Source of the DNA: Phaeospirillum sp.
GTDB taxonomy: Bacteria; Pseudomonadota; Alphaproteobacteria; Rhodospirillales; Magnetospirillaceae
Length of the DNA stretch: 64,000 nt
Direction of reading: 5' to 3'
Assembly: GCA_030651575.1 (NCBI GenBank)
Contig: JAUSFB010000032.1
Span: 210,001-274,000, forward strand
Shown: one piece after another, positions 1 to 64,000 of the stretch
Position numbering within the stretch: the stretch's first letter is position 1
Layout of the letters: each line of letters begins with the position of its first letter
Notes under the pieces: model-generated
The model's input: the letters and a program-made list of their open reading frames with translations, nothing else
What the model was told of the DNA's origin: nothing
Databases searched by the model: none
Translations under genes and position numbers: made by a program

Positions 1-58
1 CACCGGCGAGAAGCACGAAATGTCGGTCGAATCGGCGCTGGCGCGTCTTATTGGGTAG
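1..58 (+). CDS. proS: Prolyl-tRNA synthetase, C-terminal end (partial)
   Basis: Only the last 18 codons and a TAG stop (56-58) are in the window, reading in the frame that starts at base 2. The tail ends in SALARLIG, which resembles the C-terminus of alphaproteobacterial ProS. The gene sits 9 bases upstream of lolC, and proS-lolC-lolD-dnaE is a familiar alphaproteobacterial order. The call rests more on this context than on the short peptide itself. Other aminoacyl-tRNA synthetase tails cannot be excluded from 18 residues. Confidence 0.6.
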   Translation, partial: TGEKHEMSVESALARLIG

Positions 59-67
59 GTAGACCTC

Positions 68-1312
68 ATGATCTTCGACGCGTTCGAGCGAATGGTGGCG
101 TTCCGTTATTTAAGGGCGCGTCGCAAGGAGGGCTTCATCTCGGTGATCGCCGGCTTTTCGCTGGCCGGCATCGGGCTGGGGGTGGCGACCCTGATCGTGG
201 TGATGGCGGTGATGAACGGCTTTCGCCACGAATTGCTGGGCCGCATCCTCGGCATCAACGGTCATATCGGCGTCTACGGCAACAATGGCCCCATGACCGG
301 GTTCGATCCGCTGGCGGCGTCTATCCGGGGGCTACCCGGTGTCACCAAGGTGATTCCCACCGTGGAGGGGCAGGTCTTCGCCACGTCCAACAACGGCGGA
401 ACCGGCGCCATCGTGCGCGGCGTGCGGGCCGAGGATCTGCTGACCCGGCAGATCTTCCAGAAAAATTTCCGGGGCCGGCCGGAGGAGTTCGTCGGCGATG
501 ACGCGGTGGTGATCGGGTATCGGCTGGCGGAGAAGCTGGGCCTCAAGATCGGCGACACCGTGTCGCTGATCTCGCCCAAGGGCAACGCCACCGCCTTTGG
601 CACTGTGCCGCGCATGCGCGGCTATCGGGTGGCGGGAACCTTCAATGTCGGCATGTTCGAGTATGATTCCGGCTTTGTCTTCATGCCCATGGCGGCGGCT
701 CAGACCTATTTCCGCCTGCCCGAGGCCATCACCCAGATCGAGGTGTTCGTCGAGAATCCCGACATGGTCCCCGAGACCCGCAAGGCCATCAACGACCTGA
801 CCGGCGGTAATGCCCGGATCTATGACTGGCAACAGGCCAACGCCAACTTTTTCAACGCTATCCAGGTCGAACGCAACGTCATGTTCCTGATCCTGACGCT
901 GATCATCCTGGTGGCGGCGTTCAACATCATCTCCAGCCTGATCATGCTGGTGAAAGACAAGGGCCGCGACATCGCCATCTTGCGCACCATGGGAGCGACG
1001 CGCGGCATGATACTGCGCATCTTCTTCCTGGCGGGGGCTTCGGTGGGGGTGGTCGGCACCCTGTGCGGCACCCTGCTGGGGGTATGGTTCGCCACCCATA
1101 TCGAGGCGATCCGCCAGTTCATCCAGATGATCGTCGGCCGCGAGCTGTTCGCAGCCGAGATCTATTTCCTGACCCAGTTGCCGGCGCGGGTCGAAACCGG
1201 CGAAGTGGTGACCGTGGTCCTGATGGCGCTGGGCCTGTCCTTCGCCGCCACCATCTATCCGTCGTGGCGGGCCGCCAATCTCGATCCGGTGGAGGCCCTG
1301 CGCTATGAGTAA
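68..1312 (+). CDS. lolC: Lipoprotein-releasing ABC transporter permease LolC/LolE
   Basis: Inner-membrane permease that extracts mature lipoproteins from the inner membrane and passes them to the chaperone LolA. The 414-residue protein has the family layout: a cytoplasmic start, a first membrane helix around residues 25-50 followed by MNGFRHELL, a large periplasmic domain, then three C-terminal helices (about 270-300, 315-345 and 375-400) forming the FtsX-like domain, with the typical ending PVEALRYE. No second Lol permease gene is adjacent, so it may work as a homodimer (LolF-like). The ATG at 68 follows a GGTAG-like ribosome site 9 bases after proS. Its last 8 bases overlap lolD, so the two are probably translationally coupled. 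Confidence 0.92.
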
Positions 1313-1994
1313 CGCCAATACCGACGGCTTGCAGCTTGAACAGGTCCGGCGCAGTTTCCGCCAGGGCAAGGAGAGCCTGGACGTCCTGCGTGGTGCCGAT
1401 ATGTCGGTTCGGGGCGGCGAGATCGTCGCCTTGGTCGGACCGTCCGGCGCCGGCAAATCGACCCTGCTGCACATCGCCGGCTTGCTGGAAAAGCCGGATT
1501 CCGGCGAGGTCCGCCTTGCCGGAGAGGCCGCCGGCCGGTTGAGTGAACGCGAACGGACCCGCCTGCGGCGGCTGCATCTGGGTTTCGTCTACCAGTACCA
1601 CCATCTTTTGCCGGAATTCTCGGCGGTGGAGAACGTGGTGCTGCCGCAGATGATCGCCGGAATCGGCAAGTCCAAGGCCAAGACCCGCGCCATGGAGTTA
1701 CTGGACCGCATGGGCCTGTCCGAGCGGGCAGAGCATCGTCCCGGCCAATTGTCGGGCGGCGAGCAACAGCGTGTCGCCATCTGCCGCGCCCTGGCCAATT
1801 CCCCCCGCGTCCTGCTGGCCGACGAACCAACCGGCAATCTCGACCCCCATACCGCCGAAGGGGTGTTCGATGAGTTGATCAAGCTGGTGCGCGGCACCGG
1901 CGTCGCCGCCCTGATCGCCACCCATAACCCGGATCTGGCGCGGCGGATGGATCGCATCATCCGCCTCCAGGATGGTCTGTTGGTGGAGGGATAG
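1305..1994 (+). CDS. lolD: Lipoprotein-releasing system ATP-binding protein LolD
   Basis: ATPase partner of LolC in lipoprotein export. The 229-residue ABC protein has Walker [10 protein letters not shown] at residues 45-53, signature [15 protein letters not shown], Walker [13 protein letters not shown] and an H-loop in IATHNPDLA. The family-typical [20 protein letters not shown], with its Q-loop, is also visible. The ATG at 1305 overlaps the lolC stop, as expected for an operon. The DEPTGNLD form of Walker B is characteristic of the LolD/MacB/FtsE group. Confidence 0.95.
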
Positions 1995-2052
1995 GGAGCC
2001 CTGCGCGCTCCGACTAGGGACAAGTTTCCAGATTTGAGCTACTGTCCGCCTT

Positions 2053-5000
2053 ATGCCGAGCCACGCCGATTTCATCCATCTCCGCGTCCACACCGCCTAT
2101 TCCTTGGCGGAAGGGGCCATCAAACTCAAAGAGCTGATCAAGCTGTGCGAGAAGGCGGCCATGCCGGCGGTGGGAATCGCCGATACCGGCAATCTGTTCG
2201 GAGCCCTGGAGTTCTCGGTCTCTTGCGCCGATGCCGGAATACAGCCCATCGTCGGCTGTCAGGTCGCGATCCGGCGCGAGGACGGCCCACCTTCCAAGGA
2301 CGGCCGGCGGCCGGAGCCGGATTCCCTGGTGCTGCTGTGCCAAAACGAAGCCGGCTACCTCAACCTGCTCAAGCTGGTGTCCAAGGCCTTCCTGGAGACC
2401 GATGCCGGCGAAACGCCGCAGATCACGCTGCACGACATCGAGACCCGCTCGGACGGTCTGATCGTGTTGACCGGCGGCCCGGCGGGACCGGTGGGACGAT
2501 TGCTGGCGGACGGGCAGGCGGATAAGGCCGAAATCGTGCTGATCCGGTTGGCCCAGGCCTTCGCCGGGCGGACCTATGTGGAGTTGATGCGCCACCAGTT
2601 GGAGGTCGAGGACCGGATCGAGCCGGCGCTGATCGATCTGGCCTACAAGCACGACCTGCCGCTGGTCGCCACCAACGAGCCGTTCTTCGCCGACCGGGGC
2701 ATGTACGAAGCCCACGACGCTCTGATCTGCATCGCGTCCGGCTCTTACGTCTCCCAGGACGAGCGCCGCCGCCTGACGCCAGAGCATTATTTCAAATCCC
2801 CGGCCGAGATGCGCGAGTTGTTCGCCGACCTGCCGGAGGCCTGCGACAACACCCTGGTGATCGCCCGGCGCTGCGCCTATATGGCGGCCAAGCGCAAACC
2901 GATTCTGCCGCCGTTCCGCATGGACGGTCTGACAGAGGCCGAAGTGCTGCGCAAGATGACCCTGGAGGGGCTGGAAAAGCGGCTGTGGAAGCATATCTTC
3001 AAGCCCGGCATGACCGATGACGAGCGCGAACACGCCGCCAAGCCTTATCGCGAACGGATCGATTTCGAGCTGAACGTCATCGAGCAGATGGGCTTTCCCG
3101 GCTACTTTCTGATCGTGTCCGACTTCATCCAGTGGTCCAAGTCCCACGATATTCCGGTGGGACCGGGCCGTGGTTCGGGCGCCGGGTCCGCGGTGGCCTG
3201 GGCGCTGACCATCACCGATCTCGACCCGTTGCGCTGGGGGCTGCTATTCGAGCGCTTCCTTAATCCCGAACGCGTCTCCATGCCCGACTTCGATATCGAC
3301 TTTTGTCAGGACCGCCGGGAAGAGACCATCCGCTATGTTCAAGACCGCTATGGCTACGGCCAGGTGGCGCAGATCATCACCTTCGGAAAGCTTCAGGCCC
3401 GCGCGGTGTTGCGCGATGTCGGCCGCGTATTGCAGATGCCCTACGGTCAGGTCGACCGCTTGTGCAAGATGGTGCCCAACAATCCGGCCAAGCCGACGAC
3501 GCTGGAGCAGGCGCTGGAGACAGAGCCGCTGCTGAAGGAGATGAAGGAGCGCGACGAAGCGGTCAGTCATCTCCTCGATCTGGCCATGAAACTGGAGGGC
3601 CTCTACCGCCACGCCTCGACCCATGCCGCCGGCGTGGTGATCGGCGACCGGCCGCTGGACGAGTTGGTTCCGCTGTACCGCGATCCGCGCTCGGACATGC
3701 CGGTGACCCAGTTCAACATGAAGTGGGTCGAGCCAGCCGGTCTGGTGAAGTTCGACTTCCTCGGCCTCAAGACCCTGACGGTGATGATCACCGCCGTCAA
3801 ACTCATCAAGAAGATCAAGGGGATCGACATCGACCTGTCGGCCATTCCCCTGGACGACACCAAATCCTACGAGCTGCTGTCGCGCGGCGATGCCGCCGGG
3901 GTGTTCCAGTTGGAAAGCTCGGGCATGCGCGACGTGCTGCGCAAGATGGGACCCAACCGGCTGGAGGATCTGATCGCGGTGGTGGCCTTGTACCGCCCCG
4001 GTCCCATGGACCAGATCCCGCGCTACATCGCCTGTAAACACGGCAAGGAAGAGCCGGATTACATGCATCCGCTGCTGGAACCGATCCTGAAGGAGACCTT
4101 CGGGATCATGGTCTATCAGGAGCAGGTGATGCAGATCGCCCAGGTGCTGTCCGGCTATAGCCTGGGCGGCGCCGACCTGTTGCGCCGCGCCATGGGCAAG
4201 AAGGACAAGGACGAGATGGATCGTCAGCGCAAGTCCTTCGTCGATGGCTCTGTGGCGCGTGGCGTCGATGGCGAGCAGGCCTCCATGATCTTCGACAAGG
4301 TGGCCAAGTTCGCCGAATACGGCTTCAACAAGTCGCACGCCGCCGCCTACGCCTTGATCGCCTATCAGACAGCATGGTTGAAGGCCAATCATCCCGCCGA
4401 GTTCATGGCCGCCACCATGACCTATGAAAAGGGCAATACCGACAAGCTGAATTCCTTCCGCCAGGAGCTGGACCGGCTGGGAATCAAGCTGTTGCCGCCC
4501 GATATCAATGCGTCCAGACCCGAATTCACAGTAGAGGTGCTGCCCGATGGCGCCCATTCCGTGCGTTACGCCCTGGCGGCGCTGAAGAATGTGGGTGAGG
4601 CAGCCATGACATCACTGGTCGAGGAGCGGGAACGGGGCGGACGCTTCAAGGATATGGGCGACTTCGCCGCCCGCATGGACGCGCGCGTGCTTAACCGCCG
4701 TCAGTTGGAAAACATGATCAAGGCCGGCGTATTCGATTCGGTGGATAAGAATCGGGGGCGGCTGTTCAAGAATGCCGACACGGTTACCCGTTATGCCGCT
4801 CAGGCGGCCGGAGATCGCGCCTCCAGCCAGCTGAGTTTGCTGGGCGGCTCCAACGCGCCGACCCTAAAGCTGGAAAACGCCCCCGATTGGTCGCCGCACG
4901 AGAAGCTTAACCACGAATTCGATGCCGTGGGTTTTTACCTGTCGGCCCACCCGCTTGACGCTTACGCCAAGAGCATGAAGCGGCTCAATGTCCTGAAAAT

Positions 5001-5523
5001 TGCGGAACTGCCGCGCCATCTTCAGGCCGGCGGCAAGGGAAGGGTGAAACTGGCCGGGTCACTGATGTCCAAGCAGGAACGGGTATCGGCCAAGGGCTCA
5101 CGCTACGCCTTCTTGCAATTCTCGGATGCCTCGGGGATGTTCGAGGTGACTTGCTTTTCCGAAATTCTGGCGGTGTCGCGGGACTTGCTCGATGCCGGCG
5201 GGCCGCTGCTGATCACCGTGGACGCCAAGCTGGAGGAAGAGCAACTGCGCCTGACCTGCCAGCACATCGCTTCGCTGGATCAAGAAGCCGCCAAGGCCGC
5301 CGCCGGAATCCGGGTTATCATCGAGTCCGACAGCCCGATCCAAGATCTACATGGTTTGATCAGCGGGGAGGCGAGGGGGCGCAATCGTATCGCCATCGTC
5401 GCCCGGATCGGCGGGCGCGAGGTCGAGTTGGGCCTGGGCCAGAAAAACGCCATCGCCATCACCCCGAAATTCATGAGCGCCCTGCGCTCGATTCCCGGCA
5501 TCGCCGAGGTCGAGGAGATTTAG
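2053..5523 (+). CDS. dnaE: DNA polymerase III alpha subunit
   Basis: Replicative polymerase catalytic subunit. The 1156 residues match the usual DnaE1 length. The N-terminal PHP domain starts with FIHLRVHTAYSL (residues 7-18). The palm carries the catalytic motif PDFDIDFCQDRRE at about 411-423 and the upstream glycine-rich GPGRGSGAGSAV. GRYFRHASTHAAGV-type fingers motifs are present, here as LYRHASTHAAGVVIG. A C-terminal OB fold begins near residue 995 (GRVKLAGSLMSKQ). A clear Shine-Dalgarno is not obvious before the ATG at 2053. It lies 58 bases after lolD in the same direction, so it may share its transcript. The 3' end abuts an AT-rich foreign-looking gene on the other strand. Confidence 0.97.
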   Translation: MPSHADFIHLRVHTAYSLAEGAIKLKELIKLCEKAAMPAVGIADTGNLFGALEFSVSCADAGIQPIVGCQVAIRREDGPPSKDGRRPEPDSLVLLCQNEAGYLNLLKLVSKAFLETDAGETPQITLHDIETRSDGLIVLTGGPAGPVGRLLADGQADKAEIVLIRLAQAFAGRTYVELMRHQLEVEDRIEPALIDLAYKHDLPLVATNEPFFADRGMYEAHDALICIASGSYVSQDERRRLTPEHYFKSPAEMRELFADLPEACDNTLVIARRCAYMAAKRKPILPPFRMDGLTEAEVLRKMTLEGLEKRLWKHIFKPGMTDDEREHAAKPYRERIDFELNVIEQMGFPGYFLIVSDFIQWSKSHDIPVGPGRGSGAGSAVAWALTITDLDPLRWGLLFERFLNPERVSMPDFDIDFCQDRREETIRYVQDRYGYGQVAQIITFGKLQARAVLRDVGRVLQMPYGQVDRLCKMVPNNPAKPTTLEQALETEPLLKEMKERDEAVSHLLDLAMKLEGLYRHASTHAAGVVIGDRPLDELVPLYRDPRSDMPVTQFNMKWVEPAGLVKFDFLGLKTLTVMITAVKLIKKIKGIDIDLSAIPLDDTKSYELLSRGDAAGVFQLESSGMRDVLRKMGPNRLEDLIAVVALYRPGPMDQIPRYIACKHGKEEPDYMHPLLEPILKETFGIMVYQEQVMQIAQVLSGYSLGGADLLRRAMGKKDKDEMDRQRKSFVDGSVARGVDGEQASMIFDKVAKFAEYGFNKSHAAAYALIAYQTAWLKANHPAEFMAATMTYEKGNTDKLNSFRQELDRLGIKLLPPDINASRPEFTVEVLPDGAHSVRYALAALKNVGEAAMTSLVEERERGGRFKDMGDFAARMDARVLNRRQLENMIKAGVFDSVDKNRGRLFKNADTVTRYAAQAAGDRASSQLSLLGGSNAPTLKLENAPDWSPHEKLNHEFDAVGFYLSAHPLDAYAKSMKRLNVLKIAELPRHLQAGGKGRVKLAGSLMSKQERVSAKGSRYAFLQFSDASGMFEVTCFSEILAVSRDLLDAGGPLLITVDAKLEEEQLRLTCQHIASLDQEAAKAAAGIRVIIESDSPIQDLHGLISGEARGRNRIAIVARIGGREVELGLGQKNAIAITPKFMSALRSIPGIAEVEEI

Positions 5524-5524
5524 C

Positions 5525-5537
5525 CCTCGTCGCGAGG
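5525..5537 (+). terminator. Short hairpin after dnaE
   Basis: A perfect 5-bp stem, CCTCG-TCG-CGAGG, begins two bases after the dnaE stop. No T-run follows directly, so it is at best a weak or Rho-assisted terminator between the convergent dnaE and methyltransferase-like genes. Confidence 0.25.
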
Positions 5538-5560
5538 TGAGCCAATTTAGAAGCGCGTTC

Positions 5561-6406
5561 TTAATGCATATTCCTCGCAACAATCACCGATCCAATAGTT
5601 CCGGCATCGTCCAGCGATCCGCAGATATCGGAAATAATCAGATCAACATCAATGAGACATGATTTCTGCGCCGCGATTAACTTTGAAAAGAAATCAGTAT
5701 TAAACTTCTGTTCAGAAACAACCCTTCGAACAAGTGACTGTAGATCCGTGTTTTCCGGCTGGATCTGAAACCCAATGGGCTCACAAAACACACACGTCAC
5801 CGCACCCTCGATGGAACTGATCGATTCAAAAAAACTAAATGGAAACGGTTGGACAAACATCGCTGACCACGATGTAAACATTAGTATATTGCTGAATTCA
5901 GAAATGTGAGAAAAATCAGGATTATTAAAATCAAATGGTACGGATGCAATGTTCATTGCTGGCTCAAGCTTTGAAAGCCTGTTGCACATATCCCTACCAG
6001 AAGTCGTTGGCTCCGCAGCGATGTACCTTGCTTCAGATGGGCCTCCATTCAGATATATATCAAATAATTGCTTTCCATATCCAGATCCAAGCTCGATTAT
6101 ACAATCTCTATTTTTTGAGAAGTCGGCAAGCATCAAAGACATTGAAAAATTATGGTATTTAGATAGCACAATCTCCTTGCCAAAGCTGATTGAATGAACT
6201 CGCTTCATTAAGCTGTCGATGGCATCATCAGTAACACTAGAAAGTTCATTGCCTTCATCTGCTTTATTGCCACTTGCCGCCGCCTCAAACAGGCGCAGAG
6301 CCCTGTGCAGATTTTTTTCTTCATTAAGTATCTTATCAAATAACAGCGCCCTTGATGCCCAGCTTTTCTCATAAAAACTGATCCACGCATCGTCTGCATC
6401 TTCCAT
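5561..6406 (-). CDS. AT-rich orphan gene, SAM-methyltransferase-like fold
   Basis: This 281-residue protein has one recognisable element, a Rossmann motif I-like segment CIIELGSGYGKQ at residues 102-113, followed about 25 residues later by the acidic AAEPTTSGRD. Together they suggest a class I SAM-dependent methyltransferase. Substrate is unknown. No secretion signal or membrane segment is seen. I place the start at the ATG at 6404-6406 because GGCGGGGGGATAAA, a strong ribosome site, precedes it. A longer frame up to 6541 exists but runs into GC-rich, unrelated-looking sequence. The gene is strikingly AT-rich compared with every neighbour, sits next to a decayed regulator fragment and 480 bases from a tRNA-Ser, and is probably horizontally acquired. 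Confidence 0.55.
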   Translation of the reverse strand: MEDADDAWISFYEKSWASRALLFDKILNEEKNLHRALRLFEAAASGNKADEGNELSSVTDDAIDSLMKRVHSISFGKEIVLSKYHNFSMSLMLADFSKNRDCIIELGSGYGKQLFDIYLNGGPSEARYIAAEPTTSGRDMCNRLSKLEPAMNIASVPFDFNNPDFSHISEFSNILMFTSWSAMFVQPFPFSFFESISSIEGAVTCVFCEPIGFQIQPENTDLQSLVRRVVSEQKFNTDFFSKLIAAQKSCLIDVDLIISDICGSLDDAGTIGSVIVARNMH

Positions 6407-6670
6407 TTTATCCCCCCGCCCTGAAAGCCTCATGATTTGATGCATGAAGGAGGCGGTGAAGGCAAGCAACAGCAGCCGGATGGGGGCGGCCGGCACGGAT
6501 AAATCAGCATCAAGGATCATCGTTCGGATCATGTTCCCCATTCGCGGACCAGCACCACCAGGGTGTCTGCCCCGCTGTTCGCCGAATAGGTGGGGTTGAT
6601 CGTCGAAGCGGTCTGGTGATGCTGACAGCGTGGAACTGCATCGATGACGGGTGTTCGGACTGACCCAGGG
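6407..6670. other. Gene-poor segment between orphan gene and regulator fragment
   Basis: No convincing intact gene is visible. GC content returns to the chromosomal level here. On the minus strand, one short reading frame ends at 6529 (tail GADTLVVLVREWGT) and overlaps by four bases (ATGA) the ATG at 6532 that opens the upstream extension of the orphan gene. This has the look of two broken coding fragments, but I do not recognise the family. It probably marks decayed sequence at an insertion junction. Confidence 0.35.
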
Positions 6671-6871
6671 AGCCGACAGCTAGTCGATGTGTTGGTGTCC
6701 CGATTGCGGCGAAAATTCTCGGATTCGAATTTCACCGTTCCCATCAAGTCGGTGCGTAATGTCGGCTATGTTCTTCCCAAGCCCGCCACCATGGTCGGCA
6801 GCGCCAAGGAATACGTTGACTCCTGCCCCGCAGGAATGAATTGCGGCAAGCTTGCGTCGGAATGGACTTGA
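6671..6871 (+). pseudogene. Remnant of an OmpR-type response regulator (C-terminal winged helix)
   Basis: The frame reads RQLVDVLVSRLRRKF, then VPIKSVRNVGYVLPK. This is the end of the OmpR/PhoB winged-helix DNA-binding domain: recognition helix with V-RLRRK, then the hairpin with R-VGYVL. The receiver domain and the first half of the effector domain are missing, and the frame continues with unrelated residues to a stop at 6871. It is therefore a decayed 3' fragment. It lies beside the AT-rich orphan gene and just before tRNA-Ser, which fits a region disrupted by insertion and deletion. Confidence 0.6.
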
Positions 6872-6888
6872 CGATCTCGTGGCATAAT

Positions 6889-6976
6889 TGGCGGATGGGG
6901 TAGGATTCGAACCCACGGAGGCTTGCGCCCCTCCGGTTTTCAAGACCGGTGCAATAGACCACTCTGCCACCCATCC
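6889..6976 (-). tRNA. tRNA-Ser (anticodon UGA)
   Basis: On the minus strand the acceptor arms GGATGGG and CCCATCC pair over 7 bp, followed by discriminator G and an encoded CCA. The anticodon loop CTTGAAA between CCGGT and ACCGG gives anticodon TGA (serine). A long variable arm (GGAGG-GGCGCAAG-CCTCC) is typical of class II tRNAs, and the T-loop contains GGGTTCGAATCC. The gene borders a disrupted, partly AT-rich region. Its 5' end plus 10 upstream bases recur near 25.7 kb. Confidence 0.97.
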
Positions 6977-7106
6977 CGCCGTATGAATCACTGAACCAAC
7001 ACCGAAGTTCCCGGCGAATGTCCGATGACGTGGCAGATTTACCCCACCATGAACGGCTGTGCAATGGGGCAGGTGGCGTCAGATCGTCTCGCATGTCGCC
7101 AGTCCG

Positions 7107-7247
7107 TCAGGCGTGCCTAGCTTCCAGGGCCTGCTGGACCGCCCGTTCAACCAGGGCCTTGGGGGCGGTGAAGAGTGTGAAGCCGTGGAACGCGAGAATC
7201 ATACTGACCGCGTAGGCGAGGTCGAGAGGAATCGTATTGGTTTGCAT
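7107..7247 (-). CDS. Small hydrophobic protein, unknown function
   Basis: A 46-residue protein, beginning MQTNTIPLDLAYAVSM and with a hydrophobic central stretch (LAYAVSMILAFHGFTLF). It may be a single-pass or peripheral membrane peptide. The ATG at 7245-7247 follows a good ribosome site (GAGGAGAAG, 6 bases away), and a GATAAT -10-like element lies about 50 bases upstream (7294-7299, minus strand). These two signals are the reason for calling it despite its size. I do not recognise the family. It is transcribed away from rsmC. Confidence 0.5.
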   Translation of the reverse strand: MQTNTIPLDLAYAVSMILAFHGFTLFTAPKALVERAVQQALEARHA

Positions 7248-7395
7248 GAGACTTCTCCTCAAGCACACTGGCGAGCTTTCAGCCCATGCGGACATTATCG
7301 CGCAGGATGGTAAAGAAGTGGTTTCCCACCAATATTTAGAATCCCACCGCCCTTGAGTCGACGTTGTCGGCTCGCCATGCTACATCCTGGCCCCC

Positions 7396-8460
7396 ATGAG
7401 CCAATCAGAACACATACGGGCGCTGATCCTGCCTTTCGAAAGGGATCTGCTGCCCCTGCCGGAGCGTTGTTTTCTCATTCGGGCCGAGGCCTCCGAGGTG
7501 TTGGACCACGAGTGGCGCGCCCGGCTGGTCTGCGAACAAAGCTTCAAGCCAGCGGCCGACCGGCTGCGCAAGGCAGGATTCCAGGTGGTCGACCGCCTGA
7601 CCGGCGAGTTTCCCGCCGGGTTGTGTCTGCTGACCAAGCACAAGGCGGAAAATCGGGCCAATATCGCCCGCGCATGGTCCCTGCTGGCGCCCGGCGGTCT
7701 GCTGGTATGCAGCGGCGCCAATGCGTTGGGGGCGGGAAGCATCGAACGGGAGGTCGAGCGCACCTTCAGCCTCGACGGCCATCTGTCCAAGCACCAGGCC
7801 CGGACCTTCTGGCTGACTCGCCCCATCGACGATGCCGCCCCCCCACCGGCCATCCTGACGGATTGGCTGACGGCGGGCGGACCGCAACCGGTGGGGGACA
7901 GCGGCTTTGTCGCCCGTGCCGGCTGCTTCAGCACGGATCACGTCGATACGGGGTCTCGGATTCTGGCGGAGTGCTTCCCCGACGGGATCGCCGGCCGGGT
8001 GGCCGATCTCGGGGCCGGCTGGGGCTATCTTGGTATCCGTCTGCTGGAGCATTTTCCGGCCATCACCGGCTTGGACCTCTTCGAGGCGGAAGCGCTGGCG
8101 CTGGCCGACGCCAAAACCAATGTCGAGACCCTGACGCCGCAAGCCGCCGGACTTGTCCGCTATCACTGGCGCGACGTCTGCGCCGGCCTGCCCGAGGTCT
8201 CGCCTCCCGATGTGCTGCCCTATGACTGGATCATCAGCAATCCGCCTTTCCATGACGGCCGCCGCGCCGACCCGGCCATTGGTCAGGCTTTCATCACCAG
8301 CGCCTGGAAAGCCATTCGCCGTCGGGGCAAGTTCTTGCTGGTCGCCAACCAGAATCTCCCCTACGAGGCGGAATTACGGCGGCGCTTTCGCATTGTCGAA
8401 CAGATCCGGGTGGACGAAGGCTTCAAAGTCTATCTCTCCACAAACCGCCATGATCGGTGA
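7396..8460 (+). CDS. rsmC: 16S rRNA (guanine1207-N2)-methyltransferase-like protein RsmC
   Basis: Two-lobed methyltransferase that modifies 16S rRNA helix 34 in the 30S subunit, by family. The N-terminal half is a degenerate Rossmann lobe. The C-terminal half has motif I VADLGAGWGYLG (about residue 201) and the catalytic/substrate motif ISNPPFHDG (about 279-287), the hallmark of RsmC and other N2-guanine or N6-adenine methyltransferases. Length (354) fits RsmC. It is followed 6 bases later by rsuA, a second 16S rRNA modification gene, which supports the call. RlmG is a related alternative. Confidence 0.85.
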   Translation: MSQSEHIRALILPFERDLLPLPERCFLIRAEASEVLDHEWRARLVCEQSFKPAADRLRKAGFQVVDRLTGEFPAGLCLLTKHKAENRANIARAWSLLAPGGLLVCSGANALGAGSIEREVERTFSLDGHLSKHQARTFWLTRPIDDAAPPPAILTDWLTAGGPQPVGDSGFVARAGCFSTDHVDTGSRILAECFPDGIAGRVADLGAGWGYLGIRLLEHFPAITGLDLFEAEALALADAKTNVETLTPQAAGLVRYHWRDVCAGLPEVSPPDVLPYDWIISNPPFHDGRRADPAIGQAFITSAWKAIRRRGKFLLVANQNLPYEAELRRRFRIVEQIRVDEGFKVYLSTNRHDR

Positions 8461-8466
8461 GACGCC

Positions 8467-9180
8467 ATGAGACTGGTCCGCCTCATCGCCAATCTGGGCT
8501 ATGCCAGCCAGAAGGAAGTCCGCGGCATGATCCGCGACGGCCGCCTGACCTCGGCGGATGGCGCGATCCTGACCGCCGAGTCCCGGCCGGATCATACCCA
8601 GATCAGACTGGACGGCGAAGGGCTGGACCCGGCCCCCGGCATGGTCTTGATGCTGCACAAGCCGTTTGGCTACACCTGCTCGACCTCCGATCCCGGTCGG
8701 GTGATCTACGAGTTGCTGCCCGAGCGTTTTGGTCGCCGCAATCCGGTGTTGGCTCCGGTGGGGCGGCTTGACCGCGACAGCACCGGACTATTGTTGATGA
8801 CCGATGACGGACCGCTGTTGCACCGGATCACCGCGCCGCGAAGCCATGTCCCCAAGACCTACGAAGCGACTCTGGCCCGGCCATTGACCGGAGACGAAGC
8901 CGAAATCTTCGCCAGCGGCACTTTGATGCTTCGCTCGGAAACCACTCCCTTGGCGCCGGCGGTCTTGGTCGCGACCGAGCCTTGCAAGGCAAGGATCACC
9001 ATTGTCGAGGGGCGTTACCATCAGATCAAGCGCATGTTCGCCGCCGTAGGCAATCATGTGGAGCAATTGCATCGCTGCACGGTGGGAGGTCTTGGCCTGG
9101 GGGATTTGGCCCCAGGCAAATGGCGCCTGCTGACGCCCGCCGATCTTGCCGGGCTCTTTGAGGAAAGTGAGCGTGCGTGA
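8467..9180 (+). CDS. rsuA: Pseudouridine synthase of the RsuA family
   Basis: Converts a uridine of rRNA to pseudouridine; in E. coli, RsuA targets U516 of 16S rRNA. An S4-like N-terminal domain (residues 1-60, LIANLGYASQKEVRGMIRDG) precedes the catalytic domain, which carries the motif GRLDRDSTGLLL with the nucleophilic aspartate at residue 102. The C-terminal EGRYHQIKRMFAAVGNHVEQLHR block is also typical. At 237 residues it is close to RsuA. RluE/RluF-type specificity cannot be excluded. It is in an operon with rsmC, and its TGA overlaps the next ATG by one base. Confidence 0.85.
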   Translation: MRLVRLIANLGYASQKEVRGMIRDGRLTSADGAILTAESRPDHTQIRLDGEGLDPAPGMVLMLHKPFGYTCSTSDPGRVIYELLPERFGRRNPVLAPVGRLDRDSTGLLLMTDDGPLLHRITAPRSHVPKTYEATLARPLTGDEAEIFASGTLMLRSETTPLAPAVLVATEPCKARITIVEGRYHQIKRMFAAVGNHVEQLHRCTVGGLGLGDLAPGKWRLLTPADLAGLFEESERA

Positions 9181-9500
9181 TGGCCCGGAACGATAGCCTC
9201 GACGCGGCCGAAAAGGTTCGTCTCATCCGTGCGCTGGCCTTCCAGATCCGGCGGAAACGTCCGGCGGCCGAAGCCTTTACCGAAGTGCTTGAACAGGAGT
9301 TTCGTGGCGGGCGGCATCGCATGTTCCGCCCCACCAGCGACGCGCTGGGCGAAAGCGGCTTCCTGGCGGCATTGAAGGTTCTGGGCCTGATCGGAGATGA
9401 AGCCGCCGTCATTTTGGACATCGTCATCGACGCCAACGATCACCGCCTGCTGGCGGGGGCATTGGAGAAACTGGCCGATCACACCGAACAGTCAGCCTGA
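9180..9500 (+). CDS. Small conserved-looking helical protein, unknown function
   Basis: A 106-residue soluble protein translationally coupled to rsuA (TGATG overlap; a GTG at 9177 is an alternative start). The sequence is predicted to be all helical: EKVRLIRALAFQIRRKRP, AAEAFTEVLEQEF, then LKVLGLIGDEAAVILDIVI. Its rhythm faintly recalls the cytoplasmic helical bundle of type II secretion F proteins, but there is no membrane segment and the resemblance may be accidental. Its 3' end overlaps the convergent TPR gene by 9 bases. Confidence 0.6.
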   Translation: MARNDSLDAAEKVRLIRALAFQIRRKRPAAEAFTEVLEQEFRGGRHRMFRPTSDALGESGFLAALKVLGLIGDEAAVILDIVIDANDHRLLAGALEKLADHTEQSA

Positions 9501-10922
9501 CGCGATGAAGACGCGCAGTTGCCCGATGACGCGGGCGATGACGGATTCCCAGTCCTGCCGCCGCTCCTGACGGAACAATCGGAGACTCGGATACCACGGG
9601 CTGTCATCGCGATGACGCAGCCAGCGCCAGTCGGGCGCGAAGGGCAGCAGCGCCCAGGCTGGCCGCCCCAGGGCCCCGGCCAAGTGAAGCACGGCGGTAT
9701 CGACCGCGATCAGCAGATCCATATGACCGAGGGCGGCCGCGGTCGCGGCGAAATCATCAAACCGTGACGACAGATCGGTCACCCCGGTTATTTGACCATT
9801 CGCCGCCGGCCCGACCTGGAACGAATAAAATTCCGCCCCGGTCAATTCCGTCATCGGCCGCAGCGATTCGACCGGCACTGAGCGGTTCCGGTCATCCTTA
9901 TGGGTCGGGCTGCCGGCCCAGACCAAACCGATCCGGGGACGAAGACGCGGCCCCAGGGTTGCACCCCAGGCCCGCGCCTCGTCGGCAATGGGGTGAAGAT
10001 AGGCAGTCGCCGCCGGAGTCTCCACCATCAGGCCCGGCAGACTCATCAGTGGGACCTGAAAATCGCAGTCAGGCAATGGCTGCCCCCGCGCCACGACCGT
10101 GATATCGGCCAAGGAGGAGCGGCAGAGCCGCTCCAACTGCGGCTGCACCTCAAAGATCACCTTGGCGTCCCGATGACTGAGAAGGGGCAAATAGCGGCAA
10201 AATTGGATGGTGTCGCCCAATCCCTGCTCGCTCCAGACCAGGATGGTTCGGCCGGTAAGGGCTTCGCCTTGCCAACGCGGCAGTTCGGAGTGACGCGCCA
10301 GAGCGATGCCAGCGGCAAAGCGCCATTCATGCTCGGCCCAACCCCGCTTGAAGTCGCCACTTTCCAGCAGTGCCTGGGCATGGTTGTAGCGAACCACCGG
10401 ATTGTCGGGGGCGCAGGCGATAGAGCGGGCATAGGCGGCCATGGCCTCGTCCAACCGTCCCAGGGATTTGAAAATGATGCCCAGATTGTTATAGGCTCCG
10501 GAATGATTCGGGGTCAGTGCGACGGTGCGACGATAGCCGGCGATGGCCTGCTCGAATTGGCCACCTTCCTGATACGCACAGGCCAGATTGTAATGGGACT
10601 CGGCATTGCCTGAATCGAGGGCCAGGGCCTGTTCCAGCGCAACGACCGCCTGATCGAGCCAACCGAGGGTCTTCAGGGCCGCCCCGAGATTGCCATGGGC
10701 GCCGACATAGTCGGGCTTGATCGCGACGGCCCGGCGAAAACAGCCGGCGGCCTCGGCCGGCTTGCCTTGCTGTTGCAGCGCGATCCCAAGGGCGTTATGG
10801 GCCTCGGCGCAGCCCGGGTCGGCCGCCAGTAACCGGCGATACTGAGCCTCGGCCTCGCGGACAAGGCCGCGACGGTGGTCGGCGATGGCGGCGGCAAGGG
10901 GGGAGTTCATCCCGGCATCCAT
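9492..10922 (-). CDS. TPR protein with glycosyltransferase-9-like C-terminal domain
   Basis: 476 residues. About residues 5-195 are tandem TPRs with the canonical spacing (AEAHNALGIALQQQGKPAEA, YVGAHGNLGAALKTLGWLDQA and similar). The C-terminal half has VWSEQGLGDTIQFCRYLPLL and IGLVWAGSPTHKDDRNRSVP. Its DLLIAVDTAVLHLAGALGRP is the ADP-heptose:LPS heptosyltransferase-like motif. Such TPR-GT fusions are common in Rhodospirillales and are thought to glycosylate surface proteins or polysaccharide; the acceptor here is unknown. An ATG at residue 5 (10910), preceded by GGATGCCGGG, is an equally good start. It is transcribed away from the YdcF-type gene and convergent with the rsuA operon. Confidence 0.75.
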   Translation of the reverse strand: MDAGMNSPLAAAIADHRRGLVREAEAQYRRLLAADPGCAEAHNALGIALQQQGKPAEAAGCFRRAVAIKPDYVGAHGNLGAALKTLGWLDQAVVALEQALALDSGNAESHYNLACAYQEGGQFEQAIAGYRRTVALTPNHSGAYNNLGIIFKSLGRLDEAMAAYARSIACAPDNPVVRYNHAQALLESGDFKRGWAEHEWRFAAGIALARHSELPRWQGEALTGRTILVWSEQGLGDTIQFCRYLPLLSHRDAKVIFEVQPQLERLCRSSLADITVVARGQPLPDCDFQVPLMSLPGLMVETPAATAYLHPIADEARAWGATLGPRLRPRIGLVWAGSPTHKDDRNRSVPVESLRPMTELTGAEFYSFQVGPAANGQITGVTDLSSRFDDFAATAAALGHMDLLIAVDTAVLHLAGALGRPAWALLPFAPDWRWLRHRDDSPWYPSLRLFRQERRQDWESVIARVIGQLRVFIASG

Positions 10923-11034
10923 GACGTGACAAGACCGCTTAAGGGCTTATCACAGAAAACATCCCGGTGACACGGCCCTCGCATGCTGGCATCAATCCGT
11001 GCTTCAAGAGCACCCGGCGATCAAGGGGCAATGT

Positions 11035-11058
11035 GGCGAGTCAATTCATTGGCTCGCC
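11035..11058 (+). promoter_or_regulatory. Hairpin in the leader of the YdcF-type gene
   Basis: GGCGAG and CTCGCC form a 6-bp stem around a 12-base loop, ending about 20 bases before the start codon and just ahead of the ribosome site. The role is unknown and it may be fortuitous. The rest of the 157-base divergent gap shows no other clear element. Confidence 0.25.
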
Positions 11059-11079
11059 GGTATGAGAGGCGGTGAGGGG

Positions 11080-11880
11080 ATGTTCATCCTGTCCAAGGTG
11101 GTCGGAGCCCTGACCGACCCCATCACGGTATTTTACCTGCTGATGGCGCTGGGTTGCCTGCTGCTTCACTCCTCGCGGCGGGCGACGCTTGGCCGCAGGA
11201 TATTGGTGGTCACCCTTGGCCTCGTTGCGGTGCCGGCCGTGCTGCCGCTTGAACGCTGGCTCATGGTCGCACTGGAAAATCGTTTTCCTCTCCCGGTGAC
11301 GCTGCCGGAGCATATCGATGGAATCATCGTTCTGGGGGGGGCCGCCAATCCGGTGGTCAGCGCAGCGCGCGGTCAAGTGGCGCTCAACAGCGCCGCCACC
11401 CGGCTGACCGCCCTGGTTCCCCTGGCCAACCGGCATTCCGAGGCGCGGCTGATCTTTACCGGCGGGTCCGGCTCCATGCTGGAACAAGACCTGAAGGAAG
11501 CCAAATATATCATTGATTTTTATAATCAAATAGGATTTGACGCCGGGCGCGTGATCTTCGAGGATCAGTCTCGGAACACGCGAGAGAACGCATTGTTCTC
11601 CAAGGATCTCATGGCGCCGAAGCCGGGAGAAACCTGGGTCCTGATCACCTCGGCCCTCCACATGGCGAGGGCGGTCGGATGTTTTCGGGCGGTCGGATGG
11701 CCCGTGATCGCCTATCCCACCGATTACCAGACCACCGGGCAGAGCGGTTGGAAACTGTCCGACCTGCGCTTTAGCCCAGGAGGTGGGCTGGCGGGGCTGC
11801 GCACCATTTTGCACGAGGCATTGGGATTGATCGGCTATCGCCTACAGGGATGGACCGACACCCTGTTGCCGATGCCGTGA
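11080..11880 (+). CDS. YdcF/SanA/ElyC-family (DUF218) membrane protein
   Basis: 266 residues with two N-terminal membrane helices (ITVFYLLMALGCLLLH and RRILVVTLGLVAVPAVLPL) and a DUF218 domain. The family motifs are GIIVLGGA, LIFTGGSGS, the acidic EDQSRNTRENA and VLITSALHMARAVGCFRAVGW. In E. coli, relatives act in envelope maintenance (ElyC in the peptidoglycan/undecaprenyl-phosphate context; SanA in barrier function). The ATG at 11080 is chosen because GAGGCGGTGAGGGG precedes it and the membrane helix then starts at once. A longer frame from 10999 adds an unlikely tail. The downstream cell-wall genes fit an envelope role. Confidence 0.8.
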   Translation: MFILSKVVGALTDPITVFYLLMALGCLLLHSSRRATLGRRILVVTLGLVAVPAVLPLERWLMVALENRFPLPVTLPEHIDGIIVLGGAANPVVSAARGQVALNSAATRLTALVPLANRHSEARLIFTGGSGSMLEQDLKEAKYIIDFYNQIGFDAGRVIFEDQSRNTRENALFSKDLMAPKPGETWVLITSALHMARAVGCFRAVGWPVIAYPTDYQTTGQSGWKLSDLRFSPGGGLAGLRTILHEALGLIGYRLQGWTDTLLPMP

Positions 11881-11953
11881 GGCAGCCATTGCGGCCGGGG
11901 CGGCGAATGTGGCACAACTACCACCAGGGAATACAAGATTTGGGGTGTAGAAC

Positions 11954-13000
11954 ATGGTCTGGGCGACAAAATCTTGGCTGATGGCCAGACTCGCCATGGC
12001 CCCTTTGGTCGTGGCCTCCTTGGCGGTGACCGGCTGCGCCGCCTCCGCCGAGGAACAGCCGCCCGTGCCCGCCGTATCCGTCGCCACATTGCCGTCCAAT
12101 GACGGCTTCACCGCCTTTCTCGCCACGGTGCGGGCCGAGGCGCTGGAAAAGGGCATCCGGCCGGAAACCTTGGACACCGCCCTGGTGGGCGTTCAGCACA
12201 TCGACCGCGTTATCGAGCTGGACCGCAAGCAACCCGAATTCACCCTCGGCTTCAACGAATATCTCGACCGCATCGTCACGCCGGGCCGGGTCGAGGAGGG
12301 GCGGCGCAAGCTGGCGGAAAACCGCGCCGTGCTGACCGAGATCGAGAAGCGTTACGGCGTCCAGCCGCGCTTTGTGGTGGCGCTGTGGGGGATTGAAACC
12401 GGCTTTGGCAAGAATACCGGCGGCATGTCGGTCGTGTCGTCCCTGGCGACGCTGGCCTATGACGGTCGCCGCTCCAAATACTTCCGCACCGAACTGATGA
12501 ATGCCCTGACCATCTTGGACCAAGGCCATATCGCGGCGCCGGCTATGATCGGCTCGTGGGCCGGAGCCATGGGGCAATGCCAGTTCATGCCGTCCACCTT
12601 CCTGAAATTCGCGGTGGACTGGGACGGCGACGGCAAGCGCAATATCTGGAACAACCGTTCCGACGCCCTGGCCTCTGCCGCCAATTACCTGTCCTCCGAG
12701 GGCTGGGCCGGTGACCAGACCTGGGGACGCCCGGTAACGCTGCCCAAGGGATTCGACTCCAAGTTGCTCGGCCTGGAGACTCGCAAGACCATGCGGGAGT
12801 GGAGCGCGCTCGGCCTCAAGGGCGCCGACGGAAAACCGCTGCCCAGCCGCGATATTCAGGCTTCGGTCGTATTCGCCGTGGTGGGGAAGGGGCCGGCCTT
12901 CCTGGTCTATGATAACTTTCGCACCATCATGAAGTGGAACCGCTCGACCTTTTTCGCTTTGGCGGCAGGTCACCTTGCGGACCGTATCGGTGGTAAGTAA
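11954..13000 (+). CDS. Lytic murein transglycosylase, MltB family
   Basis: Cleaves the MurNAc-GlcNAc bond of peptidoglycan, leaving 1,6-anhydro-MurNAc. The 348-residue protein begins with a signal peptide ending in a lipobox (AVTGC, cysteine 28), so it is probably an outer-membrane lipoprotein. The catalytic glutamate lies in ALWGIETGFGKNTGG near residue 146. GQCQFMPSTFLKFAVDWDGDGKRNIW is the MltB-typical downstream block. It has no visible peptidoglycan-binding (PGB_1) domain at the C-terminus, unlike some alphaproteobacterial relatives. It opens a run of cell-wall genes with rlpA and the carboxypeptidase. Confidence 0.88.
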   Translation: MVWATKSWLMARLAMAPLVVASLAVTGCAASAEEQPPVPAVSVATLPSNDGFTAFLATVRAEALEKGIRPETLDTALVGVQHIDRVIELDRKQPEFTLGFNEYLDRIVTPGRVEEGRRKLAENRAVLTEIEKRYGVQPRFVVALWGIETGFGKNTGGMSVVSSLATLAYDGRRSKYFRTELMNALTILDQGHIAAPAMIGSWAGAMGQCQFMPSTFLKFAVDWDGDGKRNIWNNRSDALASAANYLSSEGWAGDQTWGRPVTLPKGFDSKLLGLETRKTMREWSALGLKGADGKPLPSRDIQASVVFAVVGKGPAFLVYDNFRTIMKWNRSTFFALAAGHLADRIGGK

Positions 13001-13042
13001 ACTGCACATCTGGTAGGTTGAGCCAATGGAGGCGACTAGATA

Positions 13043-14023
13043 ATGCGCAAGGTATCACGGGGCTCACGCGTGGCCGTGTTGCTGCTGTCCGGCGCGCTGC
13101 TGTCCGGATGCTCCGAGATCAATCTGCTTCTCCATGGCGCCAAATCGGTGGTGAGTGGAGAGTCGCCGCCGCCTTCCGCCTCGGCAGCGTCCAATTACAA
13201 GGTTGGCAAGCCGTATCAGGTAGCCGGCATCTGGTATTATCCCCAAGAAGACTTCAGCTATGACGAAACCGGCATCGCGTCGTGGTACGGCCCCAATTTC
13301 CACGCCAAACTGACCGCCAATGGCGAGGTGTTCGACCAGAACACCGTCACCGCCGCGCACAAGACCTTGCAGATGCCCAGCATCGCCCGGATCACCAATC
13401 TGGAAAATGGCCGCTCCATCATCGTGCGGATCAATGATCGCGGGCCGTTCGTCAACGGACGCATCTTGGACCTGTCGCGCCGCTCCGCCCAATTGCTGGG
13501 AATGGAGAGGCAGGGTACCGCCAAGGTGCGGGTCCAAGTCCTGAGCGAGGAAAGCCGGGCACTGGCCGGCAAGCTTAAGCCCGACGCCGCTGGCAACGAG
13601 CCCAAGGTTGCCCAGGCGGCTCCGCGCGGTTCCGTGGTCGCCGAGACCCTGCCGCCGCCCCCCGGCGCCACGTCCAAGGTGTCCTCGCCGGAACTGGTGT
13701 CGTCCGGTCCCGCCAGGGCGCAGCGCGGCATGACGGTCGAGACGGTCGAGCGGGAATTGGCGACCCAGGAGGTCAGGTCCGTTCCGGTGCGGACCACCAA
13801 CATCTACGTCCAGGCCGGCGCGTTCTCGCGCCATGACAACGCCAATCGATTGGCGGCCCGCCTGACTTCGGTGGGGAAAGCCCAAATTCAACAGGCCAGC
13901 ATTCAGGGCAAGCCGGTATTCCGGGTCCGCCTGGGACCGCTGGCTAATGTGGAGGATGCCGACCGCATCCTCGACGCCGTCGTCGCCACCGGCCAGCAGG
14001 ACGCCCGTGTGGTGGTCGACTGA
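13043..14023 (+). CDS. rlpA: RlpA-family septal lytic transglycosylase with SPOR domain
   Basis: Lipoprotein acting on denuded glycan strands at the division septum, by homology to RlpA. A signal peptide with lipobox LLSGC (Cys23) is followed by a double-psi beta-barrel domain at about residues 74-165 (GIASWYGPNFHAKLTANGEV, then NDRGPFVNGRILDLSRRSAQ), a proline-rich linker, and a C-terminal SPOR domain from about 251 (NIYVQAGAFSRHDNANRLA). The SPOR domain binds septal peptidoglycan. The gene lies between the MltB-like transglycosylase and a D,D-carboxypeptidase, in the same direction, so the three probably act together in wall remodelling. Confidence 0.92.
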   Translation: MRKVSRGSRVAVLLLSGALLSGCSEINLLLHGAKSVVSGESPPPSASAASNYKVGKPYQVAGIWYYPQEDFSYDETGIASWYGPNFHAKLTANGEVFDQNTVTAAHKTLQMPSIARITNLENGRSIIVRINDRGPFVNGRILDLSRRSAQLLGMERQGTAKVRVQVLSEESRALAGKLKPDAAGNEPKVAQAAPRGSVVAETLPPPPGATSKVSSPELVSSGPARAQRGMTVETVERELATQEVRSVPVRTTNIYVQAGAFSRHDNANRLAARLTSVGKAQIQQASIQGKPVFRVRLGPLANVEDADRILDAVVATGQQDARVVVD

Positions 14024-14059
14024 CACCCCCATTCCAATTTGAGTAGGTCGAAACCGTCG

Positions 14060-15226
14060 ATGATGTCCCAGCTTTTCCACCGCCCCGTGATCGCCGCAGT
14101 GATCCTCGCCAGTCTCGGCCTGTCCCAGCCGGCGGGGGCGCAGTCGATCGAGACCGCCGCCAAGCAAGCCATTATCACCGACTTCGCCAGCGGCGCCGTC
14201 CTGTTGGAAAAAAATGCGGACGAGATGATGGTGCCGTCCTCCATGAGCAAGCTGATGACCGTCTATATGGTCTTCGACAAGCTCAAAAGCGGCGCCTGGA
14301 AGCCGACCGACCTTCTACCGGTAAGCGAAGCCGCCTGGAAGCGACACTACAAGTCGGAAGGTTCGTTGATGTTCCTGCCGGTGAACTCCATGGCCAGCGT
14401 CGACGACTTGCTGAAGGGGGTGGTCATCCAGTCGGGTAACGACGCCTGTTCCGTGCTGGCCGAGGCCTATTCCGGCAGCGAGGAGGCCTTCGCCGAGGAG
14501 GAAACCCGCCGGTCACGTCAGCTCGGCCTGACCAAAAGCGTGTTCAAGAACGCCAGTGGCTGGCCCGAACCCGACCATCTGATGACGGCACGCGATCTGG
14601 CCATCTTGTCGCGGCGTCTGATCGCCGACTTCCCGGAATATTACAAGCTGTTCAGCCAGATGGAGTTCGTCTTCAACGGCATCAAACAGGGCAACCGCAA
14701 TCCGCTGCTCTACAACACGCCGGGAGCCGATGGCCTCAAGACCGGTCACACCGCGGCGGCCGGCTATGGCCTCGCCGCCTCGATCAAACGCGGCAACCGG
14801 CGCATCGTCATGGTGCTGAACGGCATGTCCAGCATGAAGGAACGTGCGGGGGAAGCCCAACGTCTGGCCGAATGGGCTTTCCGCGAATGGGAAACCTATC
14901 CGCTGTTCAAGGCCGGCGACGTGGTCGTGCCCGATGCCGAGGTCTGGTTGGGTGAAGCCGAAACCGTGCCGCTGGCCGCCAAGGGCAATCTGGAAGTGAC
15001 CCTGCCGCGCCGGGTCCGGCCGGAGATGAAGGTGACCACCGTCTTTACCGGTCCGCTGCCGGCCCCGATCAAGGCCGGAACCGAACTGGGCAAGATCATC
15101 GTCACCGCGCCCGGCATGATCACCGTTGAATTGCCGCTGGTCGCCACCGCCGATGTTCAGCGACTGGGCTTCAGCGGACGCATCTCGGCGGCGATCCGGC
15201 GCACGATCTGGGGAGCGAAGAAGTAG
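14060..15226 (+). CDS. D-alanyl-D-alanine carboxypeptidase (PBP5/6 type)
   Basis: Serine peptidase trimming the terminal D-Ala of peptidoglycan stem peptides. After a signal peptide ending in QPAGAQS come the three active-site motifs: SMSK (about residue 61), SGN in VIQSGNDACS, and KTG in DGLKTGHTAAAGYG (about residue 226). A C-terminal PBP5_C beta domain follows and the tail contains SAAIRRTIWG, a likely membrane anchor helix. Two adjacent ATGs (14060 and 14063) are possible starts. The ribosome site GAGTAGG is 12 bases upstream, and a TTG at 14039 would include it, so an ATG is preferred. tmk begins 3 bases after the stop. Confidence 0.92.
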   Translation: MMSQLFHRPVIAAVILASLGLSQPAGAQSIETAAKQAIITDFASGAVLLEKNADEMMVPSSMSKLMTVYMVFDKLKSGAWKPTDLLPVSEAAWKRHYKSEGSLMFLPVNSMASVDDLLKGVVIQSGNDACSVLAEAYSGSEEAFAEEETRRSRQLGLTKSVFKNASGWPEPDHLMTARDLAILSRRLIADFPEYYKLFSQMEFVFNGIKQGNRNPLLYNTPGADGLKTGHTAAAGYGLAASIKRGNRRIVMVLNGMSSMKERAGEAQRLAEWAFREWETYPLFKAGDVVVPDAEVWLGEAETVPLAAKGNLEVTLPRRVRPEMKVTTVFTGPLPAPIKAGTELGKIIVTAPGMITVELPLVATADVQRLGFSGRISAAIRRTIWGAKK

Positions 15227-15229
15227 GCC

Positions 15230-15877
15230 ATGACGACTATTCCGCCAGCGAGGGGACGCTTCATTACCTTCGAGGGCGGCGAGGGCGCCGGCAAGTCGAC
15301 GCAACTGCGTTTGTTGGCCGATGGTCTTCGTGAAGAAGGGCTGATGGTGATCACCACCCGCGAGCCGGGGGGATCGCCGGGGGCGGAGGCCATTCGGACC
15401 CTGCTGGTCTCGGGCGAGGTGGAACGTTGGGATGGCGTCACCGAGGCGCTGCTGCACTTCGCCGCCCGCCGCGACCATCTGATCAAAACGGTATGGCCGG
15501 CGCTGGAACGCGGCGCCTGGGTGATCTGCGACCGTTTCGCCGATTCGACCGTGGCCTATCAGGGATTCGGCCATGGCCTTGATCCCGAGGTGATCGCCAC
15601 CTTGTACCGGGTCTCCGTCGGTCATTTCAGTCCCGATCTGACCCTGGTGCTGGATCTTCCGGTGGAAAAGGGGTTGGAACGCGCCGGGAATCGTGGCGGG
15701 GCCGAGGATCGCTACGAGCGCATGGGGCTGGGCTTTCACCAGCGTCTGCGACAGGGATTCCTGGGAATCGCCGCCAGCAACCCCATACGCTGCGCTGTGA
15801 TCGACGCCACCCGGTCGCCCGATCAGGTTTACCGCGACGTGATGGAAACGGTCCGGGCCAGGCTCCCCGTTTCATGA
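15230..15877 (+). CDS. tmk: Thymidylate kinase
   Basis: Phosphorylates dTMP to dTDP. Residues 15-24 form the P-loop EGGEGAGKST. The DR(F) motif VICDRFADSTVAYQG and the TREPGG motif are present, and the LID region reads NRGGAEDRYERMG. Length 215 is standard. Its last four bases (ATGA) overlap holB, the usual tmk-holB arrangement. Confidence 0.96.
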   Translation: MTTIPPARGRFITFEGGEGAGKSTQLRLLADGLREEGLMVITTREPGGSPGAEAIRTLLVSGEVERWDGVTEALLHFAARRDHLIKTVWPALERGAWVICDRFADSTVAYQGFGHGLDPEVIATLYRVSVGHFSPDLTLVLDLPVEKGLERAGNRGGAEDRYERMGLGFHQRLRQGFLGIAASNPIRCAVIDATRSPDQVYRDVMETVRARLPVS

Positions 15878-16956
15878 GCGACATCCCCCATCCCCGCGAT
15901 AATCCCGAACTGTTCGGTCATGACGCGGCGGAGGCGGCGCTGCTGGAGGGCTGGAACTCCAAGCGGCTGGCCCATGCCTGGTTGCTCTGTGGCCCCAAGG
16001 GAATCGGTAAGGCGACCCTGGCCTATCGTTTTGCCCGTTTCGTGCTGGCGGGAGGCGGCGAAGGGGGCGGCCTGTTCGGTGGCTCTCCCGAAAGTCTGAA
16101 CATCCGTCCCGATCATCCGGTGTTCCGCCGGGTCTCCTCCCAGGGCCATGCCGACCTCCAAGCCGTGGAGCGGGGCTGGTCCGACGACAAGAAGACCAAG
16201 CTGAAGAATGAGATCGTGGTCGAGGATGTCCGCGGCATCGGCGGCTTCATGTCACTGACCCCGGCGGAAGGGGGATGGCGGGTCGTCATCATCGATTCCG
16301 CCGACGAGATGAACCGAAATGCCGCCAATGCCGTTCTTAAAATACTTGAAGAACCTCCACGCAATGCATTGATGTTGCTTGTTTCTCACTCTCCAGGTCA
16401 ATTGCTTCCCACCATCCGCTCGCGTTGCCGCCGGCTGATGCTGCAACCCTTGCCGGAACCGACCGTCGCTGAATTGCTGGGCCATCACCATCCCGAACTG
16501 GGGGCCGCCGATATCTCCGCCCTGGCCAAGCTGGGGGAGGGCTCCATCGGCAAGGCGTTGGCCTTGGCCGACGAAGGGGGGCTCGACCTTTATCGCGACG
16601 TGCTCAATCTCCTGAACGGACTTCCCCGGCTCGATATCCCGGCGCTGCATGCTTTTGGCGACCGGGTGGCGCGTCCGGAAAATGACGGCGCGTTCCGCAC
16701 TGTCACCGAATTGCTGGTGTGGTGGCTGGCCCGGCTGGTTCGGGCCGGCGGCCGCCAGGGCAGGGGGATGACCGAGGTGGTGCCGGGGGAGGCCGCCCTG
16801 ATCGGTCGGCTTCTCGCGGCGGCCAGCCTTGAACATTGGCTGGAGGTGTGGGAAAAGATCACCACCCTGTTCGCCCGTACGGAAGCTGTCCATCTCGACC
16901 GCAAACAGGCGGTTCTTGGCGCTTTCCTGTCCGTGGAGCGGCTGGCCCGTCGCTGA
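15874..16956 (+). CDS. holB: DNA polymerase III delta' subunit
   Basis: Clamp-loader subunit. 360 residues with an AAA+ fold. The P-loop-like GPKGIGKAT (40-48) has alanine where ATP-binding relatives carry serine or threonine directly after the lysine, in line with delta' not hydrolysing ATP. The SRC motif is present in TIRSRCRRLML. Sequence NAANAVLKILEEPPRNALMLLVSH is characteristic. No zinc-binding cysteine cluster is visible. It overlaps tmk by ATGA and precedes metG by 35 bases. Confidence 0.93.
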   Translation: MSDIPHPRDNPELFGHDAAEAALLEGWNSKRLAHAWLLCGPKGIGKATLAYRFARFVLAGGGEGGGLFGGSPESLNIRPDHPVFRRVSSQGHADLQAVERGWSDDKKTKLKNEIVVEDVRGIGGFMSLTPAEGGWRVVIIDSADEMNRNAANAVLKILEEPPRNALMLLVSHSPGQLLPTIRSRCRRLMLQPLPEPTVAELLGHHHPELGAADISALAKLGEGSIGKALALADEGGLDLYRDVLNLLNGLPRLDIPALHAFGDRVARPENDGAFRTVTELLVWWLARLVRAGGRQGRGMTEVVPGEAALIGRLLAAASLEHWLEVWEKITTLFARTEAVHLDRKQAVLGAFLSVERLARR

Positions 16957-16991
16957 ACAAGCGTTTAAGAAAATCAACAAGGAGCACGCCG

Positions 16992-18542
16992 ATGAGCGGG
17001 GCCGCAACCTTCTACGTCACCACGCCGATCTACTACGTCAACGACAAGCCGCATATCGGCCACGCCTACACCACGCTGGCCTGCGACGTGCTGGCGCGGT
17101 TCAAGCGGCTGGACGGCTTTGACGTCAAATTCCTGACCGGCACCGACGAGCACGGCCAGAAGGTCGAAAAATCGGCTGAAACCGCCGGCATGGCGCCGCT
17201 GGCGCTGGCCGACATGAATTCAGCCAATTTCCGCGAGTTGGCCCGGATTCTGGGCTGCTCCAACGATGATTTCATCCGCACCACCGAGCCGCGCCACCTG
17301 GCCGCCTGTCAGGCGCTGTGGAAGGCCCTGGTCGATAAGGGTGAAATCTATCTCGGCGCCTACGAGGGCTGGTATTCGGTCCGCGACGAGGCGTTTTATG
17401 CCGAGGATGAATTGATCGCCGGCCCCGGCGGCGGCAAACAGGCTCCCACCGGCGCTCCGGTGGAATGGGTCAAGGAGCCCAGCTACTTCTTCCGCCTGTC
17501 GGCATGGCAGGACCGCCTGCTGAAATGGTACGACGACAACCCCGATTGCGTCGCCCCGGCGTCGCGCCGGAACGAGGTCATCAGCTTCGTCAAGGGCGGC
17601 CTGCAAGATCTGTCGGTGTCGCGCACCAGCTTCAAGTGGGGCATTCCTGTGCCCGGCGACGAAGCCCACATCATGTATGTCTGGCTGGACGCGCTGACCA
17701 ATTACATCACCGCCATTGGCTATCCCGACGCCACCGGAGATTTCGCCCGCTATTGGCCCAATTCGCTGCACATGGTGGGCAAGGACATCGTCCGCTTTCA
17801 CGCCGTGTTCTGGCCGGCCTTCCTGATGGCCGCCGACCTGCCGCCGCCCAAGCGGGTATTCGCCCATGGCTGGTGGACCAATGAGGGCCAGAAAATCTCG
17901 AAATCGGTCGGCAACGTCATCGATCCACTCTCCCTGATCGAGACCTACGGCCTTGATCAGGTGCGCTATTTCCTGCTGCGGGAAGTCCCTTTCGGTAATG
18001 ACGGCGATTTCAGCCATCGCGCCATGATGGGCCGGATGAACAGCGAGTTGGCCAACGATTACGGCAATCTGGTCCAGCGGGTGCTGTCCATGGTTGGCAA
18101 GAACTGCGGCGGGCAGGTGCCGGAACACGGGCTGGCCACCGACGAGGACCGCGACATGCTGGATGCCGCCCATGGCCTTTTGGACAAGCTCCGGGTCGCC
18201 ATGGACCGCCAGCTTTATCACGAGGCGCTGGAAGCCATCTGGGTGGTGATCCGCGCCGCCAACGGCTATGTGGACCGGCAGGGACCGTGGACGCTGAAGA
18301 AGACCGACCCGCCCCGCATGGGCACCGTATTGTGGACGCTGGCCGAAACCATCCGGTCGCTGGCCTTGGCGACCCAGCCCTTCATGCCCATCTCATCCAA
18401 TAAGATCCTGGATCAGTTGGCGATCCCCGCGTCCGAGCGCGATTTCGAATGGTTCGGAGCCGATCACGGCCTTAAGCCCGGTACGGCCCTGCCGACGCCC
18501 CAGGGCGTGTTTCCTCGGTTCGTGGAAGAGGTCGCAGGCTGA
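16992..18542 (+). CDS. metG: Methionyl-tRNA synthetase
   Basis: Charges initiator and elongator tRNA-Met. The 516-residue enzyme has the class I HIGH motif as PHIGH (20-24) and the KMSKS loop as KISKS (about 300-304). The connective region reads GWYSVRDEAFYAEDEL without zinc-knuckle cysteines, so it belongs to the zinc-free, single-domain type. No C-terminal EMAP-II-like tRNA-binding domain is present. The start is set at 16992 because AAGGAG lies 8 bases upstream; a longer in-frame extension runs back into holB and is not family-like. Confidence 0.95.
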   Translation: MSGAATFYVTTPIYYVNDKPHIGHAYTTLACDVLARFKRLDGFDVKFLTGTDEHGQKVEKSAETAGMAPLALADMNSANFRELARILGCSNDDFIRTTEPRHLAACQALWKALVDKGEIYLGAYEGWYSVRDEAFYAEDELIAGPGGGKQAPTGAPVEWVKEPSYFFRLSAWQDRLLKWYDDNPDCVAPASRRNEVISFVKGGLQDLSVSRTSFKWGIPVPGDEAHIMYVWLDALTNYITAIGYPDATGDFARYWPNSLHMVGKDIVRFHAVFWPAFLMAADLPPPKRVFAHGWWTNEGQKISKSVGNVIDPLSLIETYGLDQVRYFLLREVPFGNDGDFSHRAMMGRMNSELANDYGNLVQRVLSMVGKNCGGQVPEHGLATDEDRDMLDAAHGLLDKLRVAMDRQLYHEALEAIWVVIRAANGYVDRQGPWTLKKTDPPRMGTVLWTLAETIRSLALATQPFMPISSNKILDQLAIPASERDFEWFGADHGLKPGTALPTPQGVFPRFVEEVAG

Positions 18543-18543
18543 C

Positions 18544-19329
18544 ATGCTGGTCGATAGTCACTGCCATCTGGATTTTCCCGACTTCGCCGATGACCTCGAC
18601 GGCGTGGTCGGCCGGGCGGAACAGGCGGGCGTCGGCCTGCTGCTGACCATCGGCACCCACATCACCCGTCACGAACAGGTGCTGCGGGTGGCCGAACGGT
18701 TTCCAAACGTCTATTGCAGCGTCGGCATCCACCCGCACGAGGCCGGGACGGAACCGGCAGCCACGGTGGAGCGATTGGTCGAGCTTGCCAGTCACCCCAA
18801 GGTGGTGGCGTTCGGTGAGACCGGCCTGGACTACTTCTACGACAAAAGCCCGCGCGAACGTCAGCGAGCTTCCTTTCGCATCCATATCGAAGCCGCCCGC
18901 CGGGTCGGTCTGCCGGTAATCGTCCACACCCGTGATGCCGATGACGACACCGCCGATATTCTGGCCGAGGAAATGGGGAAGGGGGCCTTCACCGGGCTTG
19001 TCCACTGTTTCAGCTCCGGCCCCCAATTCGCTGAAAAGGCTGTCGGATTAGGTCTGTATATCTCCGCCTCCGGAATCATGACTTTCAAGACTGCCGATGC
19101 CTTGCGCGAGACCTTGAAGACGGTGCCGTTGGACCGTCTGCTGGTGGAGACCGACGCGCCGTATCTGGCGCCGGTGCCGTTTCGCGGCAAGCGCAACGAA
19201 CCGGCCTATGTGGCCCATACCGCCGCCAAATTGGCGGAAATCAAGGGGGTTCCATTCGGAGAGTTGGAGCGCGCCAGCACCGGTAATTTCCTGCGCCTGT
19301 TCGCCAAGGTGACGCCTCCATGCGCGTGA
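18544..19329 (+). CDS. tatD: TatD-family metal-dependent hydrolase/DNase
   Basis: 261-residue TIM-barrel metalloenzyme. Metal-ligand motifs are visible in order: DSHCHLDF (4-11), the family glutamate in FGETGLDYFYDKSP, a histidine in PVIVHTRDAD, another in LVHCFSSG, and the aspartate in LVETDAPYLAPVPFRGKRNEP. Members such as TatD and YcfH show 3'-5' DNase or D-aminoacyl-tRNA deacylase activity. The gene begins 1 base after metG and overlaps the MBL hydrolase by 10 bases, a conserved alphaproteobacterial cluster. Confidence 0.92.
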   Translation: MLVDSHCHLDFPDFADDLDGVVGRAEQAGVGLLLTIGTHITRHEQVLRVAERFPNVYCSVGIHPHEAGTEPAATVERLVELASHPKVVAFGETGLDYFYDKSPRERQRASFRIHIEAARRVGLPVIVHTRDADDDTADILAEEMGKGAFTGLVHCFSSGPQFAEKAVGLGLYISASGIMTFKTADALRETLKTVPLDRLLVETDAPYLAPVPFRGKRNEPAYVAHTAAKLAEIKGVPFGELERASTGNFLRLFAKVTPPCA

Positions 19330-20093
19330 CCATCCTGGGATGCGGCGGAGCATCCGGGGTGCCGGGAATTTCCATGGGCTGGGGCGCTTGCGACCCGGCC
19401 AATCCACGCAATCGACGGCGACGGTCGTCGATCCTGGTGGAAGAAGGCGACCGCCGGATTTTGGTGGATACCTCGCCGGACCTGCGCGATCAGTTGCTGG
19501 ATGCCGGCGTCGCTAAGGTGGATGGGGTAATCTACACCCACGACCATGCCGACCACCTGCATGGAATTGACGATCTGCGCGAGATCAACCGGGCGACGCG
19601 GCAATGGCTGCCAGTCTGGGGCGCGCCTGCCGTACTCGACACCGCCAGGACGCGTTTTCCCTATGCCTTTGAGCCCATGGAGACGATGGGAGAATTCATC
19701 TATCGACCGCTGCTGGAAGCCAAGGAGATACACGGGCCGTTTTCAATCGCCGGCATCGATATTGTGCCGTTCGATCAGGACCATGGTTATTCCCGGACAC
19801 TGGGATTGCGCTTTGGTTCGATTGCCTACAGCACCGACGTGGTTGAAATTCCCGAAGAATCCTTCGCCGTGCTCGCTGGCGTCGAACTGTGGATCATCGG
19901 CTGTCTGGTGGACCATCCGCACGCCACGCACGCCCATGTGGACAAAGCCCTGGAATGGATTTCCCGCGTCAAGCCGCGCCGTGCGGTGCTGACTCACATG
20001 GGACCGCGACTGGACTACGAGACCCTATGCGCAAGGCTGCCATCCGGTGTCGTTGCCGCCTATGATGGCCTTATTCTCGAATGTTCCCAATAA
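19320..20093 (+). CDS. MBL-fold metallohydrolase, PhnP-like
   Basis: 257-residue beta-lactamase-fold hydrolase. The zinc motif THDHADHLHGIDDLR is near residue 73. The start GCGGASGVPGISMGWGAC and LVDTSPDLRDQLL match the PhnP/RNase-Z-like branch. PhnP is a cyclic phosphodiesterase, but the substrate in this genomic context (coupled to tatD, far from phn genes) is unknown. Additional histidines in FDQDHGYSRTLG and LVDHPHATHAHVDKAL probably complete the metal site. It ends the metG-tatD operon. Confidence 0.85.
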   Translation: MRVTILGCGGASGVPGISMGWGACDPANPRNRRRRSSILVEEGDRRILVDTSPDLRDQLLDAGVAKVDGVIYTHDHADHLHGIDDLREINRATRQWLPVWGAPAVLDTARTRFPYAFEPMETMGEFIYRPLLEAKEIHGPFSIAGIDIVPFDQDHGYSRTLGLRFGSIAYSTDVVEIPEESFAVLAGVELWIIGCLVDHPHATHAHVDKALEWISRVKPRRAVLTHMGPRLDYETLCARLPSGVVAAYDGLILECSQ

Positions 20094-20102
20094 GATAGCT
20101 TC

Positions 20103-20127
20103 GTCGCCATAATATACATTATGCGAC
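20103..20127 (+). terminator. Imperfect hairpin after the MBL gene
   Basis: GTCG-C-CATAAT, loop ATAC, ATTATG-CGAC: a stem of 10 paired bases with one bulged C, starting 10 bases after the stop codon. No strong T-run follows. Together with the second hairpin at 20198-20225 it fills the 143-base gap between convergent operons, so transcription probably stops here. Confidence 0.4.
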
Positions 20128-20197
20128 ATTTGCTCATCCATGTTTTCCCATTATTTCATCTTCAGCTCTTCGTGAAGGATTTTCCCCCCTCCTGGCT

Positions 20198-20225
20198 ATG
20201 GACGGCCGCGACTGCGGCCATCCAT
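20198..20225. terminator. Strong GC-rich hairpin between convergent operons
   Basis: Two 12-base arms, ATGGACGGCCGC and GCGGCCATCCAT, pair with one mismatch around loop GACT. It lies 11 bases beyond the hlyD stop (read leftward) and about 105 bases after the MBL gene. No T-run on either side, so any terminator role would be bidirectional or Rho-assisted. Confidence 0.45.
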
Positions 20226-20236
20226 GGGTCCGATGG

Positions 20237-21631
20237 TCATCTCTCGTGGAAGGACTGCTGAACCTGGGTGAAGATTGGCTTCAGCATGTATTGCAGAAGC
20301 GTCTTGTCGCCGGTAATGATTTCCGCCGTCACCGTCATGCCGGGATGAATCATGAAGCGCCCGGGTGTCGCGCCGACATAGTTGTTATCCAACTCGATAA
20401 CGCCCTTGAAAAAGGGAGTGCCCTTCTCGTCGGTGAAACTGGATGCGGATAATTTGGTCAGCTTGCCGTGGACCGAGCCATACCGGGCGAAGTCATAGGT
20501 CGTGACCTTGACCTTGACCGGTTGACCGACCTTCAGATGGCCGACATCCTTGGTGTTGATCTTGGCGTCGACCTTCATGTCGTTTTCGATGGGCACCACA
20601 TCGCAGACCTGCCCGCCCGGTTGAATGACGGCCCCCTGATTCTTGACGGCCAGCCCCTTGACGATGCCACGAACCGGAGAAATGATCTCCAACCGTTTCA
20701 CGCGGTCTTCCAGACGACCGATGCTTTCCTGCACCTGCGCCAACTCGTTGATGGCGACGCCAAGTTCATCCATGGTTTGCTTTTGAAGCGCGGAACGACT
20801 GTCGATCAGGCGGTTCTCTACCTCCGTCAAAGCACTGCGGGCGGTAATCTCTTGGCCGATCAGACGTGAGACTTCCCCCTGGACCCGGGACAATTCGCGC
20901 TTGGTATCAAGAAAGACGACCCTGGACACCAATCCCTTGGCGACCAGTTCCTGACGCATGTTCATTTCTTCCTGCAACGGCCCCAACTGCTCACGCAGCG
21001 AGCGCTCCTGACTCTCCAGGAGTTGGATATCGGAGCGTTTCTGATCGACCTGGGACGAGATTACCGAGCGCGCGGTATCACGGGCCTGGGCCTGACTGGC
21101 ATAGATGGCCAGATTGTCGGAGATCAGGCGGTCATAGCCCTGCGGCATGCCGCTAAAGTCCGGCTGACGCTCCTCGGCAAAGGCGCGAAGGCGTTCCGCC
21201 TTGATCAGCAAGGTGGCTTCACGCGCGCGGGTCTGCTCCAGATCCGAGATGGCTTGGGCCGGATTCAATCGGATGATGACCTGCCCGGCCTCGACGATTT
21301 CGGCTTCCTTGACGACGACATCTTGAACAATGCCCCCTTCCAGATGCTGAATCGACTGAACCTGACCGCTGGGAATGACGCTGCCCTCGGCTGAGGCGAT
21401 TTCCGGAACATCCGTCAACGCGGCCCAGATCACAAAGGCGGCGGTGGTGGCGCTGGCCACCAGCATGGTGAAACGGACCAGACCCGACGTGCCGCTTTCC
21501 TCCAGCACAACCGCCTGCGCCAGATGGCGCGACTGCCGACTGGACATCTTGATCTGCGGCTTGGCCGGGGCCACGGGCTCTGGCAGGTTACCGGGATTCG
21601 GAACATTGACGAGGCTTTGGCTGGTGCTCAT
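20237..21631 (-). CDS. HlyD-family type I secretion periplasmic adaptor
   Basis: Membrane-fusion protein linking an inner-membrane ABC exporter to an outer-membrane TolC-type channel. A short cytoplasmic N-terminus is followed by one membrane helix (about residues 53-75, ending in LTDVPEIASAEG). Then come the lipoyl half-motif SIQHLEGGIVQDVVVKEAE, a long coiled coil (about 120-290, rich in E, Q, L and R), the second lipoyl half, and a beta-barrel ending IITGDKTLLQYMLKPI, typical of the HlyD/PrtE class. It overlaps the upstream ABC gene by ATGA, so the three-gene operon reads ABC-ABC-HlyD. No TolC gene or RTX substrate is visible nearby. Confidence 0.9.
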   Translation of the reverse strand: MSTSQSLVNVPNPGNLPEPVAPAKPQIKMSSRQSRHLAQAVVLEESGTSGLVRFTMLVASATTAAFVIWAALTDVPEIASAEGSVIPSGQVQSIQHLEGGIVQDVVVKEAEIVEAGQVIIRLNPAQAISDLEQTRAREATLLIKAERLRAFAEERQPDFSGMPQGYDRLISDNLAIYASQAQARDTARSVISSQVDQKRSDIQLLESQERSLREQLGPLQEEMNMRQELVAKGLVSRVVFLDTKRELSRVQGEVSRLIGQEITARSALTEVENRLIDSRSALQKQTMDELGVAINELAQVQESIGRLEDRVKRLEIISPVRGIVKGLAVKNQGAVIQPGGQVCDVVPIENDMKVDAKINTKDVGHLKVGQPVKVKVTTYDFARYGSVHGKLTKLSASSFTDEKGTPFFKGVIELDNNYVGATPGRFMIHPGMTVTAEIITGDKTLLQYMLKPIFTQVQQSFHER

Positions 21632-23796
21632 ATCAAATCCGGAGGTATGCGCGCCCTCACCTCTTCGGCGGGGCCGGCGAGACGCAGGTAACCGGCATCA
21701 AAGACTAAGATCCGGTCGGCAATGCGCAAATGGCTGGGACGGTGGGTCACCATGAAGATGGTGGACTGGCCGCGGAAGGTTTCCACCGCCTGCATGAAGG
21801 TCCGGTCGCCATCAAAATCAAGACCGTTGACCGGTTCGTCGAAGAGCATGATCGGGCTGCGCTTCAAGTACCCCCGCGCCAGCGACAACTTTTGAACGAA
21901 GCTGGTGGGAAGATGGTCGGCCGCGCCCTCGCCGATCCGGGTCTCAAGGCCACGCGGCAGGGCCGCGATCTCGTCCCAGACATCGGCCTGATCGCAGGCC
22001 CAGCGGATATCGGCATCGGTGGCGGTCGGGTTGGCCAGCCGCAGGTTCTGGGCGATCGAACCGAAGAACAGATTACAAAGCTGAGGCACATAAGAGATCA
22101 TATGCCGCAACTCGATGGGATCGATCTGGCGGATATCGGCCGCATCAATCTTGATATTACCGGCCTGCGGCGCGTAAAGACCCAACAGCAGCTTGATCAC
22201 GGTGGATTTGCCCGAGCCGTTGCGGCCCGTGACCGCCACCACTTCCCCTGGCTCGACCTCGAACGATACGCCGACCAGCGCCGGATCAGCCTCGTTATTA
22301 TAACGCAGCGAAACACGGGAGAAGACCACCCTACCCTTCACATTCTTCAAGGGTGCCACGATGGCCTGGGGGTCACGCTCGGGCTTGATCGCCATCAGGC
22401 CGTCGATCTGACGGATGGAGCCGCGCACCTGCTCGACCCTCTGAATCATGGTGAAACCGGTCTGAAGCGGCGACAACACGCGCCACACCAGCATCATAGC
22501 GGCGATCAGGCCGCCGATGGTCATGTCGCCGCTGATCACGCCCAACACGCCGATTGAAATAGTCGCCAGCCCGGAGGTGATGATCAAGATGTTGGACAGC
22601 GTGCCAATACCGGCGGCGAACAGACCATTCTTGAAGCCGCCATAGGCCGCCCTGGCCGACATTTCACGATAGCGTTTGACCCAGGTGTGTTCCGCCGAGG
22701 CCAGTTTGACGGCGCGCATCTTGCCCAACGCCTCGACCAGGAACTCCTGCCGCCGGGAACCGGCGCGCGATGCGATACTGACATTCTTGCGCACGATCGG
22801 CATGACCAGATAGCCGCCGATCAGGAATAGGACAGTGGCGATCATCGGAACGACCGCGATGATTCCGCCCAACATGGCGATGACCGCGAAATAGAAAATG
22901 GCGAACGGAAGTTCCATGAACACCGTGGCCAGCGGGCCGGTGAAGAACTCGCGAACGGATTCGAAATCCTTGATGCGGGCCACTTGGGCGCCGATGGTGG
23001 CGCGCTCGGTGAAGCCCGGCGGAAGGGCCAGGATATGCTGAAAGATATTGTTGCCCATGATGTTGTCGAGACGCGCCCCGACAAAGGCCAACACGCGGGC
23101 TCGGACCTCACGCAGCACGGCATCGGCGACAAGGGCCACCGTCACACCGATGGACAGGGCTCCCAACATCGAATAGGAGGACGCACCGATCACCTTGTCG
23201 TAGACGGCCATCACGAACAGCGGCGTCGACAGCGAGAATACGTTCAGGATCAGCGTGACAAAAAACGCTTGCCAGTAAAGCGGCCGGAATCGCTCCAAGA
23301 CCCCCTTGAACCAGTTGGCCGATCGGGGTGCCGCCGCGTCGGTGGACTGATTGGTGAAGAAGTAGGCGGTCCCCTTCAGGCCATGGACATCCAGAGAGCG
23401 GCTGGCTCCCTCGGAGCTGTCGAAGACCTCTGCGTTACCCTCGTCATCAATCGCCTTGACCACCATGGCCGGCTGGCCATCCGGCAGGAACAGACAGGGC
23501 AGCAGACGCGAATCGATGGTTTCGAGCGACAGCTTCTCTGGACGGCTTGAAAAATTCAGCGTCGCCAGAACGTTGCGAATTCCGGTCAGGTCGAGGTCAT
23601 TGGCGAAATGCGGCAGCGATTCAGCCACATGGCGCGGGTCGCCCTTCCACCCCAGGGCCTTCAGCAAAGGCAGCAGACAGGCGGCAAGGTCCGACGCGGC
23701 CGAGAACCCGCCCAGCGCATTTTGCGCCAGCTGCTGTTCATATTGCTCGATGGCCTTTTGATTCGGCTTCGACGCGGTATTGGAGGAAATGATCAT
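21628..23796 (-). CDS. Type I secretion ABC permease/ATPase with C39-like N-terminal domain
   Basis: 722 residues. The first ~140 resemble the inactive C39-like domain of HlyB-type exporters (DLTGIRNVLATLNFSSRPEK, then LLPCLFLPDGQPAMVV), without a recognisable catalytic cysteine-histidine pair. A six-helix membrane domain covers about 160-460. The ATPase domain has Walker A GRNGSGKST (Lys530), Walker B IMLFDEPVNGLD and H-loop His685. The signature LSGGQ is replaced by LPTSFVQ at 629-635, which is unusual. The ATG at 23796 is 5 bases after the previous gene and follows GGAGGG. A longer frame upstream overlaps that gene and is rejected. It probably pairs with the preceding ABC protein as a heterodimer; the substrate is unknown. 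Confidence 0.85.
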   Translation of the reverse strand: MIISSNTASKPNQKAIEQYEQQLAQNALGGFSAASDLAACLLPLLKALGWKGDPRHVAESLPHFANDLDLTGIRNVLATLNFSSRPEKLSLETIDSRLLPCLFLPDGQPAMVVKAIDDEGNAEVFDSSEGASRSLDVHGLKGTAYFFTNQSTDAAAPRSANWFKGVLERFRPLYWQAFFVTLILNVFSLSTPLFVMAVYDKVIGASSYSMLGALSIGVTVALVADAVLREVRARVLAFVGARLDNIMGNNIFQHILALPPGFTERATIGAQVARIKDFESVREFFTGPLATVFMELPFAIFYFAVIAMLGGIIAVVPMIATVLFLIGGYLVMPIVRKNVSIASRAGSRRQEFLVEALGKMRAVKLASAEHTWVKRYREMSARAAYGGFKNGLFAAGIGTLSNILIITSGLATISIGVLGVISGDMTIGGLIAAMMLVWRVLSPLQTGFTMIQRVEQVRGSIRQIDGLMAIKPERDPQAIVAPLKNVKGRVVFSRVSLRYNNEADPALVGVSFEVEPGEVVAVTGRNGSGKSTVIKLLLGLYAPQAGNIKIDAADIRQIDPIELRHMISYVPQLCNLFFGSIAQNLRLANPTATDADIRWACDQADVWDEIAALPRGLETRIGEGAADHLPTSFVQKLSLARGYLKRSPIMLFDEPVNGLDFDGDRTFMQAVETFRGQSTIFMVTHRPSHLRIADRILVFDAGYLRLAGPAEEVRARIPPDLI

Positions 23797-23801
23797 GGAG
23801 C

Positions 23802-25559
23802 TCAAGCCGGCCCTCCCTGCGGCAAAAGGCCGGGAGCCGCGCCTGTCGGCATGGGTGCCCGATCCTCGCGCGGTAGTTTCAGCTTCAGCACCCCATGGTC
23901 CAGCTCGAACACCCGGTCTCCCATCTTGGCCAGGGACGGGCGCGACGTCACCAGGACCAGCGTCCGCTTGCCCTTGGCGCGTTCGAGCCACACCCGCAGA
24001 AAGTTATCGCCGATCGTATCAACGGCCGTGTTGGCTTCATCGAACAGGACAATCCGGGGATTGTTGACCAAGGCCCGCGCAATGGCGACGCGCTGCTTGA
24101 TGCCGCGCGGCAAGGAATCATAGGCGCCGTCACCCACCGGCGTATCGAAGCCCAGGGCCATGGTGGCGACGACTTCATCCAATCCCAGCAATGCCGCGGT
24201 TTCGACCGCCACATCGTCGAACTGTTTGCGAAACATGGTGATGTTTTGAAGGATCGTGCCTTGGAACAGTTCACCCATCTGGGGCAGAAAAGCGATTTGA
24301 TCGCGAATGCTTTGGGGCTCGTACAGGGATGCCGGCTGACCATCGACCAGGACCCGGCCACTGGTGGGGCGCAACGCCCCCTGCATCAGGGTCAATAGCG
24401 TGGTCTTGCCCGCGCTATTGCCGGCCGAAATAATGATGCACTCGCCCTCGCGGATGGAAATCGAGGCGTTCTTGATGACGTAGGGGAGATTCTCACCATA
24501 GCGGAAGCTGACATCGTCAAGTTCCAGGCTTCCCTTGATATTTTCAAGCTTTGGCAGACCCTTGGGGGCCTCCGGCTTCAGCGAGAACAGCTCGGTCAGG
24601 CGGTGACGCGCCAGCATGAAGGACTGGAATCTGGTCCAGACGCCCAGGGCCTTTTGCAGGGGGCTCATGGCGCGCCCCGCCAGCATGGAGCAGGCGGCCA
24701 GACCACCGGTGGTCATATCGCCGTTCATCACCACCAGCGCCCCAGCCATGGCAACGCAGATGGTGGTGGCCTGTGAGAAGAACGAGGAGGCGCCCATGGC
24801 CGACGAACTCTGCAACGCCACATTATATGCGCCCTCGGCGCAGGCTTCCTGGAGGCGTTCGTAACGGCGCACCATCTGCGCCTCCATGGAGAACGCCTTG
24901 ACGCTATGGATGCCGCCTAGAACCTCGATGATGAAATTGAACCGCCGGTCATCGGCGACCATGCGCTTTTGCAGCGAGCCCCGCAGCTTGGTTCCGATCA
25001 TGACCGCGGTCAGGGCGAAAGCGACCAGCAACACGATGGGAACCAGAACCAGAACGCCACCCATCATCGCCACGAGGCTGAGGTAAAGAATGGCGAATGG
25101 CAGGTCGAGCAGGGTCAGCATCGCCTGGCCGGCGTAAAATTCACGCACCGTGGCCAACGAACTCATGCGTTCGAGATGGGAGCCGGAGCCGCCTTTCTCA
25201 AAGTCGTCGATTCCGGCCATCACCAGGTGATCCAGGGCGGTACATCCCGCCTTGTGCTCGAACTTGGCGCCGACCCAGCCCGTGATATAGGACCGGCAGA
25301 AATTCAGCGTCGATTCTATCAACAGGGCGGCGACCACCCCGCCCATCAGCAGCAGCATGGTGCCGATGGATTTGTTGGGCAGGATGCGGTCATAGACCTG
25401 CAACAGCGACATGGGAAGCGCAAGGCCCAGGACATTCAGGAATAATGACCCGATGGCGAGGTCGAACAGATTATTCTTCAAGGTGGACAGCGAGGCAATG
25501 CTAACCCCTTGGCTGGCCTGCTCCGTGCCGGCGTCCGTGGCCTTGCCGGTATCACTCAT
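23802..25559 (-). CDS. Type I secretion ABC permease/ATPase, half-transporter with degenerate ATPase motifs
   Basis: 585 residues, PrtD-like size without a peptidase-like domain. Membrane helices span about 25-300 (SLFLNVLGLALPMSLLQVYD is characteristic of the PrtD/LapB class). The ATPase domain has Walker A AGNSAGKTT (Lys385), Walker B IVLFDEANTAVD with its glutamate, but the signature is LPRGIKQ (483-489) and the H-loop histidine is replaced by serine (VTSRP, Ser539). This suggests a weakened catalytic site. The ATG at 25557-25559 is chosen by family alignment; no strong ribosome site is seen. It is the first gene of the three-gene secretion operon. Confidence 0.82.
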   Translation of the reverse strand: MSDTGKATDAGTEQASQGVSIASLSTLKNNLFDLAIGSLFLNVLGLALPMSLLQVYDRILPNKSIGTMLLLMGGVVAALLIESTLNFCRSYITGWVGAKFEHKAGCTALDHLVMAGIDDFEKGGSGSHLERMSSLATVREFYAGQAMLTLLDLPFAILYLSLVAMMGGVLVLVPIVLLVAFALTAVMIGTKLRGSLQKRMVADDRRFNFIIEVLGGIHSVKAFSMEAQMVRRYERLQEACAEGAYNVALQSSSAMGASSFFSQATTICVAMAGALVVMNGDMTTGGLAACSMLAGRAMSPLQKALGVWTRFQSFMLARHRLTELFSLKPEAPKGLPKLENIKGSLELDDVSFRYGENLPYVIKNASISIREGECIIISAGNSAGKTTLLTLMQGALRPTSGRVLVDGQPASLYEPQSIRDQIAFLPQMGELFQGTILQNITMFRKQFDDVAVETAALLGLDEVVATMALGFDTPVGDGAYDSLPRGIKQRVAIARALVNNPRIVLFDEANTAVDTIGDNFLRVWLERAKGKRTLVLVTSRPSLAKMGDRVFELDHGVLKLKLPREDRAPMPTGAAPGLLPQGGPA

Positions 25560-25633
25560 ACTAACGCACCGTGGGCTGTCGAACCCACGCTCCCTGCCCC
25601 ATTTCTGCCACCCCTGGCGTGCCCCTCGTTGCT

Positions 25634-25648
25634 GGCATTCGGCAGCAT
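25634..25648 (+). repeat. 15-base direct repeat, copy 1
   Basis: GGCATTCGGCAGCAT, repeated exactly at 25786-25800, 152 bases downstream. The two copies bracket the likely promoter zone. They might be paired regulator sites or traces of a duplication. Confidence 0.5.
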
Positions 25649-25719
25649 ATCGCCCCTGTCGGGTGAGAACCATAGCCGATTACTCATAGACACGGAAAGC
25701 GACCCCCTGGCGCACCCGC

Positions 25720-25736
25720 CCCATCCCGCCGTATGA
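25720..25736 (-). repeat. 17-base copy of tRNA-Ser 5' end and flank
   Basis: Identical to 6970-6986, which is the first 7 bases of tRNA-Ser plus 10 bases upstream of it. The match then stops abruptly on both sides. Confidence 0.5.
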
Positions 25737-25746
25737 TAAACGGCGG
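25726..25746. promoter_or_regulatory. Perfect 7-bp hairpin
   Basis: CCGCCGT-ATGATAA-ACGGCGG. It lies about 170 bases upstream of the secretion operon and 65 bases before the argE start. No T-run follows, so an operator or leader structure is more likely than a terminator. Confidence 0.4.
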
Positions 25747-25785
25747 AGCCGCGACCCGGTCGTGTCCTCGATCCAGGCATTCGGC

Positions 25786-25800
25786 AGCATTCAAGTGCGA
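25786..25800 (+). repeat. 15-base direct repeat, copy 2
   Basis: Exact second copy of the repeat at 25634-25648, ending 10 bases before the proposed argE start codon. Confidence 0.5.
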
Positions 25801-25810
25801 GAGACCCTCC

Positions 25811-26986
25811 TTGAGCAAATACCAAGCGGCGCAGCGGTTATCCAGCATCGACATGATCGAACGGTTGGTATCGTTCGACACTACGAGCTACAAGACTAAT
25901 TTACAGTTAATAGAAGTTGTCTCCGACATTTTATCCGGGCTTGGAGCCAGTATCCGCCTAACTTGGGACAAGGATCGTCACAAGGCAAACATCTTTGCCA
26001 CAATAGGACCGGAGGATCGCCCCGGTGTGGTTCTTTCCGGGCACACCGATGTGGTTCCGGTCGAAGGGCAGATTTGGAGCAGCGATCCGTTCATCCTGTC
26101 CAGACGCGATGAAAATCTTTACGGCCGTGGCACAGCCGACATGAAAAGCTTTATCGCCGTCTGCCTTGCCCTGGCGCCCGAGTTCGCTGCCCGCCGGCTG
26201 GCCATGCCGGTTCATTTCGCCTTTTCCTTCGACGAGGAAGTCGGCTGCGTCGGCGTCCGCCGCCTGATCGACGACCTGGCCCATCTGCCCGTCCGCCCCC
26301 GCCTGTGCATTGTCGGCGAGCCCACTGAAATGAAGGCGGTGATCGGCCATAAGGGCAAGAAGAGCGTCCGCTGCCATATCGAGGGCCACGAATGTCACTC
26401 GGCGATGAACGACCGCGGCGTCAACGCGGTCGAAATCGCCGCTGAATTGGTAGTCCGGCTGCGCGCCATGCAGCGCCACATTCGCGAAGTTGGCCCCTTC
26501 GACCCGGCTTATCAGCCGTCCTATACCACCATCCACACCGGAACCATCCATGGCGGCACCGCCCTGAACATCGTTCCCAAATCCTGCGACTTCGAGTTCG
26601 AGATCCGCAATCTCCCCAACCATGACCCCGAAACGTTGATGGCCGAGATGCGGGGATGGGCTCAAGATTTGGTGCCGGAAATGCTGGCCGTATCGGATGA
26701 CGCAGGCATCACCCTGGACGAGCATAACTCCACCGTCGGCCTCGACATGCGGCCGGAGGATGAGGCCGTTCGCCTTGTCTGCGCCCTGTCGGGCAATAAC
26801 GATACCTCAAAGGTCGCCTTCACCACCGAGGCCGGCTTGTTCCAAAAGGCCGGAATCCCCGCCGTGGTTTGCGGCCCCGGCAGCATCACGCAGGCCCACA
26901 AGCCAGACGAATTCATCTCCCTGGAACAGGTCGGCCAGTGTGAAAACTTCCTGCGGCGATTAATGGATCACATGAGCGAACGGTAG
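25811..26986 (+). CDS. argE: Acetylornithine deacetylase
   Basis: M20-family di-zinc peptidase that releases ornithine from N-acetylornithine in arginine synthesis. The N-terminal RLSSIDMIERLVSFDTTS is typical of ArgE. Metal and catalytic motifs follow: LSGHTDVVPVEG, YGRGTADMKSF, FSFDEEVGC, then the dimerisation domain and the late AGIPAVVCGPGSITQAHKPDE with a histidine ligand. About 391 residues. The start is uncertain. TTG at 25811 (giving SKYQAAQRLSS) fits family length and has GAGAG nearby. ATG at 25853 would cut into the conserved helix, and the ATG at 25733 adds an unlikely tail. It is convergent with mepA (1 base between stops). Confidence 0.88.
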   Translation: MSKYQAAQRLSSIDMIERLVSFDTTSYKTNLQLIEVVSDILSGLGASIRLTWDKDRHKANIFATIGPEDRPGVVLSGHTDVVPVEGQIWSSDPFILSRRDENLYGRGTADMKSFIAVCLALAPEFAARRLAMPVHFAFSFDEEVGCVGVRRLIDDLAHLPVRPRLCIVGEPTEMKAVIGHKGKKSVRCHIEGHECHSAMNDRGVNAVEIAAELVVRLRAMQRHIREVGPFDPAYQPSYTTIHTGTIHGGTALNIVPKSCDFEFEIRNLPNHDPETLMAEMRGWAQDLVPEMLAVSDDAGITLDEHNSTVGLDMRPEDEAVRLVCALSGNNDTSKVAFTTEAGLFQKAGIPAVVCGPGSITQAHKPDEFISLEQVGQCENFLRRLMDHMSER

Positions 26987-26987
26987 A

Positions 26988-27812
26988 CTACTTCGCCTTC
27001 AGAAGGGCGTCACAAGCCTCCGGCAGCGCACGACTTTGAATGTGCGGCTTGCTGGGGGGCGCAGGCGAAGTCGGCTTGTTCAGCCACGAGTCCAATTCAG
27101 CACCGCACCCATCCCCCTCGGGAATCGGCTTTTGAGGCTCGCAGCCCGGGCTATCCGTTGGGCAGGCCAGACGAATGTGAAAATGCTCGTCATGCCCCCA
27201 CCATGGCCGTAATTTGCGCAGCCAGCCCCGATGATCCGCCGGATTGGCGCGGCACAAGGCCTGCTTGATCATCGGGTTGATGAAGATCCGCTCGACCTCG
27301 GGCGCCTGAGCCGCCAATTCCACCAGCCGCGCCTGGGCCGGAGTCCAGGTTGCACGGTTCATATGGCCATTGGCGACCATGGCGACAGGCCTGGGAGACT
27401 CGATCTCGGCATGTTCCAGGTGTTCGGGCGCCAGCCTGAACCAGATATCAACGTCCAGGCCGTTCTGATGACTGGCGTGACCGGATGGCATGGGGCCGCC
27501 ACGGGACTGCCCCATATCGCCGATCAACACCCCCTTGACTCCCTCCCTCCCGGCCAAGGCCGAAAGATCGCGGATAAAGCGAACCGTCGAGGGATGCGCC
27601 CAGTTCCGATGCCGCGATGGACGAAGAACCTGATAATTTTCACCATCCAGGGCCAGAGCGGCCGCCCCACGCACGCATCCCGCCGCCGCCGAGCCGATGA
27701 CCTGCGCCTCCCCCGGCATGGGGATCGCCATGGCGGCCCAGGCTTCCTTTCCCTCGGCAGCCGGAATGCCTCCGGCAAGCAAGGCAAGCGTCAGGACATG
27801 GGATGGTTTCAA
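26988..27812 (-). CDS. mepA: Penicillin-insensitive murein endopeptidase MepA
   Basis: Zinc endopeptidase cleaving D-Ala-meso-DAP cross-links in the periplasm. A signal peptide (residues 1-22) precedes the LAS-family metal motifs: SRGGPMPSGHASHQNGLDVD (about 103-122) and WGHDEHFHIRLAC near residue 212. Six or more cysteines in the second half (RLACPTDSPGCEP, GDGCGAE, ALPEACD) suggest disulfides, as in E. coli MepA. Length 274 is standard. The start overlaps the HD-GYP gene by ATGA, so both are likely co-transcribed. The link between a wall endopeptidase and cyclic-di-GMP turnover is unusual. Confidence 0.93.
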   Translation of the reverse strand: MKPSHVLTLALLAGGIPAAEGKEAWAAMAIPMPGEAQVIGSAAAGCVRGAAALALDGENYQVLRPSRHRNWAHPSTVRFIRDLSALAGREGVKGVLIGDMGQSRGGPMPSGHASHQNGLDVDIWFRLAPEHLEHAEIESPRPVAMVANGHMNRATWTPAQARLVELAAQAPEVERIFINPMIKQALCRANPADHRGWLRKLRPWWGHDEHFHIRLACPTDSPGCEPQKPIPEGDGCGAELDSWLNKPTSPAPPSKPHIQSRALPEACDALLKAK

Positions 27813-28942
27813 TCGAACACCGTCTGTTCAAAACGGGCCTGAATCTCGTTGATTTCAACCCGGCTGTCGATCAGGGCGGCCACGCAATCCGGATCGAACT
27901 TGGTCCCCGATAACTCCGACAACAGGTCGAACGCCTGCTGATTGGTCCAGGCCTTCTTGTAGGGGCGCTCCGATGTCAGGGCGTCAAAGACGTCGGCGAC
28001 GGTGGCGATGCGGGCTTCCAACGGAATTTCGTCTCCCCGCAGACCGTGGGGATAGCCGGTGCCGTCCAGAGCCTCGTGATGATAAGCGATGACGTTTCGC
28101 AGCACGGTAAAATATGCCAGCGACTGCATGCCGAAATCCACAGCCATCATATCGATGATCTCCAGGCCGCGCGCCACATGCCTTTTCATCACCTCGAATT
28201 CATCGACGGTAAGCTTGCCCGGCTTGAACAAGATATTATCGGGCACGGCGATCTTGCCCACATCGTGAATGGGGGTGAACTGGAACAGGTATTCCACGAA
28301 CTCGTCGCTCAGGTCATAGGGGCCGGCCATCTTGGTGGCGATCAGCCGGGAATAGCGGGCCATACGGGCGAGATGAGCCCCCGTCTCCTCGTCGCGCACG
28401 GTGGAAACCTGACGGATCACCTTTACCGCCGCATGCATCATCCGCACGGTATCAAGCTCGCGCATCACGATCTGGGCGATAAGCTCGGCATAGGGCCGCA
28501 GCCGGTGAATAACCTGGGGCGTGAAGAAGTCCTTGCAAACGGAATTCAGAAACAGAAAACCAAAGAACTTTCCCTTGGAGATGACTGGAACGGTGTAACT
28601 GGAAAGGTAACCGCAAGCCACCAGCCGGGTGGCGTGTTCCTGCCCGGTCACCGCCACGACCTTCAGGTCGTTGATGGTACGCCGGCCGCCGGTCACCGCC
28701 AATTCCTGAAGACTGGGAAGATTGGCCAGCTTCGCCGAGGAGTGGTCAAGCGGGCTTTCGCCATCGCTGGAATGGATAAACGTCTTCAGGATATCGGTGC
28801 GTTCATCATACAGCGCCACCGCGATCCGGCTTAATGCCGTCAGGTCGCCATCGCCCTTGATTTCATCATGAAGGCAGAACAAGCGTTCGGCCAACCCTTG
28901 ACGCATAGCAGGCAGAGTCTTGCGTGCCACATCGGACGTCAC
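27809..28942 (-). CDS. HD-GYP cyclic-di-GMP phosphodiesterase with N-terminal sensor-like domain
   Basis: 377 residues. Residues ~20-185 resemble a GAF-type sensor (LPSLQELAVTGGRRTINDLK, then GYLSSYTVPVISKGKFFGFLFLNS). Residues ~190-370 form the HD-GYP domain: HD in PIHDVGKIAVPDNIL (His226-Asp227), HHE at 288-290, and GYP at 296-298 in DGTGYPHGLRGDEIPLEARI. All catalytic residues are present, so it should hydrolyse cyclic-di-GMP. The GTG at 28942 follows AGGTGATG. An FNR-type palindrome lies 21-34 bases upstream, suggesting oxygen-linked control. mepA is coupled downstream. Confidence 0.9.
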   Translation of the reverse strand: MTSDVARKTLPAMRQGLAERLFCLHDEIKGDGDLTALSRIAVALYDERTDILKTFIHSSDGESPLDHSSAKLANLPSLQELAVTGGRRTINDLKVVAVTGQEHATRLVACGYLSSYTVPVISKGKFFGFLFLNSVCKDFFTPQVIHRLRPYAELIAQIVMRELDTVRMMHAAVKVIRQVSTVRDEETGAHLARMARYSRLIATKMAGPYDLSDEFVEYLFQFTPIHDVGKIAVPDNILFKPGKLTVDEFEVMKRHVARGLEIIDMMAVDFGMQSLAYFTVLRNVIAYHHEALDGTGYPHGLRGDEIPLEARIATVADVFDALTSERPYKKAWTNQQAFDLLSELSGTKFDPDCVAALIDSRVEINEIQARFEQTVFD

Positions 28943-28962
28943 AACATCACCTAATGCTAACT

Positions 28963-28976
28963 TTGATATTCATCAA
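28963..28976 (-). promoter_or_regulatory. FNR/FixK-type binding box upstream of the HD-GYP gene
   Basis: The sequence TTGAT-ATTC-ATCAA is an exact match to the consensus TTGAT-N4-ATCAA bound by Crp/FNR-family anaerobic regulators such as FNR and FixK. Its centre is about 27 bases upstream of the GTG start. This is close for classical class II activation (centre at -41.5), so either the message starts inside the annotated gene or the site represses. Occupancy is inferred only. Confidence 0.55.
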
Positions 28977-29094
28977 GCGAACAATAGCTTAATGCACGAG
29001 TCGAGGTCAAACCCTTGTCGCACCATCATTTTCGCATATGCTGAAATGGGTTAGGCCCAATGCTTCAATTCAGCGCAGACCGAAACAACCCAAA

Positions 29095-30729
29095 TCAGGT
29101 TGTGATATCTTTCGCCATCGCACGCAAAACGTACTTCTGAACTTTGCCCGTCGAAGTTTTGGGCAAAACGGTGAAGACAACAGTTCGCGGACATTTGAAG
29201 TGGGCCAGTCGCTCGCGACAAAAGGCCATGATCTCCTGTTCGGTGGCGACCGCCCCGTCCTTCAGCCCGATGAAGGCGCATGGCGTCTCGCCCCATTTCT
29301 CGTCCGGGCGCGCCACCACGGCGGCCTCGCCCACGGCGGGGTGCTGGTAGAGAACGCTTTCGACCTCGATGGTGGAAATATTCTCGCCCCCGGAGATGAT
29401 GATGTCCTTGGAGCGGTCCTTGAGTTCGATATACCCGTCGGCGTGCCAGACGCCAAGGTCGCCGGTGTGGAACCAGCCTCCGGCAAAAGCCTCGGCGGTG
29501 GCCGTCGGGTTCTTGAGATAGCCCTTCATCACCACATTCCCGCGATAGAACACCTCGCCCATGGTCGCGCCATCCATGGGAACCGGCGCCAGAGACACTG
29601 GGTCGGCCACCATCATGGCTTCCTCGTTCACATAGCGGACTCCTTGGCGGGACTTCATCCGTGCCCGCTCGTCCAGCGGAAGCAGGTCCCATTCCTCGTG
29701 CCAGGCGCAGACGGTGGCGGGGCCATAGACTTCGGTCAGGCCGTAGACATGGGTGATCTTGAACCCCTGGCTTTCCAGCCGTCCGATCACCGCAGCGGGC
29801 GGCGGTGCCGCCGCCGTCATGAATTCGACCGCATGCGGCAGTGGCCGACGGTCCTTTTCCGGGGCGTTGATCAGCATCCCCATGACGATGGGAGCCCCGC
29901 ACATATGAGTCACCTTGTAAGCCTCGATGGCGGCGAACATCCCGACGGCGTCGACCCGGCGCAGACAGACATGGGTTCCGGCCAGGGCGGTGATGGTCCA
30001 GGGAAAACACCAGCCGTTGCAATGAAACATGGGCAGAGTCCACAGATAGACCGGATGCCCGGTCATCCCCCAGTTCACCACATTACCCAGCGCGTTGATG
30101 TAGGCGCCACGGTGGTGGTAGACGACTCCCTTTGGGTTGCCGGTGGTCCCTGAGGTATAGTTGAGGGCGATAGCGTCCCACTCATCGGCCGGCCAGTGCC
30201 AGGCGAATTCCGGGTCGCCGTCGGCGATGAAGGCTTCGTATCCGCACTCCCCCAGCAATTCCCCGCCCAGCCCCAGGGGATCATCGATATCGATCACCAC
30301 GGGCCGCCGCGCCACCTGCATCAGGGCCTTCTTAATGACCGGCGAGAATTCGCGGTCGGTGACCAGAACCTTGGCCTCGCCATGATTAAGCATGAAAGCG
30401 ATGGTCTCGGCATCCAGGCGGGTGTTGAGCGCGCAAAGAACGGCGCCGGTCATGGGAACGCCGAACGTGGCCTCGAACGCGGCGGGCGTGTTAGCCGCCA
30501 TGAAGGCGACGGTGTCGCCACCCCCGATTCCCCGCCTGGACAAGGCTGAAGCCAACCGCCGGCAACGGTCATAGGTTTGCTTCCAGGTGAATCGCAGGTC
30601 GCCGTGAATCACCGAGACCCGGTTCGGGTAGACCGACGCCGAGCGTTCGAGAAAACCAAGAGGACTCAGCGGAACATGGTTCGCGGCGTTCTTGTCGAGA
30701 TGCATGTCGTAAGGATTGCTGCCAGCCAT
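29095..30729 (-). CDS. Acyl-CoA synthetase (AMP-binding family)
   Basis: 544-residue adenylate-forming enzyme that activates a carboxylic acid to its CoA thioester. Motifs: P-loop-like YTSGTTGNPKGVVYHHRG, TGDLGVWHADGYIELKDR, and the C-terminal lysine motif PKTSTGKVQKYVLR. The N-terminal LGFLERSASVYPNRVSVIHG resembles the FadD/AlkK/DmdB group (medium- or long-chain acids or 3-methylmercaptopropionate). Substrate cannot be set from sequence. The ATG at 30729 is preceded by GGGGAG 6 bases away. It is transcribed away from the diguanylate cyclase gene. Confidence 0.85.
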   Translation of the reverse strand: MAGSNPYDMHLDKNAANHVPLSPLGFLERSASVYPNRVSVIHGDLRFTWKQTYDRCRRLASALSRRGIGGGDTVAFMAANTPAAFEATFGVPMTGAVLCALNTRLDAETIAFMLNHGEAKVLVTDREFSPVIKKALMQVARRPVVIDIDDPLGLGGELLGECGYEAFIADGDPEFAWHWPADEWDAIALNYTSGTTGNPKGVVYHHRGAYINALGNVVNWGMTGHPVYLWTLPMFHCNGWCFPWTITALAGTHVCLRRVDAVGMFAAIEAYKVTHMCGAPIVMGMLINAPEKDRRPLPHAVEFMTAAAPPPAAVIGRLESQGFKITHVYGLTEVYGPATVCAWHEEWDLLPLDERARMKSRQGVRYVNEEAMMVADPVSLAPVPMDGATMGEVFYRGNVVMKGYLKNPTATAEAFAGGWFHTGDLGVWHADGYIELKDRSKDIIISGGENISTIEVESVLYQHPAVGEAAVVARPDEKWGETPCAFIGLKDGAVATEQEIMAFCRERLAHFKCPRTVVFTVLPKTSTGKVQKYVLRAMAKDITT

Positions 30730-30921
30730 TTGATTCTCCCCGATTTTTCCGGTGGAGCCTTGCTGTCGCCATCGACAGCGGCCCTCTTGTTCATCGAGCA
30801 TGCGGCTGGGATTGCCCATTTTCAACCGGCATTTCAAAGGCGCCCTTCTCCGTCCATGGCGATTGTATTCACCCACTGTTTTGACTAAGGTCACGCCAAA
30901 GCTCAAGGGGAGGGGCGGCCC

Positions 30922-32157
30922 GTGGACAGCTCATCGCATATTCAAACAGACATTATCGAGGAAGGGGCCGATTCCATCAGGGGCTGGCGGTCGTTCGCGG
31001 CGCATCTGTTCGCCCCGATCAAGATCACCTGGGGCCAGTTCTTTGATTTGCTGGTGCCGCTGCGCCACTCGCCCCATATCCGTCGCCATGCCGCCTCGGT
31101 CATCATCTCGCGGATTCAACTGGTCGCCGCTCTGTTCGCGGTGATGGTGCCGTTATGGTCGATCATCGACTGGTTTGTGTTCCCCTGGCCGCAATGGGCG
31201 CTGATGACCACGTTGCGCATCGGGTCGGCCGTGGTCTTCTTCCTGCTGGCTTGGCCGTGGCAGATTTCCAAGACAAGGCTTCAGGCCGATTCCATGCTGA
31301 TGGCCCTGCTGCTGGTGCCGCCGGTGTTTTATGTCTTGTCCATCGGGATCACCGCCGAGCTTCAGGTCACCGGCACCGCCTTGCTCGTCACCAAGCTTTA
31401 TGCCCTGATGCCCAATATCGTGCTGGCTGGTCTGGCGATTTTTCCGCTGACCGCGTTCGAGGTGGCGTTGTTTTCAGCCCCGGCCTTCGCCTTCGCGATT
31501 CTGGGCCTGCTGATGGGCGGTCATCAACTCTCCTTGGACCAGCACGGCCCCATGCTGTGGTTGATGGTGCTGGTGATGGGAGTGGCCATGTTCTCGGGCA
31601 TGAGCCAGTTGCACTACATTACCGCCCTGGTCAACCGCGCCATGATCGATCCGCTGACCTCGGCCTATACAAGGCGATCCGGCGGCGAGGCGCTGGACCT
31701 GCAATTTCGTCTGGCGGCCATGAAGAACGCTCCCATGGCGATCGCCTTCTTCGACCTGGACAAGTTCAAGTCCATCAACGACACCTATGGTCACGACGAA
31801 GGCGACCGGGCGCTGAAGACCCTGGCCGACAAGCTGCGCGAAGGGCTGCGTCGCGGCGACGTCCTGGTGCGCTGGGGGGGCGAGGAATTCGTCGCCATCC
31901 TCACCGACACCACGCCCGAGGGGGCTCGGATCATGCTGGAGCGCCTGCGCACCGCCGGTTTTGGCCTGCGTCCCGACGGCGTCCCCCTGACCGCCTCCAT
32001 CGGCGTCGCGGAAATCAACGCCGACAAGGTTTCCGACTGGCCCCAGCTGATCGAGCTGGCCGACCAGCGCATGTACGAGGCCAAGCGCACCGGCCGCGAC
32101 CGCGCCGTTCTGCCGGGTGGCGAAGTCATGGTATTCGGCGATAAGGAAATTTTTTAG
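30922..32157 (+). CDS. Membrane diguanylate cyclase (GGDEF)
   Basis: 411 residues. Residues ~60-235 hold five or six hydrophobic helices (LVAALFAVMVPLWSIIDWFV and onwards) forming an unassigned membrane sensor. The GGDEF domain follows: FFDLDKFKSINDTYGHDEGD, then the active site GGEEF at 319-323, so it should make cyclic-di-GMP. An I-site (RRGD, 310-313) exactly 5 residues before it suggests product inhibition. The start is GTG at 30922 just after a GGGGAGGGG ribosome site. Confidence 0.9.
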   Translation: MDSSSHIQTDIIEEGADSIRGWRSFAAHLFAPIKITWGQFFDLLVPLRHSPHIRRHAASVIISRIQLVAALFAVMVPLWSIIDWFVFPWPQWALMTTLRIGSAVVFFLLAWPWQISKTRLQADSMLMALLLVPPVFYVLSIGITAELQVTGTALLVTKLYALMPNIVLAGLAIFPLTAFEVALFSAPAFAFAILGLLMGGHQLSLDQHGPMLWLMVLVMGVAMFSGMSQLHYITALVNRAMIDPLTSAYTRRSGGEALDLQFRLAAMKNAPMAIAFFDLDKFKSINDTYGHDEGDRALKTLADKLREGLRRGDVLVRWGGEEFVAILTDTTPEGARIMLERLRTAGFGLRPDGVPLTASIGVAEINADKVSDWPQLIELADQRMYEAKRTGRDRAVLPGGEVMVFGDKEIF

Positions 32158-32204
32158 GGGCCTCAGCTCTTGACAGTGACGAGGATCCGCGCTGCTGTCG
32201 GAGG

Positions 32205-33110
32205 ATGCGCTTCGCCCTCGTCATCAATCGCTCGGCCGGCAGTTTCCGTACCCTGCCGCTGGACGCCACCGTCGCCGCCATCACCGCGGTGCTGGTCGCG
32301 GCCGGCCATCTGGTCGAATCCTATCTGGTCGACCGGCGTGAACTGGCGCGGTCGCTGTCGACGCTTGCCGGCCGCGACGACCTGGACGGCGTGGTGGTCG
32401 GTGGTGGAGACGGCACCATCCTGACCGCTGTACTGGCCGGCCTTGGCCGTGACAAGCCGCTCGGCATCCTGCCGCTGGGTACCTTGAACCTGTTCGCCCG
32501 CGACCTGGGCCTGCCGCAGGACCCACTGGAAGCCGCACGGGTTTTATCGACCGCCACCGCCGCCCAGATCGATCTGGCCGAGGTCAACGGCCTGCCCTTC
32601 ACCATCTGGGCCTCCATGGGGATGCATCCTTGGGTGGTGCGACGTCGCGATCACCTTCAGCGGGACGGGATGCGCAAGTGGCGGGCCATGGTTCTGGCGG
32701 CGATGCGGGCGTTTCGCCGTTACCCCATGGTCGATGTCACCCTTGGGCTGAAAGATGGAGCGGTGGAGGTCAGGACGCCGATGCTGTTCATCACCAACAA
32801 TGCCTGGAAGGAGGAAGCGCCGCCGCTGTCGCGGGAATCTCTCGATACCGGCACGCTGGAGATCCATGTGGCGGCCTGTAGCGGGCGATTATCGCTGCTG
32901 TGGCTGGTACTTGAAACCTTCTTCGGCCACTGGCGGGCCAGTCGCCGCCTCCAGACCTTCGCCGCCAAGGAGGTTCGGGTCACCAGCCGCAAGCACCGGG
33001 TTATGGTTTCGCTGGATGGAGAAGTGACGGTGTTAAGCTCGCCGCTGGTGTTCAAGGTCCGCCCAAAGGCGCTGAACGTACTGATTCCCACCCGGACCCC
33101 ACCCCGATGA
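32205..33110 (+). CDS. Diacylglycerol kinase-family lipid kinase
   Basis: 301 residues of the DagK/YegS catalytic fold. It starts MRFALVINRSAGS (nucleotide-binding N-P-x-AG-like), then VVVGGGDGTILTAVLAGL and GILPLGTLNLFARDLGLP, the glycine-rich loops that bind ATP and the lipid. Substrate (diacylglycerol, sphingosine or other) is unknown. The GAGG ribosome site directly abuts the ATG with no spacer, which is poor for initiation, yet no better in-frame start exists. It overlaps the next gene by ATGA, so lipid kinase and phosphoesterase are coupled. Confidence 0.82.
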   Translation: MRFALVINRSAGSFRTLPLDATVAAITAVLVAAGHLVESYLVDRRELARSLSTLAGRDDLDGVVVGGGDGTILTAVLAGLGRDKPLGILPLGTLNLFARDLGLPQDPLEAARVLSTATAAQIDLAEVNGLPFTIWASMGMHPWVVRRRDHLQRDGMRKWRAMVLAAMRAFRRYPMVDVTLGLKDGAVEVRTPMLFITNNAWKEEAPPLSRESLDTGTLEIHVAACSGRLSLLWLVLETFFGHWRASRRLQTFAAKEVRVTSRKHRVMVSLDGEVTVLSSPLVFKVRPKALNVLIPTRTPPR

Positions 33111-33904
33111 AGACGATCGCCCACCTGTCCGATCTACATTTTGGACGCACCGAAACCAAGGTCGTCGCCGCCCTGCTGTCCGACCTGGAACGGCATCGCC
33201 CCGATCTGGTGATCATCTCCGGCGATCTGACCCAGCGCGCCCGCTCCCACCAGTTCGCCGAGGCCCGCGCCTTCCTGTCCCATATTCCGGCACCGGTGCT
33301 GGTGGTGCCGGGCAATCACGACCTCTATCCGCTTTATCGGCCGTTCTCGCGCATATTCCGGCCCCGAAATAAATTTCATCGCAGCCTGCCGGGCCACGAT
33401 TCCCTGCCGGTGTGGAAGGATGATCAGGTGGTGGCCATCGGGTTGGACAGCACCCGCAGCCTGCGTTGGAAATCAGGCGCATTGAAGGGCGCCCATCTCG
33501 ACCATCTCGAACTGACCCTGGCCGATGCGCCCGAGACGGCGGCCAGGGTGGTGTTTCTCCACCATCCCCCCTCCACCGCCAGCGGTGGCCATCCTTACGA
33601 GACCTTGGTGAATCATGGAATCGATCTGGTCCTGACCGGCCATGTTCACCATGCCCACGTGGAACTGATCAGCAGCGACCATGGCGGTTCTCTGGTGCTG
33701 GTGCAGGCGACCACCGCCTGCTCCACCCGCCTGCGTGAGGATTCGAACGGCTACTGCCTGGTGCGCCTGGATGGCGATCACATGGAGGTCGCCATCCAGG
33801 GCTGGAGCGGCGATATATTCCATACCATTCGCCATCACTGCTTCGAGAAAAAGGCCCGCATCTGGCGGATGGCACCGCATTTGTCGCACGTCTTCCCCTC
33901 CTAG
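33107..33904 (+). CDS. Metallophosphoesterase (calcineurin-like)
   Basis: 265-residue cytoplasmic enzyme with all five di-metal motifs in order: HLSDLHFG, VIISGDLTQRA, VVPGNHDLYP, a histidine pair in FLHHPP, and LTGHVHHAHVE. This is the class III cyclic-nucleotide-phosphodiesterase-like / CpdA branch, but substrate cannot be read from motifs. It is translationally coupled to the lipid kinase, so a lipid-linked or membrane phosphate substrate is possible. Confidence 0.88.
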   Translation: MKTIAHLSDLHFGRTETKVVAALLSDLERHRPDLVIISGDLTQRARSHQFAEARAFLSHIPAPVLVVPGNHDLYPLYRPFSRIFRPRNKFHRSLPGHDSLPVWKDDQVVAIGLDSTRSLRWKSGALKGAHLDHLELTLADAPETAARVVFLHHPPSTASGGHPYETLVNHGIDLVLTGHVHHAHVELISSDHGGSLVLVQATTACSTRLREDSNGYCLVRLDGDHMEVAIQGWSGDIFHTIRHHCFEKKARIWRMAPHLSHVFPS

Positions 33905-33918
33905 GACAAAAAAGAAAT

Positions 33919-35910
33919 ATGGCGCTGAATATCGACCAGGAAATGGCCAAGGCGATCAAACTGGCCCAAGCGGGCAAACTGAAGCCCGCCGTGGAGATTT
34001 TGCACAAGCTGATCACTCTGGCGCCCAGTTCCATCATCCTGCGCTACAATCTCAGTCTGTTCCTGCTGATGGCGGGGCGTCATGCCGAGGCGCTTCCCCA
34101 TCTCGATCATATCTTGGCTCAACAGCCGGGGCATCACCCGTCGCTGTTCAGCAAAGCCAAGGGGCTGCTTGCCCTTGACCGCGCCGCCGAGGCGTTGCCG
34201 ATCCTTGAGCGCCTCGCCGCCGCCGGTGATCCGGAAAGCCTGCTGGCCCTGGGTAATGGCTTGCGCCTGCTGCAGCGCATGCCAGAGGCCGCCGCCGCCT
34301 TTCACCGCCTGACCCAGGTAGCGCCCGGCCATGTGGGCGGTCATGTCAACCTTGGTTTACTTCTGGTGGGCGGTCCCCCGGAAACCGCCCTGCCCGCCCT
34401 CGAAGCGGCGGTTCGCCATCACCCTCGGGTCGCGGAACTGCAAGCGATGCTGGGGCAGGTTCTGCTGCGGCTGGGCCGGCAGGACGAGGCCATTGCGAGA
34501 CTCAAACAGGCATTGGCCATCGACCCCTCGCTGGCGGCTGCCAAAGGGCACCTGTTGCGCGCCTATCGCGAAACCGCCGATTGGGAGGCGGAAGAGGCCA
34601 TTTTCACCGAAATCCGTGCGGATTTGACCGCCGTTGCCGACCGCCGTCAATTGGCGATCGCAACCCAGGATGCTATTTTCCATCCCTTCAGCGGCCCGGA
34701 AATCCGCCGTATCGCCGCTGCGGAAGCGGGATTTCGCGTTCCCGGCCCACCTCGCCCGATCCTGCGGCCTCAGGCCAAGATACCGCCGCCGCTGGTGGTG
34801 GGCTACCTGTCGCCTGATTTTCGCGAGCACGCCACCATGCATCTGGCCGGCGACGTTTTCGGTCATCACGACCGGTCGCGGGTTCGCCCCATCGCCTACT
34901 CGGTCGGCCCCGATGACGGCTCTTCATGGCGCGAGCGGCTGACCAGGGAATGTGACGGTTTCGTCGATCTGGCGACCATGAGCGACCGCGCTGCCGCCGC
35001 CCGGATCGCGGCCGATGGCGTCCATATCCTGGTGGATATGTCGGTGTTCACCCGTCACGCCCGCCCCGGCATCGCCGCACTGCGCCCGGCGCCGATCCAG
35101 GTGGTCTGGCTGGGACTGGCTGCCAGTTCAGGTGCGCCATGGCTGCATTACGCCATCGTCGACGACGTGCTGGTGCCGCCGACCCATCGCGAGCATTTTT
35201 CCGAACGGCTGATCAATCTTCCGGGCTGCTATCAAGCCAACCAAGCCTGGACCCCACCGCCGCCACCGCCGCCGCGCCCGCAACTGGGGCTGCCCGAGGA
35301 TGGCGTGGTGTTTTGTTCGTTCAATGGCCATCGCAAGCTCGACCGGGCCAGCTTCACCCTGTGGATGCGAATTCTCGACGCGGTCCCCGGATCGGTCTTG
35401 TGGCAGTTGGCCCCGCCGGAAGCGGCGCGGCAGCGGTTGGAACACGAAGCCGGCAAGGCCGGCGTCGATCCCACCCGTCTGATCTGGGCTCCCATGCTGC
35501 CCCGGGCCGAACACCTGAAGCGTATTCCGGCTGCCGATCTATTCCTCGACGCGCTGATCTGTGGCGCGCATACCACCGCCGCCGATGCCCTGCGCATGGG
35601 GGTGCCGCTGGTCACCGCCGCCGGTGAGCGGCTGGCGTCCCGCGTCGCGGCGTCCCTGCTGCACGCGGTCGGCATGGCGGATCTGGTTGCGGCCGGTCCG
35701 GAAACACTGTTCGATCTGGCGGTCGGATTGGGACGCGATCCAAGTCGTCTGGCGGAGGTCAAGGCCCGGCTCGCCGCCTTGATGCCCACCACGCCGGCCT
35801 TTGATCCAGCCCGCTTCGCCCGCCACCTTGAAGCCGGATTCGAGCAGGTGTGGCTCCGCCATGCGGCAGGAAAGCCGCCAGATGATATCTCTGTAAAAGC
35901 AACACCCTAG
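33919..35910 (+). CDS. TPR protein with O-GlcNAc-transferase-like (GT41) domain
   Basis: 663 residues. The first ~230 are TPR-like helices (AEALPHLDHILAQQPGHHPSL, AAAFHRLTQVAPGHVGGHVN). From about residue 285 the GT41/SPINDLY fold appears: VVGYLSPDFREHATMHLAGD, PAPIQVVWLGLAASSGAPW, FCSFNGHRKLDRASFTLWMR, and HTTAADALRMGVPLVTAAGE. Bacterial members modify flagellin or other proteins with sugars. A poly-proline stretch (TPPPPPPPRP) interrupts the catalytic region near residue 452. Its stop overlaps the convergent methyltransferase by 4 bases. Confidence 0.85.
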   Translation: MALNIDQEMAKAIKLAQAGKLKPAVEILHKLITLAPSSIILRYNLSLFLLMAGRHAEALPHLDHILAQQPGHHPSLFSKAKGLLALDRAAEALPILERLAAAGDPESLLALGNGLRLLQRMPEAAAAFHRLTQVAPGHVGGHVNLGLLLVGGPPETALPALEAAVRHHPRVAELQAMLGQVLLRLGRQDEAIARLKQALAIDPSLAAAKGHLLRAYRETADWEAEEAIFTEIRADLTAVADRRQLAIATQDAIFHPFSGPEIRRIAAAEAGFRVPGPPRPILRPQAKIPPPLVVGYLSPDFREHATMHLAGDVFGHHDRSRVRPIAYSVGPDDGSSWRERLTRECDGFVDLATMSDRAAAARIAADGVHILVDMSVFTRHARPGIAALRPAPIQVVWLGLAASSGAPWLHYAIVDDVLVPPTHREHFSERLINLPGCYQANQAWTPPPPPPPRPQLGLPEDGVVFCSFNGHRKLDRASFTLWMRILDAVPGSVLWQLAPPEAARQRLEHEAGKAGVDPTRLIWAPMLPRAEHLKRIPAADLFLDALICGAHTTAADALRMGVPLVTAAGERLASRVAASLLHAVGMADLVAAGPETLFDLAVGLGRDPSRLAEVKARLAALMPTTPAFDPARFARHLEAGFEQVWLRHAAGKPPDDISVKATP

Positions 35911-36728
35911 CGGTGCTTCTTGATGTTCAGCCAAAATGAGTTGCTGGGAGCCGGGAAAGCGTTGGCGCCCAAGGCCTCCCAGATCGGCGTCAACTTGGCC
36001 GACAGCACCGGGTCTTGCGCCACGGCGTAACAGGGGAAGGCCGGCTCCAACCACTTGGCCTCACCCAGCAGCAAGGCCGCCAGCAGGTACTGCTCGTTAT
36101 ACATCAACCCCTCGGCATGGGGCGGGTAGTCATAGGGCAGGTAGACGTCGTGGACATGGACGATCACGCCCGGCGGCAATTCCGGTAGCACCTCCAGGAA
36201 CAGAGCGGTGACGTCGGAGTTCTCCAGGCTGCGATGCGAACTGTCGATGAACAAGATGTCGCCGGATTTAAGCCGCGAGAATACCGCCGGATCGACAAAC
36301 TCGGCCGGCGCCCGGATCACCTCGTCGCACAGGACATCGACCTCGGCGCGCGGCTGGGGATCGATGGAGACGATCTTGGTCCGAAGGCGCTTGGTGGTGA
36401 TCGCATGGCGGGCGAACTTGGTCGAATTGCCTGACCCGATCTCGATCAACAGCCGTGGATCATGCCGTGACAGCATGCCGGTCAGGGCGATCCCGTCCAG
36501 CGCGGTGAACCAGGGATTCATCCATCGGGGAGTGGCCGCATCCTCGGCGGCTTCCAGCGGAATCGTGGCAAGCACCTCGCGCAGGCCGACGAATCCATCG
36601 ATCAGCCGGACGTAATCGGCTCGCCCGCGCCCGATGATCTCGGTCAAACGCGGATGGGTCGGCCGGCCGAATCCCCAGCGCGGCTGGCAGGTATAGCCAT
36701 AATTGCCGATCTTGATCTTGGCGGCCAA
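35907..36728 (-). CDS. Class I SAM-dependent methyltransferase (Methyltransf_24 type)
   Basis: 273 residues. Motif I LLIEIGSGNSTKFAR (about 92-106), a motif II-like IVSIDPQPRAEVD, then LKSGDILFIDSSHRSLENSD and the conserved VIVHVHDVYLPYDYP. This pattern is typical of the Methyltransf_24 family of small-molecule or sugar methyltransferases, often near glycosylation genes. It is next to the TPR-GT41 gene in convergent orientation with a 4-base overlap, so a role in modifying a glycan is possible but not shown. Confidence 0.8.
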   Translation of the reverse strand: MAAKIKIGNYGYTCQPRWGFGRPTHPRLTEIIGRGRADYVRLIDGFVGLREVLATIPLEAAEDAATPRWMNPWFTALDGIALTGMLSRHDPRLLIEIGSGNSTKFARHAITTKRLRTKIVSIDPQPRAEVDVLCDEVIRAPAEFVDPAVFSRLKSGDILFIDSSHRSLENSDVTALFLEVLPELPPGVIVHVHDVYLPYDYPPHAEGLMYNEQYLLAALLLGEAKWLEPAFPCYAVAQDPVLSAKLTPIWEALGANAFPAPSNSFWLNIKKHR

Positions 36729-36821
36729 GGTGATATCCCCTTCGTGTGGAAGTGGCCAGCATTCGAATGGGCGCGCCCCCGCCTGTCAAGCGATTAGGGA
36801 GGCGAAGCCAAACCTTGATCA

Positions 36822-38885
36822 TCACCCCAGCTGACCGTCAAGGGCCATGGGAGTCATGGGGCGGCCTAACAGAAACCCCTGAACCAGGTCGCACTTGCAG
36901 CCACGTAGGAAGTCCAGCTGTTCGGCGGTTTCGACGCCTTCCCCCACGGTCTCCAGGCCCAGGCCATGAGCCATGGTGACGATGGTTTCCACCAGACGGG
37001 CGGTATTGGGATCGGTCATGGCGCCCACCACGAAGGATCGATCGATTTTCAAGGTATCGAAGGGATAGCGTTGCAGATATCCCAATGACGAATACCCGGT
37101 GCCAAAATCGTCGATGGACAGCCGCACGCCGAGATCACAGAGCTTTCGCAGCGTCATTCCGGTCTCGGGACTGTCATCCATCAGCACACTCTCGGTGATT
37201 TCCAGCTCAAGCTGGTCCGGCGACAGGCCGGTCTCGTCCAGTTGCCGCCTGACCCAATCGCCGAAAGCGCCGCCCTGGAGTTGGCGCGGCGAAACATTGA
37301 CCGCCACCCGCAATCCATTACGCCGGCCGTTGAACAGTCCAAAGGCCTCCTTGCAGGCGGTGGCGACCACCCAGTCGCCGATTTCGCCGATCAGCCCGAC
37401 CTCCTCGGCCAAGCCGATAAAGCTGCCGGGCTGAAGCAAGGTGTCGGGCGGCCGCCGCCAGCGCACCAAGGCTTCCATACCCACCGGCGCATTAATCCGG
37501 AGATCGTAGAGTGGCTGATAATCAAGCCGCAGTTCCCCCCGCCCGGCGGCGCCACGCAGCTGACTTTCGAGCAGCAGGCGCTCTTGCATCCGCTCATTGA
37601 GCTCTCGGGTGAAGAATTGATAGCGGCCCCGGCCCTGCTCCTTGGCCTTGTACATGGACAGCTCGGCATTGCGCAGCAACACCTGACCATCGGCGGCGTC
37701 ATTGGGAAACATGCTGATCCCGATGCTGCCGGTGACAAAATGGTCCTGGCCAACGATGGAAAACGGCGGTGAAAAGACATCGACGATGCGATCCGCGACT
37801 TTTTGCACCGCGATCCCGTCATCGACCCCGGGCAGGATGATGACGAACTCGTCACCACCCATGCGCGCCAGGGTGTCGCCCTCTCGAATACAATCGGCCA
37901 GACGCAGCGCAGCCTCCTTCAGTAGCTGATCGCCGGCGGCATGCCCCAGGGAATCATTGACGTTCTTGAAGCGGTCGAGGTCGATATACAGCAGGGCGGT
38001 AGAAATATTGCGGCGATGGGCCGCGGCAATGCCTTGCTCCAAACGATCCAGCATCAGCAGACGGTTGGGCAGTCCGGTCAACTCGTCGTAATTGGCCTGT
38101 CGCAGCAGGCGCTCCTCATAGCTGCGCCGAACGGTGATGTCCTCCTTCACCGCGACAAAATTGGTGATGGCGCCATTGGCGTCCTCCAGGGGAGACACCG
38201 TGGCGTACTCCCAGAACAACTGGCCGTCGCGCCGCTGGTTGCAGAACTCGCCCCGCCACTCCTGACCGCTTCGGATGGTTGCCCACATAGCGCGGTAGGT
38301 TTCCTCGCCCCCATCCTTGCGATGGATGAAGTCGATCGGACGGCCGACCGATTCCCTGGCGGAATAACCCGTGGCCTTCTCGAACTTCGGGTTGACGTAG
38401 CCGATGACGCCTTCACGATCGGTGATCACCACCGAAACCGGGCTTTGCTCGGTGGCCAGCGACAGCACCCTGACCCGTTCTTCCGCCTGACGGCGCTGTA
38501 CACGCTCGTGCGCGTCACGGATCTCGCGCTCGATGGCCGGCACCAGACGAGCCAGACTAGCCTTGTCCAGGAAGTCGTGGGCGCCCCGCTTCAGCAGATT
38601 GACCGCATCCTCGGCCCGGACCACGCCAGACATGATAATGAAGGGAAGGTCGCGACCGCTTTCCTGAAGCGTCGCCAAGGCCGCCTCGGCACTGAAGGTC
38701 GGCAGATGGTAGTCGCTCAACACCACATCCCAACTCGACGTCGCGATCAGGGCCGAACGCATTTCATCACCGGTCTCCACCCGTCGGATCGACGGTGCAA
38801 AGCCACCGCGCAACAATTCCAGTTCCAGGAGCTCGGCATCGTCGGCGGAATCTTCCACCAGAAGCACGCTCAGGGGTTTACCCAT
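36822..38885 (-). CDS. Response regulator with PAS, GGDEF and EAL domains
   Basis: 687 residues: receiver (1-125, phospho-acceptor Asp58 in VVLSDYHLP), PAS (about 145-260, VVITDREGVIGYVNPKFEKA), GGDEF (active site GGDEF 343-347 with I-site REGD 5 residues before), and EAL (EAL at 471-473 in GMEALVRWRRP, ending DDFGTGYSSLGYL and KIDRSFV). Both catalytic motifs look intact, so it could make or break cyclic-di-GMP. It is last in an operon with a histidine kinase and two small receivers. It begins 11 bases after the preceding receiver gene. Confidence 0.93.
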   Translation of the reverse strand: MGKPLSVLLVEDSADDAELLELELLRGGFAPSIRRVETGDEMRSALIATSSWDVVLSDYHLPTFSAEAALATLQESGRDLPFIIMSGVVRAEDAVNLLKRGAHDFLDKASLARLVPAIEREIRDAHERVQRRQAEERVRVLSLATEQSPVSVVITDREGVIGYVNPKFEKATGYSARESVGRPIDFIHRKDGGEETYRAMWATIRSGQEWRGEFCNQRRDGQLFWEYATVSPLEDANGAITNFVAVKEDITVRRSYEERLLRQANYDELTGLPNRLLMLDRLEQGIAAAHRRNISTALLYIDLDRFKNVNDSLGHAAGDQLLKEAALRLADCIREGDTLARMGGDEFVIILPGVDDGIAVQKVADRIVDVFSPPFSIVGQDHFVTGSIGISMFPNDAADGQVLLRNAELSMYKAKEQGRGRYQFFTRELNERMQERLLLESQLRGAAGRGELRLDYQPLYDLRINAPVGMEALVRWRRPPDTLLQPGSFIGLAEEVGLIGEIGDWVVATACKEAFGLFNGRRNGLRVAVNVSPRQLQGGAFGDWVRRQLDETGLSPDQLELEITESVLMDDSPETGMTLRKLCDLGVRLSIDDFGTGYSSLGYLQRYPFDTLKIDRSFVVGAMTDPNTARLVETIVTMAHGLGLETVGEGVETAEQLDFLRGCKCDLVQGFLLGRPMTPMALDGQLG

Positions 38886-38896
38886 CCGAAGGCTCC

Positions 38897-39337
38897 TTAG
38901 GCCGGTGGCGCCAGATTCGTGACCAACCAGTAATGCTCCAATTGCCGAACCATTTCCGAGAAGGAGGCAAACCCGACCGGCTTGCGGATATAGCTGTTCA
39001 CACCACGATCATAACCGCCGATGATATCGGCCTCGTCGTCCGACGTGGTCAGGATGACCACGGGAACCCGGCGGGTTTCCTGACGTTCGCGCAGACGGCG
39101 CAGCACCTCCAGCCCCCCGATTCCGGGCAGTTGAAGATCAAGCAACACCAAGGACGGTAAATCCCGGACTTCCCTCTTGGCGTAGCGGTCAGTCATCCAC
39201 AGATATTCAAGCGCTTCTTCGCCGTCGCGAACCACGATGATCTCCGGAGTCACACGGCTGCTACGAAAAGCATGAAGTGCAAGTTCGACGTCGTCATCGT
39301 TGTCCTCGACCAAGAGAACCCGCGGCACCTTCGTCAT
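38897..39337 (-). CDS. Single-domain response regulator, Rcp1-like (copy 2)
   Basis: 146-residue receiver without an output domain. The acidic pocket is in VLLVEDNDDD, the phospho-acceptor is Asp67 in LVLLDLQLPG, the conserved Thr is in VVILTTSDDE and Lys in YIRKPVGF. It resembles the Rcp1 type that pairs with Cph1-like kinases. The ATG at 39335-39337 follows GAGGAGATC and lies 13 bases after the previous gene's stop. It is closely related to its neighbour (same order of motifs, same tail YWLVTNLAPP), so the two arose by tandem duplication. Confidence 0.92.
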   Translation of the reverse strand: MTKVPRVLLVEDNDDDVELALHAFRSSRVTPEIIVVRDGEEALEYLWMTDRYAKREVRDLPSLVLLDLQLPGIGGLEVLRRLRERQETRRVPVVILTTSDDEADIIGGYDRGVNSYIRKPVGFASFSEMVRQLEHYWLVTNLAPPA

Positions 39338-39350
39338 AGAAAAGATCTCC

Positions 39351-39788
39351 TCACATCGGCGGGGCGGTATTGGTGACAAGCCAATACTGCTGCAACTGTC
39401 TCATGATTTTGGTGAAGTCCTCGAACTGGACCGGCTTGCGGATATAGCTGTTGACGCCCAGATCATAACCTTCGGCGACGTCCTTTATCTCATCCGATGA
39501 CGTCAGGATGACCACGGGAATTCGGCGGGTTTCCGGACGCTGGCGCAAGGAGCGCAAGACTTCAAGCCCGCCAATTCCCGGAAGGTGGAGATCAAGCACC
39601 ATCAGGGCGGGGAGGTCATTGCTTGCCCGGTCAAGGTAGCGCCCGACACAAAACAGGTATTCCAGTGCTTCCTCGCCATCGCGAGTCACCATGACATCCG
39701 ATGCGATGTGGCTGATCCGGCAAGCGTGCAGCGCCAGCTCGACATCGTCGGGATTGTCCTCGACCAAAAGGATTTTATGACTTGTCAT
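39351..39788 (-). CDS. Single-domain response regulator, Rcp1-like (copy 1)
   Basis: 145-residue receiver. ILLVEDNPDD forms the acidic pocket, Asp66 in LMVLDLHLPG is the phospho-acceptor, and VVILTSSDEI and YIRKPVQF complete the site. The start at 39788 overlaps the 3' end of the histidine kinase gene by 14 bases, suggesting translational coupling. The protein is a paralogue of the next receiver; two single-domain receivers after one kinase suggest a phosphate branch or sink. Confidence 0.92.
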   Translation of the reverse strand: MTSHKILLVEDNPDDVELALHACRISHIASDVMVTRDGEEALEYLFCVGRYLDRASNDLPALMVLDLHLPGIGGLEVLRSLRQRPETRRIPVVILTSSDEIKDVAEGYDLGVNSYIRKPVQFEDFTKIMRQLQQYWLVTNTAPPM

Positions 39789-41388
39789 CGGGGCTTCCTC
39801 CCTCCCACAGGGTAAAGCGGAACGTCGCACCCTTGCCGATGGCCCCCTCGCCCCAGATTCTGCCGCCATGTCGCGCCAGAATGCGAACGACCGTGGCCAG
39901 GCCGATTCCGGTACCCTCGAACTCCTCGGGACGGTGCAGGCGACAGAACGGCATGAACAGTCTGTCAAGATAGTTCATGTCAAAACCAGCGCCATTATCG
40001 CGGACCACATAGACGGTGCGGTCATTGTCCGGCTCGGTCGTCAAAGTAATTTCCGCCGCCTTGTTATGGCGGGAGTATTTCCAGGCATTGCCTAGCAGGT
40101 TTTCCAAGACGGATTCGAGCAGGCGGCGGTCGCCCTCGGTCTTCAAATCCGGAGCGATGGTCACCATGACCGAACGCTGGGGCTCCTTCTCCCGCAGACG
40201 GGCCACCACCTTGGCCGCGAGATCCGACAGATTGACCTTCTCGATGGTTATCTCGCTCCGGGTCGAGCGTGACAGCTTGAGAAAGCTGTCGATCATCTCG
40301 GACATATCGTGGGCGCCGGCGCGAATACGTTCGAGGTAGTGATGAAAGCGGTCATCCAGCTTGGCCGTGTATTCGGTGTCGAGAATCTGACCAAATCCCT
40401 CGATCCGCCGCAATGGCGCCCGCAGATCGTGGGACACGGAATACGTGAACGAGTCGAGTTCCTTATTGCTCGCTTCCAGGTCGGCGGTCCGCTGGCGAAC
40501 CCTTTGCTCCAATTCGGAATTCAGGCGGGTGACCTCCTCCTCCGCCTTGCGACGGGCGGCGATGTCTTCCTCAAGCTCGGCGTTGACCTCGTGAAGTTCG
40601 CCATACAACTTCCGGAGCCCGGTGGACATGCCGTTGAAGGCCCCCACCATACGATCAAGCTCGTCTTCCTGGCTCGGACGCCGCCGGACCAGGGCCAGGG
40701 TGGGCGACGTACTGAGGTTGAAGGTCCCGACATACTGGGCGATGGAAACCAGATGACGGGTCACCAGCCGATAGACGATATACAAGATGAACATCGACAC
40801 CAGGAACGTCTTGATTCCCTGGCTGATCAGAATAATCACAGCCTTGTCAACAAGACGACTGTAGACACCGGACAGTGTTGCCTCGACATAGAGAAGTCCG
40901 ATGGCCTGTTCCGCGCTTTTATCTTTATTCTCAGCGTAGAGAATCTGGTATTCCTGAGTCAACACTGGTCCGACGCCCCGTTCGCCGATGGACACCAAGA
41001 CGCGCCGCTTCATGTTGCGCCCAATCTCGCGCACTTCAAGATACTGCATATCGGGCAGCCGCTTGATGCCTTCGATCTGCAACTGAATCTGGTCTACGTC
41101 CAGACTCCAGAGGCTCCCCCCCAGACTGCCCAGGTATCCGGTCTCGATATCGCCAAGGCGGTCTTGGATATCCTTAACCTGACTGCGGTAGTCGACATAG
41201 AGTTCGAACAACGTGGTGAGCAAGGTCACCGCCGTACTGAACAGGAAGATGGCCGTCAGCAATCTAAGGCCAATCCCACGCCCCATCGCCGCCGGCGGAC
41301 GCTCCGTCCCCGTCTCCGTCCCCTCGGTCGCGTCTGGCGTGACCGCCTCGGCATTGCTGGCGATAACACCCCTGTCGGTTTGGTTCAT
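39775..41388 (-). CDS. Membrane sensor histidine kinase with HAMP domain
   Basis: 537 residues. One membrane helix near residues 38-60 (LRLLTAIFLFSTAVTLLTTLF), a periplasmic sensor domain of about 115 residues, a second helix near 180-205, HAMP, coiled coil, then DHp with phospho-acceptor His320 in YSVSHDLRAPLRRIEGFG and an ATPase domain (NAWKYS, DNGAGFD, EGTGIGLATVVRILARHGG). The sensor has no family I can name. The kinase core is of the phytochrome-like HWE/HisKA class that partners Rcp1-type receivers, two of which follow. The ATG at 41388 sits behind GAGGAGGGG. Confidence 0.92.
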   Translation of the reverse strand: MNQTDRGVIASNAEAVTPDATEGTETGTERPPAAMGRGIGLRLLTAIFLFSTAVTLLTTLFELYVDYRSQVKDIQDRLGDIETGYLGSLGGSLWSLDVDQIQLQIEGIKRLPDMQYLEVREIGRNMKRRVLVSIGERGVGPVLTQEYQILYAENKDKSAEQAIGLLYVEATLSGVYSRLVDKAVIILISQGIKTFLVSMFILYIVYRLVTRHLVSIAQYVGTFNLSTSPTLALVRRRPSQEDELDRMVGAFNGMSTGLRKLYGELHEVNAELEEDIAARRKAEEEVTRLNSELEQRVRQRTADLEASNKELDSFTYSVSHDLRAPLRRIEGFGQILDTEYTAKLDDRFHHYLERIRAGAHDMSEMIDSFLKLSRSTRSEITIEKVNLSDLAAKVVARLREKEPQRSVMVTIAPDLKTEGDRRLLESVLENLLGNAWKYSRHNKAAEITLTTEPDNDRTVYVVRDNGAGFDMNYLDRLFMPFCRLHRPEEFEGTGIGLATVVRILARHGGRIWGEGAIGKGATFRFTLWEGGSPDDKS

Positions 41389-41492
41389 CAAACCCCTCCT
41401 CAGCGTATGGTACATCGCCCAATCAAAAGGGTGAAGCGCCGAGGTCATTAAATGACACGCTTTTTACGTCTGAAGAGTTGTGCTGCGAAATG

Positions 41493-41542
41493 ATCAGGTA
41501 AACGCATTGGAATTCCATGAAAGTCCGATGGAATGGCCTGAT
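41493..41542. promoter_or_regulatory. Nested dyad symmetry in the phaC upstream region
   Basis: Outer arms ATCAGG (41493-41498) and CCTGAT (41537-41542) enclose inner arms ATTCCAT (41512-41518) and ATGGAAT (41528-41534). This could be an operator for two dimers or a hairpin-forming RNA. Function not known. Confidence 0.35.
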
Positions 41543-41675
41543 TGCAAAGTCTTCGCGACAGCCATGATGGAGAGAAGCTAATAATTGCCGTGAGAATGGT
41601 TGTAAAGTCAACAACATCACCATCTTAACGTGTTGTTAAATTGTGGAACTCACGTCGCAATTAAACGTAAATTAG

Positions 41676-41710
41676 TAGCTCAAATATAGTACAGCTATAT
41701 GCAGGAGCTA
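41676..41710 (+). promoter_or_regulatory. Hairpin covering the phaC ribosome-binding site
   Basis: Outer arms TAGCTC (41676-41681) and GAGCTA (41705-41710) and inner arms ATATAG (41684-41689) and CTATAT (41695-41700) form a stacked stem around loop TACAG. The outer right arm overlaps the Shine-Dalgarno AGGAG (41703-41707), 7 bases before the ATG. In RNA this would hide the ribosome site. If transcription starts downstream of 41676 the structure instead acts as DNA. Confidence 0.45.
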
Positions 41711-41714
41711 CATA

Positions 41715-43646
41715 ATGCACGCAAAAAACGATTCAACAGTCGGGGCGGGCCAAACTCCACCGATCCTTGGACCATGGCCCCAGACCTTACCGACCCAGGT
41801 CCTGGAACAAACCTCCGCATTAGTGGAGCTTTTGAGAAAGCCACCCAGCGACCTGGCCGAGGGAGCAAGCCGGCTGCTTGTCATCGCCGGACAACTGACG
41901 GAACAGATCATCACCCTGCCCGCCGCCGCCTCGGAAAAAGCCGCCGTTCTTCTGCGGGCCATGGCGTCGAAGCCAGAGCAGGCGCCTCAGCGCGAACCAG
42001 ACAGCAAGGTCAAGCTCGCCTCGCCATTCATCGGCAGCGTCGAACCGCAGGATATCGTGGCGGTCCTGACGGAGCTTAACAGCCACCTGCTGGACAAGCC
42101 TCATGTCGTGTTGGAAGAGACCGCCCGATATTTCCGAGACATGGGACAAATCATGGCGGGAAAAATGAGCCTCGCCCCCGCCAAGGGTGACCGGCGCTTT
42201 TCGGACAATGCCTGGAGCGACAGCCCGTTTCACCGCATGGCGCTGCACGGTTACCTGAGCTGGTCGACGGCGCTGAATCGGATCATCGATCGGGCCGGCG
42301 CCGATACCGCCACCACCGAACGCATGCGTTATGTCAGCTCTTTGTTCACCGACGCTCTTTCACCCGACAACACCCTGATCGGCAACCCGATGGCGCTGAA
42401 AGCAGCGGTCGAGACGGCCGGAGGCAGTCTCCTGGACGGAATGCGCAACCTGCTCCGGGATCTTGGCGAGAAAAACACCACACCGGCCCAAGTGGATAAG
42501 GGGGCCTTTCGGGTGGGCGGGAATCTTGCGGCAACCCCTGGCGCCGTGGTTTTTCAAAATGAAGTGCTGGAATTGATTCAGTATGCCCCCGTCACCGCCG
42601 AGGTGTTCTCCATCCCGATCATGATGGTGCCTCCAGTGGTCAATAAATTTTATATGATGGATATGGCGCCGGATCGCAGCCTGGTTCAGCACCTTGTGGA
42701 AAAGGGCTTTCAGCCCTTCATGATCAGCTGGCGCAACCCAAAGCCGGAACACCGCCATTGGGGCCTCAATACCTATGTATCGGCCATGCTGGAGGCCATC
42801 GCCGCCATGCGCGACATCACCGGCAGCCCAACGGTGAACGTGTTCACCATCTGCACCGGAGCGGTCCCCCTGGCGGCTCTTCTGGGATACATGGCGGCAA
42901 AGAAGATCGACGGCGTCAACTCGGCGACCACGGTAGTCTCGATCATCGACAGCAATGAGGGACGCTCGCTAGGGCTGTTCGCCACGCCGAAGACCATCAG
43001 GGCGGCTAAACGCCGTTCCGAGGCCAAGGGCATCCTGACCGGCGAGGAAATGGCCAAGGTGTTCACCTGGATGCGGCCGCGCGACCTTGTCTGGAATTAC
43101 TGGATCAACAACTACCTGCTGGGCAAACAGCCCCCCGCGCTGGACATCCTTTACTGGAACAACGACCCCACCCGCCTGACGGCGCGAATGCACGCCCAAT
43201 TGCTGGACGTCTATTACGAGGATCTGTTGAGAACACCCGGCGGCATCAGCATCTTTGAAACCCCGATCGATCTGTCCAAGGTCACATGCGACAGCTACGT
43301 GGTGGGCGGCATCACCGACCATATCAGCATCTGGTCCGGCGTCTACCGGTCGGCACAGCTCTATGGCGGCAAGTTCGAGTTTGTCCTTCACTCCAGCGGC
43401 CACGTCCAGTCGGTCATCACGCCCCCCGGCACCCCAAAGGCCAGGTATTTCGTCAACCCGAAGACTCCCAAGGACCCGGAGGAGTGGATCGCCAAGGCCG
43501 AGGCCCGGCCTGATTCGTGGTGGGATCATTGGTGTGAGTGGCTGATCCGGCACTCGGCGGAGAAACGCCCCGCCCCAGTCCAGCCGGGAAGCGATCGGTT
43601 CCCGGCCGGAGCCAAGGCGCCGGGCGCCTACGTCATGGAGACTTGA
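41715..43646 (+). CDS. phaC: Poly(3-hydroxyalkanoate) synthase, class I, atypical nucleophile elbow
   Basis: Polymerises hydroxyacyl-CoA into storage polyester at the granule surface. 643 residues, alpha/beta-hydrolase fold. The catalytic triad can be read as Cys380, Asp535 (GGITDHISIW) and His563 (SSGHVQSVITPP). Triad spacing is 155 and 28 residues, matching the family. The N-terminal extension and core motifs (NKFYMMDMAPDRSLVQHLVE) fit class I. The nucleophile elbow is FTICTGAV where typical synthases have G-x-C-x-G-G, so the first glycine is threonine and the last is alanine. Activity may be altered. The ATG at 41715 follows AGGAG. The stop overlaps the convergent DUF2889 gene by 14 bases. 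Confidence 0.9.
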   Translation: MHAKNDSTVGAGQTPPILGPWPQTLPTQVLEQTSALVELLRKPPSDLAEGASRLLVIAGQLTEQIITLPAAASEKAAVLLRAMASKPEQAPQREPDSKVKLASPFIGSVEPQDIVAVLTELNSHLLDKPHVVLEETARYFRDMGQIMAGKMSLAPAKGDRRFSDNAWSDSPFHRMALHGYLSWSTALNRIIDRAGADTATTERMRYVSSLFTDALSPDNTLIGNPMALKAAVETAGGSLLDGMRNLLRDLGEKNTTPAQVDKGAFRVGGNLAATPGAVVFQNEVLELIQYAPVTAEVFSIPIMMVPPVVNKFYMMDMAPDRSLVQHLVEKGFQPFMISWRNPKPEHRHWGLNTYVSAMLEAIAAMRDITGSPTVNVFTICTGAVPLAALLGYMAAKKIDGVNSATTVVSIIDSNEGRSLGLFATPKTIRAAKRRSEAKGILTGEEMAKVFTWMRPRDLVWNYWINNYLLGKQPPALDILYWNNDPTRLTARMHAQLLDVYYEDLLRTPGGISIFETPIDLSKVTCDSYVVGGITDHISIWSGVYRSAQLYGGKFEFVLHSSGHVQSVITPPGTPKARYFVNPKTPKDPEEWIAKAEARPDSWWDHWCEWLIRHSAEKRPAPVQPGSDRFPAGAKAPGAYVMET

Positions 43647-44196
43647 TCCCGTCATCGCCACGGGTGGAATAGGCCGGCCACTGGCTGGCCACCACTTCGC
43701 CATCGGCGGCGAAGCCGTGGCAGCTGTCGATCAGGGCGGGCTTGCCATCGGCTTGCAAACGATCATTCCGCAGCAGCGGATAGATCGTCTGGAACGCCGT
43801 GGAGGCAATCCCGCCCAGCAGCTCAATAATATGAGTGCATCCATGACGACCTCCAAAGCGGTTGCGCACCTCGCGCATGAAGCCGCTGGTCAGGCAAAGC
43901 CCCGCTAATGCCGAAAATGCGGGCGCGATGTCGCCGCACATGGGAAACGGGGCGAAGTCGGTCACAGCCTCGGCCCGATAGATTAGGAAGTGATCATCCA
44001 CCGTAACGATAACACGCATTTCATGAATTGGCTCACCGGCCTGAATATGCTTGCGGTAGAGACCTTCCAAATCATAACCTTTAACGTCGATTAACGTTCC
44101 TTCCATATCCCACAGACCGTCGTCGCGGCGGTAACCCTGGATGGTGATGGAGCGAGTGTGGATGGACTGGCGAGAAACATATGATTGCTGATGCAT
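43633..44196 (-). CDS. DUF2889 protein
   Basis: 187 residues. The block HTRSITIQGYRRDDGLWDME, GTLIDVKGYDL and FPMCGDIAPAFSALAGL, then GCTHIIELLGGIASTAFQTI, is typical of DUF2889, a family without known function that is seen in Alpha- and Betaproteobacteria. Conserved Cys and His (GRHGCTHIIELL) could bind a metal or act catalytically, by inference. The ATG at 44194-44196 is preceded by GGGAGCG. It converges with phaC and overlaps it by 14 bases, an arrangement that could couple them by antisense transcription. Confidence 0.75.
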   Translation of the reverse strand: MHQQSYVSRQSIHTRSITIQGYRRDDGLWDMEGTLIDVKGYDLEGLYRKHIQAGEPIHEMRVIVTVDDHFLIYRAEAVTDFAPFPMCGDIAPAFSALAGLCLTSGFMREVRNRFGGRHGCTHIIELLGGIASTAFQTIYPLLRNDRLQADGKPALIDSCHGFAADGEVVASQWPAYSTRGDDGIKSP

Positions 44197-44285
44197 AAGG
44201 TGGCGCTCCCGCATTATATGTATATTGTTGCGTGCATTTGCATGCGATATAACGCTTTAAATCATATGCAGCGTGACCAGTCAAA

Positions 44286-44301
44286 TTGTTGAGCGCAACA
44301 A
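44286..44301. promoter_or_regulatory. Palindrome TTGTTG-N4-CAACAA
   Basis: Perfect 6-base arms with a 4-base spacer (AGCG), about 90 bases from the DUF2889 start and 140 from the binding-protein start. Probably a dimeric regulator site; the regulator is unknown. Confidence 0.45.
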
Positions 44302-44365
44302 CCATGCTGGATATTGTGGTTTTGCTATCGATTCCGTCGACGTTTTAGGAAATAATACTTCCCAT

Positions 44366-44391
44366 GCAGGCAAAAGATTACTTTTGCTTGC
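44366..44391. promoter_or_regulatory. 11-base inverted repeat upstream of the binding-protein gene
   Basis: GCAGGCAAAAG, spacer ATTA, CTTTTGCTTGC: 10 of 11 pairs match. It ends 47 bases before the start codon, a typical position for a promoter-overlapping operator. No T-run follows, so it is not an obvious terminator. Confidence 0.5.
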
Positions 44392-44438
44392 ACAACAAAT
44401 AGTAAAGACCTGATTCCATCCGGGGGAGGGACCGCCAC

Positions 44439-45212
44439 ATGCCACCAACCACAATGTCTCGGTATTTTACTGCGCTAGGCTTGGCGGCGGGCATTATCTC
44501 GATCCCCCTTGCGGTATGGGCGCAATCCACCGCGCCGACCGCGCCGCCACGGGAATTGGAATACGTCTATCCCGACCAGTCGGTCTGGACCACCAAGGTC
44601 GACGAGCACGGCGATCCGGAGAACCCCCTGCTTCGTCTGGCGGCGGTGATGTTCGAGAAGGCCGGCATTCCCTGGCATGGCCGCCGCTATCCGGCCGCGC
44701 GCATGTTCAACTACCTGAATGACGGGACGGCGGAGTTTTCCATGCTGGTCAAGGCTCCGGCCCTGGCCGAATGTTGCCTCCTCAGCAAGGCTCCGGTCGC
44801 CAGCACCGAATTGCGGGTCTATCACATGCCGGACAAGCCTCCGATTCGAAGCAAGGAAGACTTGAACGGCAAACGGATCATCACCATTCGCGGCTACAGC
44901 TATGGCGGCCTGCTGACCTTCATCTCCGATCCAGCCAACGGCATCTCCAACAATACCGCGATCAAGCACGAGGCGGCCTTTGCCATGCTGGAGGCCGGTC
45001 GGGGCGACTATCTGCTCGACTATGCCGGACCGGCGATAGAAGTGCTGAACGGGCATCCCATCGGCGGAGTGCGCTATTCCCTGCTGTCCAAGCTTGACGT
45101 CTATCTTGTCTTGGCCAAGTCCTACCCGGACGCAAAGAATGTCATGGCTCGCCTGGAGGGGATCGTCGAGACCCTGAACAAGGAGGAGATCCTTGGCGTC
45201 CCAATGCGTTAG
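44439..45212 (+). CDS. Periplasmic substrate-binding protein (family 3-like)
   Basis: 257 residues. A signal peptide (residues 1-29, ending AVWAQS) precedes a small type II periplasmic-binding fold: YPAARMFNYLNDGTAEFSML, KEDLNGKRIITIRGYSYGG, and AMLEAGRGDYLLDYAGPAIE. No ABC permease or ATPase genes are nearby, so it may be a sensor partner rather than a transport component. Two adjacent cysteines (ALAECCLLSK) are unusual in a periplasmic protein. Ligand unknown. Confidence 0.75.
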   Translation: MPPTTMSRYFTALGLAAGIISIPLAVWAQSTAPTAPPRELEYVYPDQSVWTTKVDEHGDPENPLLRLAAVMFEKAGIPWHGRRYPAARMFNYLNDGTAEFSMLVKAPALAECCLLSKAPVASTELRVYHMPDKPPIRSKEDLNGKRIITIRGYSYGGLLTFISDPANGISNNTAIKHEAAFAMLEAGRGDYLLDYAGPAIEVLNGHPIGGVRYSLLSKLDVYLVLAKSYPDAKNVMARLEGIVETLNKEEILGVPMR

Positions 45213-45327
45213 GTTTTTTGCGCATACGGTGTCGGTCAAACCTGAAAATGATCTGACGGCGGCACTATCCCTCGCCATTTGAGATCAAACCGGACTTCTC
45301 CCCTTATGAAAGGAGAGAAACCGTATT

Positions 45328-45384
45328 ATGCTGGCTTCATCTGCATTTTTTGCGAGGCTCGCGCCGCATGATCCGCTTGGCTAA
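45328..45384 (+). CDS. Possible 18-residue leader peptide
   Basis: An ATG at 45328 with a good ribosome site (GGAGAG, 10 bases upstream) opens a short frame, MLASSAFFARLAPHDPLG, ending at a TAA inside the start of the next gene. The only strong ribosome site in this gap belongs to this peptide, so it could couple translation to the receiver protein. It may also be chance. Confidence 0.3.
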   Translation: MLASSAFFARLAPHDPLG

Positions 45385-46675
45385 CGTACTCGTCGTCCAC
45401 TCCGATCCTGTCGCCTCGGATGGATTGGTGGCAAGGTTCTCGCACAACGGCTACCACGCCACCGTCGTAGCCAGTGCCGGGCAAGCCGAGATTCACGCCC
45501 GGGCCGAGCATCCCGACCTCATTCTTATCGGCGACCTGGACGTCCCCGCCGCCGGGTTGGGCGCCGCCTTGAAACAAGATGCCGAGTGCGCCGACATCCC
45601 CATGGTCATCATCACCGACAAGGTGCGGGCCGATCTGGCGGCTGATGCGCTGGGCGCGGGCTTGGATGATGTGGTGTCCTGGGCCTATGACGATACCGAG
45701 CTGTTCGCGCGGCTGCGTCCCCTGGTCCGGTTGGCCACCATGCATGCCGAATTGCGTCACCGCGCCGGCGCGGCGGCAGGCTTTGGCGTCACCGCCCGAC
45801 AACGCGCCAATGCGCCGGATGGCATTCGCCCGGTCATCCTGGTTGCCGGCCAGGATCGCGACGGCGTCGGCGCCGTCCTGGGCGATGCGGCCGAGGTCAT
45901 CAGCAGCAGCAATCTTTACGATGCCGAAAGTTTGCTGGAGCATCGCAACTTCGATGCCGCCGTCGTCGTCACCGATGGAGACCTTGATCCCTTCCTGGCG
46001 TTTTCATCGCAGGTCCGCAACAACCCGCGACTGTTCAACCTTCCCATGATCATGGTGGTGGACAAGGGGGTCTCCCCGACCGAATCCTACCGTCGCGGCG
46101 TCAGCCGGGTCCTGCCCCGCCCCATCGACCACGGCATCATGCGCGCTTCGGTTCTGGCCATGGTGCGTCGCCAGCAATTGCGCTGGGCCATTCGCGCCGC
46201 CCTGTACGAGAGCCTCAAAGAACCCACCCGCGATTCCCTGACCGGGGTCTATGGCCGGCCGTTCCTGGAAAGATACCTGGAAGAGCGGTTGTCCGAGGCC
46301 AAGTCTCACCATCGTCATCTGGCGCTGGTGTTCTTCTCGATCCCCAACATCGAAGGTGTCCGCGAGCATTTCGGCGATGATGCCGCCGAGCATCTGGCGC
46401 AGCAACTGGGGCAATGGATCACCGGCTTGCTGCGGGCCGAGGATCTGACCGCGCTTTACGCCCAGAATGAATTCTGCGTCATCCTTCCCGACACCCCCCT
46501 GGTGGAGGCGGAAGTGGTGATGCATCGGATCGCCGGTGTGCTGTCCTATACCGATTTCGCCGTGCGCGAAGTGTATCAGCCGGTCAAGGTCTGGGTTCAG
46601 GTGGCCTGCACCGATGCCAGACCGGACGATACGATGGAAGGCTTGCTGGCTCGGGCCAAGGCCAAACTCGACTAG
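45368..46675 (+). CDS. PopA-like protein: two receivers plus degenerate GGDEF domain
   Basis: 435 residues: receiver 1 (VLVVHSDPVASDG, with an Asp in LILIGDLDVPAAG), receiver 2 (degenerate, from about 150), and a GGDEF-fold domain from about 285 (DSLTGVYGRPFLERYLEERL). The active-site motif is AQNEF (365-369) instead of GG[DE]EF, so no cyclase activity is expected. The inhibitory I-site RAED (356-359) sits exactly 5 residues before it and is intact. This matches PopA of Caulobacter, a cyclic-di-GMP receptor in cell-cycle proteolysis. ATG 45368 is taken as start; TTG 45350 would add six residues. A DsbA-family gene follows 10 bases later. Confidence 0.82.
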   Translation: MIRLANVLVVHSDPVASDGLVARFSHNGYHATVVASAGQAEIHARAEHPDLILIGDLDVPAAGLGAALKQDAECADIPMVIITDKVRADLAADALGAGLDDVVSWAYDDTELFARLRPLVRLATMHAELRHRAGAAAGFGVTARQRANAPDGIRPVILVAGQDRDGVGAVLGDAAEVISSSNLYDAESLLEHRNFDAAVVVTDGDLDPFLAFSSQVRNNPRLFNLPMIMVVDKGVSPTESYRRGVSRVLPRPIDHGIMRASVLAMVRRQQLRWAIRAALYESLKEPTRDSLTGVYGRPFLERYLEERLSEAKSHHRHLALVFFSIPNIEGVREHFGDDAAEHLAQQLGQWITGLLRAEDLTALYAQNEFCVILPDTPLVEAEVVMHRIAGVLSYTDFAVREVYQPVKVWVQVACTDARPDDTMEGLLARAKAKLD

Positions 46676-46685
46676 GGTTCCACTC

Positions 46686-47333
46686 GTGCAGATAGAGTAC
46701 GTCTTCGATACCGTGTGCCCGTGGTGCTACGTCGGCAAGCGCCGGTTCGAGCGCGCCCTGGCCCAGCGTCCGGATACCCGCGTCACCATCTTGTGGCGGC
46801 CGTTTCTCCTCAATCCCGATCTTCCGCCGGAAGGCATTGACCGCCAGGCCTATCTCGACCGGAAATTCGGAGGAACCGCGCGGGTTCATCGGGTTCATGC
46901 CGCCGTCACGGCGGCCGGTCTGGCCGAGGGGATCGAGTTTAATTTCGACCGCATCACCCGGACCCCCAGCACCCTGCGCTCCCATCGCCTGATCCACCAC
47001 GCCACCGCCTCTGGCCGCGAAAGCACCGTGGTGGAGGCGCTGTATCACGCCTACTTCATCTTAGGACAAGATATCGGCGATATAGCCGTTCTGGCCGATA
47101 TCGGCGCCAGCGCGGGGCTTGACCGCGCTGCGGTGACGGACTACCTACTATCGGACGCGGATGTGGCCTTGGTGCTTAACGATAACGCCCGCGCCCACCG
47201 CCTTGGCGTCAACGGCGTGCCCTGCTTGATCATCGACAACAATTACGCCCTGGCCGGCGCACAGGAATCCGACATCTTGCTGCGACTGATCGACATCGTC
47301 CGCGAGTCCGAGGCGGAAGCGACGTTCAGCTGA
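46686..47333 (+). CDS. DsbA-family oxidoreductase, FrnE-like
   Basis: 215 residues with the thioredoxin-type site CPWC in DTVCPWCYVGKRRFE (about residues 12-15) and the cis-proline loop GVNGVPCLIIDNNYALAGAQ. There is no signal peptide, so it acts in the cytoplasm, as FrnE and HCCA-isomerase-like proteins do. The start is GTG at 46686. The TAG of the PopA-like gene lies 11 bases upstream, so both may share a message. Its cis-Pro loop contains an extra cysteine (VPC). Confidence 0.85.
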   Translation: MQIEYVFDTVCPWCYVGKRRFERALAQRPDTRVTILWRPFLLNPDLPPEGIDRQAYLDRKFGGTARVHRVHAAVTAAGLAEGIEFNFDRITRTPSTLRSHRLIHHATASGRESTVVEALYHAYFILGQDIGDIAVLADIGASAGLDRAAVTDYLLSDADVALVLNDNARAHRLGVNGVPCLIIDNNYALAGAQESDILLRLIDIVRESEAEATFS

Positions 47334-47344
47334 CTCCGCCTCCC

Positions 47345-48541
47345 CTACCCCCGCGACGCCAATACCCGCTCCAACTCGGCCATGCCGGCCGGCAAATCGA
47401 CCTTGCCGCCGGCAGCGCGCATGGCGGTGCCTAGGGCATGAAGGGTGCGGAAAATATTATGGGTGCGGCTTTGCTCGCCCATCTGGCCGATCCGCAGGAT
47501 ATTGAGGCCGAAAGCGCCGGAAATCTCCACCTTGTGAACCTGGGACATGACGTGGCGCACCTTGTCGGCCGACACGCCATCCGGCACGGTGATGCCGACC
47601 ACCGAGGGCAAGCGTGAGGCGGACGGAATCAGCAGATCCAGCCCCATGGCCTCGATTCCCCCCTGCAAAGCCATCGAACAGGCGGCGTGACGACGGAAGC
47701 GGCTGGGCAGAGTTTCATCACAGATCAGGCGAAGCGCCTCGTGGAGGGCCAAGATACCCGATACCGGCGCGGTATAATGATAGGCGTGCTTGTTCCAGAA
47801 CTGATCGGCCAAACGCGCATCCAGGCACCAATGGGCCATGGGAGCATTGCGCTTTTCGAGCCGCGCCCAGGAGTCCTCGGAAAAGGCGATCAACGAGACG
47901 CCGGGAATGGAGGATAAGCCCTTTTGGCCGCCGGTGATAAGGGCGTCCACCCCCCACTCGTCCATTTCCATTTCCATGGTGGACAGGGTGCAGACGGCGT
48001 CAACCACGTTGAGGCAGCCATACTGCTTGCCCAGACGGCAAATTTCGATCAGGTCACGATTCCACACTGTGTTGGAGGTCTCGCCCTGAACCACGGTGAG
48101 GACGCCGAACCCGCCGGTCTTCAGCATGGCCTCGACCATTTCCGGCCGGGCGCTCTGCTTTTCCGGTACGTCGAGGCGCACCACCTCTCCCCCCACCCGC
48201 GCCGCCATCTCGGCCAGACGGCGGCTGAACAGACCGTTGCAGATGCTGAGTACCTTGGTGCCCGGCTCGACCAGATTGGCGATCGCCATTTCCATGGCGG
48301 CCGAGGCCGGACCGGCCACCCCCATCACATGCCCCGACTCGGTCTGGAACACGTAGCGCGACATGGCCTTAACCTGCTCGACCACCCGGTTCATGGTATC
48401 GCCGAGATGGTTGATGACCAGCGAATTGGCGTAGGCCACCTTGTGCGGAATCGGCACCGGACCGGCTCCCATCATCAGCAGGGGCTCGTCAGGCAGGATG
48501 TCATCAAGGGACACAACGGTCGGGGGAACAGGGTATTTCAT
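47345..48541 (-). CDS. Class V aminotransferase (serine/alanine-glyoxylate type)
   Basis: 398 residues, PLP-dependent. The Schiff-base lysine is Lys207 in LITGGQKGLSSIPG. MGAGPVPIPHKV near residue 25 and GHVMGVAGPASAAMEMAI are characteristic of the alanine/serine-glyoxylate aminotransferase group. In methylotrophs and many alphaproteobacteria such enzymes interconvert serine and glyoxylate or pyruvate. The ATG at 48541 follows AGGATCG. No serine-cycle genes are visible nearby, so the substrate pair is uncertain. Confidence 0.88.
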   Translation of the reverse strand: MKYPVPPTVVSLDDILPDEPLLMMGAGPVPIPHKVAYANSLVINHLGDTMNRVVEQVKAMSRYVFQTESGHVMGVAGPASAAMEMAIANLVEPGTKVLSICNGLFSRRLAEMAARVGGEVVRLDVPEKQSARPEMVEAMLKTGGFGVLTVVQGETSNTVWNRDLIEICRLGKQYGCLNVVDAVCTLSTMEMEMDEWGVDALITGGQKGLSSIPGVSLIAFSEDSWARLEKRNAPMAHWCLDARLADQFWNKHAYHYTAPVSGILALHEALRLICDETLPSRFRRHAACSMALQGGIEAMGLDLLIPSASRLPSVVGITVPDGVSADKVRHVMSQVHKVEISGAFGLNILRIGQMGEQSRTHNIFRTLHALGTAMRAAGGKVDLPAGMAELERVLASRG

Positions 48542-48582
48542 GGTCGATCCTAAAATGATAGGCCTGCCGCTATACTCTTTTT

Positions 48583-51500
48583 TCAGGCCAAAGCCAATTC
48601 CGCCATTTTGCCGATCACGGTCCTCAAACCTGCAACCCTCTGCCTGGGCTCCTCCCAGGCGCGCAGGAAGACCAGCTTGTGATCGGGGCGCAGCTTGCAG
48701 GTGCCGGCGGCGCGGCTGATGAACTGCACCAGCCCGATGGGATTGGCGAAGGTGTTGTTGCGGAAGGTCACGACGGCGCCCTTGGGGCCGGAATCCACCT
48801 TCTCGATCCCGGCCTGCTTGCACAGCGCCTTGATGGCAACCACCTCCAGCAGGTTCTCGACCTCGGGGGGTAATTTGCCAAAGCGGTCGATCATCTCGGC
48901 CGCCAGGGCCTCGATCTCGGCCTGGGCGTCCAACGCGCCGATACGGCGGTACAGCGCCAGACGTACCGACAGGTCGGCCACATAGGCTTCCGGGATCAGC
49001 ACCGGCGTTCCCATGGCGATCTGGGGCGACCATTCTTCCTGGGCCTCGCGGCCGGCGCCGCCCTTGGCCGCCGCCACCGCCTCTTCCAGCAATTGCTGGT
49101 AAAGCTCGATTCCGACCTCGCGGATATGGCCGGACTGCTCCTCGCCCAGCAAATTGCCGGCGCCGCGGATGTCGAGGTCGTGGCTGGCCAGTTGGAAACC
49201 CGCCCCCAGGGTATCCAGCGCCTGCATCACCTGAAGCCGCTTTTCCGCAGCCTTGGACAACAGCTTGTCGTTGGGCAGGGTGAAGTAGGCATAGCCTCGG
49301 GTCTTGCCGCGCCCGACCCGGCCGCGCAGCTGGTACAACTGGCCCAGGCCGAACATATCGGCGCGGTGGATGATCAAGGTGTTGACGCTGGGCATGTCGA
49401 GGCCGGATTCGATGATGTTGGTGGATAGCAGGACGTCGTACTGCTTTTCACCGAACGCCACCATCACCTCTTCCAGGTCGGCGGGGGCCAGCCTTCCATG
49501 GGCCACCGCCGTCTTGACCTCGGGCACCAGCTTGGCGAGACGCTCGGCCACCCGGTCGATATCGGCCAGACGCGGACAGACATAGAACACCTGACCGCCG
49601 CGATAACGCTCGCGCAGGATGGCTTCGCGCAGCACCACCGGATCATAGGGCAGCACGAAGGTCCGCACCGCCAGCCGGTCCACCGGCGGGGTGGCGATGA
49701 CGCTCATCTCCTTGACCCCCGACAGCGCCATCTGAAGGGTGCGTGGAATCGGAGTGGCAGACAGGGTCAGGACATGGACGTCGGCCTTCAGATGCTTCAG
49801 GCGCTCCTTATGGGCGACGCCGAAATGCTGTTCCTCGTCGATGATCAACAGGCCCAGGCGCTTGAAGGCGGTTCCCTTGGCCAGCAGGGCATGGGTGCCG
49901 ATGACGATATCGATCACACCGTCGTTGATGCCGGCCTTGACCTCGGAGGCGGTCTTGGCGGTGACCAGCCGTGACAGCTGCGCCACCTTGACCGGCAGGC
50001 CCTTGAAACGCTCGGTAAAGGTGCGGAAATGCTGACGCGCCAGCAAGGTGGTCGGCACCACCACCGCCACCTGAAGCCCCTGCAAGGCGGCGACGAAGGC
50101 GGCGCGCATGGCGACCTCGGTCTTGCCAAAGCCCACATCGCCGCAGATCAGGCGGTCCATGGGCTTGCCGGAGGCCAGATCCGCGATGCAATCCTCGATG
50201 GCGCGCAGCTGGTCGTCGGTCTCGGCCCAGGGAAAACGGGCGCAGAACTCGTCATAGAGGCCTTCCGCCGGAACCAGCGTCTCGCCCTGGCGCAACTGAC
50301 GCTGGGCGGCGATGCCGATCAGGGAATCGGCGATATCGCGAATGCGCTTCTTCAGCTTGGCCTTGCGTGCCTGCCAGGCGGTGCCGCCCAACTTGTCCAG
50401 TGACACCCCTGACTGTTCCGAGCCAAAGCGGGTCAGGACGTCGATATTCTCCACCGGCACGAACAGCTTGTCGCCGCCGTCATAGATCACCCGCAGGCAG
50501 TCATGGGGCGCGCCCGACACGTCCAGCGCCACCAGACCGTCATAACGGCCGATGCCATGCTCCACATGCACCACCAGATCGCCTTCCGACAGGGCGGAAG
50601 CCTCAGCGATGAACTGCGCGCCCTTTTTCTTCTTACGCGCCGGCCGCGCCAGCCGGTCCCCCAGGATGTCCTGCTCGGTGATCAGGGCGACATCCTTGGA
50701 GACGAAACCATGGTCGAGGCCCAGCACCACCATGGCCGGCCTGCCCTTGTCGAGCGCCGCCACTTCGGCCCAGGTCTCCACCGCTTCGAGGCCCTTGACG
50801 CCGTGATCCTTCAGCAAGCCGGTCAAGCGATCGCGCGACCCGGCGGTCCAAGCCGCCACCACCACCCGGCGGGTGGCCTTGGTCTCGGCTTCCACATGCT
50901 CGCGCACGCTGTCGTACAGATTGACGCCCGGTCGCGCCCGCATATCGGCGAAGTCGCGGCCCAGCCGCCCCCCGGCGTCAACCGCCCGATTGACACCATC
51001 CACCGCGCCGAACGGCGACAGCAGCAGAACCGGCCGAACCGCCAGTTGGCGCTCCCACTCGTCGCGCTCCAGATAGAGCCTGGGCGGCGGCACCGGATGA
51101 TAGACCATGCCGGATTCGGACAGACCGGAGCAGCCATGGACCTGACGCGCCTCGTAATACTCCATGATCACGGCGTGACGGGCGGTCAGCGCCTCGTCGC
51201 TCTGATGATCGAGGACTACCACCGCATCGGGGACATAGGCGAACAAAGTGTCGAGGCCGTCATGGAACAGCGGCAGCCAATGCTCCATGCCGGTGAACTT
51301 GATGCCTTCGGAAATGCTCTCGTAGAGTGGATCCGGCCCTTGGACGATTCCAAACATCTCGCGATAGGCGGTGCGGAACCGGGCGATGGCGGCTTCGTCA
51401 AGGGCCACCTCGCTGACCGGGCGGCACGCAAAGCCCTCGACCTTGCCGGTGGTGCGCTGGCTCATGGGATCAAACGAGCGTACCGCCTCGATCTCGTCGC

Positions 51501-52065
51501 CGAAGAAGTCGAGCCGCATGGGCTCGGCCGCGCCGGGCGGGAACAGGTCGACGATGCCGCCACGCACGGCGAACTCGCCCGGCTCCATCACCGTGTCGGC
51601 CCGCACATAGCCGCTGTGTTCCAGAAAGGATAGCAGCGCCGGAATCGTGACCCTGCTGCCCGCCTTGGCGGTCAGGCTGGCCTTGGTCAGAGCCTCGCGC
51701 GGCGGCACCCGCTGCGCCAGGGCGGAGACGGTGGTCAGAACCAGACGCGCCCCAGATCCGGGGCCGCCTTCCGCCAGCTTGGCCAGCGTATCGATACGCC
51801 GCGCCACCACATCCACATTGGGCGACACCCGGTCATAGGGGACGCAATCCCAACCGGGAAACTCCAGGACAGCAAGCTCTGGTGCGAAGAACGCCAAGGC
51901 CTCGGCAAGGTGAGCCATCCGCCCGTCATCGCGCGCCACCAGCAAGATATCGGCGGTGGCGCCGGAACGGGCCAGATCGGCGATCCACAGGGCATCACAG
52001 CCTTCGGGAACACCGGCGATGGTGATCCGGCCGGGGGATGAGGTAAGTTTATTCAACTCTTTCAA
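48583..52065 (-). CDS. mfd: Transcription-repair coupling factor Mfd
   Basis: ATP-dependent translocase that removes stalled RNA polymerase and recruits UvrA. 1160 residues: N-terminal UvrB-like module (VLEFPGWDCVPYDRVSPNVD), RNA polymerase-interacting domain (GDLVVHVEHGIGRYDGLVAL), and RecG-like helicase motor with Walker A GDVGFGKTEVAMRAAF and DEEQ box LLIIDEEQHFGVAHK. The C-terminal regulatory domain is present. It starts at TTG, whose TTGA overlaps the TGA of sdhE (4 bases), so it is coupled to it. Confidence 0.96.
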   Translation of the reverse strand: MKELNKLTSSPGRITIAGVPEGCDALWIADLARSGATADILLVARDDGRMAHLAEALAFFAPELAVLEFPGWDCVPYDRVSPNVDVVARRIDTLAKLAEGGPGSGARLVLTTVSALAQRVPPREALTKASLTAKAGSRVTIPALLSFLEHSGYVRADTVMEPGEFAVRGGIVDLFPPGAAEPMRLDFFGDEIEAVRSFDPMSQRTTGKVEGFACRPVSEVALDEAAIARFRTAYREMFGIVQGPDPLYESISEGIKFTGMEHWLPLFHDGLDTLFAYVPDAVVVLDHQSDEALTARHAVIMEYYEARQVHGCSGLSESGMVYHPVPPPRLYLERDEWERQLAVRPVLLLSPFGAVDGVNRAVDAGGRLGRDFADMRARPGVNLYDSVREHVEAETKATRRVVVAAWTAGSRDRLTGLLKDHGVKGLEAVETWAEVAALDKGRPAMVVLGLDHGFVSKDVALITEQDILGDRLARPARKKKKGAQFIAEASALSEGDLVVHVEHGIGRYDGLVALDVSGAPHDCLRVIYDGGDKLFVPVENIDVLTRFGSEQSGVSLDKLGGTAWQARKAKLKKRIRDIADSLIGIAAQRQLRQGETLVPAEGLYDEFCARFPWAETDDQLRAIEDCIADLASGKPMDRLICGDVGFGKTEVAMRAAFVAALQGLQVAVVVPTTLLARQHFRTFTERFKGLPVKVAQLSRLVTAKTASEVKAGINDGVIDIVIGTHALLAKGTAFKRLGLLIIDEEQHFGVAHKERLKHLKADVHVLTLSATPIPRTLQMALSGVKEMSVIATPPVDRLAVRTFVLPYDPVVLREAILRERYRGGQVFYVCPRLADIDRVAERLAKLVPEVKTAVAHGRLAPADLEEVMVAFGEKQYDVLLSTNIIESGLDMPSVNTLIIHRADMFGLGQLYQLRGRVGRGKTRGYAYFTLPNDKLLSKAAEKRLQVMQALDTLGAGFQLASHDLDIRGAGNLLGEEQSGHIREVGIELYQQLLEEAVAAAKGGAGREAQEEWSPQIAMGTPVLIPEAYVADLSVRLALYRRIGALDAQAEIEALAAEMIDRFGKLPPEVENLLEVVAIKALCKQAGIEKVDSGPKGAVVTFRNNTFANPIGLVQFISRAAGTCKLRPDHKLVFLRAWEEPRQRVAGLRTVIGKMAELALA

Positions 52066-52340
52066 GTGCGTGCTGCTTCATTCTGAACAAAGTTCTGAAG
52101 CATCGCCATCACATCATGATCCAACTCGGGCGGGATCGGCTGCTTGCCGGTAATCCAATTGAACAGGTCGGTATCATTTTCCGCCAGCAAGGTCTCGAAC
52201 CTCTCGACCTGAAGCGGCGACAGGCTGGCGAGGTAGCGTTCGGCGAATCCGCCGAACAGGATGTCGTTCTCGTTCGAGCCCATATAATGGGCCCGGTGCA
52301 TCAATCGCTTCAATTTCGGGCTATTCATCGCTGCGGGCAT
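52062..52340 (-). CDS. sdhE: SdhE-type FAD assembly factor (DUF339), variant motif
   Basis: Small chaperone that aids covalent FAD attachment to succinate dehydrogenase. About 92 residues in the SdhE fold, ending in DTDLFNWITGKQPIPPELD and VMAMLQNFV. The family motif RGxxE reads M-G-S-N-E here (HRAHYMGSNENDILFGGFA), so the arginine is replaced by methionine while Gly and Glu remain. An ATG 4 codons inside (52328) is an alternative start. It is coupled to mfd. It diverges from recG with about 60 bases between, and the promoters for both must lie there. Confidence 0.85.
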   Translation of the reverse strand: MPAAMNSPKLKRLMHRAHYMGSNENDILFGGFAERYLASLSPLQVERFETLLAENDTDLFNWITGKQPIPPELDHDVMAMLQNFVQNEAART

Positions 52341-52400
52341 TGCTTCGGTTTCAGAGAGGCTTAGGATATAGCCCCTCGCTTCACTCCTGTCAGCTTTCCC

Positions 52401-54482
52401 ATGCGCCCTCAATGCCTGTTCCCGTTATTCGCCCTGGTCACCTCGTTGCCCGGAGTCGGTCCGCGTCTGGCGCCGCTTTATGAAAGGCTGGCCGGCGGCA
52501 AGGTGGTGGACCTGCTGTGGCACTTGCCGTCCGGGGTGATCGACCGCCGCTTTTCCCCCAAGGTGGCCGAGGCCCCCGACGGCAAGGTGGCGACCCTGGT
52601 ACTGCGGGTGGACACCCATTTTCCATCCGACAGCCCCAAGCGTCCCTACCGGGTGCGGCTGGCGGACGAGACCGGATTCCTCCATCTGGTGTTCTTCCAC
52701 GGCCGCGAGGACTGGCTGCGCAGGCAGTTGCCGGAGGGCGAAACCCGTGTGATCAGCGGCGTGGTAGAACGCTTCAACACCGAGATCCAGATCACCCATC
52801 CCGACCATATCGTTCCGCTGGCGCAGCAAGACGAGGTAATGACGGTCGAGCCGGTCTATCCGCTGACCGCCGGTCTGACCGGGCGTCTGATCACCAAATC
52901 GGTCAAGGCGGCTCTGGCCAAGGCTCCCGACCTTCCAGAGTGGCAGGATTCCGCCTGGTTGGCGCGGCAGCACTGGCCCAGTTGGCATCAGGCGCTGGAG
53001 GCCGTCCACGCCCCCGCCGATGAATTCGCCGCCGGCCAGGACACCCCCGCGCGCCGCCGCCTTGCCTTCGACGAATTGCTGGCCAATCAGCTGGCCCTGG
53101 CCATGGTCCGAGCCCAGATGCGCCGGTTGAAGGGCCGCTCCGTATGTGGTGACGGACGGCTGCGGCAAGAAATCCTCGCAGCCCTCCCCTTCAGCCTGAC
53201 CGGGGCGCAGACCCGCTCACTGGGAGAAATCGACGCCGATATGGCGGCGCCGATCCGCATGTTGCGGCTGCTTCAGGGCGATGTGGGCAGCGGCAAGACG
53301 GTAGTCGCGCTGCTGGCCATGATCAGCGCGGTCGAAATCGGCGCCCAGGCGGCCATGATGGCGCCGACCGAGATTCTCGCCCGCCAGCACTTCGCCACCA
53401 TCGCCCCGCTGGCCGAGGCCGCCGGGCTCCGCCTGGCGCTGTTGACCGGGCGCGACAAGGGCAAACCGCGTGAGCGCATCCTGGCGGCGCTGGCCGAGGG
53501 CGAGGTGGATATCCTGCTGGGAACCCACGCCCTGTTTCAAGAAGACGTCGCCTTCAAGAATCTGGCGCTGGCGGTAATCGACGAGCAACATCGCTTTGGC
53601 GTCCATCAGCGGCTGGAACTGGCGGCCAAGGGCACCGCGGTGGATATGCTGGTGATGACCGCCACCCCCATTCCCCGCACCTTGCTACTGACCGCCTATG
53701 GCGATATGGACGTGTCACGGCTCGACGAGAAGCCGCCGGGGCGTAAACCGGTTGACACTCGCGTCGTGCCCCTGGCGCGGCTGGACGAAATGGCGGCGGC
53801 GGTGGGACGCGCCATCGCCGGCGGCGCACGGGTCTACTGGGTCTGCCCGCTGGTGGAAGAGTCGGAAACCTCCGACCTCGCCGCCGCCGAACAGCGCCAC
53901 CATCACCTGACCGGGCTGTTCGGCGACCGGATCGGGCTGATCCACGGCCGCATGAAGCCCACCGCCAAGGATGCGGTGATGGAGAAGTTTGCCGCCGGCG
54001 AGCTTGACGTCCTGGTCGCCACCACCGTGATCGAGGTCGGCGTCGATGTGCCGGCGGCAACGGTGATGGTGATCGAGCATGCCGAACGCTTTGGCCTGGC
54101 TCAGTTGCACCAGTTACGCGGCCGGGTCGGGCGCGGCGACAAGGACTCCCGCTGCCTGCTGCTCTATGGGCACCCACTGGGCGAAGTGGCCAAGGCGCGG
54201 TTGGAAATCATGCGCGCCACCGAGGACGGTTTTGCCATCGCCGAGGAAGACCTGCGTCTGCGCGGCGGCGGCGAGGTTCTGGGCACCCGCCAGAGCGGCG
54301 TCCCCGAATTCAGGCTAGCCGACCTTACCCTGCACGGCGAGCTGCTGGCTGCGGCCCGCGACGACGCGGCGCTGATTCTAGGCCGCGACCCCGACCTGCA
54401 AACGCCACGCGGAGAATCGCTGCGGGTGCTGCTATACCTGTTTGAATGCGATGCGGCAGTCCGGACCCTGCGGTCAGGCTAG
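52401..54482 (+). CDS. recG: ATP-dependent DNA helicase RecG
   Basis: Branch-migration helicase for stalled forks. 693 residues: N-terminal wedge with helix-hairpin-helix-like LVTSLPGVGPRLAPLYERL, OB fold, then the motor: LQGDVGSGKTVVALLAM (Walker A), LAVIDEQHRFGVHQR (DEQH box), VTATPIPRTLLLTAYGDMD, and the TRG segment near QLRGRVGRG. Length is in the usual range. The ATG at 52401 is set by family start. Confidence 0.96.
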   Translation: MRPQCLFPLFALVTSLPGVGPRLAPLYERLAGGKVVDLLWHLPSGVIDRRFSPKVAEAPDGKVATLVLRVDTHFPSDSPKRPYRVRLADETGFLHLVFFHGREDWLRRQLPEGETRVISGVVERFNTEIQITHPDHIVPLAQQDEVMTVEPVYPLTAGLTGRLITKSVKAALAKAPDLPEWQDSAWLARQHWPSWHQALEAVHAPADEFAAGQDTPARRRLAFDELLANQLALAMVRAQMRRLKGRSVCGDGRLRQEILAALPFSLTGAQTRSLGEIDADMAAPIRMLRLLQGDVGSGKTVVALLAMISAVEIGAQAAMMAPTEILARQHFATIAPLAEAAGLRLALLTGRDKGKPRERILAALAEGEVDILLGTHALFQEDVAFKNLALAVIDEQHRFGVHQRLELAAKGTAVDMLVMTATPIPRTLLLTAYGDMDVSRLDEKPPGRKPVDTRVVPLARLDEMAAAVGRAIAGGARVYWVCPLVEESETSDLAAAEQRHHHLTGLFGDRIGLIHGRMKPTAKDAVMEKFAAGELDVLVATTVIEVGVDVPAATVMVIEHAERFGLAQLHQLRGRVGRGDKDSRCLLLYGHPLGEVAKARLEIMRATEDGFAIAEEDLRLRGGGEVLGTRQSGVPEFRLADLTLHGELLAAARDDAALILGRDPDLQTPRGESLRVLLYLFECDAAVRTLRSG

Positions 54483-54611
54483 AGGGCATCAATACCAATG
54501 CGCGGTGATTTTCATAAAAACCTCCCATTTGGATCTTTGACATGATACTTAGGTAGTAGATTTGGGGGCTGTGAAGAAGCCATCGGCAATGTGCAAGCGG
54601 ATAAAAACGTG

Positions 54612-56363
54612 ATGTCGGACAGCCTCCCCCCTCCATCGTCCTCGCGCAAGGCGGCCTTGGCGCTCATGGCAGCCATGCTCGCCCTGTCCGTCTGGCACGG
54701 ATTCAATACCAGGAAGATCGCGGACAAGACCGCCGAGGCCATGGTGCTGGCCCTGACCCGCACCATGGAATACCAGATCGACGCTTCATTCCACGGCATC
54801 GACACCCTGCTTCAGGAAGCCGTACAGCGGATCGACGCCGCCGAATGGCCCAATCCCCCCCAGTTGCAATGGCTTCAAACGCGGCTGGCTGACTTTCCGG
54901 AAGCACGCAATCTGCTGGTGGTTGGCCCCGACGGCAAAAGCGCGGGACCGGGCATATCGGCCATCGGGATGATTGGCCCCTCCCTCGACGTTTCCGACCG
55001 TCAGCATTTTCGCTTTCACCGCGAGCATCCGAACAGCAACCGCTTGATCATCGGCGACCCCATCGTCGACCGCCTGGACGGGCGTCAGATCATTCCCCTA
55101 TCACGAGCCTTGGTCGATTCGACGGGACGGTTCAAGGGGATGGTCGCGGTTGGAATAGATCCGACCTTCATGATCAAGGCGATGGAAAGTCTCCAGATCG
55201 AGGATGCCGGCGGCATCTCGGTCATTCGTGATGACGGCGTCTTTCTGGCGCGCCTTCCCGACCAATACGGATCGTTCGGACGCTCGGTCGCCACCAGCCC
55301 GCTTTTTCAGCACTTCCTTCCCCGCTCCCCGTTCGGAATCGCCCGATTTGTTTCAGTGGCCGATGGCAATGACAAGGTCGTCGGCTATCGCACCCTGGAG
55401 CGTTATCCGGTGGTCGTCACCGTCGGCATGACCGGAAAGACCGCCCTAGCCCCCTTCTGGAACGAAGTAATCTGGATCGGCATTACCGTATTCGTTCTTT
55501 CCTTGGCCCTATACCGGCTGGCCGCCCTGTCGGACCTGCGGGAGCACTCCCGCGCCATCCTGGCCGCCCGCCTGGAAAAACAAAGTCAGGCACTGGAGTT
55601 GCAAGTCGCCGAGCGGACTCGGAATCTGGAAATGGCCAAGTCCGAGAGTGAGCATCGCGCCCGCCAGTTGGCCGCCTCCAATGCCGACCTTGAACACTTC
55701 GCCTATGTGGCGTCCCATGACCTGCAAGAGCCGCTGCGCACCGTGACCAGCTTCGTGCAACTGCTGAAGCATCGCTACGAGAACAGCCTGGACGCGGAGG
55801 CCAGGGACTACATCGGTTTCGCGGTCAATGGCGCCAAGCGCATGCACAACCTGATCTTGGACCTGCTGGCCTATTCACGGGTCAGCACCCAGGGCGGCGC
55901 GTTCACCACTTGCGACCTGTCCCATGCCATGGCGGAAGCCACCGGCGACCTGGAACTCGCCATCGCCGAGACCGGGGCGGTCGTGACCGTCGGCGCCATG
56001 CCGGTGCTGGAATGCGACCAAAGCCAGATGGTCAGCCTGTTTGAAAATCTGATCGGAAACTCGATCAAGTATCGCCAGCCGGGCGTTCCTCCGGTTATCT
56101 CCGTAGAAACCCGGCAGGAGGGGGGCGAGTGGATCTTCTGCGTGCGTGACAACGGCATCGGCATCGATCCCCAGTACCAGGACCGCATTTTCATCATCTT
56201 CCAGCGCCTGCACATCCCCGGCGCTTTTGACGGTACGGGAATCGGACTGGCCATCTGCAAGCGCATCGTCGAACGCCACGGCGGTCGGATCTGGATGGAA
56301 TCGGAACCGGGAAAAGGCGCGGCCTTCTTCTTCACCCTACCGTCCATAAGATTTGGGGTCTGA
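54612..56363 (+). CDS. Cache-type membrane sensor histidine kinase, 3' end altered by insertion
   Basis: 583 residues from the ATG at 54612 (GTG at 54591 also possible). Helix 1 near residues 12-32 (ALALMAAMLALSVWHGF), a periplasmic double-Cache-like sensor to about 285 (SLDVSDRQHFRFHREHPNSN, GGISVIRDDGVFLARLPDQY), helix 2, then DHp with His369 in VASHDLQEPLRTVTSF and an ATPase domain (NLIGNSIKYR, DNGIGID, DGTGIGLAICKRIVERHGG). The frame ends SIRFGV, and the last codons and stop (TGA 56361-56363) lie inside the left inverted repeat of the Tn3-type element. Without the insertion the frame would continue RFQQPASR and stop. All catalytic motifs are upstream, so the kinase is probably still active. 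Confidence 0.85.
   Translation: MSDSLPPPSSSRKAALALMAAMLALSVWHGFNTRKIADKTAEAMVLALTRTMEYQIDASFHGIDTLLQEAVQRIDAAEWPNPPQLQWLQTRLADFPEARNLLVVGPDGKSAGPGISAIGMIGPSLDVSDRQHFRFHREHPNSNRLIIGDPIVDRLDGRQIIPLSRALVDSTGRFKGMVAVGIDPTFMIKAMESLQIEDAGGISVIRDDGVFLARLPDQYGSFGRSVATSPLFQHFLPRSPFGIARFVSVADGNDKVVGYRTLERYPVVVTVGMTGKTALAPFWNEVIWIGITVFVLSLALYRLAALSDLREHSRAILAARLEKQSQALELQVAERTRNLEMAKSESEHRARQLAASNADLEHFAYVASHDLQEPLRTVTSFVQLLKHRYENSLDAEARDYIGFAVNGAKRMHNLILDLLAYSRVSTQGGAFTTCDLSHAMAEATGDLELAIAETGAVVTVGAMPVLECDQSQMVSLFENLIGNSIKYRQPGVPPVISVETRQEGGEWIFCVRDNGIGIDPQYQDRIFIIFQRLHIPGAFDGTGIGLAICKRIVERHGGRIWMESEPGKGAAFFFTLPSIRFGV
56350..56354 (+). repeat. 5-bp target-site duplication, left copy (GATTT)
   Basis: GATTT directly precedes the left inverted repeat; the same five bases directly follow the right one (58631-58635). 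Five-base duplications are the rule for Tn3-family transposition. Confidence 0.9.
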
Positions 56364-56390
56364 GTAGCAACGGAACAGAAAACCGACATA
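56355..56390 (+). repeat. Left terminal inverted repeat (Tn3 type)
   Basis: 36 bases starting GGGGTCTGAGTAGCAACG. Provides the last two codons and the TGA stop of the upstream histidine kinase. Pairs with 58595-58630 with a single mismatch. Confidence 0.92.
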
Positions 56391-56438
56391 GGGGCCAGCC
56401 GAGGCATCAAGCCATTTCGTCAGAGGGGTCGGCGGCCC

Positions 56439-56519
56439 CGCGTAACGGCCGAGCATGTTGATGTGTTCGTGACCGAGCGGCGACATTTGTCTGACGGCCC
56501 TTTTGGCATGGCGCGACAG
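56439..56519 (-). pseudogene. TnpA (Tn3-family transposase) C-terminal fragment
   Basis: The minus strand reads LSRHAKRAVRQ followed by MSPLGHEHINMLGRYA, which resembles the end of Tn3-family transposases (LSPLGWEHINLLGRY). The fragment points toward the left inverted repeat, as intact tnpA genes do. Everything upstream of it has been lost and replaced by the chemoreceptor gene, 18 bases away. No in-frame stop follows the conserved part. Confidence 0.65.
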
Positions 56520-56537
56520 TGGACATTGGCAAGAGGA

Positions 56538-58226
56538 TCAGCTCACCTTGACCGCAGCCAGGAAGCTGCGTACAGCGTCGTCCAGCGATCGGCTGTGCGA
56601 CAGCAGATCCCGCGCCGCGGCGGAAACCCCCTCGGCCGTCTGGCCGGTCTCACCCGCTGCCCGTGCAACTCCTGCGATATTGGTGGACACCTCGCGGGTG
56701 CCGAGGGAGGCCTGCTCTACGTTGCGGGCGATTTCCGCCGTGGCGGCGCCCTGCTGTTCCACCGCTCCGGCAATGCCGCTAGCGAATTCGTTGATGCGGG
56801 CGATGATCTCGGAGATACCGCTGATGGCGTCGACGGCGGCCTTAGTCTCGGCCTGCACTGTGTTGATTTGTTCGGCGATGTCGCCGGTGGCCCGTGCCGT
56901 CTGGCCCGCCAGATGCTTGACCTCGTTGGCAACCACGGCGAAGCCCTTGCCGGCCTCACCTGCACGGGCCGCCTCAATGGTGGCGTTCAAGGCCAGCAGG
57001 TTGGTCTGCGACGCGATGTCGTTGATGAGGCCGAGAACTTGGCCGATCTTATCCACCGATGCAGTCAGGCTGGTGATCTTGGTATTGGCGTCCACCGCCT
57101 GGTTGGCGGCAGCCAGGGCCACCTGTGATGAATCGTGAACCTGACGTGAGATTTCGTGGATGGAGGCGCTCAGTTCGCTGCCAGCTGAGGCCACCGTTTC
57201 AACGTTGTCGGTGGCCCGTTCGGTGGCGGCCGCGACCATGGCGCTTTGCCGTTCGGTTTGCGCGGCATTAGCCGACAGGGTGCCGGCCGAGACGTTCAAC
57301 CGCTCGACCGAGGCCTTCATACCGCCCATGACCGTCATAATGGTGGCCTCGAATTGATGGGTCGCCGTCTCCATGCGGCTGGCGCGGAGCTCGCGGCGGG
57401 CAATTACATCACGCTCGGTCTGCTCGCGGTGAAGTTCCTCAATCAGGGTCTTGCGCCAGTTCTCGAGGGCATGGGCTAGGGGGGCAAGTTCATCATCGCG
57501 ATTGGTATCGGGAATCGCGGTGGCGGTCTCGCCCCGGCTCAGGGCCTGTACCACGCTGGACAGACGGCCGATCGGTGCGATGACCGAACGCGATACTCCC
57601 AGCGCCACCACCAACGCCCCCATCGTCGCCAGCGCCGAAATCAGAAGGACCACCAGCTTGTAGCGGCCCTCGTTGGCATCGGCCTGCTGTTCCGCCACCT
57701 TGGAGAGGGCATCGGACGCGGTGACCACTCCGTCAATGGCAGCGCGATGGGTCTCGTATAGCGCGCTCATCTCCTTGAACGCCGCCTCGGCGGAGGCGCG
57801 ATCGCCCTTTGTCAGCGCCGGAAAATAGCGACCCTTGGCCACCTCGAAGAACGTCACCGCCGGCCGGTAGGAAGTGACCAGCAGCCCGTTAGCCACGCTG
57901 GCGTCCAGCCCCTGGCCCTGCCAGAACACATGGCGTTCGTCAAAATCCTTCTTGAGAGTGTCGAGGCGCTTCTCCAGAACCGCAAGCTGCGCCGAGCTGG
58001 CATTCAGGGCCTGCGACGTCACCAGATAGGATTCTAAGATGTATTCGGGCGGCGGCAGTATGTCAGCCACCAGATCCTTCACCTGGACGATGCGGGCATA
58101 GACTGGGCCGTTGACCTTCAACTGATTGAAGGCGATCCACCATCCGGCCACCACACCGCCGATGGCGATGGTGGTCACTAGCGCCAACGCCAGCATCTTG
58201 CCTTTGATGCTCATCAGTCCACTCAT
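56538..58226 (-). CDS. Methyl-accepting chemotaxis protein (cargo of the Tn3-type element)
   Basis: 562 residues. Membrane helix 1 at about 11-33 ([19 protein letters not shown]), a mostly helical periplasmic domain of about 150 residues, helix 2 near 190-212 ([20 protein letters not shown]), HAMP, then a signalling coiled coil whose tip holds [20 protein letters not shown], the CheA/CheW-binding hairpin. There is no C-terminal CheR/CheB pentapeptide. The ATG at 58226 follows GAGGACGAG; a second ATG lies four codons inside. The ligand is unknown. It is the only intact gene in the element, whose ends lie 183 bases past its stop and 369 bases before its start. Confidence 0.92.
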
Positions 58227-58594
58227 TGGCTCGTCCTCAAGAAATTGCTGCTCTGCAAGATATTGCAAATTGTTGAACGAATTTGTAGAACCAAGTGAAC
58301 GGAATTTGATCAAAACTTAAACACGTAACCCGACACTTCCCAGATAGACTCTCTATCCGTCCCTGATTGACGCAAGAGTAGTCAAGCTCCAGCCCTGCTG
58401 GGAGACGAATTGGTGTCTGTCGCTGCATGACCGTCGCTTCGAGCGCCGCGCTTGCTCTGACAGCGCGTTTCCAAGCACTTTGGACAGATCCCGAGGCAGG
58501 TTCTCGACGTTGGCGTTATCTGCAAATGACCGGATCTGGCACACAAGAGCCATAGCGGACGTTCCCCCGAGTGGCCGCTATCGGTTCCCTCGCT
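58227..58594. other. Interior of the Tn3-type element upstream of the receptor gene
   Basis: 368 bases without a convincing gene. The first 90 bases before the receptor are AT-rich and probably hold its promoter, so the cargo travels with its own control region. The remainder may derive from the lost tnpR/res part of the parent transposon, but no res-type subsites could be recognised by eye. Confidence 0.5.
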
Positions 58595-58630
58595 TATGTC
58601 GGTTTTCTGTTCCGCTGCTACTCAGACCCC
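58595..58630 (-). repeat. Right terminal inverted repeat (Tn3 type)
   Basis: Complement of 56355-56390 with one mismatch (C at 58615 versus the T expected), ending in GACCCC at 58630. Confidence 0.92.
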
Positions 58631-58635
58631 GATTT
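58631..58635 (+). repeat. 5-bp target-site duplication, right copy (GATTT)
   Basis: Same five bases as 56350-56354. Joining the flanks through one copy restores a continuous histidine kinase reading frame that ends eight codons further on. Confidence 0.9.
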
Positions 58636-58650
58636 CAACAGCCCGCGTCC

Positions 58651-58669
58651 CGATGATCAGGACTCATCG
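58651..58669. terminator. Hairpin between the element and parC
   Basis: CGATGA-TCAGGAC-TCATCG, a perfect 6-bp stem, followed directly by a second stem (GAGGCG at 58669-58674 with CGCCTC at 58688-58693) that overlaps the parC stop. No T-run is present. In the ancestral arrangement these would separate the convergent histidine kinase and parC genes. Confidence 0.4.
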
Positions 58670-58691
58670 AGGCGTGGTATAGCGCGCCGCC

Positions 58692-60917
58692 TCAGCTGAA
58701 CTTGTTGTTACGGGGAAAGCCGGTGGGCGGCAGCCTGCCGATAGAGGCGCGCTTACCCAGCCAGGGAGTCAGGTCGGCCTCGGTACGAGTCCGCTCTCCC
58801 AGGCTCCAGGTCAGACCATTGGCCAGGGTAAAGACCTTGATGTCGGCAGTGCCGCCATCGCGGTACTTTTGGAGGATGACGCCCCTGCCCCGGCTCATTT
58901 CCGGGATTTCCTCGGCCATGAATACCAGAAGCTTGCGATTGCCGCCCATGATGGCCACGGCGTCGCCCTCGAACGGCAGGCAGAACACCGCCTTCTCGCC
59001 GTCACCCACATTAAGGACCATCTTTCCGGCGCGGGTCTGGGCCAGCACCTCGTTCTCCTCGACCGCGAAGCCGCGCCCCCCATCGCTGGCGAGCAGCAGC
59101 TTGCGGCCGGGCTTGTGGACCATCACGGTAGAGATATCCACATCGTTGGCGAGGTCGATCATCAGGCGCAACGGCTCGCCATGGCCGCGTCCCGACGGCA
59201 ATTTGTCACCACCGATGGTGTAGAAACGGCCATCGGTGGCGAAGATCAGGATCTTGTCGGTGGTCCAGGTCTTCAGGATAAAGCGAAGCTGATCGCCTTC
59301 CTTGAACTTCAGCCCCTCGGGATTGTCGGCATGGCCCTTCAAGGCCCGTATCCAGCCCTTGTCCGACAACACCAAGGTGATGGCTTCGCGCTCCACATAG
59401 GCCTCGATCGGCACCACCACCGCCGAAGGGGCATCGCCCAGCACGGTCCGACGCTTGCCAAGGGCGGTCGCCGCGCCGAACGCCTTTTGCGTCTCGACGA
59501 CCTGGGCGGCGATGGTCAGCCAACGCCGCCCGGTATCGCCCAGCAACGCCTCGATATCGGCCTTCTCCGCCGCCAGCGAGGCGTGCTCGGTCTTGATTTC
59601 CAGCTCTTGCAGCTTGTTGAGGCTGCGCAGCCGCATATTAAGGATGGCCTCGGCCTGAACCTCGCTGAGGTCGAAACGCTTGATCAGGCCGGCCTTGGGC
59701 TCGTCGGTAAAGCGGATGATCCGGATGACCTCGTCGAGATCGGCGAAGACCTTGAGGAAGCCTTCCAGAATCTCCAGGCGTTTGTCGATCTTGTCGAGAC
59801 GGAAGCGCGAACGGCGTTCCAGCACCTCCATGCGGTGATCGAGGAAGGCGCGCAGCACCTCCTTCAGATTCATCACCCGTGGCACGGACTGGGCGTCCAG
59901 CACATTCATGTTGAGCGAGGCCCGCGTCTCCAGATCGGTCTGGCGGAACAGCTGTTCCATCACCAGCTCGGCCTCGACGGTGCGGTTTCGCGGCTCCAGG
60001 ATCAGGCGGATGTCCTCGGCGGATTCGTCCCTGATATCGGCCAGCAGCGGCAGCTTCTTGTCACTCAGAAGTTCGGCGATCTTCTCGACCAGCTTGGACT
60101 TTTGGACCTGATAGGGAATCTCGGTGATGACGATCTGGTAGAGGCCGTGCGACAGCTTTTCCACCGCCCATTTGGCGCGGACCCGAAAGCCGCCCTTGCC
60201 GGTGCGGTACGCTTCGAGGATGGATTCGCGGGTCTCCACCAGCACGCCGCCGGTGGGGAAATCCGGGCCGGGCATACGCTCGATCAACTCATCGATGCCG
60301 CAATCGGGATTGGCGATCAGATGGCCCAGCGCATCGCAGATCTCGCCCAGATTATGGGGCGGAATACTGGTGGCCATACCGACCGCGATGCCGGCCGAGC
60401 CGTTGGCCAGCAGATTGGGGATGGCCGACGGCATCACCACCGGCTCTTCCTCGGTGCCGTCATAGGTGGGGCGGAAATCGACGCTGTCCTCGTCGAGGCC
60501 GTCCATCAGCGCGGCAGCCACCGCCGTCAGCTTGGCCTCGGTGTATCGCATGGCGGCGGCGTTGTCGCCGTCGATATTGCCGAAATTGCCCTGGCCTTCC
60601 ACCAGTGGGTAACGCACAGCAAAGTCCTGGGCAAGGCGCACCAAGGTATCGTAGACCGCCACATCGCCATGGGGATGGTACTTACCGATAACGTCGCCGA
60701 CCACGCGGGCGCACTTCTTGAATCCGCCATCGGGGTCCAGTTTCAGCTGTCGCATGGCGAACAGCAGCCGCCGATGAACCGGCTTTAACCCGTCGCGCAC
60801 ATCGGGCAGCGACCGGGACACGATGGTGGACATGGCATAGGCGAGGTAACGCTCGCCCAAGGCGTCGGCCAGCGGCGTATCGCGGATCTCGCCGATGGCG
60901 ACGACAGGCTTGGTCAT
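58692..60917 (-). CDS. parC: DNA topoisomerase IV subunit A
   Basis: 741 residues. Decatenates daughter chromosomes with ParE. The catalytic tyrosine is Tyr125 in [12 protein letters not shown]. The region [14 protein letters not shown] (81-94) corresponds to the quinolone-resistance-determining region. The position equal to E. coli ParC Ser80 is valine here. The absence of a GyrA-box and the shorter length favour ParC over GyrA, as do [16 protein letters not shown] and the C-terminal blades. The ATG at 60917 follows AGAGGACG; an upstream frame extension is not family-like. Confidence 0.93.
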
Positions 60918-61045
60918 GATCGTCCTCTTATTACAGGCGAGCCACTGAAGTGCCTCACCTTGTTGTCCCTCAAAGCGCCGGGCGGACCGCATCCGTGGTC
61001 CTAGGCTTTCGCCGCATGGGCGGCGCCGGGCCTTGCCCGCAATTC

Positions 61046-61104
61046 CGATCCAAATTGGATCGTCCCCTTACGAAATATAGTACCTCAGGCGCGAAAGCGG
61101 TCAA
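61046..61104 (-). promoter_or_regulatory. Probable parC promoter with downstream palindromic operator
   Basis: On the minus strand: -35 TTGACC (61104-61099), 16-base spacer, -10 TACTAT (61082-61077). About 8 bases beyond the expected start point lies a near-perfect palindrome, CGATCCAA-A-TTGGATCG (61046-61062, 8-base arms, one central base). Its position just after the transcription start suits a repressor site. The promoter lies partly inside the 3' end of recO. Confidence 0.5.
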
Positions 61105-61798
61105 CCAGTCGTATGCGGGCGGACGGCATGGACAGGTTATGCGCCGATAGCACATGGCGGTCGAGGAAGAAACCGGTCAGCATCAGCCCGGCGCGGATAT
61201 CCACCCGGTCACCCTCGCCACCCTCGACCAGAAAACGCGGCAACGGCAGCAGCTTGTCCTTCCATGGCCCCGCCGCCGAACGCGAGACGGAGCGGGCGGT
61301 CTTGGGGCTGACGAAGCCCAGATCCTCGGTCACCCCGGTGGCGGCGCAGGCGGTCAGATCAAGGCCAAAGCCAAGGTCACGCAACAACGCCAATTCCCAA
61401 TGCACATAGACGCTGGGCCACGACGCCGCCGGCAAGGCGGTCAACAGCGCCTCCAGCGCGGCGAAGGCGCCGGGGTGGGGTTGATGCTCGGGCAGCGCCA
61501 ATTCCGCCAGGGCACAGGCCGCCGACAGGGCCGAAAGCCGCTCCGGATCGTCCAGCACCGCCCCGGCATGGGCGTGCAGCGCCTCCAGGCGCAGGGTTCC
61601 CAACTGCTCGGCCAGCCGACCCCGCCACCACGCCCGTACATGATTGCCCGGCTGGACGATGCCGCGATTGACCTTGGACTGTGCGCCATGCACCAGACCG
61701 GCATGACGGCCATGGGAGCGGGTCAGCAAGCTGACGACGCCGCCATGCTCGCCGTGACGACGGACGGACAGCACCACCGCCTCGTCGTCCCACTCCAT
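61085..61798 (-). CDS. recO: DNA repair protein RecO
   Basis: RecF-pathway mediator that loads RecA on SSB-coated DNA. 237 residues. The OB-fold start is MEWDDEAVVLSVRRHGEHGG and VSLLTRSHGRHAGLVHGAQS; a helical domain follows, with FGLDLTACAATGVTEDLGFV. Only one cysteine is visible there, so the zinc finger of some RecO proteins is absent or degenerate. The era-orf-recO order is conserved in Alphaproteobacteria. Confidence 0.92.
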   Translation of the reverse strand: MEWDDEAVVLSVRRHGEHGGVVSLLTRSHGRHAGLVHGAQSKVNRGIVQPGNHVRAWWRGRLAEQLGTLRLEALHAHAGAVLDDPERLSALSAACALAELALPEHQPHPGAFAALEALLTALPAASWPSVYVHWELALLRDLGFGLDLTACAATGVTEDLGFVSPKTARSVSRSAAGPWKDKLLPLPRFLVEGGEGDRVDIRAGLMLTGFFLDRHVLSAHNLSMPSARIRLVDRFRA

Positions 61799-61799
61799 C

Positions 61800-62006
61800 T
61801 CAGCCGATACTCCAGATCACCAGCCCGACCCCGCCGGCGGCCGTGGCGAAGGCCAAGGCGGCAAAGCCCTTGTGCCACGGACTGACCGGCGGCACGTCCT
61901 CGTCCTCCAGGCTCCAGGCTCCCCGCAGGAAGCGCCGCGCCAGGAGCCCCGCCAAGATGACGACGCCGACCCAGATCAAGGCGATCCCAAGCGCGCGGAC
62001 GGTCAT
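61800..62006 (-). CDS. Small two-helix membrane protein
   Basis: 68 residues with helices at about 6-22 (LGIALIWVGVVILAGLLA) and 48-66 (FAALAFATAAGGVGLVIW), separated by the acidic loop SLEDEDVPPVSPWHKG. Function unknown. It lies between era (9 bases) and recO (1 base) on the same strand and should be co-transcribed. The tight spacing is the main reason to call it. Confidence 0.65.
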   Translation of the reverse strand: MTVRALGIALIWVGVVILAGLLARRFLRGAWSLEDEDVPPVSPWHKGFAALAFATAAGGVGLVIWSIG

Positions 62007-62015
62007 GGCCGAAGA

Positions 62016-62936
62016 CTAGGCATCGAAATCAAGGCCGATTTCGCTGTAATGACCGCGCTTCTCGGACCAGTCATCCCTGACCTTGACATGGATAAACAGG
62101 TGGACGCGGCGCTCCAGCAATTCTTCCAGCTCGATCCGGGCGGCGGCGCCGATGGCCTTGATCTGCTTGCCGCCCTTACCCAGCACGATGGGCTTTTGGC
62201 TGTCGCGCTCCACATAGATCACCTGATCGATCCGGGCCGAGCCGTCGTCGCGCTCCTCCCAGCTTTCGGTCTCCACATGTACCGAATAGGGCAGTTCCTG
62301 ATACAGGGCCAGAAAGACCTTTTCACGGGTGATCTCGGCGGCCAGCAGGCGCTGGGGCAGATCGGAAACCTGATCCTCGGGGAACATCCAGTGTCCCGGC
62401 GACACCAGCTTTTCCAGGTGAGCCAGCAGGTCGGCCACGCCAGAGCCGTTCAGGGCGCTGATCATGAACACATCGGTGAACAGGCCCTCGGCGTCCAGTT
62501 CGGCGGTCAGGCCCAGCAACGTGTCGCGCTTGACCAGATCCACCTTGTTCAACACCAAGATGGCCTTGCGCCCCGCCGATCTCAGCCGGGCGACAATGGC
62601 CTTGGCGTCGTCGTCATAACCACGATGGGCATCCACCAGCAGGCAGATGTGATCGGCATCGCTGGCGCCGCTCCAGGCGGCGGCGACCATGGCGCGTTCC
62701 AGACGCTTCCGGGGCTGGAAGATACCGGGGGTGTCGACCAGGATAATCTGGGCAGTGCCGGCCATCACGATCCCCAGAACGCGAAAGCGAGTGGTCTGCA
62801 CCTTGGGCGATACGATGGAAACCTTGGTTCCCACCATGGCGTTGACCAGAGTGGACTTGCCCGCATTGGGCGCCCCGACCACGGCGATAAAGCCACAGCG
62901 TTGATCGGCCTCGGGAATCGAGCATTGCTCGGTCAT
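62016..62936 (-). CDS. era: GTPase Era
   Basis: Ribosome-assembly GTPase binding the 3' end of 16S rRNA. 306 residues: G1 GAPNAGKST (21-29), G3 LVDTPGIF, G4 LNKVDLV, and a C-terminal KH domain with VLGKGGKQIKAIGAAARIEL. The ATG at 62936 overlaps the end of rnc by four bases. Confidence 0.96.
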   Translation of the reverse strand: MTEQCSIPEADQRCGFIAVVGAPNAGKSTLVNAMVGTKVSIVSPKVQTTRFRVLGIVMAGTAQIILVDTPGIFQPRKRLERAMVAAAWSGASDADHICLLVDAHRGYDDDAKAIVARLRSAGRKAILVLNKVDLVKRDTLLGLTAELDAEGLFTDVFMISALNGSGVADLLAHLEKLVSPGHWMFPEDQVSDLPQRLLAAEITREKVFLALYQELPYSVHVETESWEERDDGSARIDQVIYVERDSQKPIVLGKGGKQIKAIGAAARIELEELLERRVHLFIHVKVRDDWSEKRGHYSEIGLDFDA

Positions 62937-63619
62937 GAAGTTACCTTTTCAAGTAAGGCGGCCGCAGCCGCCTGTTCCGCTACGCGTTTGGACGGGCCGC
63001 ACCCGCTGGCGGAGCCCGCGCCTTCGACTTCGACACCGATCAGGAAGACCGGTTCGTGCGGCGGTCCCTCGGTTCCCAGAGTGGTGTAGACCGGCAAGGC
63101 CTTTCCCAGTCCCTGAGCCCATTCCTGAAGGGTGGTCTTGGCGTCCTTGGGCGGCGCCAGGACCTCATTCATCAGACCCCGCCAGCGGCTGCGGACAAAA
63201 CGAGCCGCCACATCGAAGCCGCCATCGGCGTAAAGAGCGCCGATCACCGCTTCGCAGGCATCGGCCAGCATTCCCTGATTGGCGCGGCCGCCGGCATCCT
63301 CGTCGCCCTTGGACATGGACAACCGTTCATCCAGGCCGATGGCAAGACCGATCCGCGCCACCGCCTCTCGCCGCACCAGGGCGGTGAAGCGCCGCGCCAG
63401 CGCCCCTTCCGCCTCATCGGGAAAGGCTTGGAACAGCATGTCGGCAACCACCAGCCCCAGCACCCGGTCGCCCAGGAATTCCAGCCGTTCATAAGGCGCC
63501 GACTGCTTCTGACGCCGTCCCTGCAACATGCTGGGGTGGGTCAGCGCCTGAACCAGAAGCTCGGGCCGGACAAAGCGGTGCCCCAGGATTTTGTAAAGAT
63601 CGGAGGCAGCCCCGGTCAC
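62933..63619 (-). CDS. rnc: Ribonuclease III
   Basis: Double-strand-specific RNase for rRNA and mRNA processing. 228 residues. The signature is ERLEFLGDRVLGLVVADML (44-62), with Arg where many homologues have Ala after LGD. A second catalytic acidic stretch is in ANQGMLADACEAVIGALYAD. The C-terminal dsRNA-binding domain ends CGPSKRVAEQAAAAALLEK. The start is GTG at 63619, directly after the lepB stop, in the standard lepB-rnc-era order. Confidence 0.96.
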   Translation of the reverse strand: MTGAASDLYKILGHRFVRPELLVQALTHPSMLQGRRQKQSAPYERLEFLGDRVLGLVVADMLFQAFPDEAEGALARRFTALVRREAVARIGLAIGLDERLSMSKGDEDAGGRANQGMLADACEAVIGALYADGGFDVAARFVRSRWRGLMNEVLAPPKDAKTTLQEWAQGLGKALPVYTTLGTEGPPHEPVFLIGVEVEGAGSASGCGPSKRVAEQAAAAALLEKVTS

Positions 63620-64000
63620 CTACTGAATTCCCTGGAAAAGGCGAGAATAGCGGATGGCCCAGGGCCACCGCCACACTTCCCACAGCGCGGCGCTGCCATC
63701 GCCCGAGAAGAACAGCACTTCGGCGCGGCCCACCAGATTTTCCGCCGGCACATAGCCAACCTCGGACAGGAATCGCGAATCGGCCGAGTTGTCGCGGTTA
63801 TCGCCCATCATGAAGTAATGGCCGGCCGGCACCTTATATTCCGGAGTATTGTCGGCGGGGCCGTTATCGCCATGGGATTCGATGATGTTGTGCTTCTTGC
63901 CGTTGGGCAGGGTCTCGACATACTGCGGCGCACGGAAGATGTTGCCGTCGCGGTCGCGCTCGATGAAGTCCTCGATGCGCTGACGATCGACCGGGACGCC
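63620..64000 (-). CDS. lepB: Signal peptidase I, C-terminal part (partial)
   Basis: 127 codons inside the window; the N-terminus with the catalytic serine and lysine lies beyond the right edge. The signature GHYFMMGDNRDNSADSR is visible, followed by YVPAENLVGRAEVLFFS and the final hydrophobic/basic tail typical of SPase I. Directly upstream of rnc with no intervening bases. Confidence 0.92.
   Translation of the reverse strand, partial: GVPVDRQRIEDFIERDRDGNIFRAPQYVETLPNGKKHNIIESHGDNGPADNTPEYKVPAGHYFMMGDNRDNSADSRFLSEVGYVPAENLVGRAEVLFFSGDGSAALWEVWRWPWAIRYSRLFQGIQ

Follow-up and report, generated by a model that had tools for sequence, protein, structure and literature searches.

The element described here lies in a window of 64,000 nucleotides from a contig of Phaeospirillum sp. 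(JAUSFB010000032.1), between a histidine kinase gene (54591-56363, plus strand; dCache_1_like, HisKA, and HATPase_c domains) and parC, encoding subunit A of topoisomerase IV (58692-60992, minus strand). Its limits are two inverted repeats. The arms at 56355-56390 and 58595-58630 are complementary at 35 of 36 positions, as the original prediction had stated; at the full length of a Tn3 end, the repeats span 38 bp (56355-56392, plus strand, GGGGTCTGA..., and 58593-58630, minus strand) and are identical at 36 of 38 positions. Inverted repeats of the Tn3 family are about 38 bp long, start with GGGG, and finish with TAAG; here, the right end finishes with TAAG and the left one with TAGG. The perfect GATTT duplication that had also been claimed was confirmed directly outside both repeats (56350-56354 and 58631-58635). 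With up to 3 mismatches allowed, the 30-bp end was observed twice in the window and 0 times in 100 dinucleotide-preserving shuffles of it. The insertion is not strictly intergenic: it occupies the extreme 3' end of the histidine kinase gene, whose last two codons and stop are supplied by the left repeat.

Between the ends lies a single intact gene (56538-58226, minus strand), which encodes a methyl-accepting chemotaxis protein of 562 residues with a predicted helical sensor part, a HAMP domain, and an MCP signalling domain (MCPsignal). The best fold matches of the sensor part are four-helix receptor domains (Vc1313, with Tar and Tsr lower), all short of E ≤ 0.001. Since the fold search gave no match at this threshold, we propose no ligand. 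The predicted TnpA tail was confirmed, although it is very short: 46 bp at 56440-56485 (minus strand), 95.7% identical to the 3' end of tnpA on contig L070, encoding 15 residues (SPLGHEHINMLGRYA). A tblastn search with the L070 proteins recovered it over 17 residues (E 3e-6) and gave no further TnpA or TnpR match between the ends; with no resolvase either, the receptor stands as the sole cargo gene. Relative to L070, about 60 bp are missing between the tnpA remnant and the repeat, and this extra loss is a sign of age. On the other side, the receptor is preceded by a 366-bp arm of lower G+C (58227-58592), in which we found no Rfam match and, by promoter scan, no sigma-70-like promoter. This arm includes two dispersed repeats, A (approximately 58326-58413) and B (approximately 58524-58589), with matches in several genomes of the genus and the family (16 of 54 further genomes of the family, E ≤ 0.001, other genera included). 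No second copy of either was found in the own genome, and none of eight ORFs beside copies of these repeats has a transposase domain.

The exact 30-bp end occurs in 37 stretches of the genome contig set and in none of the viral contigs; 119 plasmid records have an end match, five of which were examined. The right end of the cassette is identical at all 38 positions to the single ends seen on L070 and L063. The repeats of about 38 bp, the 5-bp target duplication, and the related tnpA scrap mark a Tn3-family element, and its ends form part of a genuine, uncommon group of that family. Two facing ends were present in 11 of the 37 stretches, eight of them holding tnpA-like sequence and three lacking tnpA. 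Such ends thus enclose tnpA in some elements and different cargo in others, two outcomes of the search that had been proposed for the end sequence. The three tnpA-less elements (935, 774, and 891 bp) each carry one unrelated gene, for a GNAT acetyltransferase, a glyoxalase-type protein, and a short-chain dehydrogenase, and two of them are flanked by perfect 6-bp direct repeats. Perfect direct repeats were also seen in three of seven testable tnpA-bearing stretches; they are absent at L041 and match at four of five positions at L172. The latter, a 2123-bp element on a Mesorhizobium plasmid, has the layout of the cassette: passenger genes (VOC and YafY-family) and only the tail of tnpA, about 160 codons, kept at one end. 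None of the 37 end-bearing stretches has a match to the cassette receptor.

Transposition enzymes that could serve these ends are encoded elsewhere. The L070 contig, with one end seen, encodes a TnpA of about 1000 residues (NF033527, E 5e-301; about 59% identical to the transposases of ISPsy39 and ISXc4) and a resolvase. Three further elements, L036, L042, and L046, have two ends with the same 30-bp sequence, 5-bp duplications, and tnpA- and tnpR-like sequence. All four resemble the cassette in the 30-bp end and in having tnpA at one end, but they carry transposition genes and lack a chemoreceptor match. These candidate partners make it likely that a cognate autonomous transposon for the cassette ends exists elsewhere. 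In the own genome, the single Tn3-type transposase detected belongs to an 11.3-kb element (C71:140049-151380) with TACAC duplications and ends somewhat unlike those of the cassette. Its TnpA is internally deleted, lacking about 418 residues (approximately 169-586 of the L070 TnpA), and we rejected it as a present source of transposase; the tnpA scrap of the cassette is 83% identical to the 3' end of its gene and 96% to that of L070. Among the 17 genomes of the genus, PF01526 matches occur in five, the own one included, and the other four are about 30% identical to the L070 TnpA.

No second copy of the cassette was found in its own genome, and it is known from this genome only. This single occurrence and the lack of documented transposition as a unit count against its mobility, as do the deleted transposase of the own genome, the further loss beside the tnpA scrap, and the fact that only some elements of the group have direct repeats. 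We do not uphold the earlier suggestion that the near-identical ends reflect recent movement: the element is single copy, the sole Tn3 transposase detected in its genome is internally deleted, and a match between such short ends does not reveal the age of an insertion.

The mobile insertion cassette (MIC) concept reportedly goes back to Chen et al. in 1999, with MIC231. Such cassettes are known in the Tn3 family, for example in Xanthomonas, according to excerpts of one study (PMC6304161). Like the element studied here, MICs flank their passenger genes with long inverted repeats of the Tn3 family and contain no transposition enzymes; they need a cognate transposase in trans, as the present cassette would. 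Those of Xanthomonas differ in the end sequence group and in the cargo, which here is a chemoreceptor seen in a single copy. Short Tn3-type elements, the TIMEs and TIME-COMPs, are described in parts of two papers as non-autonomous, with 5- or 6-bp duplications (PMC4133298, PMC13367494), features that the cassette shares. The described TIMEs are about 260 bp long, however, and TIME-COMPs carry one TIME on either side, whereas the cargo of the cassette is bounded by single repeats. Its two arms are alike only across the 36 bp of the repeat, with no flanking pair of TIMEs, and it does not fit a TIME-COMP.

A Tn3-family transposon with a chemoreceptor, Tn1721/Tn1722, has reportedly been known since the work of Allmeier et al. 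in 1992. The original prediction knew of no described example of a Tn3-derived cassette with a chemotaxis receptor; that a chemoreceptor on a Tn3-type element would be undescribed is not supported, given that Tn1722 consists of repeats, tnpA, tnpR, res, and mcp, according to the portions consulted of two articles (PMC5756416, PMC7096625). Tn1722 thus shares with the cassette the family and the type of passenger, but retains tnpA, tnpR, and res. Among the titles and opening lines of abstracts of open-access PMC articles, we found no description of a Tn3-type cassette with a chemoreceptor as its only gene. The surprise is limited, because this kind of element, a transposase-less Tn3-type cassette, is already known. 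On plasmids, a Tn21-type end (GGGGGAACCGCAGAATTCGG...) lies beside the receptor in four of four regions, unlike the cassette ends, and we presume that these receptors are the Tn1721-type gene (X61367). They match the cassette receptor at 42% over about 120 residues, in the signalling domain only, and their 3' end faces the outer repeat, whereas that of the cassette receptor faces the tnpA side. The non-Tn21-type ends and, if the plasmid gene is indeed that of Tn1721, the restricted receptor match set the cassette apart from Tn1722/Tn1721. Because receptor, orientation, and end sequences all differ, the two receptors were likely acquired independently.

Structurally, the element fits a mobile insertion cassette: a passenger gene between Tn3-type ends, without transposition enzymes. 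We give its reading as a mobile Tn3-family insertion cassette a probability of roughly 60%. The original prediction of a Tn3-derived cassette with a chemoreceptor as its only gene is supported. In this mechanism, TnpA supplied by a related transposon located elsewhere would bind both cassette ends and join them to the target, producing the 5-bp duplication. Being complete and provided with its own upstream arm, an incoming receptor could be expressed and enter the receptor arrays of the host, where it may act in sensing.

The main competitor, to which we give appreciable weight while judging it the less probable, is that a complete Tn3-family transposon equipped with the Tn1722 gene set (tnpA, tnpR, res, and mcp) inserted here and then lost tnpR, res, and most of tnpA in place; ends and duplication would persist, and the cassette itself would never have moved as such. 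Deletion in place accounts for all the structural facts, including the single copy and a tnpA scrap that lies at the same end as tnpA in L070 and has itself undergone a deletion of about 60 bp. The 11.3-kb element of the own genome is similarly decayed. In the Mesorhizobium element, more of the tnpA tail survives at this position, and the element looks like the intermediate that such a process would leave; its tail of about 160 codons therefore makes the cassette reading slightly less likely and deletion in place more so. The starting structure also has a precedent, Tn1722 having all four components between its repeats (as given in part of PMC7096625). Against this, short elements bounded by these ends turn up repeatedly in other genera, where two of them have perfect direct repeats and retain no trace of tnpA, and no transposon carrying this receptor is present among the 37 end-bearing stretches. 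The data do not discriminate between movement as a cassette and loss of sequence, at this site, from a larger transposon. Relatives bear on a further account, already disfavoured and in our view highly improbable, in which the receptor is an old resident around which the repeats inserted separately. In relatives, receptors of this group are indeed ordinary genes that lack such ends, with synteny in four genomes, but a matching 5-bp duplication immediately flanking two outward-facing ends is the hallmark of a single insertion event. Moreover, in G008, the nearest genome by ParC and the one close relative inspected closely, the histidine kinase gene and parC are not adjacent but about 14.5 kb apart, and homology stops on both sides near the coding ends (on the left near 56346, on the right starting near the end of parC). 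None of the loci compared with the joined 300-bp flanks carries both flanks together.

Related bacteria differ greatly in their chemoreceptor repertoires, and, to our knowledge, the travel of single receptors between bacteria is little documented. An intact receptor alone in a transposase-less cassette, together with the older Tn1722, makes the spread of sensory genes by Tn3 ends testable, and four other compact elements that share these ends offer a modest natural collection in which the entry of genes between transposon ends can be studied. We advance only tentatively, at clearly less than even odds, the wider idea that this group of ends is a recurrent gene-capture system, mainly of Alphaproteobacteria, in which compact cassettes (0.8-2.3 kb) lack transposition genes, differ in the gene they carry, and rely in trans on transposons that share their ends. 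The chemoreceptor would then have passed from one species to another within a genus, in an event separate from that of Tn1722, and Tn3-type elements would have made sensory specificity mobile on at least two occasions.

Where the cargo came from is a separate matter. The receptor falls in a group at the level of the genus and pairs there with the copy of another species, and the arm repeats have matches in relatives and no further copy detected in the own genome; for these reasons, we infer that it probably entered by transfer within the genus. The cassette receptor is sister to the G001 copy (support 100/99) in trees built from 29 of 36 non-own matches plus the cassette and, for the later tree and the AU test, from 18 of those 30 sequences. 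The AU test disfavours (p 0.003) the grouping that ParC would predict, a grouping named after the first tree had been seen and drawn from one ParC tree with support 0.86 at the relevant node; hidden paralogy could imitate such discordance, and the presence of the arm repeats in other genera of the family also counts against the inference. G008 lacks this receptor clade. It is unlikely, we think, that the receptor was instead inherited vertically in the genus and captured by a transposon from its own chromosome, a history without interspecies transfer that would be compatible with either a cassette or deletion in place. Besides the AU test and the distribution of the arm repeats, it is opposed by the search for an original chromosomal locus, in which the neighbours of the G001 and G009 receptors were found on several own contigs, with no second receptor copy. 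In its favour, the receptor clade is present in 9 of the 17 genomes of the genus, and the third-position G+C of the receptor gene (0.778) compares with 0.771 in the histidine kinase gene, 0.819 in parC, and 0.820 in recG.

The cassette (56350..58635 of the window) is bounded by two outward-facing Tn3-type ends (56355-56392 on the left and 58593-58630 on the right) that are identical at 36 of 38 positions, with GATTT abutting the outer side of each. The 30-bp end has no match at up to three mismatches in 100 shuffles of the window. The Tn3-like ends and perfect GATTT duplications of the original prediction are confirmed. Between them lies a single intact gene on the minus strand, encoding a chemoreceptor of 562 residues with HAMP and MCP signalling domains. 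That this is the only cargo, accompanied by a tnpA tail without transposase, also holds: the tnpA remnant is 46 bp long (15 codons, 95.7% identity to tnpA of L070, our reference contig for TnpA comparisons), about 60 bp are absent on the side of the repeat, and nothing else within the cassette matches TnpA or TnpR. The genome contains one copy of the cassette, and the upstream histidine-kinase ORF runs into its left repeat, which encodes the final two codons of this ORF and its stop.

In a database with one genome per species, 37 stretches match the 30-bp end exactly, and record titles assign 28 of them to Alphaproteobacteria. Two facing ends occur within the stretch read in 11 of the 37, and eight of these 11 include tnpA-like sequence. 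Among the eight, three have perfect 5-bp duplications (L036, 3795 bp, TCATC; L042, 3883 bp, AACGT; L046, 4341 bp, TGTGA), four have none, and one reaches past the contig end. The L070 contig encodes a TnpA and a resolvase, and its only visible end is identical to the right end of the cassette (38/38). The cassette ends are members of a genuine transposon group. At up to three mismatches over 36 bp, they are found in one of 17 genomes of the genus, the present one. A sample of 385 genomes from the class contained three with such ends, this one included.

The three two-ended stretches without a tnpA match carry one gene each: a GNAT acetyltransferase in Rhizobium sp. CFBP 8762 (L041 2893-3827, 935 bp, without direct repeat), a glyoxalase-type protein in Azospirillum melinis (L056 3819-4592, 774 bp, TATCTC repeats), and a short-chain dehydrogenase in Hansschlegelia plantiphila (L068 5241-6131, 891 bp, TTGTCG repeats). 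The end also matched 119 plasmid records, and one of the five opened has a compact element with VOC and YafY-family genes (Mesorhizobium sp. B1-1-8; L172 6001-8123, 2123 bp, 4/5 direct repeat). Its layout is that of the cassette, but with a longer tnpA tail (one end retains about 160 codons, with 77% identity to L070 TnpA). These four elements share their ends with the cassette and carry other genes; objects of this type therefore recur with varying cargo, which is what the check proposed with the original prediction had envisaged. The direct repeats of two of the four are 6 bp long, not 5 bp.

Tn3-family TnpA can work in trans on both ends of an element, with a 5-bp duplication as the result. 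TnpA provided in this way would act on both cassette ends and duplicate 5 bp of the target, a reading supported by the structure of the cassette and by the other compact elements. A larger transposon deleted in place would give a picture identical to that of a cassette moving as a unit. The cassette has the structural features given for the mobile insertion cassettes of Xanthomonas (PMC6304161).

A second element of the same end group lies on the same contig, 115 kb distant (C71:140049-151380, L033 3049-14380; 11.3 kb, ends 37/38, TACAC duplications). It carries a rhodanese/ArsR protein, a TauE exporter, an MFS protein, and a class-V aminotransferase; a serine recombinase is also encoded. Its TnpA, the sole PF01526 match in the genome, misses about 418 internal residues relative to that of L070. 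Because the assembly yielded no intact cognate transposase, the cassette is probably immobile at present unless one arrives; such a transposase could sit on a plasmid absent from the assembly.

The sensor part of the receptor occurs in 28 of 55 family genomes (this one counted), and within this genome only in the cassette. The clade that contains the cassette receptor is well supported and comprises nine sequences, drawn from 9 of the 17 genus genomes; in four of these genomes the receptor surroundings are syntenic. None of the receptor loci of six relatives has ends like those of the cassette (best 16-18 mismatches of 38). The sister of the cassette receptor is the copy of the relative G001 (support 100/99, 70% identity). 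Grouping G001 with the G009 group, as expected from our single reference tree of genus relationships (ParC, support 0.86), was rejected with a p of 0.003, a value flattered by the constraint having been named after the first tree was seen. The clade is not represented in G008, the nearest relative by ParC (93%). Two dispersed repeats in the receptor's upstream arm (58326-58413 and 58524-58589) have no second copy in the genome at E <= 0.1. Of the 54 other genomes of the family, 16 match one or the other repeat at E <= 0.001, including 8 of the 16 others in the genus. Several matches are close to contig ends, and no transposase adjoining the repeats was identified. Together, the receptor tree, the absence from G008, and the repeats suggest a different species, within the genus or family, as the source of the captured DNA, and the receptor tree would narrow this source to the genus. 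The dN of 0.22 and dS of 1.09 (NG86) between the cassette and G001 receptors indicate purifying selection over the history that the two share, whether it preceded or followed capture.

The original prediction was wrong in taking a chemoreceptor on a Tn3-type element to be undescribed: Tn1722 comprises the repeats, tnpA, tnpR, res, and mcp (PMC5756416, PMC7096625). The cassette receptor and the Tn1721-type receptor were probably acquired independently, because the former shares only part of the signalling domain with plasmid receptors putatively of that type and the ends and orientation differ. In all four plasmid regions examined, an end that we take to be of Tn21 type closely follows the receptor match; in the three with an annotated gene, its distance from the stop codon is about 150 bp.

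The flanking histidine kinase and parC genes are neighbours in the window (54591-60992) and about 14.5 kb apart in G008 (L093); therefore, a rearrangement or deletion in one of the two lineages has altered their distance, presumably before the insertion. The sensor part of the receptor (57567-58226) matches no Pfam ligand domain. It is helical in the predicted structure (mean pLDDT 82.5), whose fold weakly resembles four-helix ligand domains, and it includes a strikingly conserved 13-residue motif, invariant or nearly so across 14 aligned sequences.
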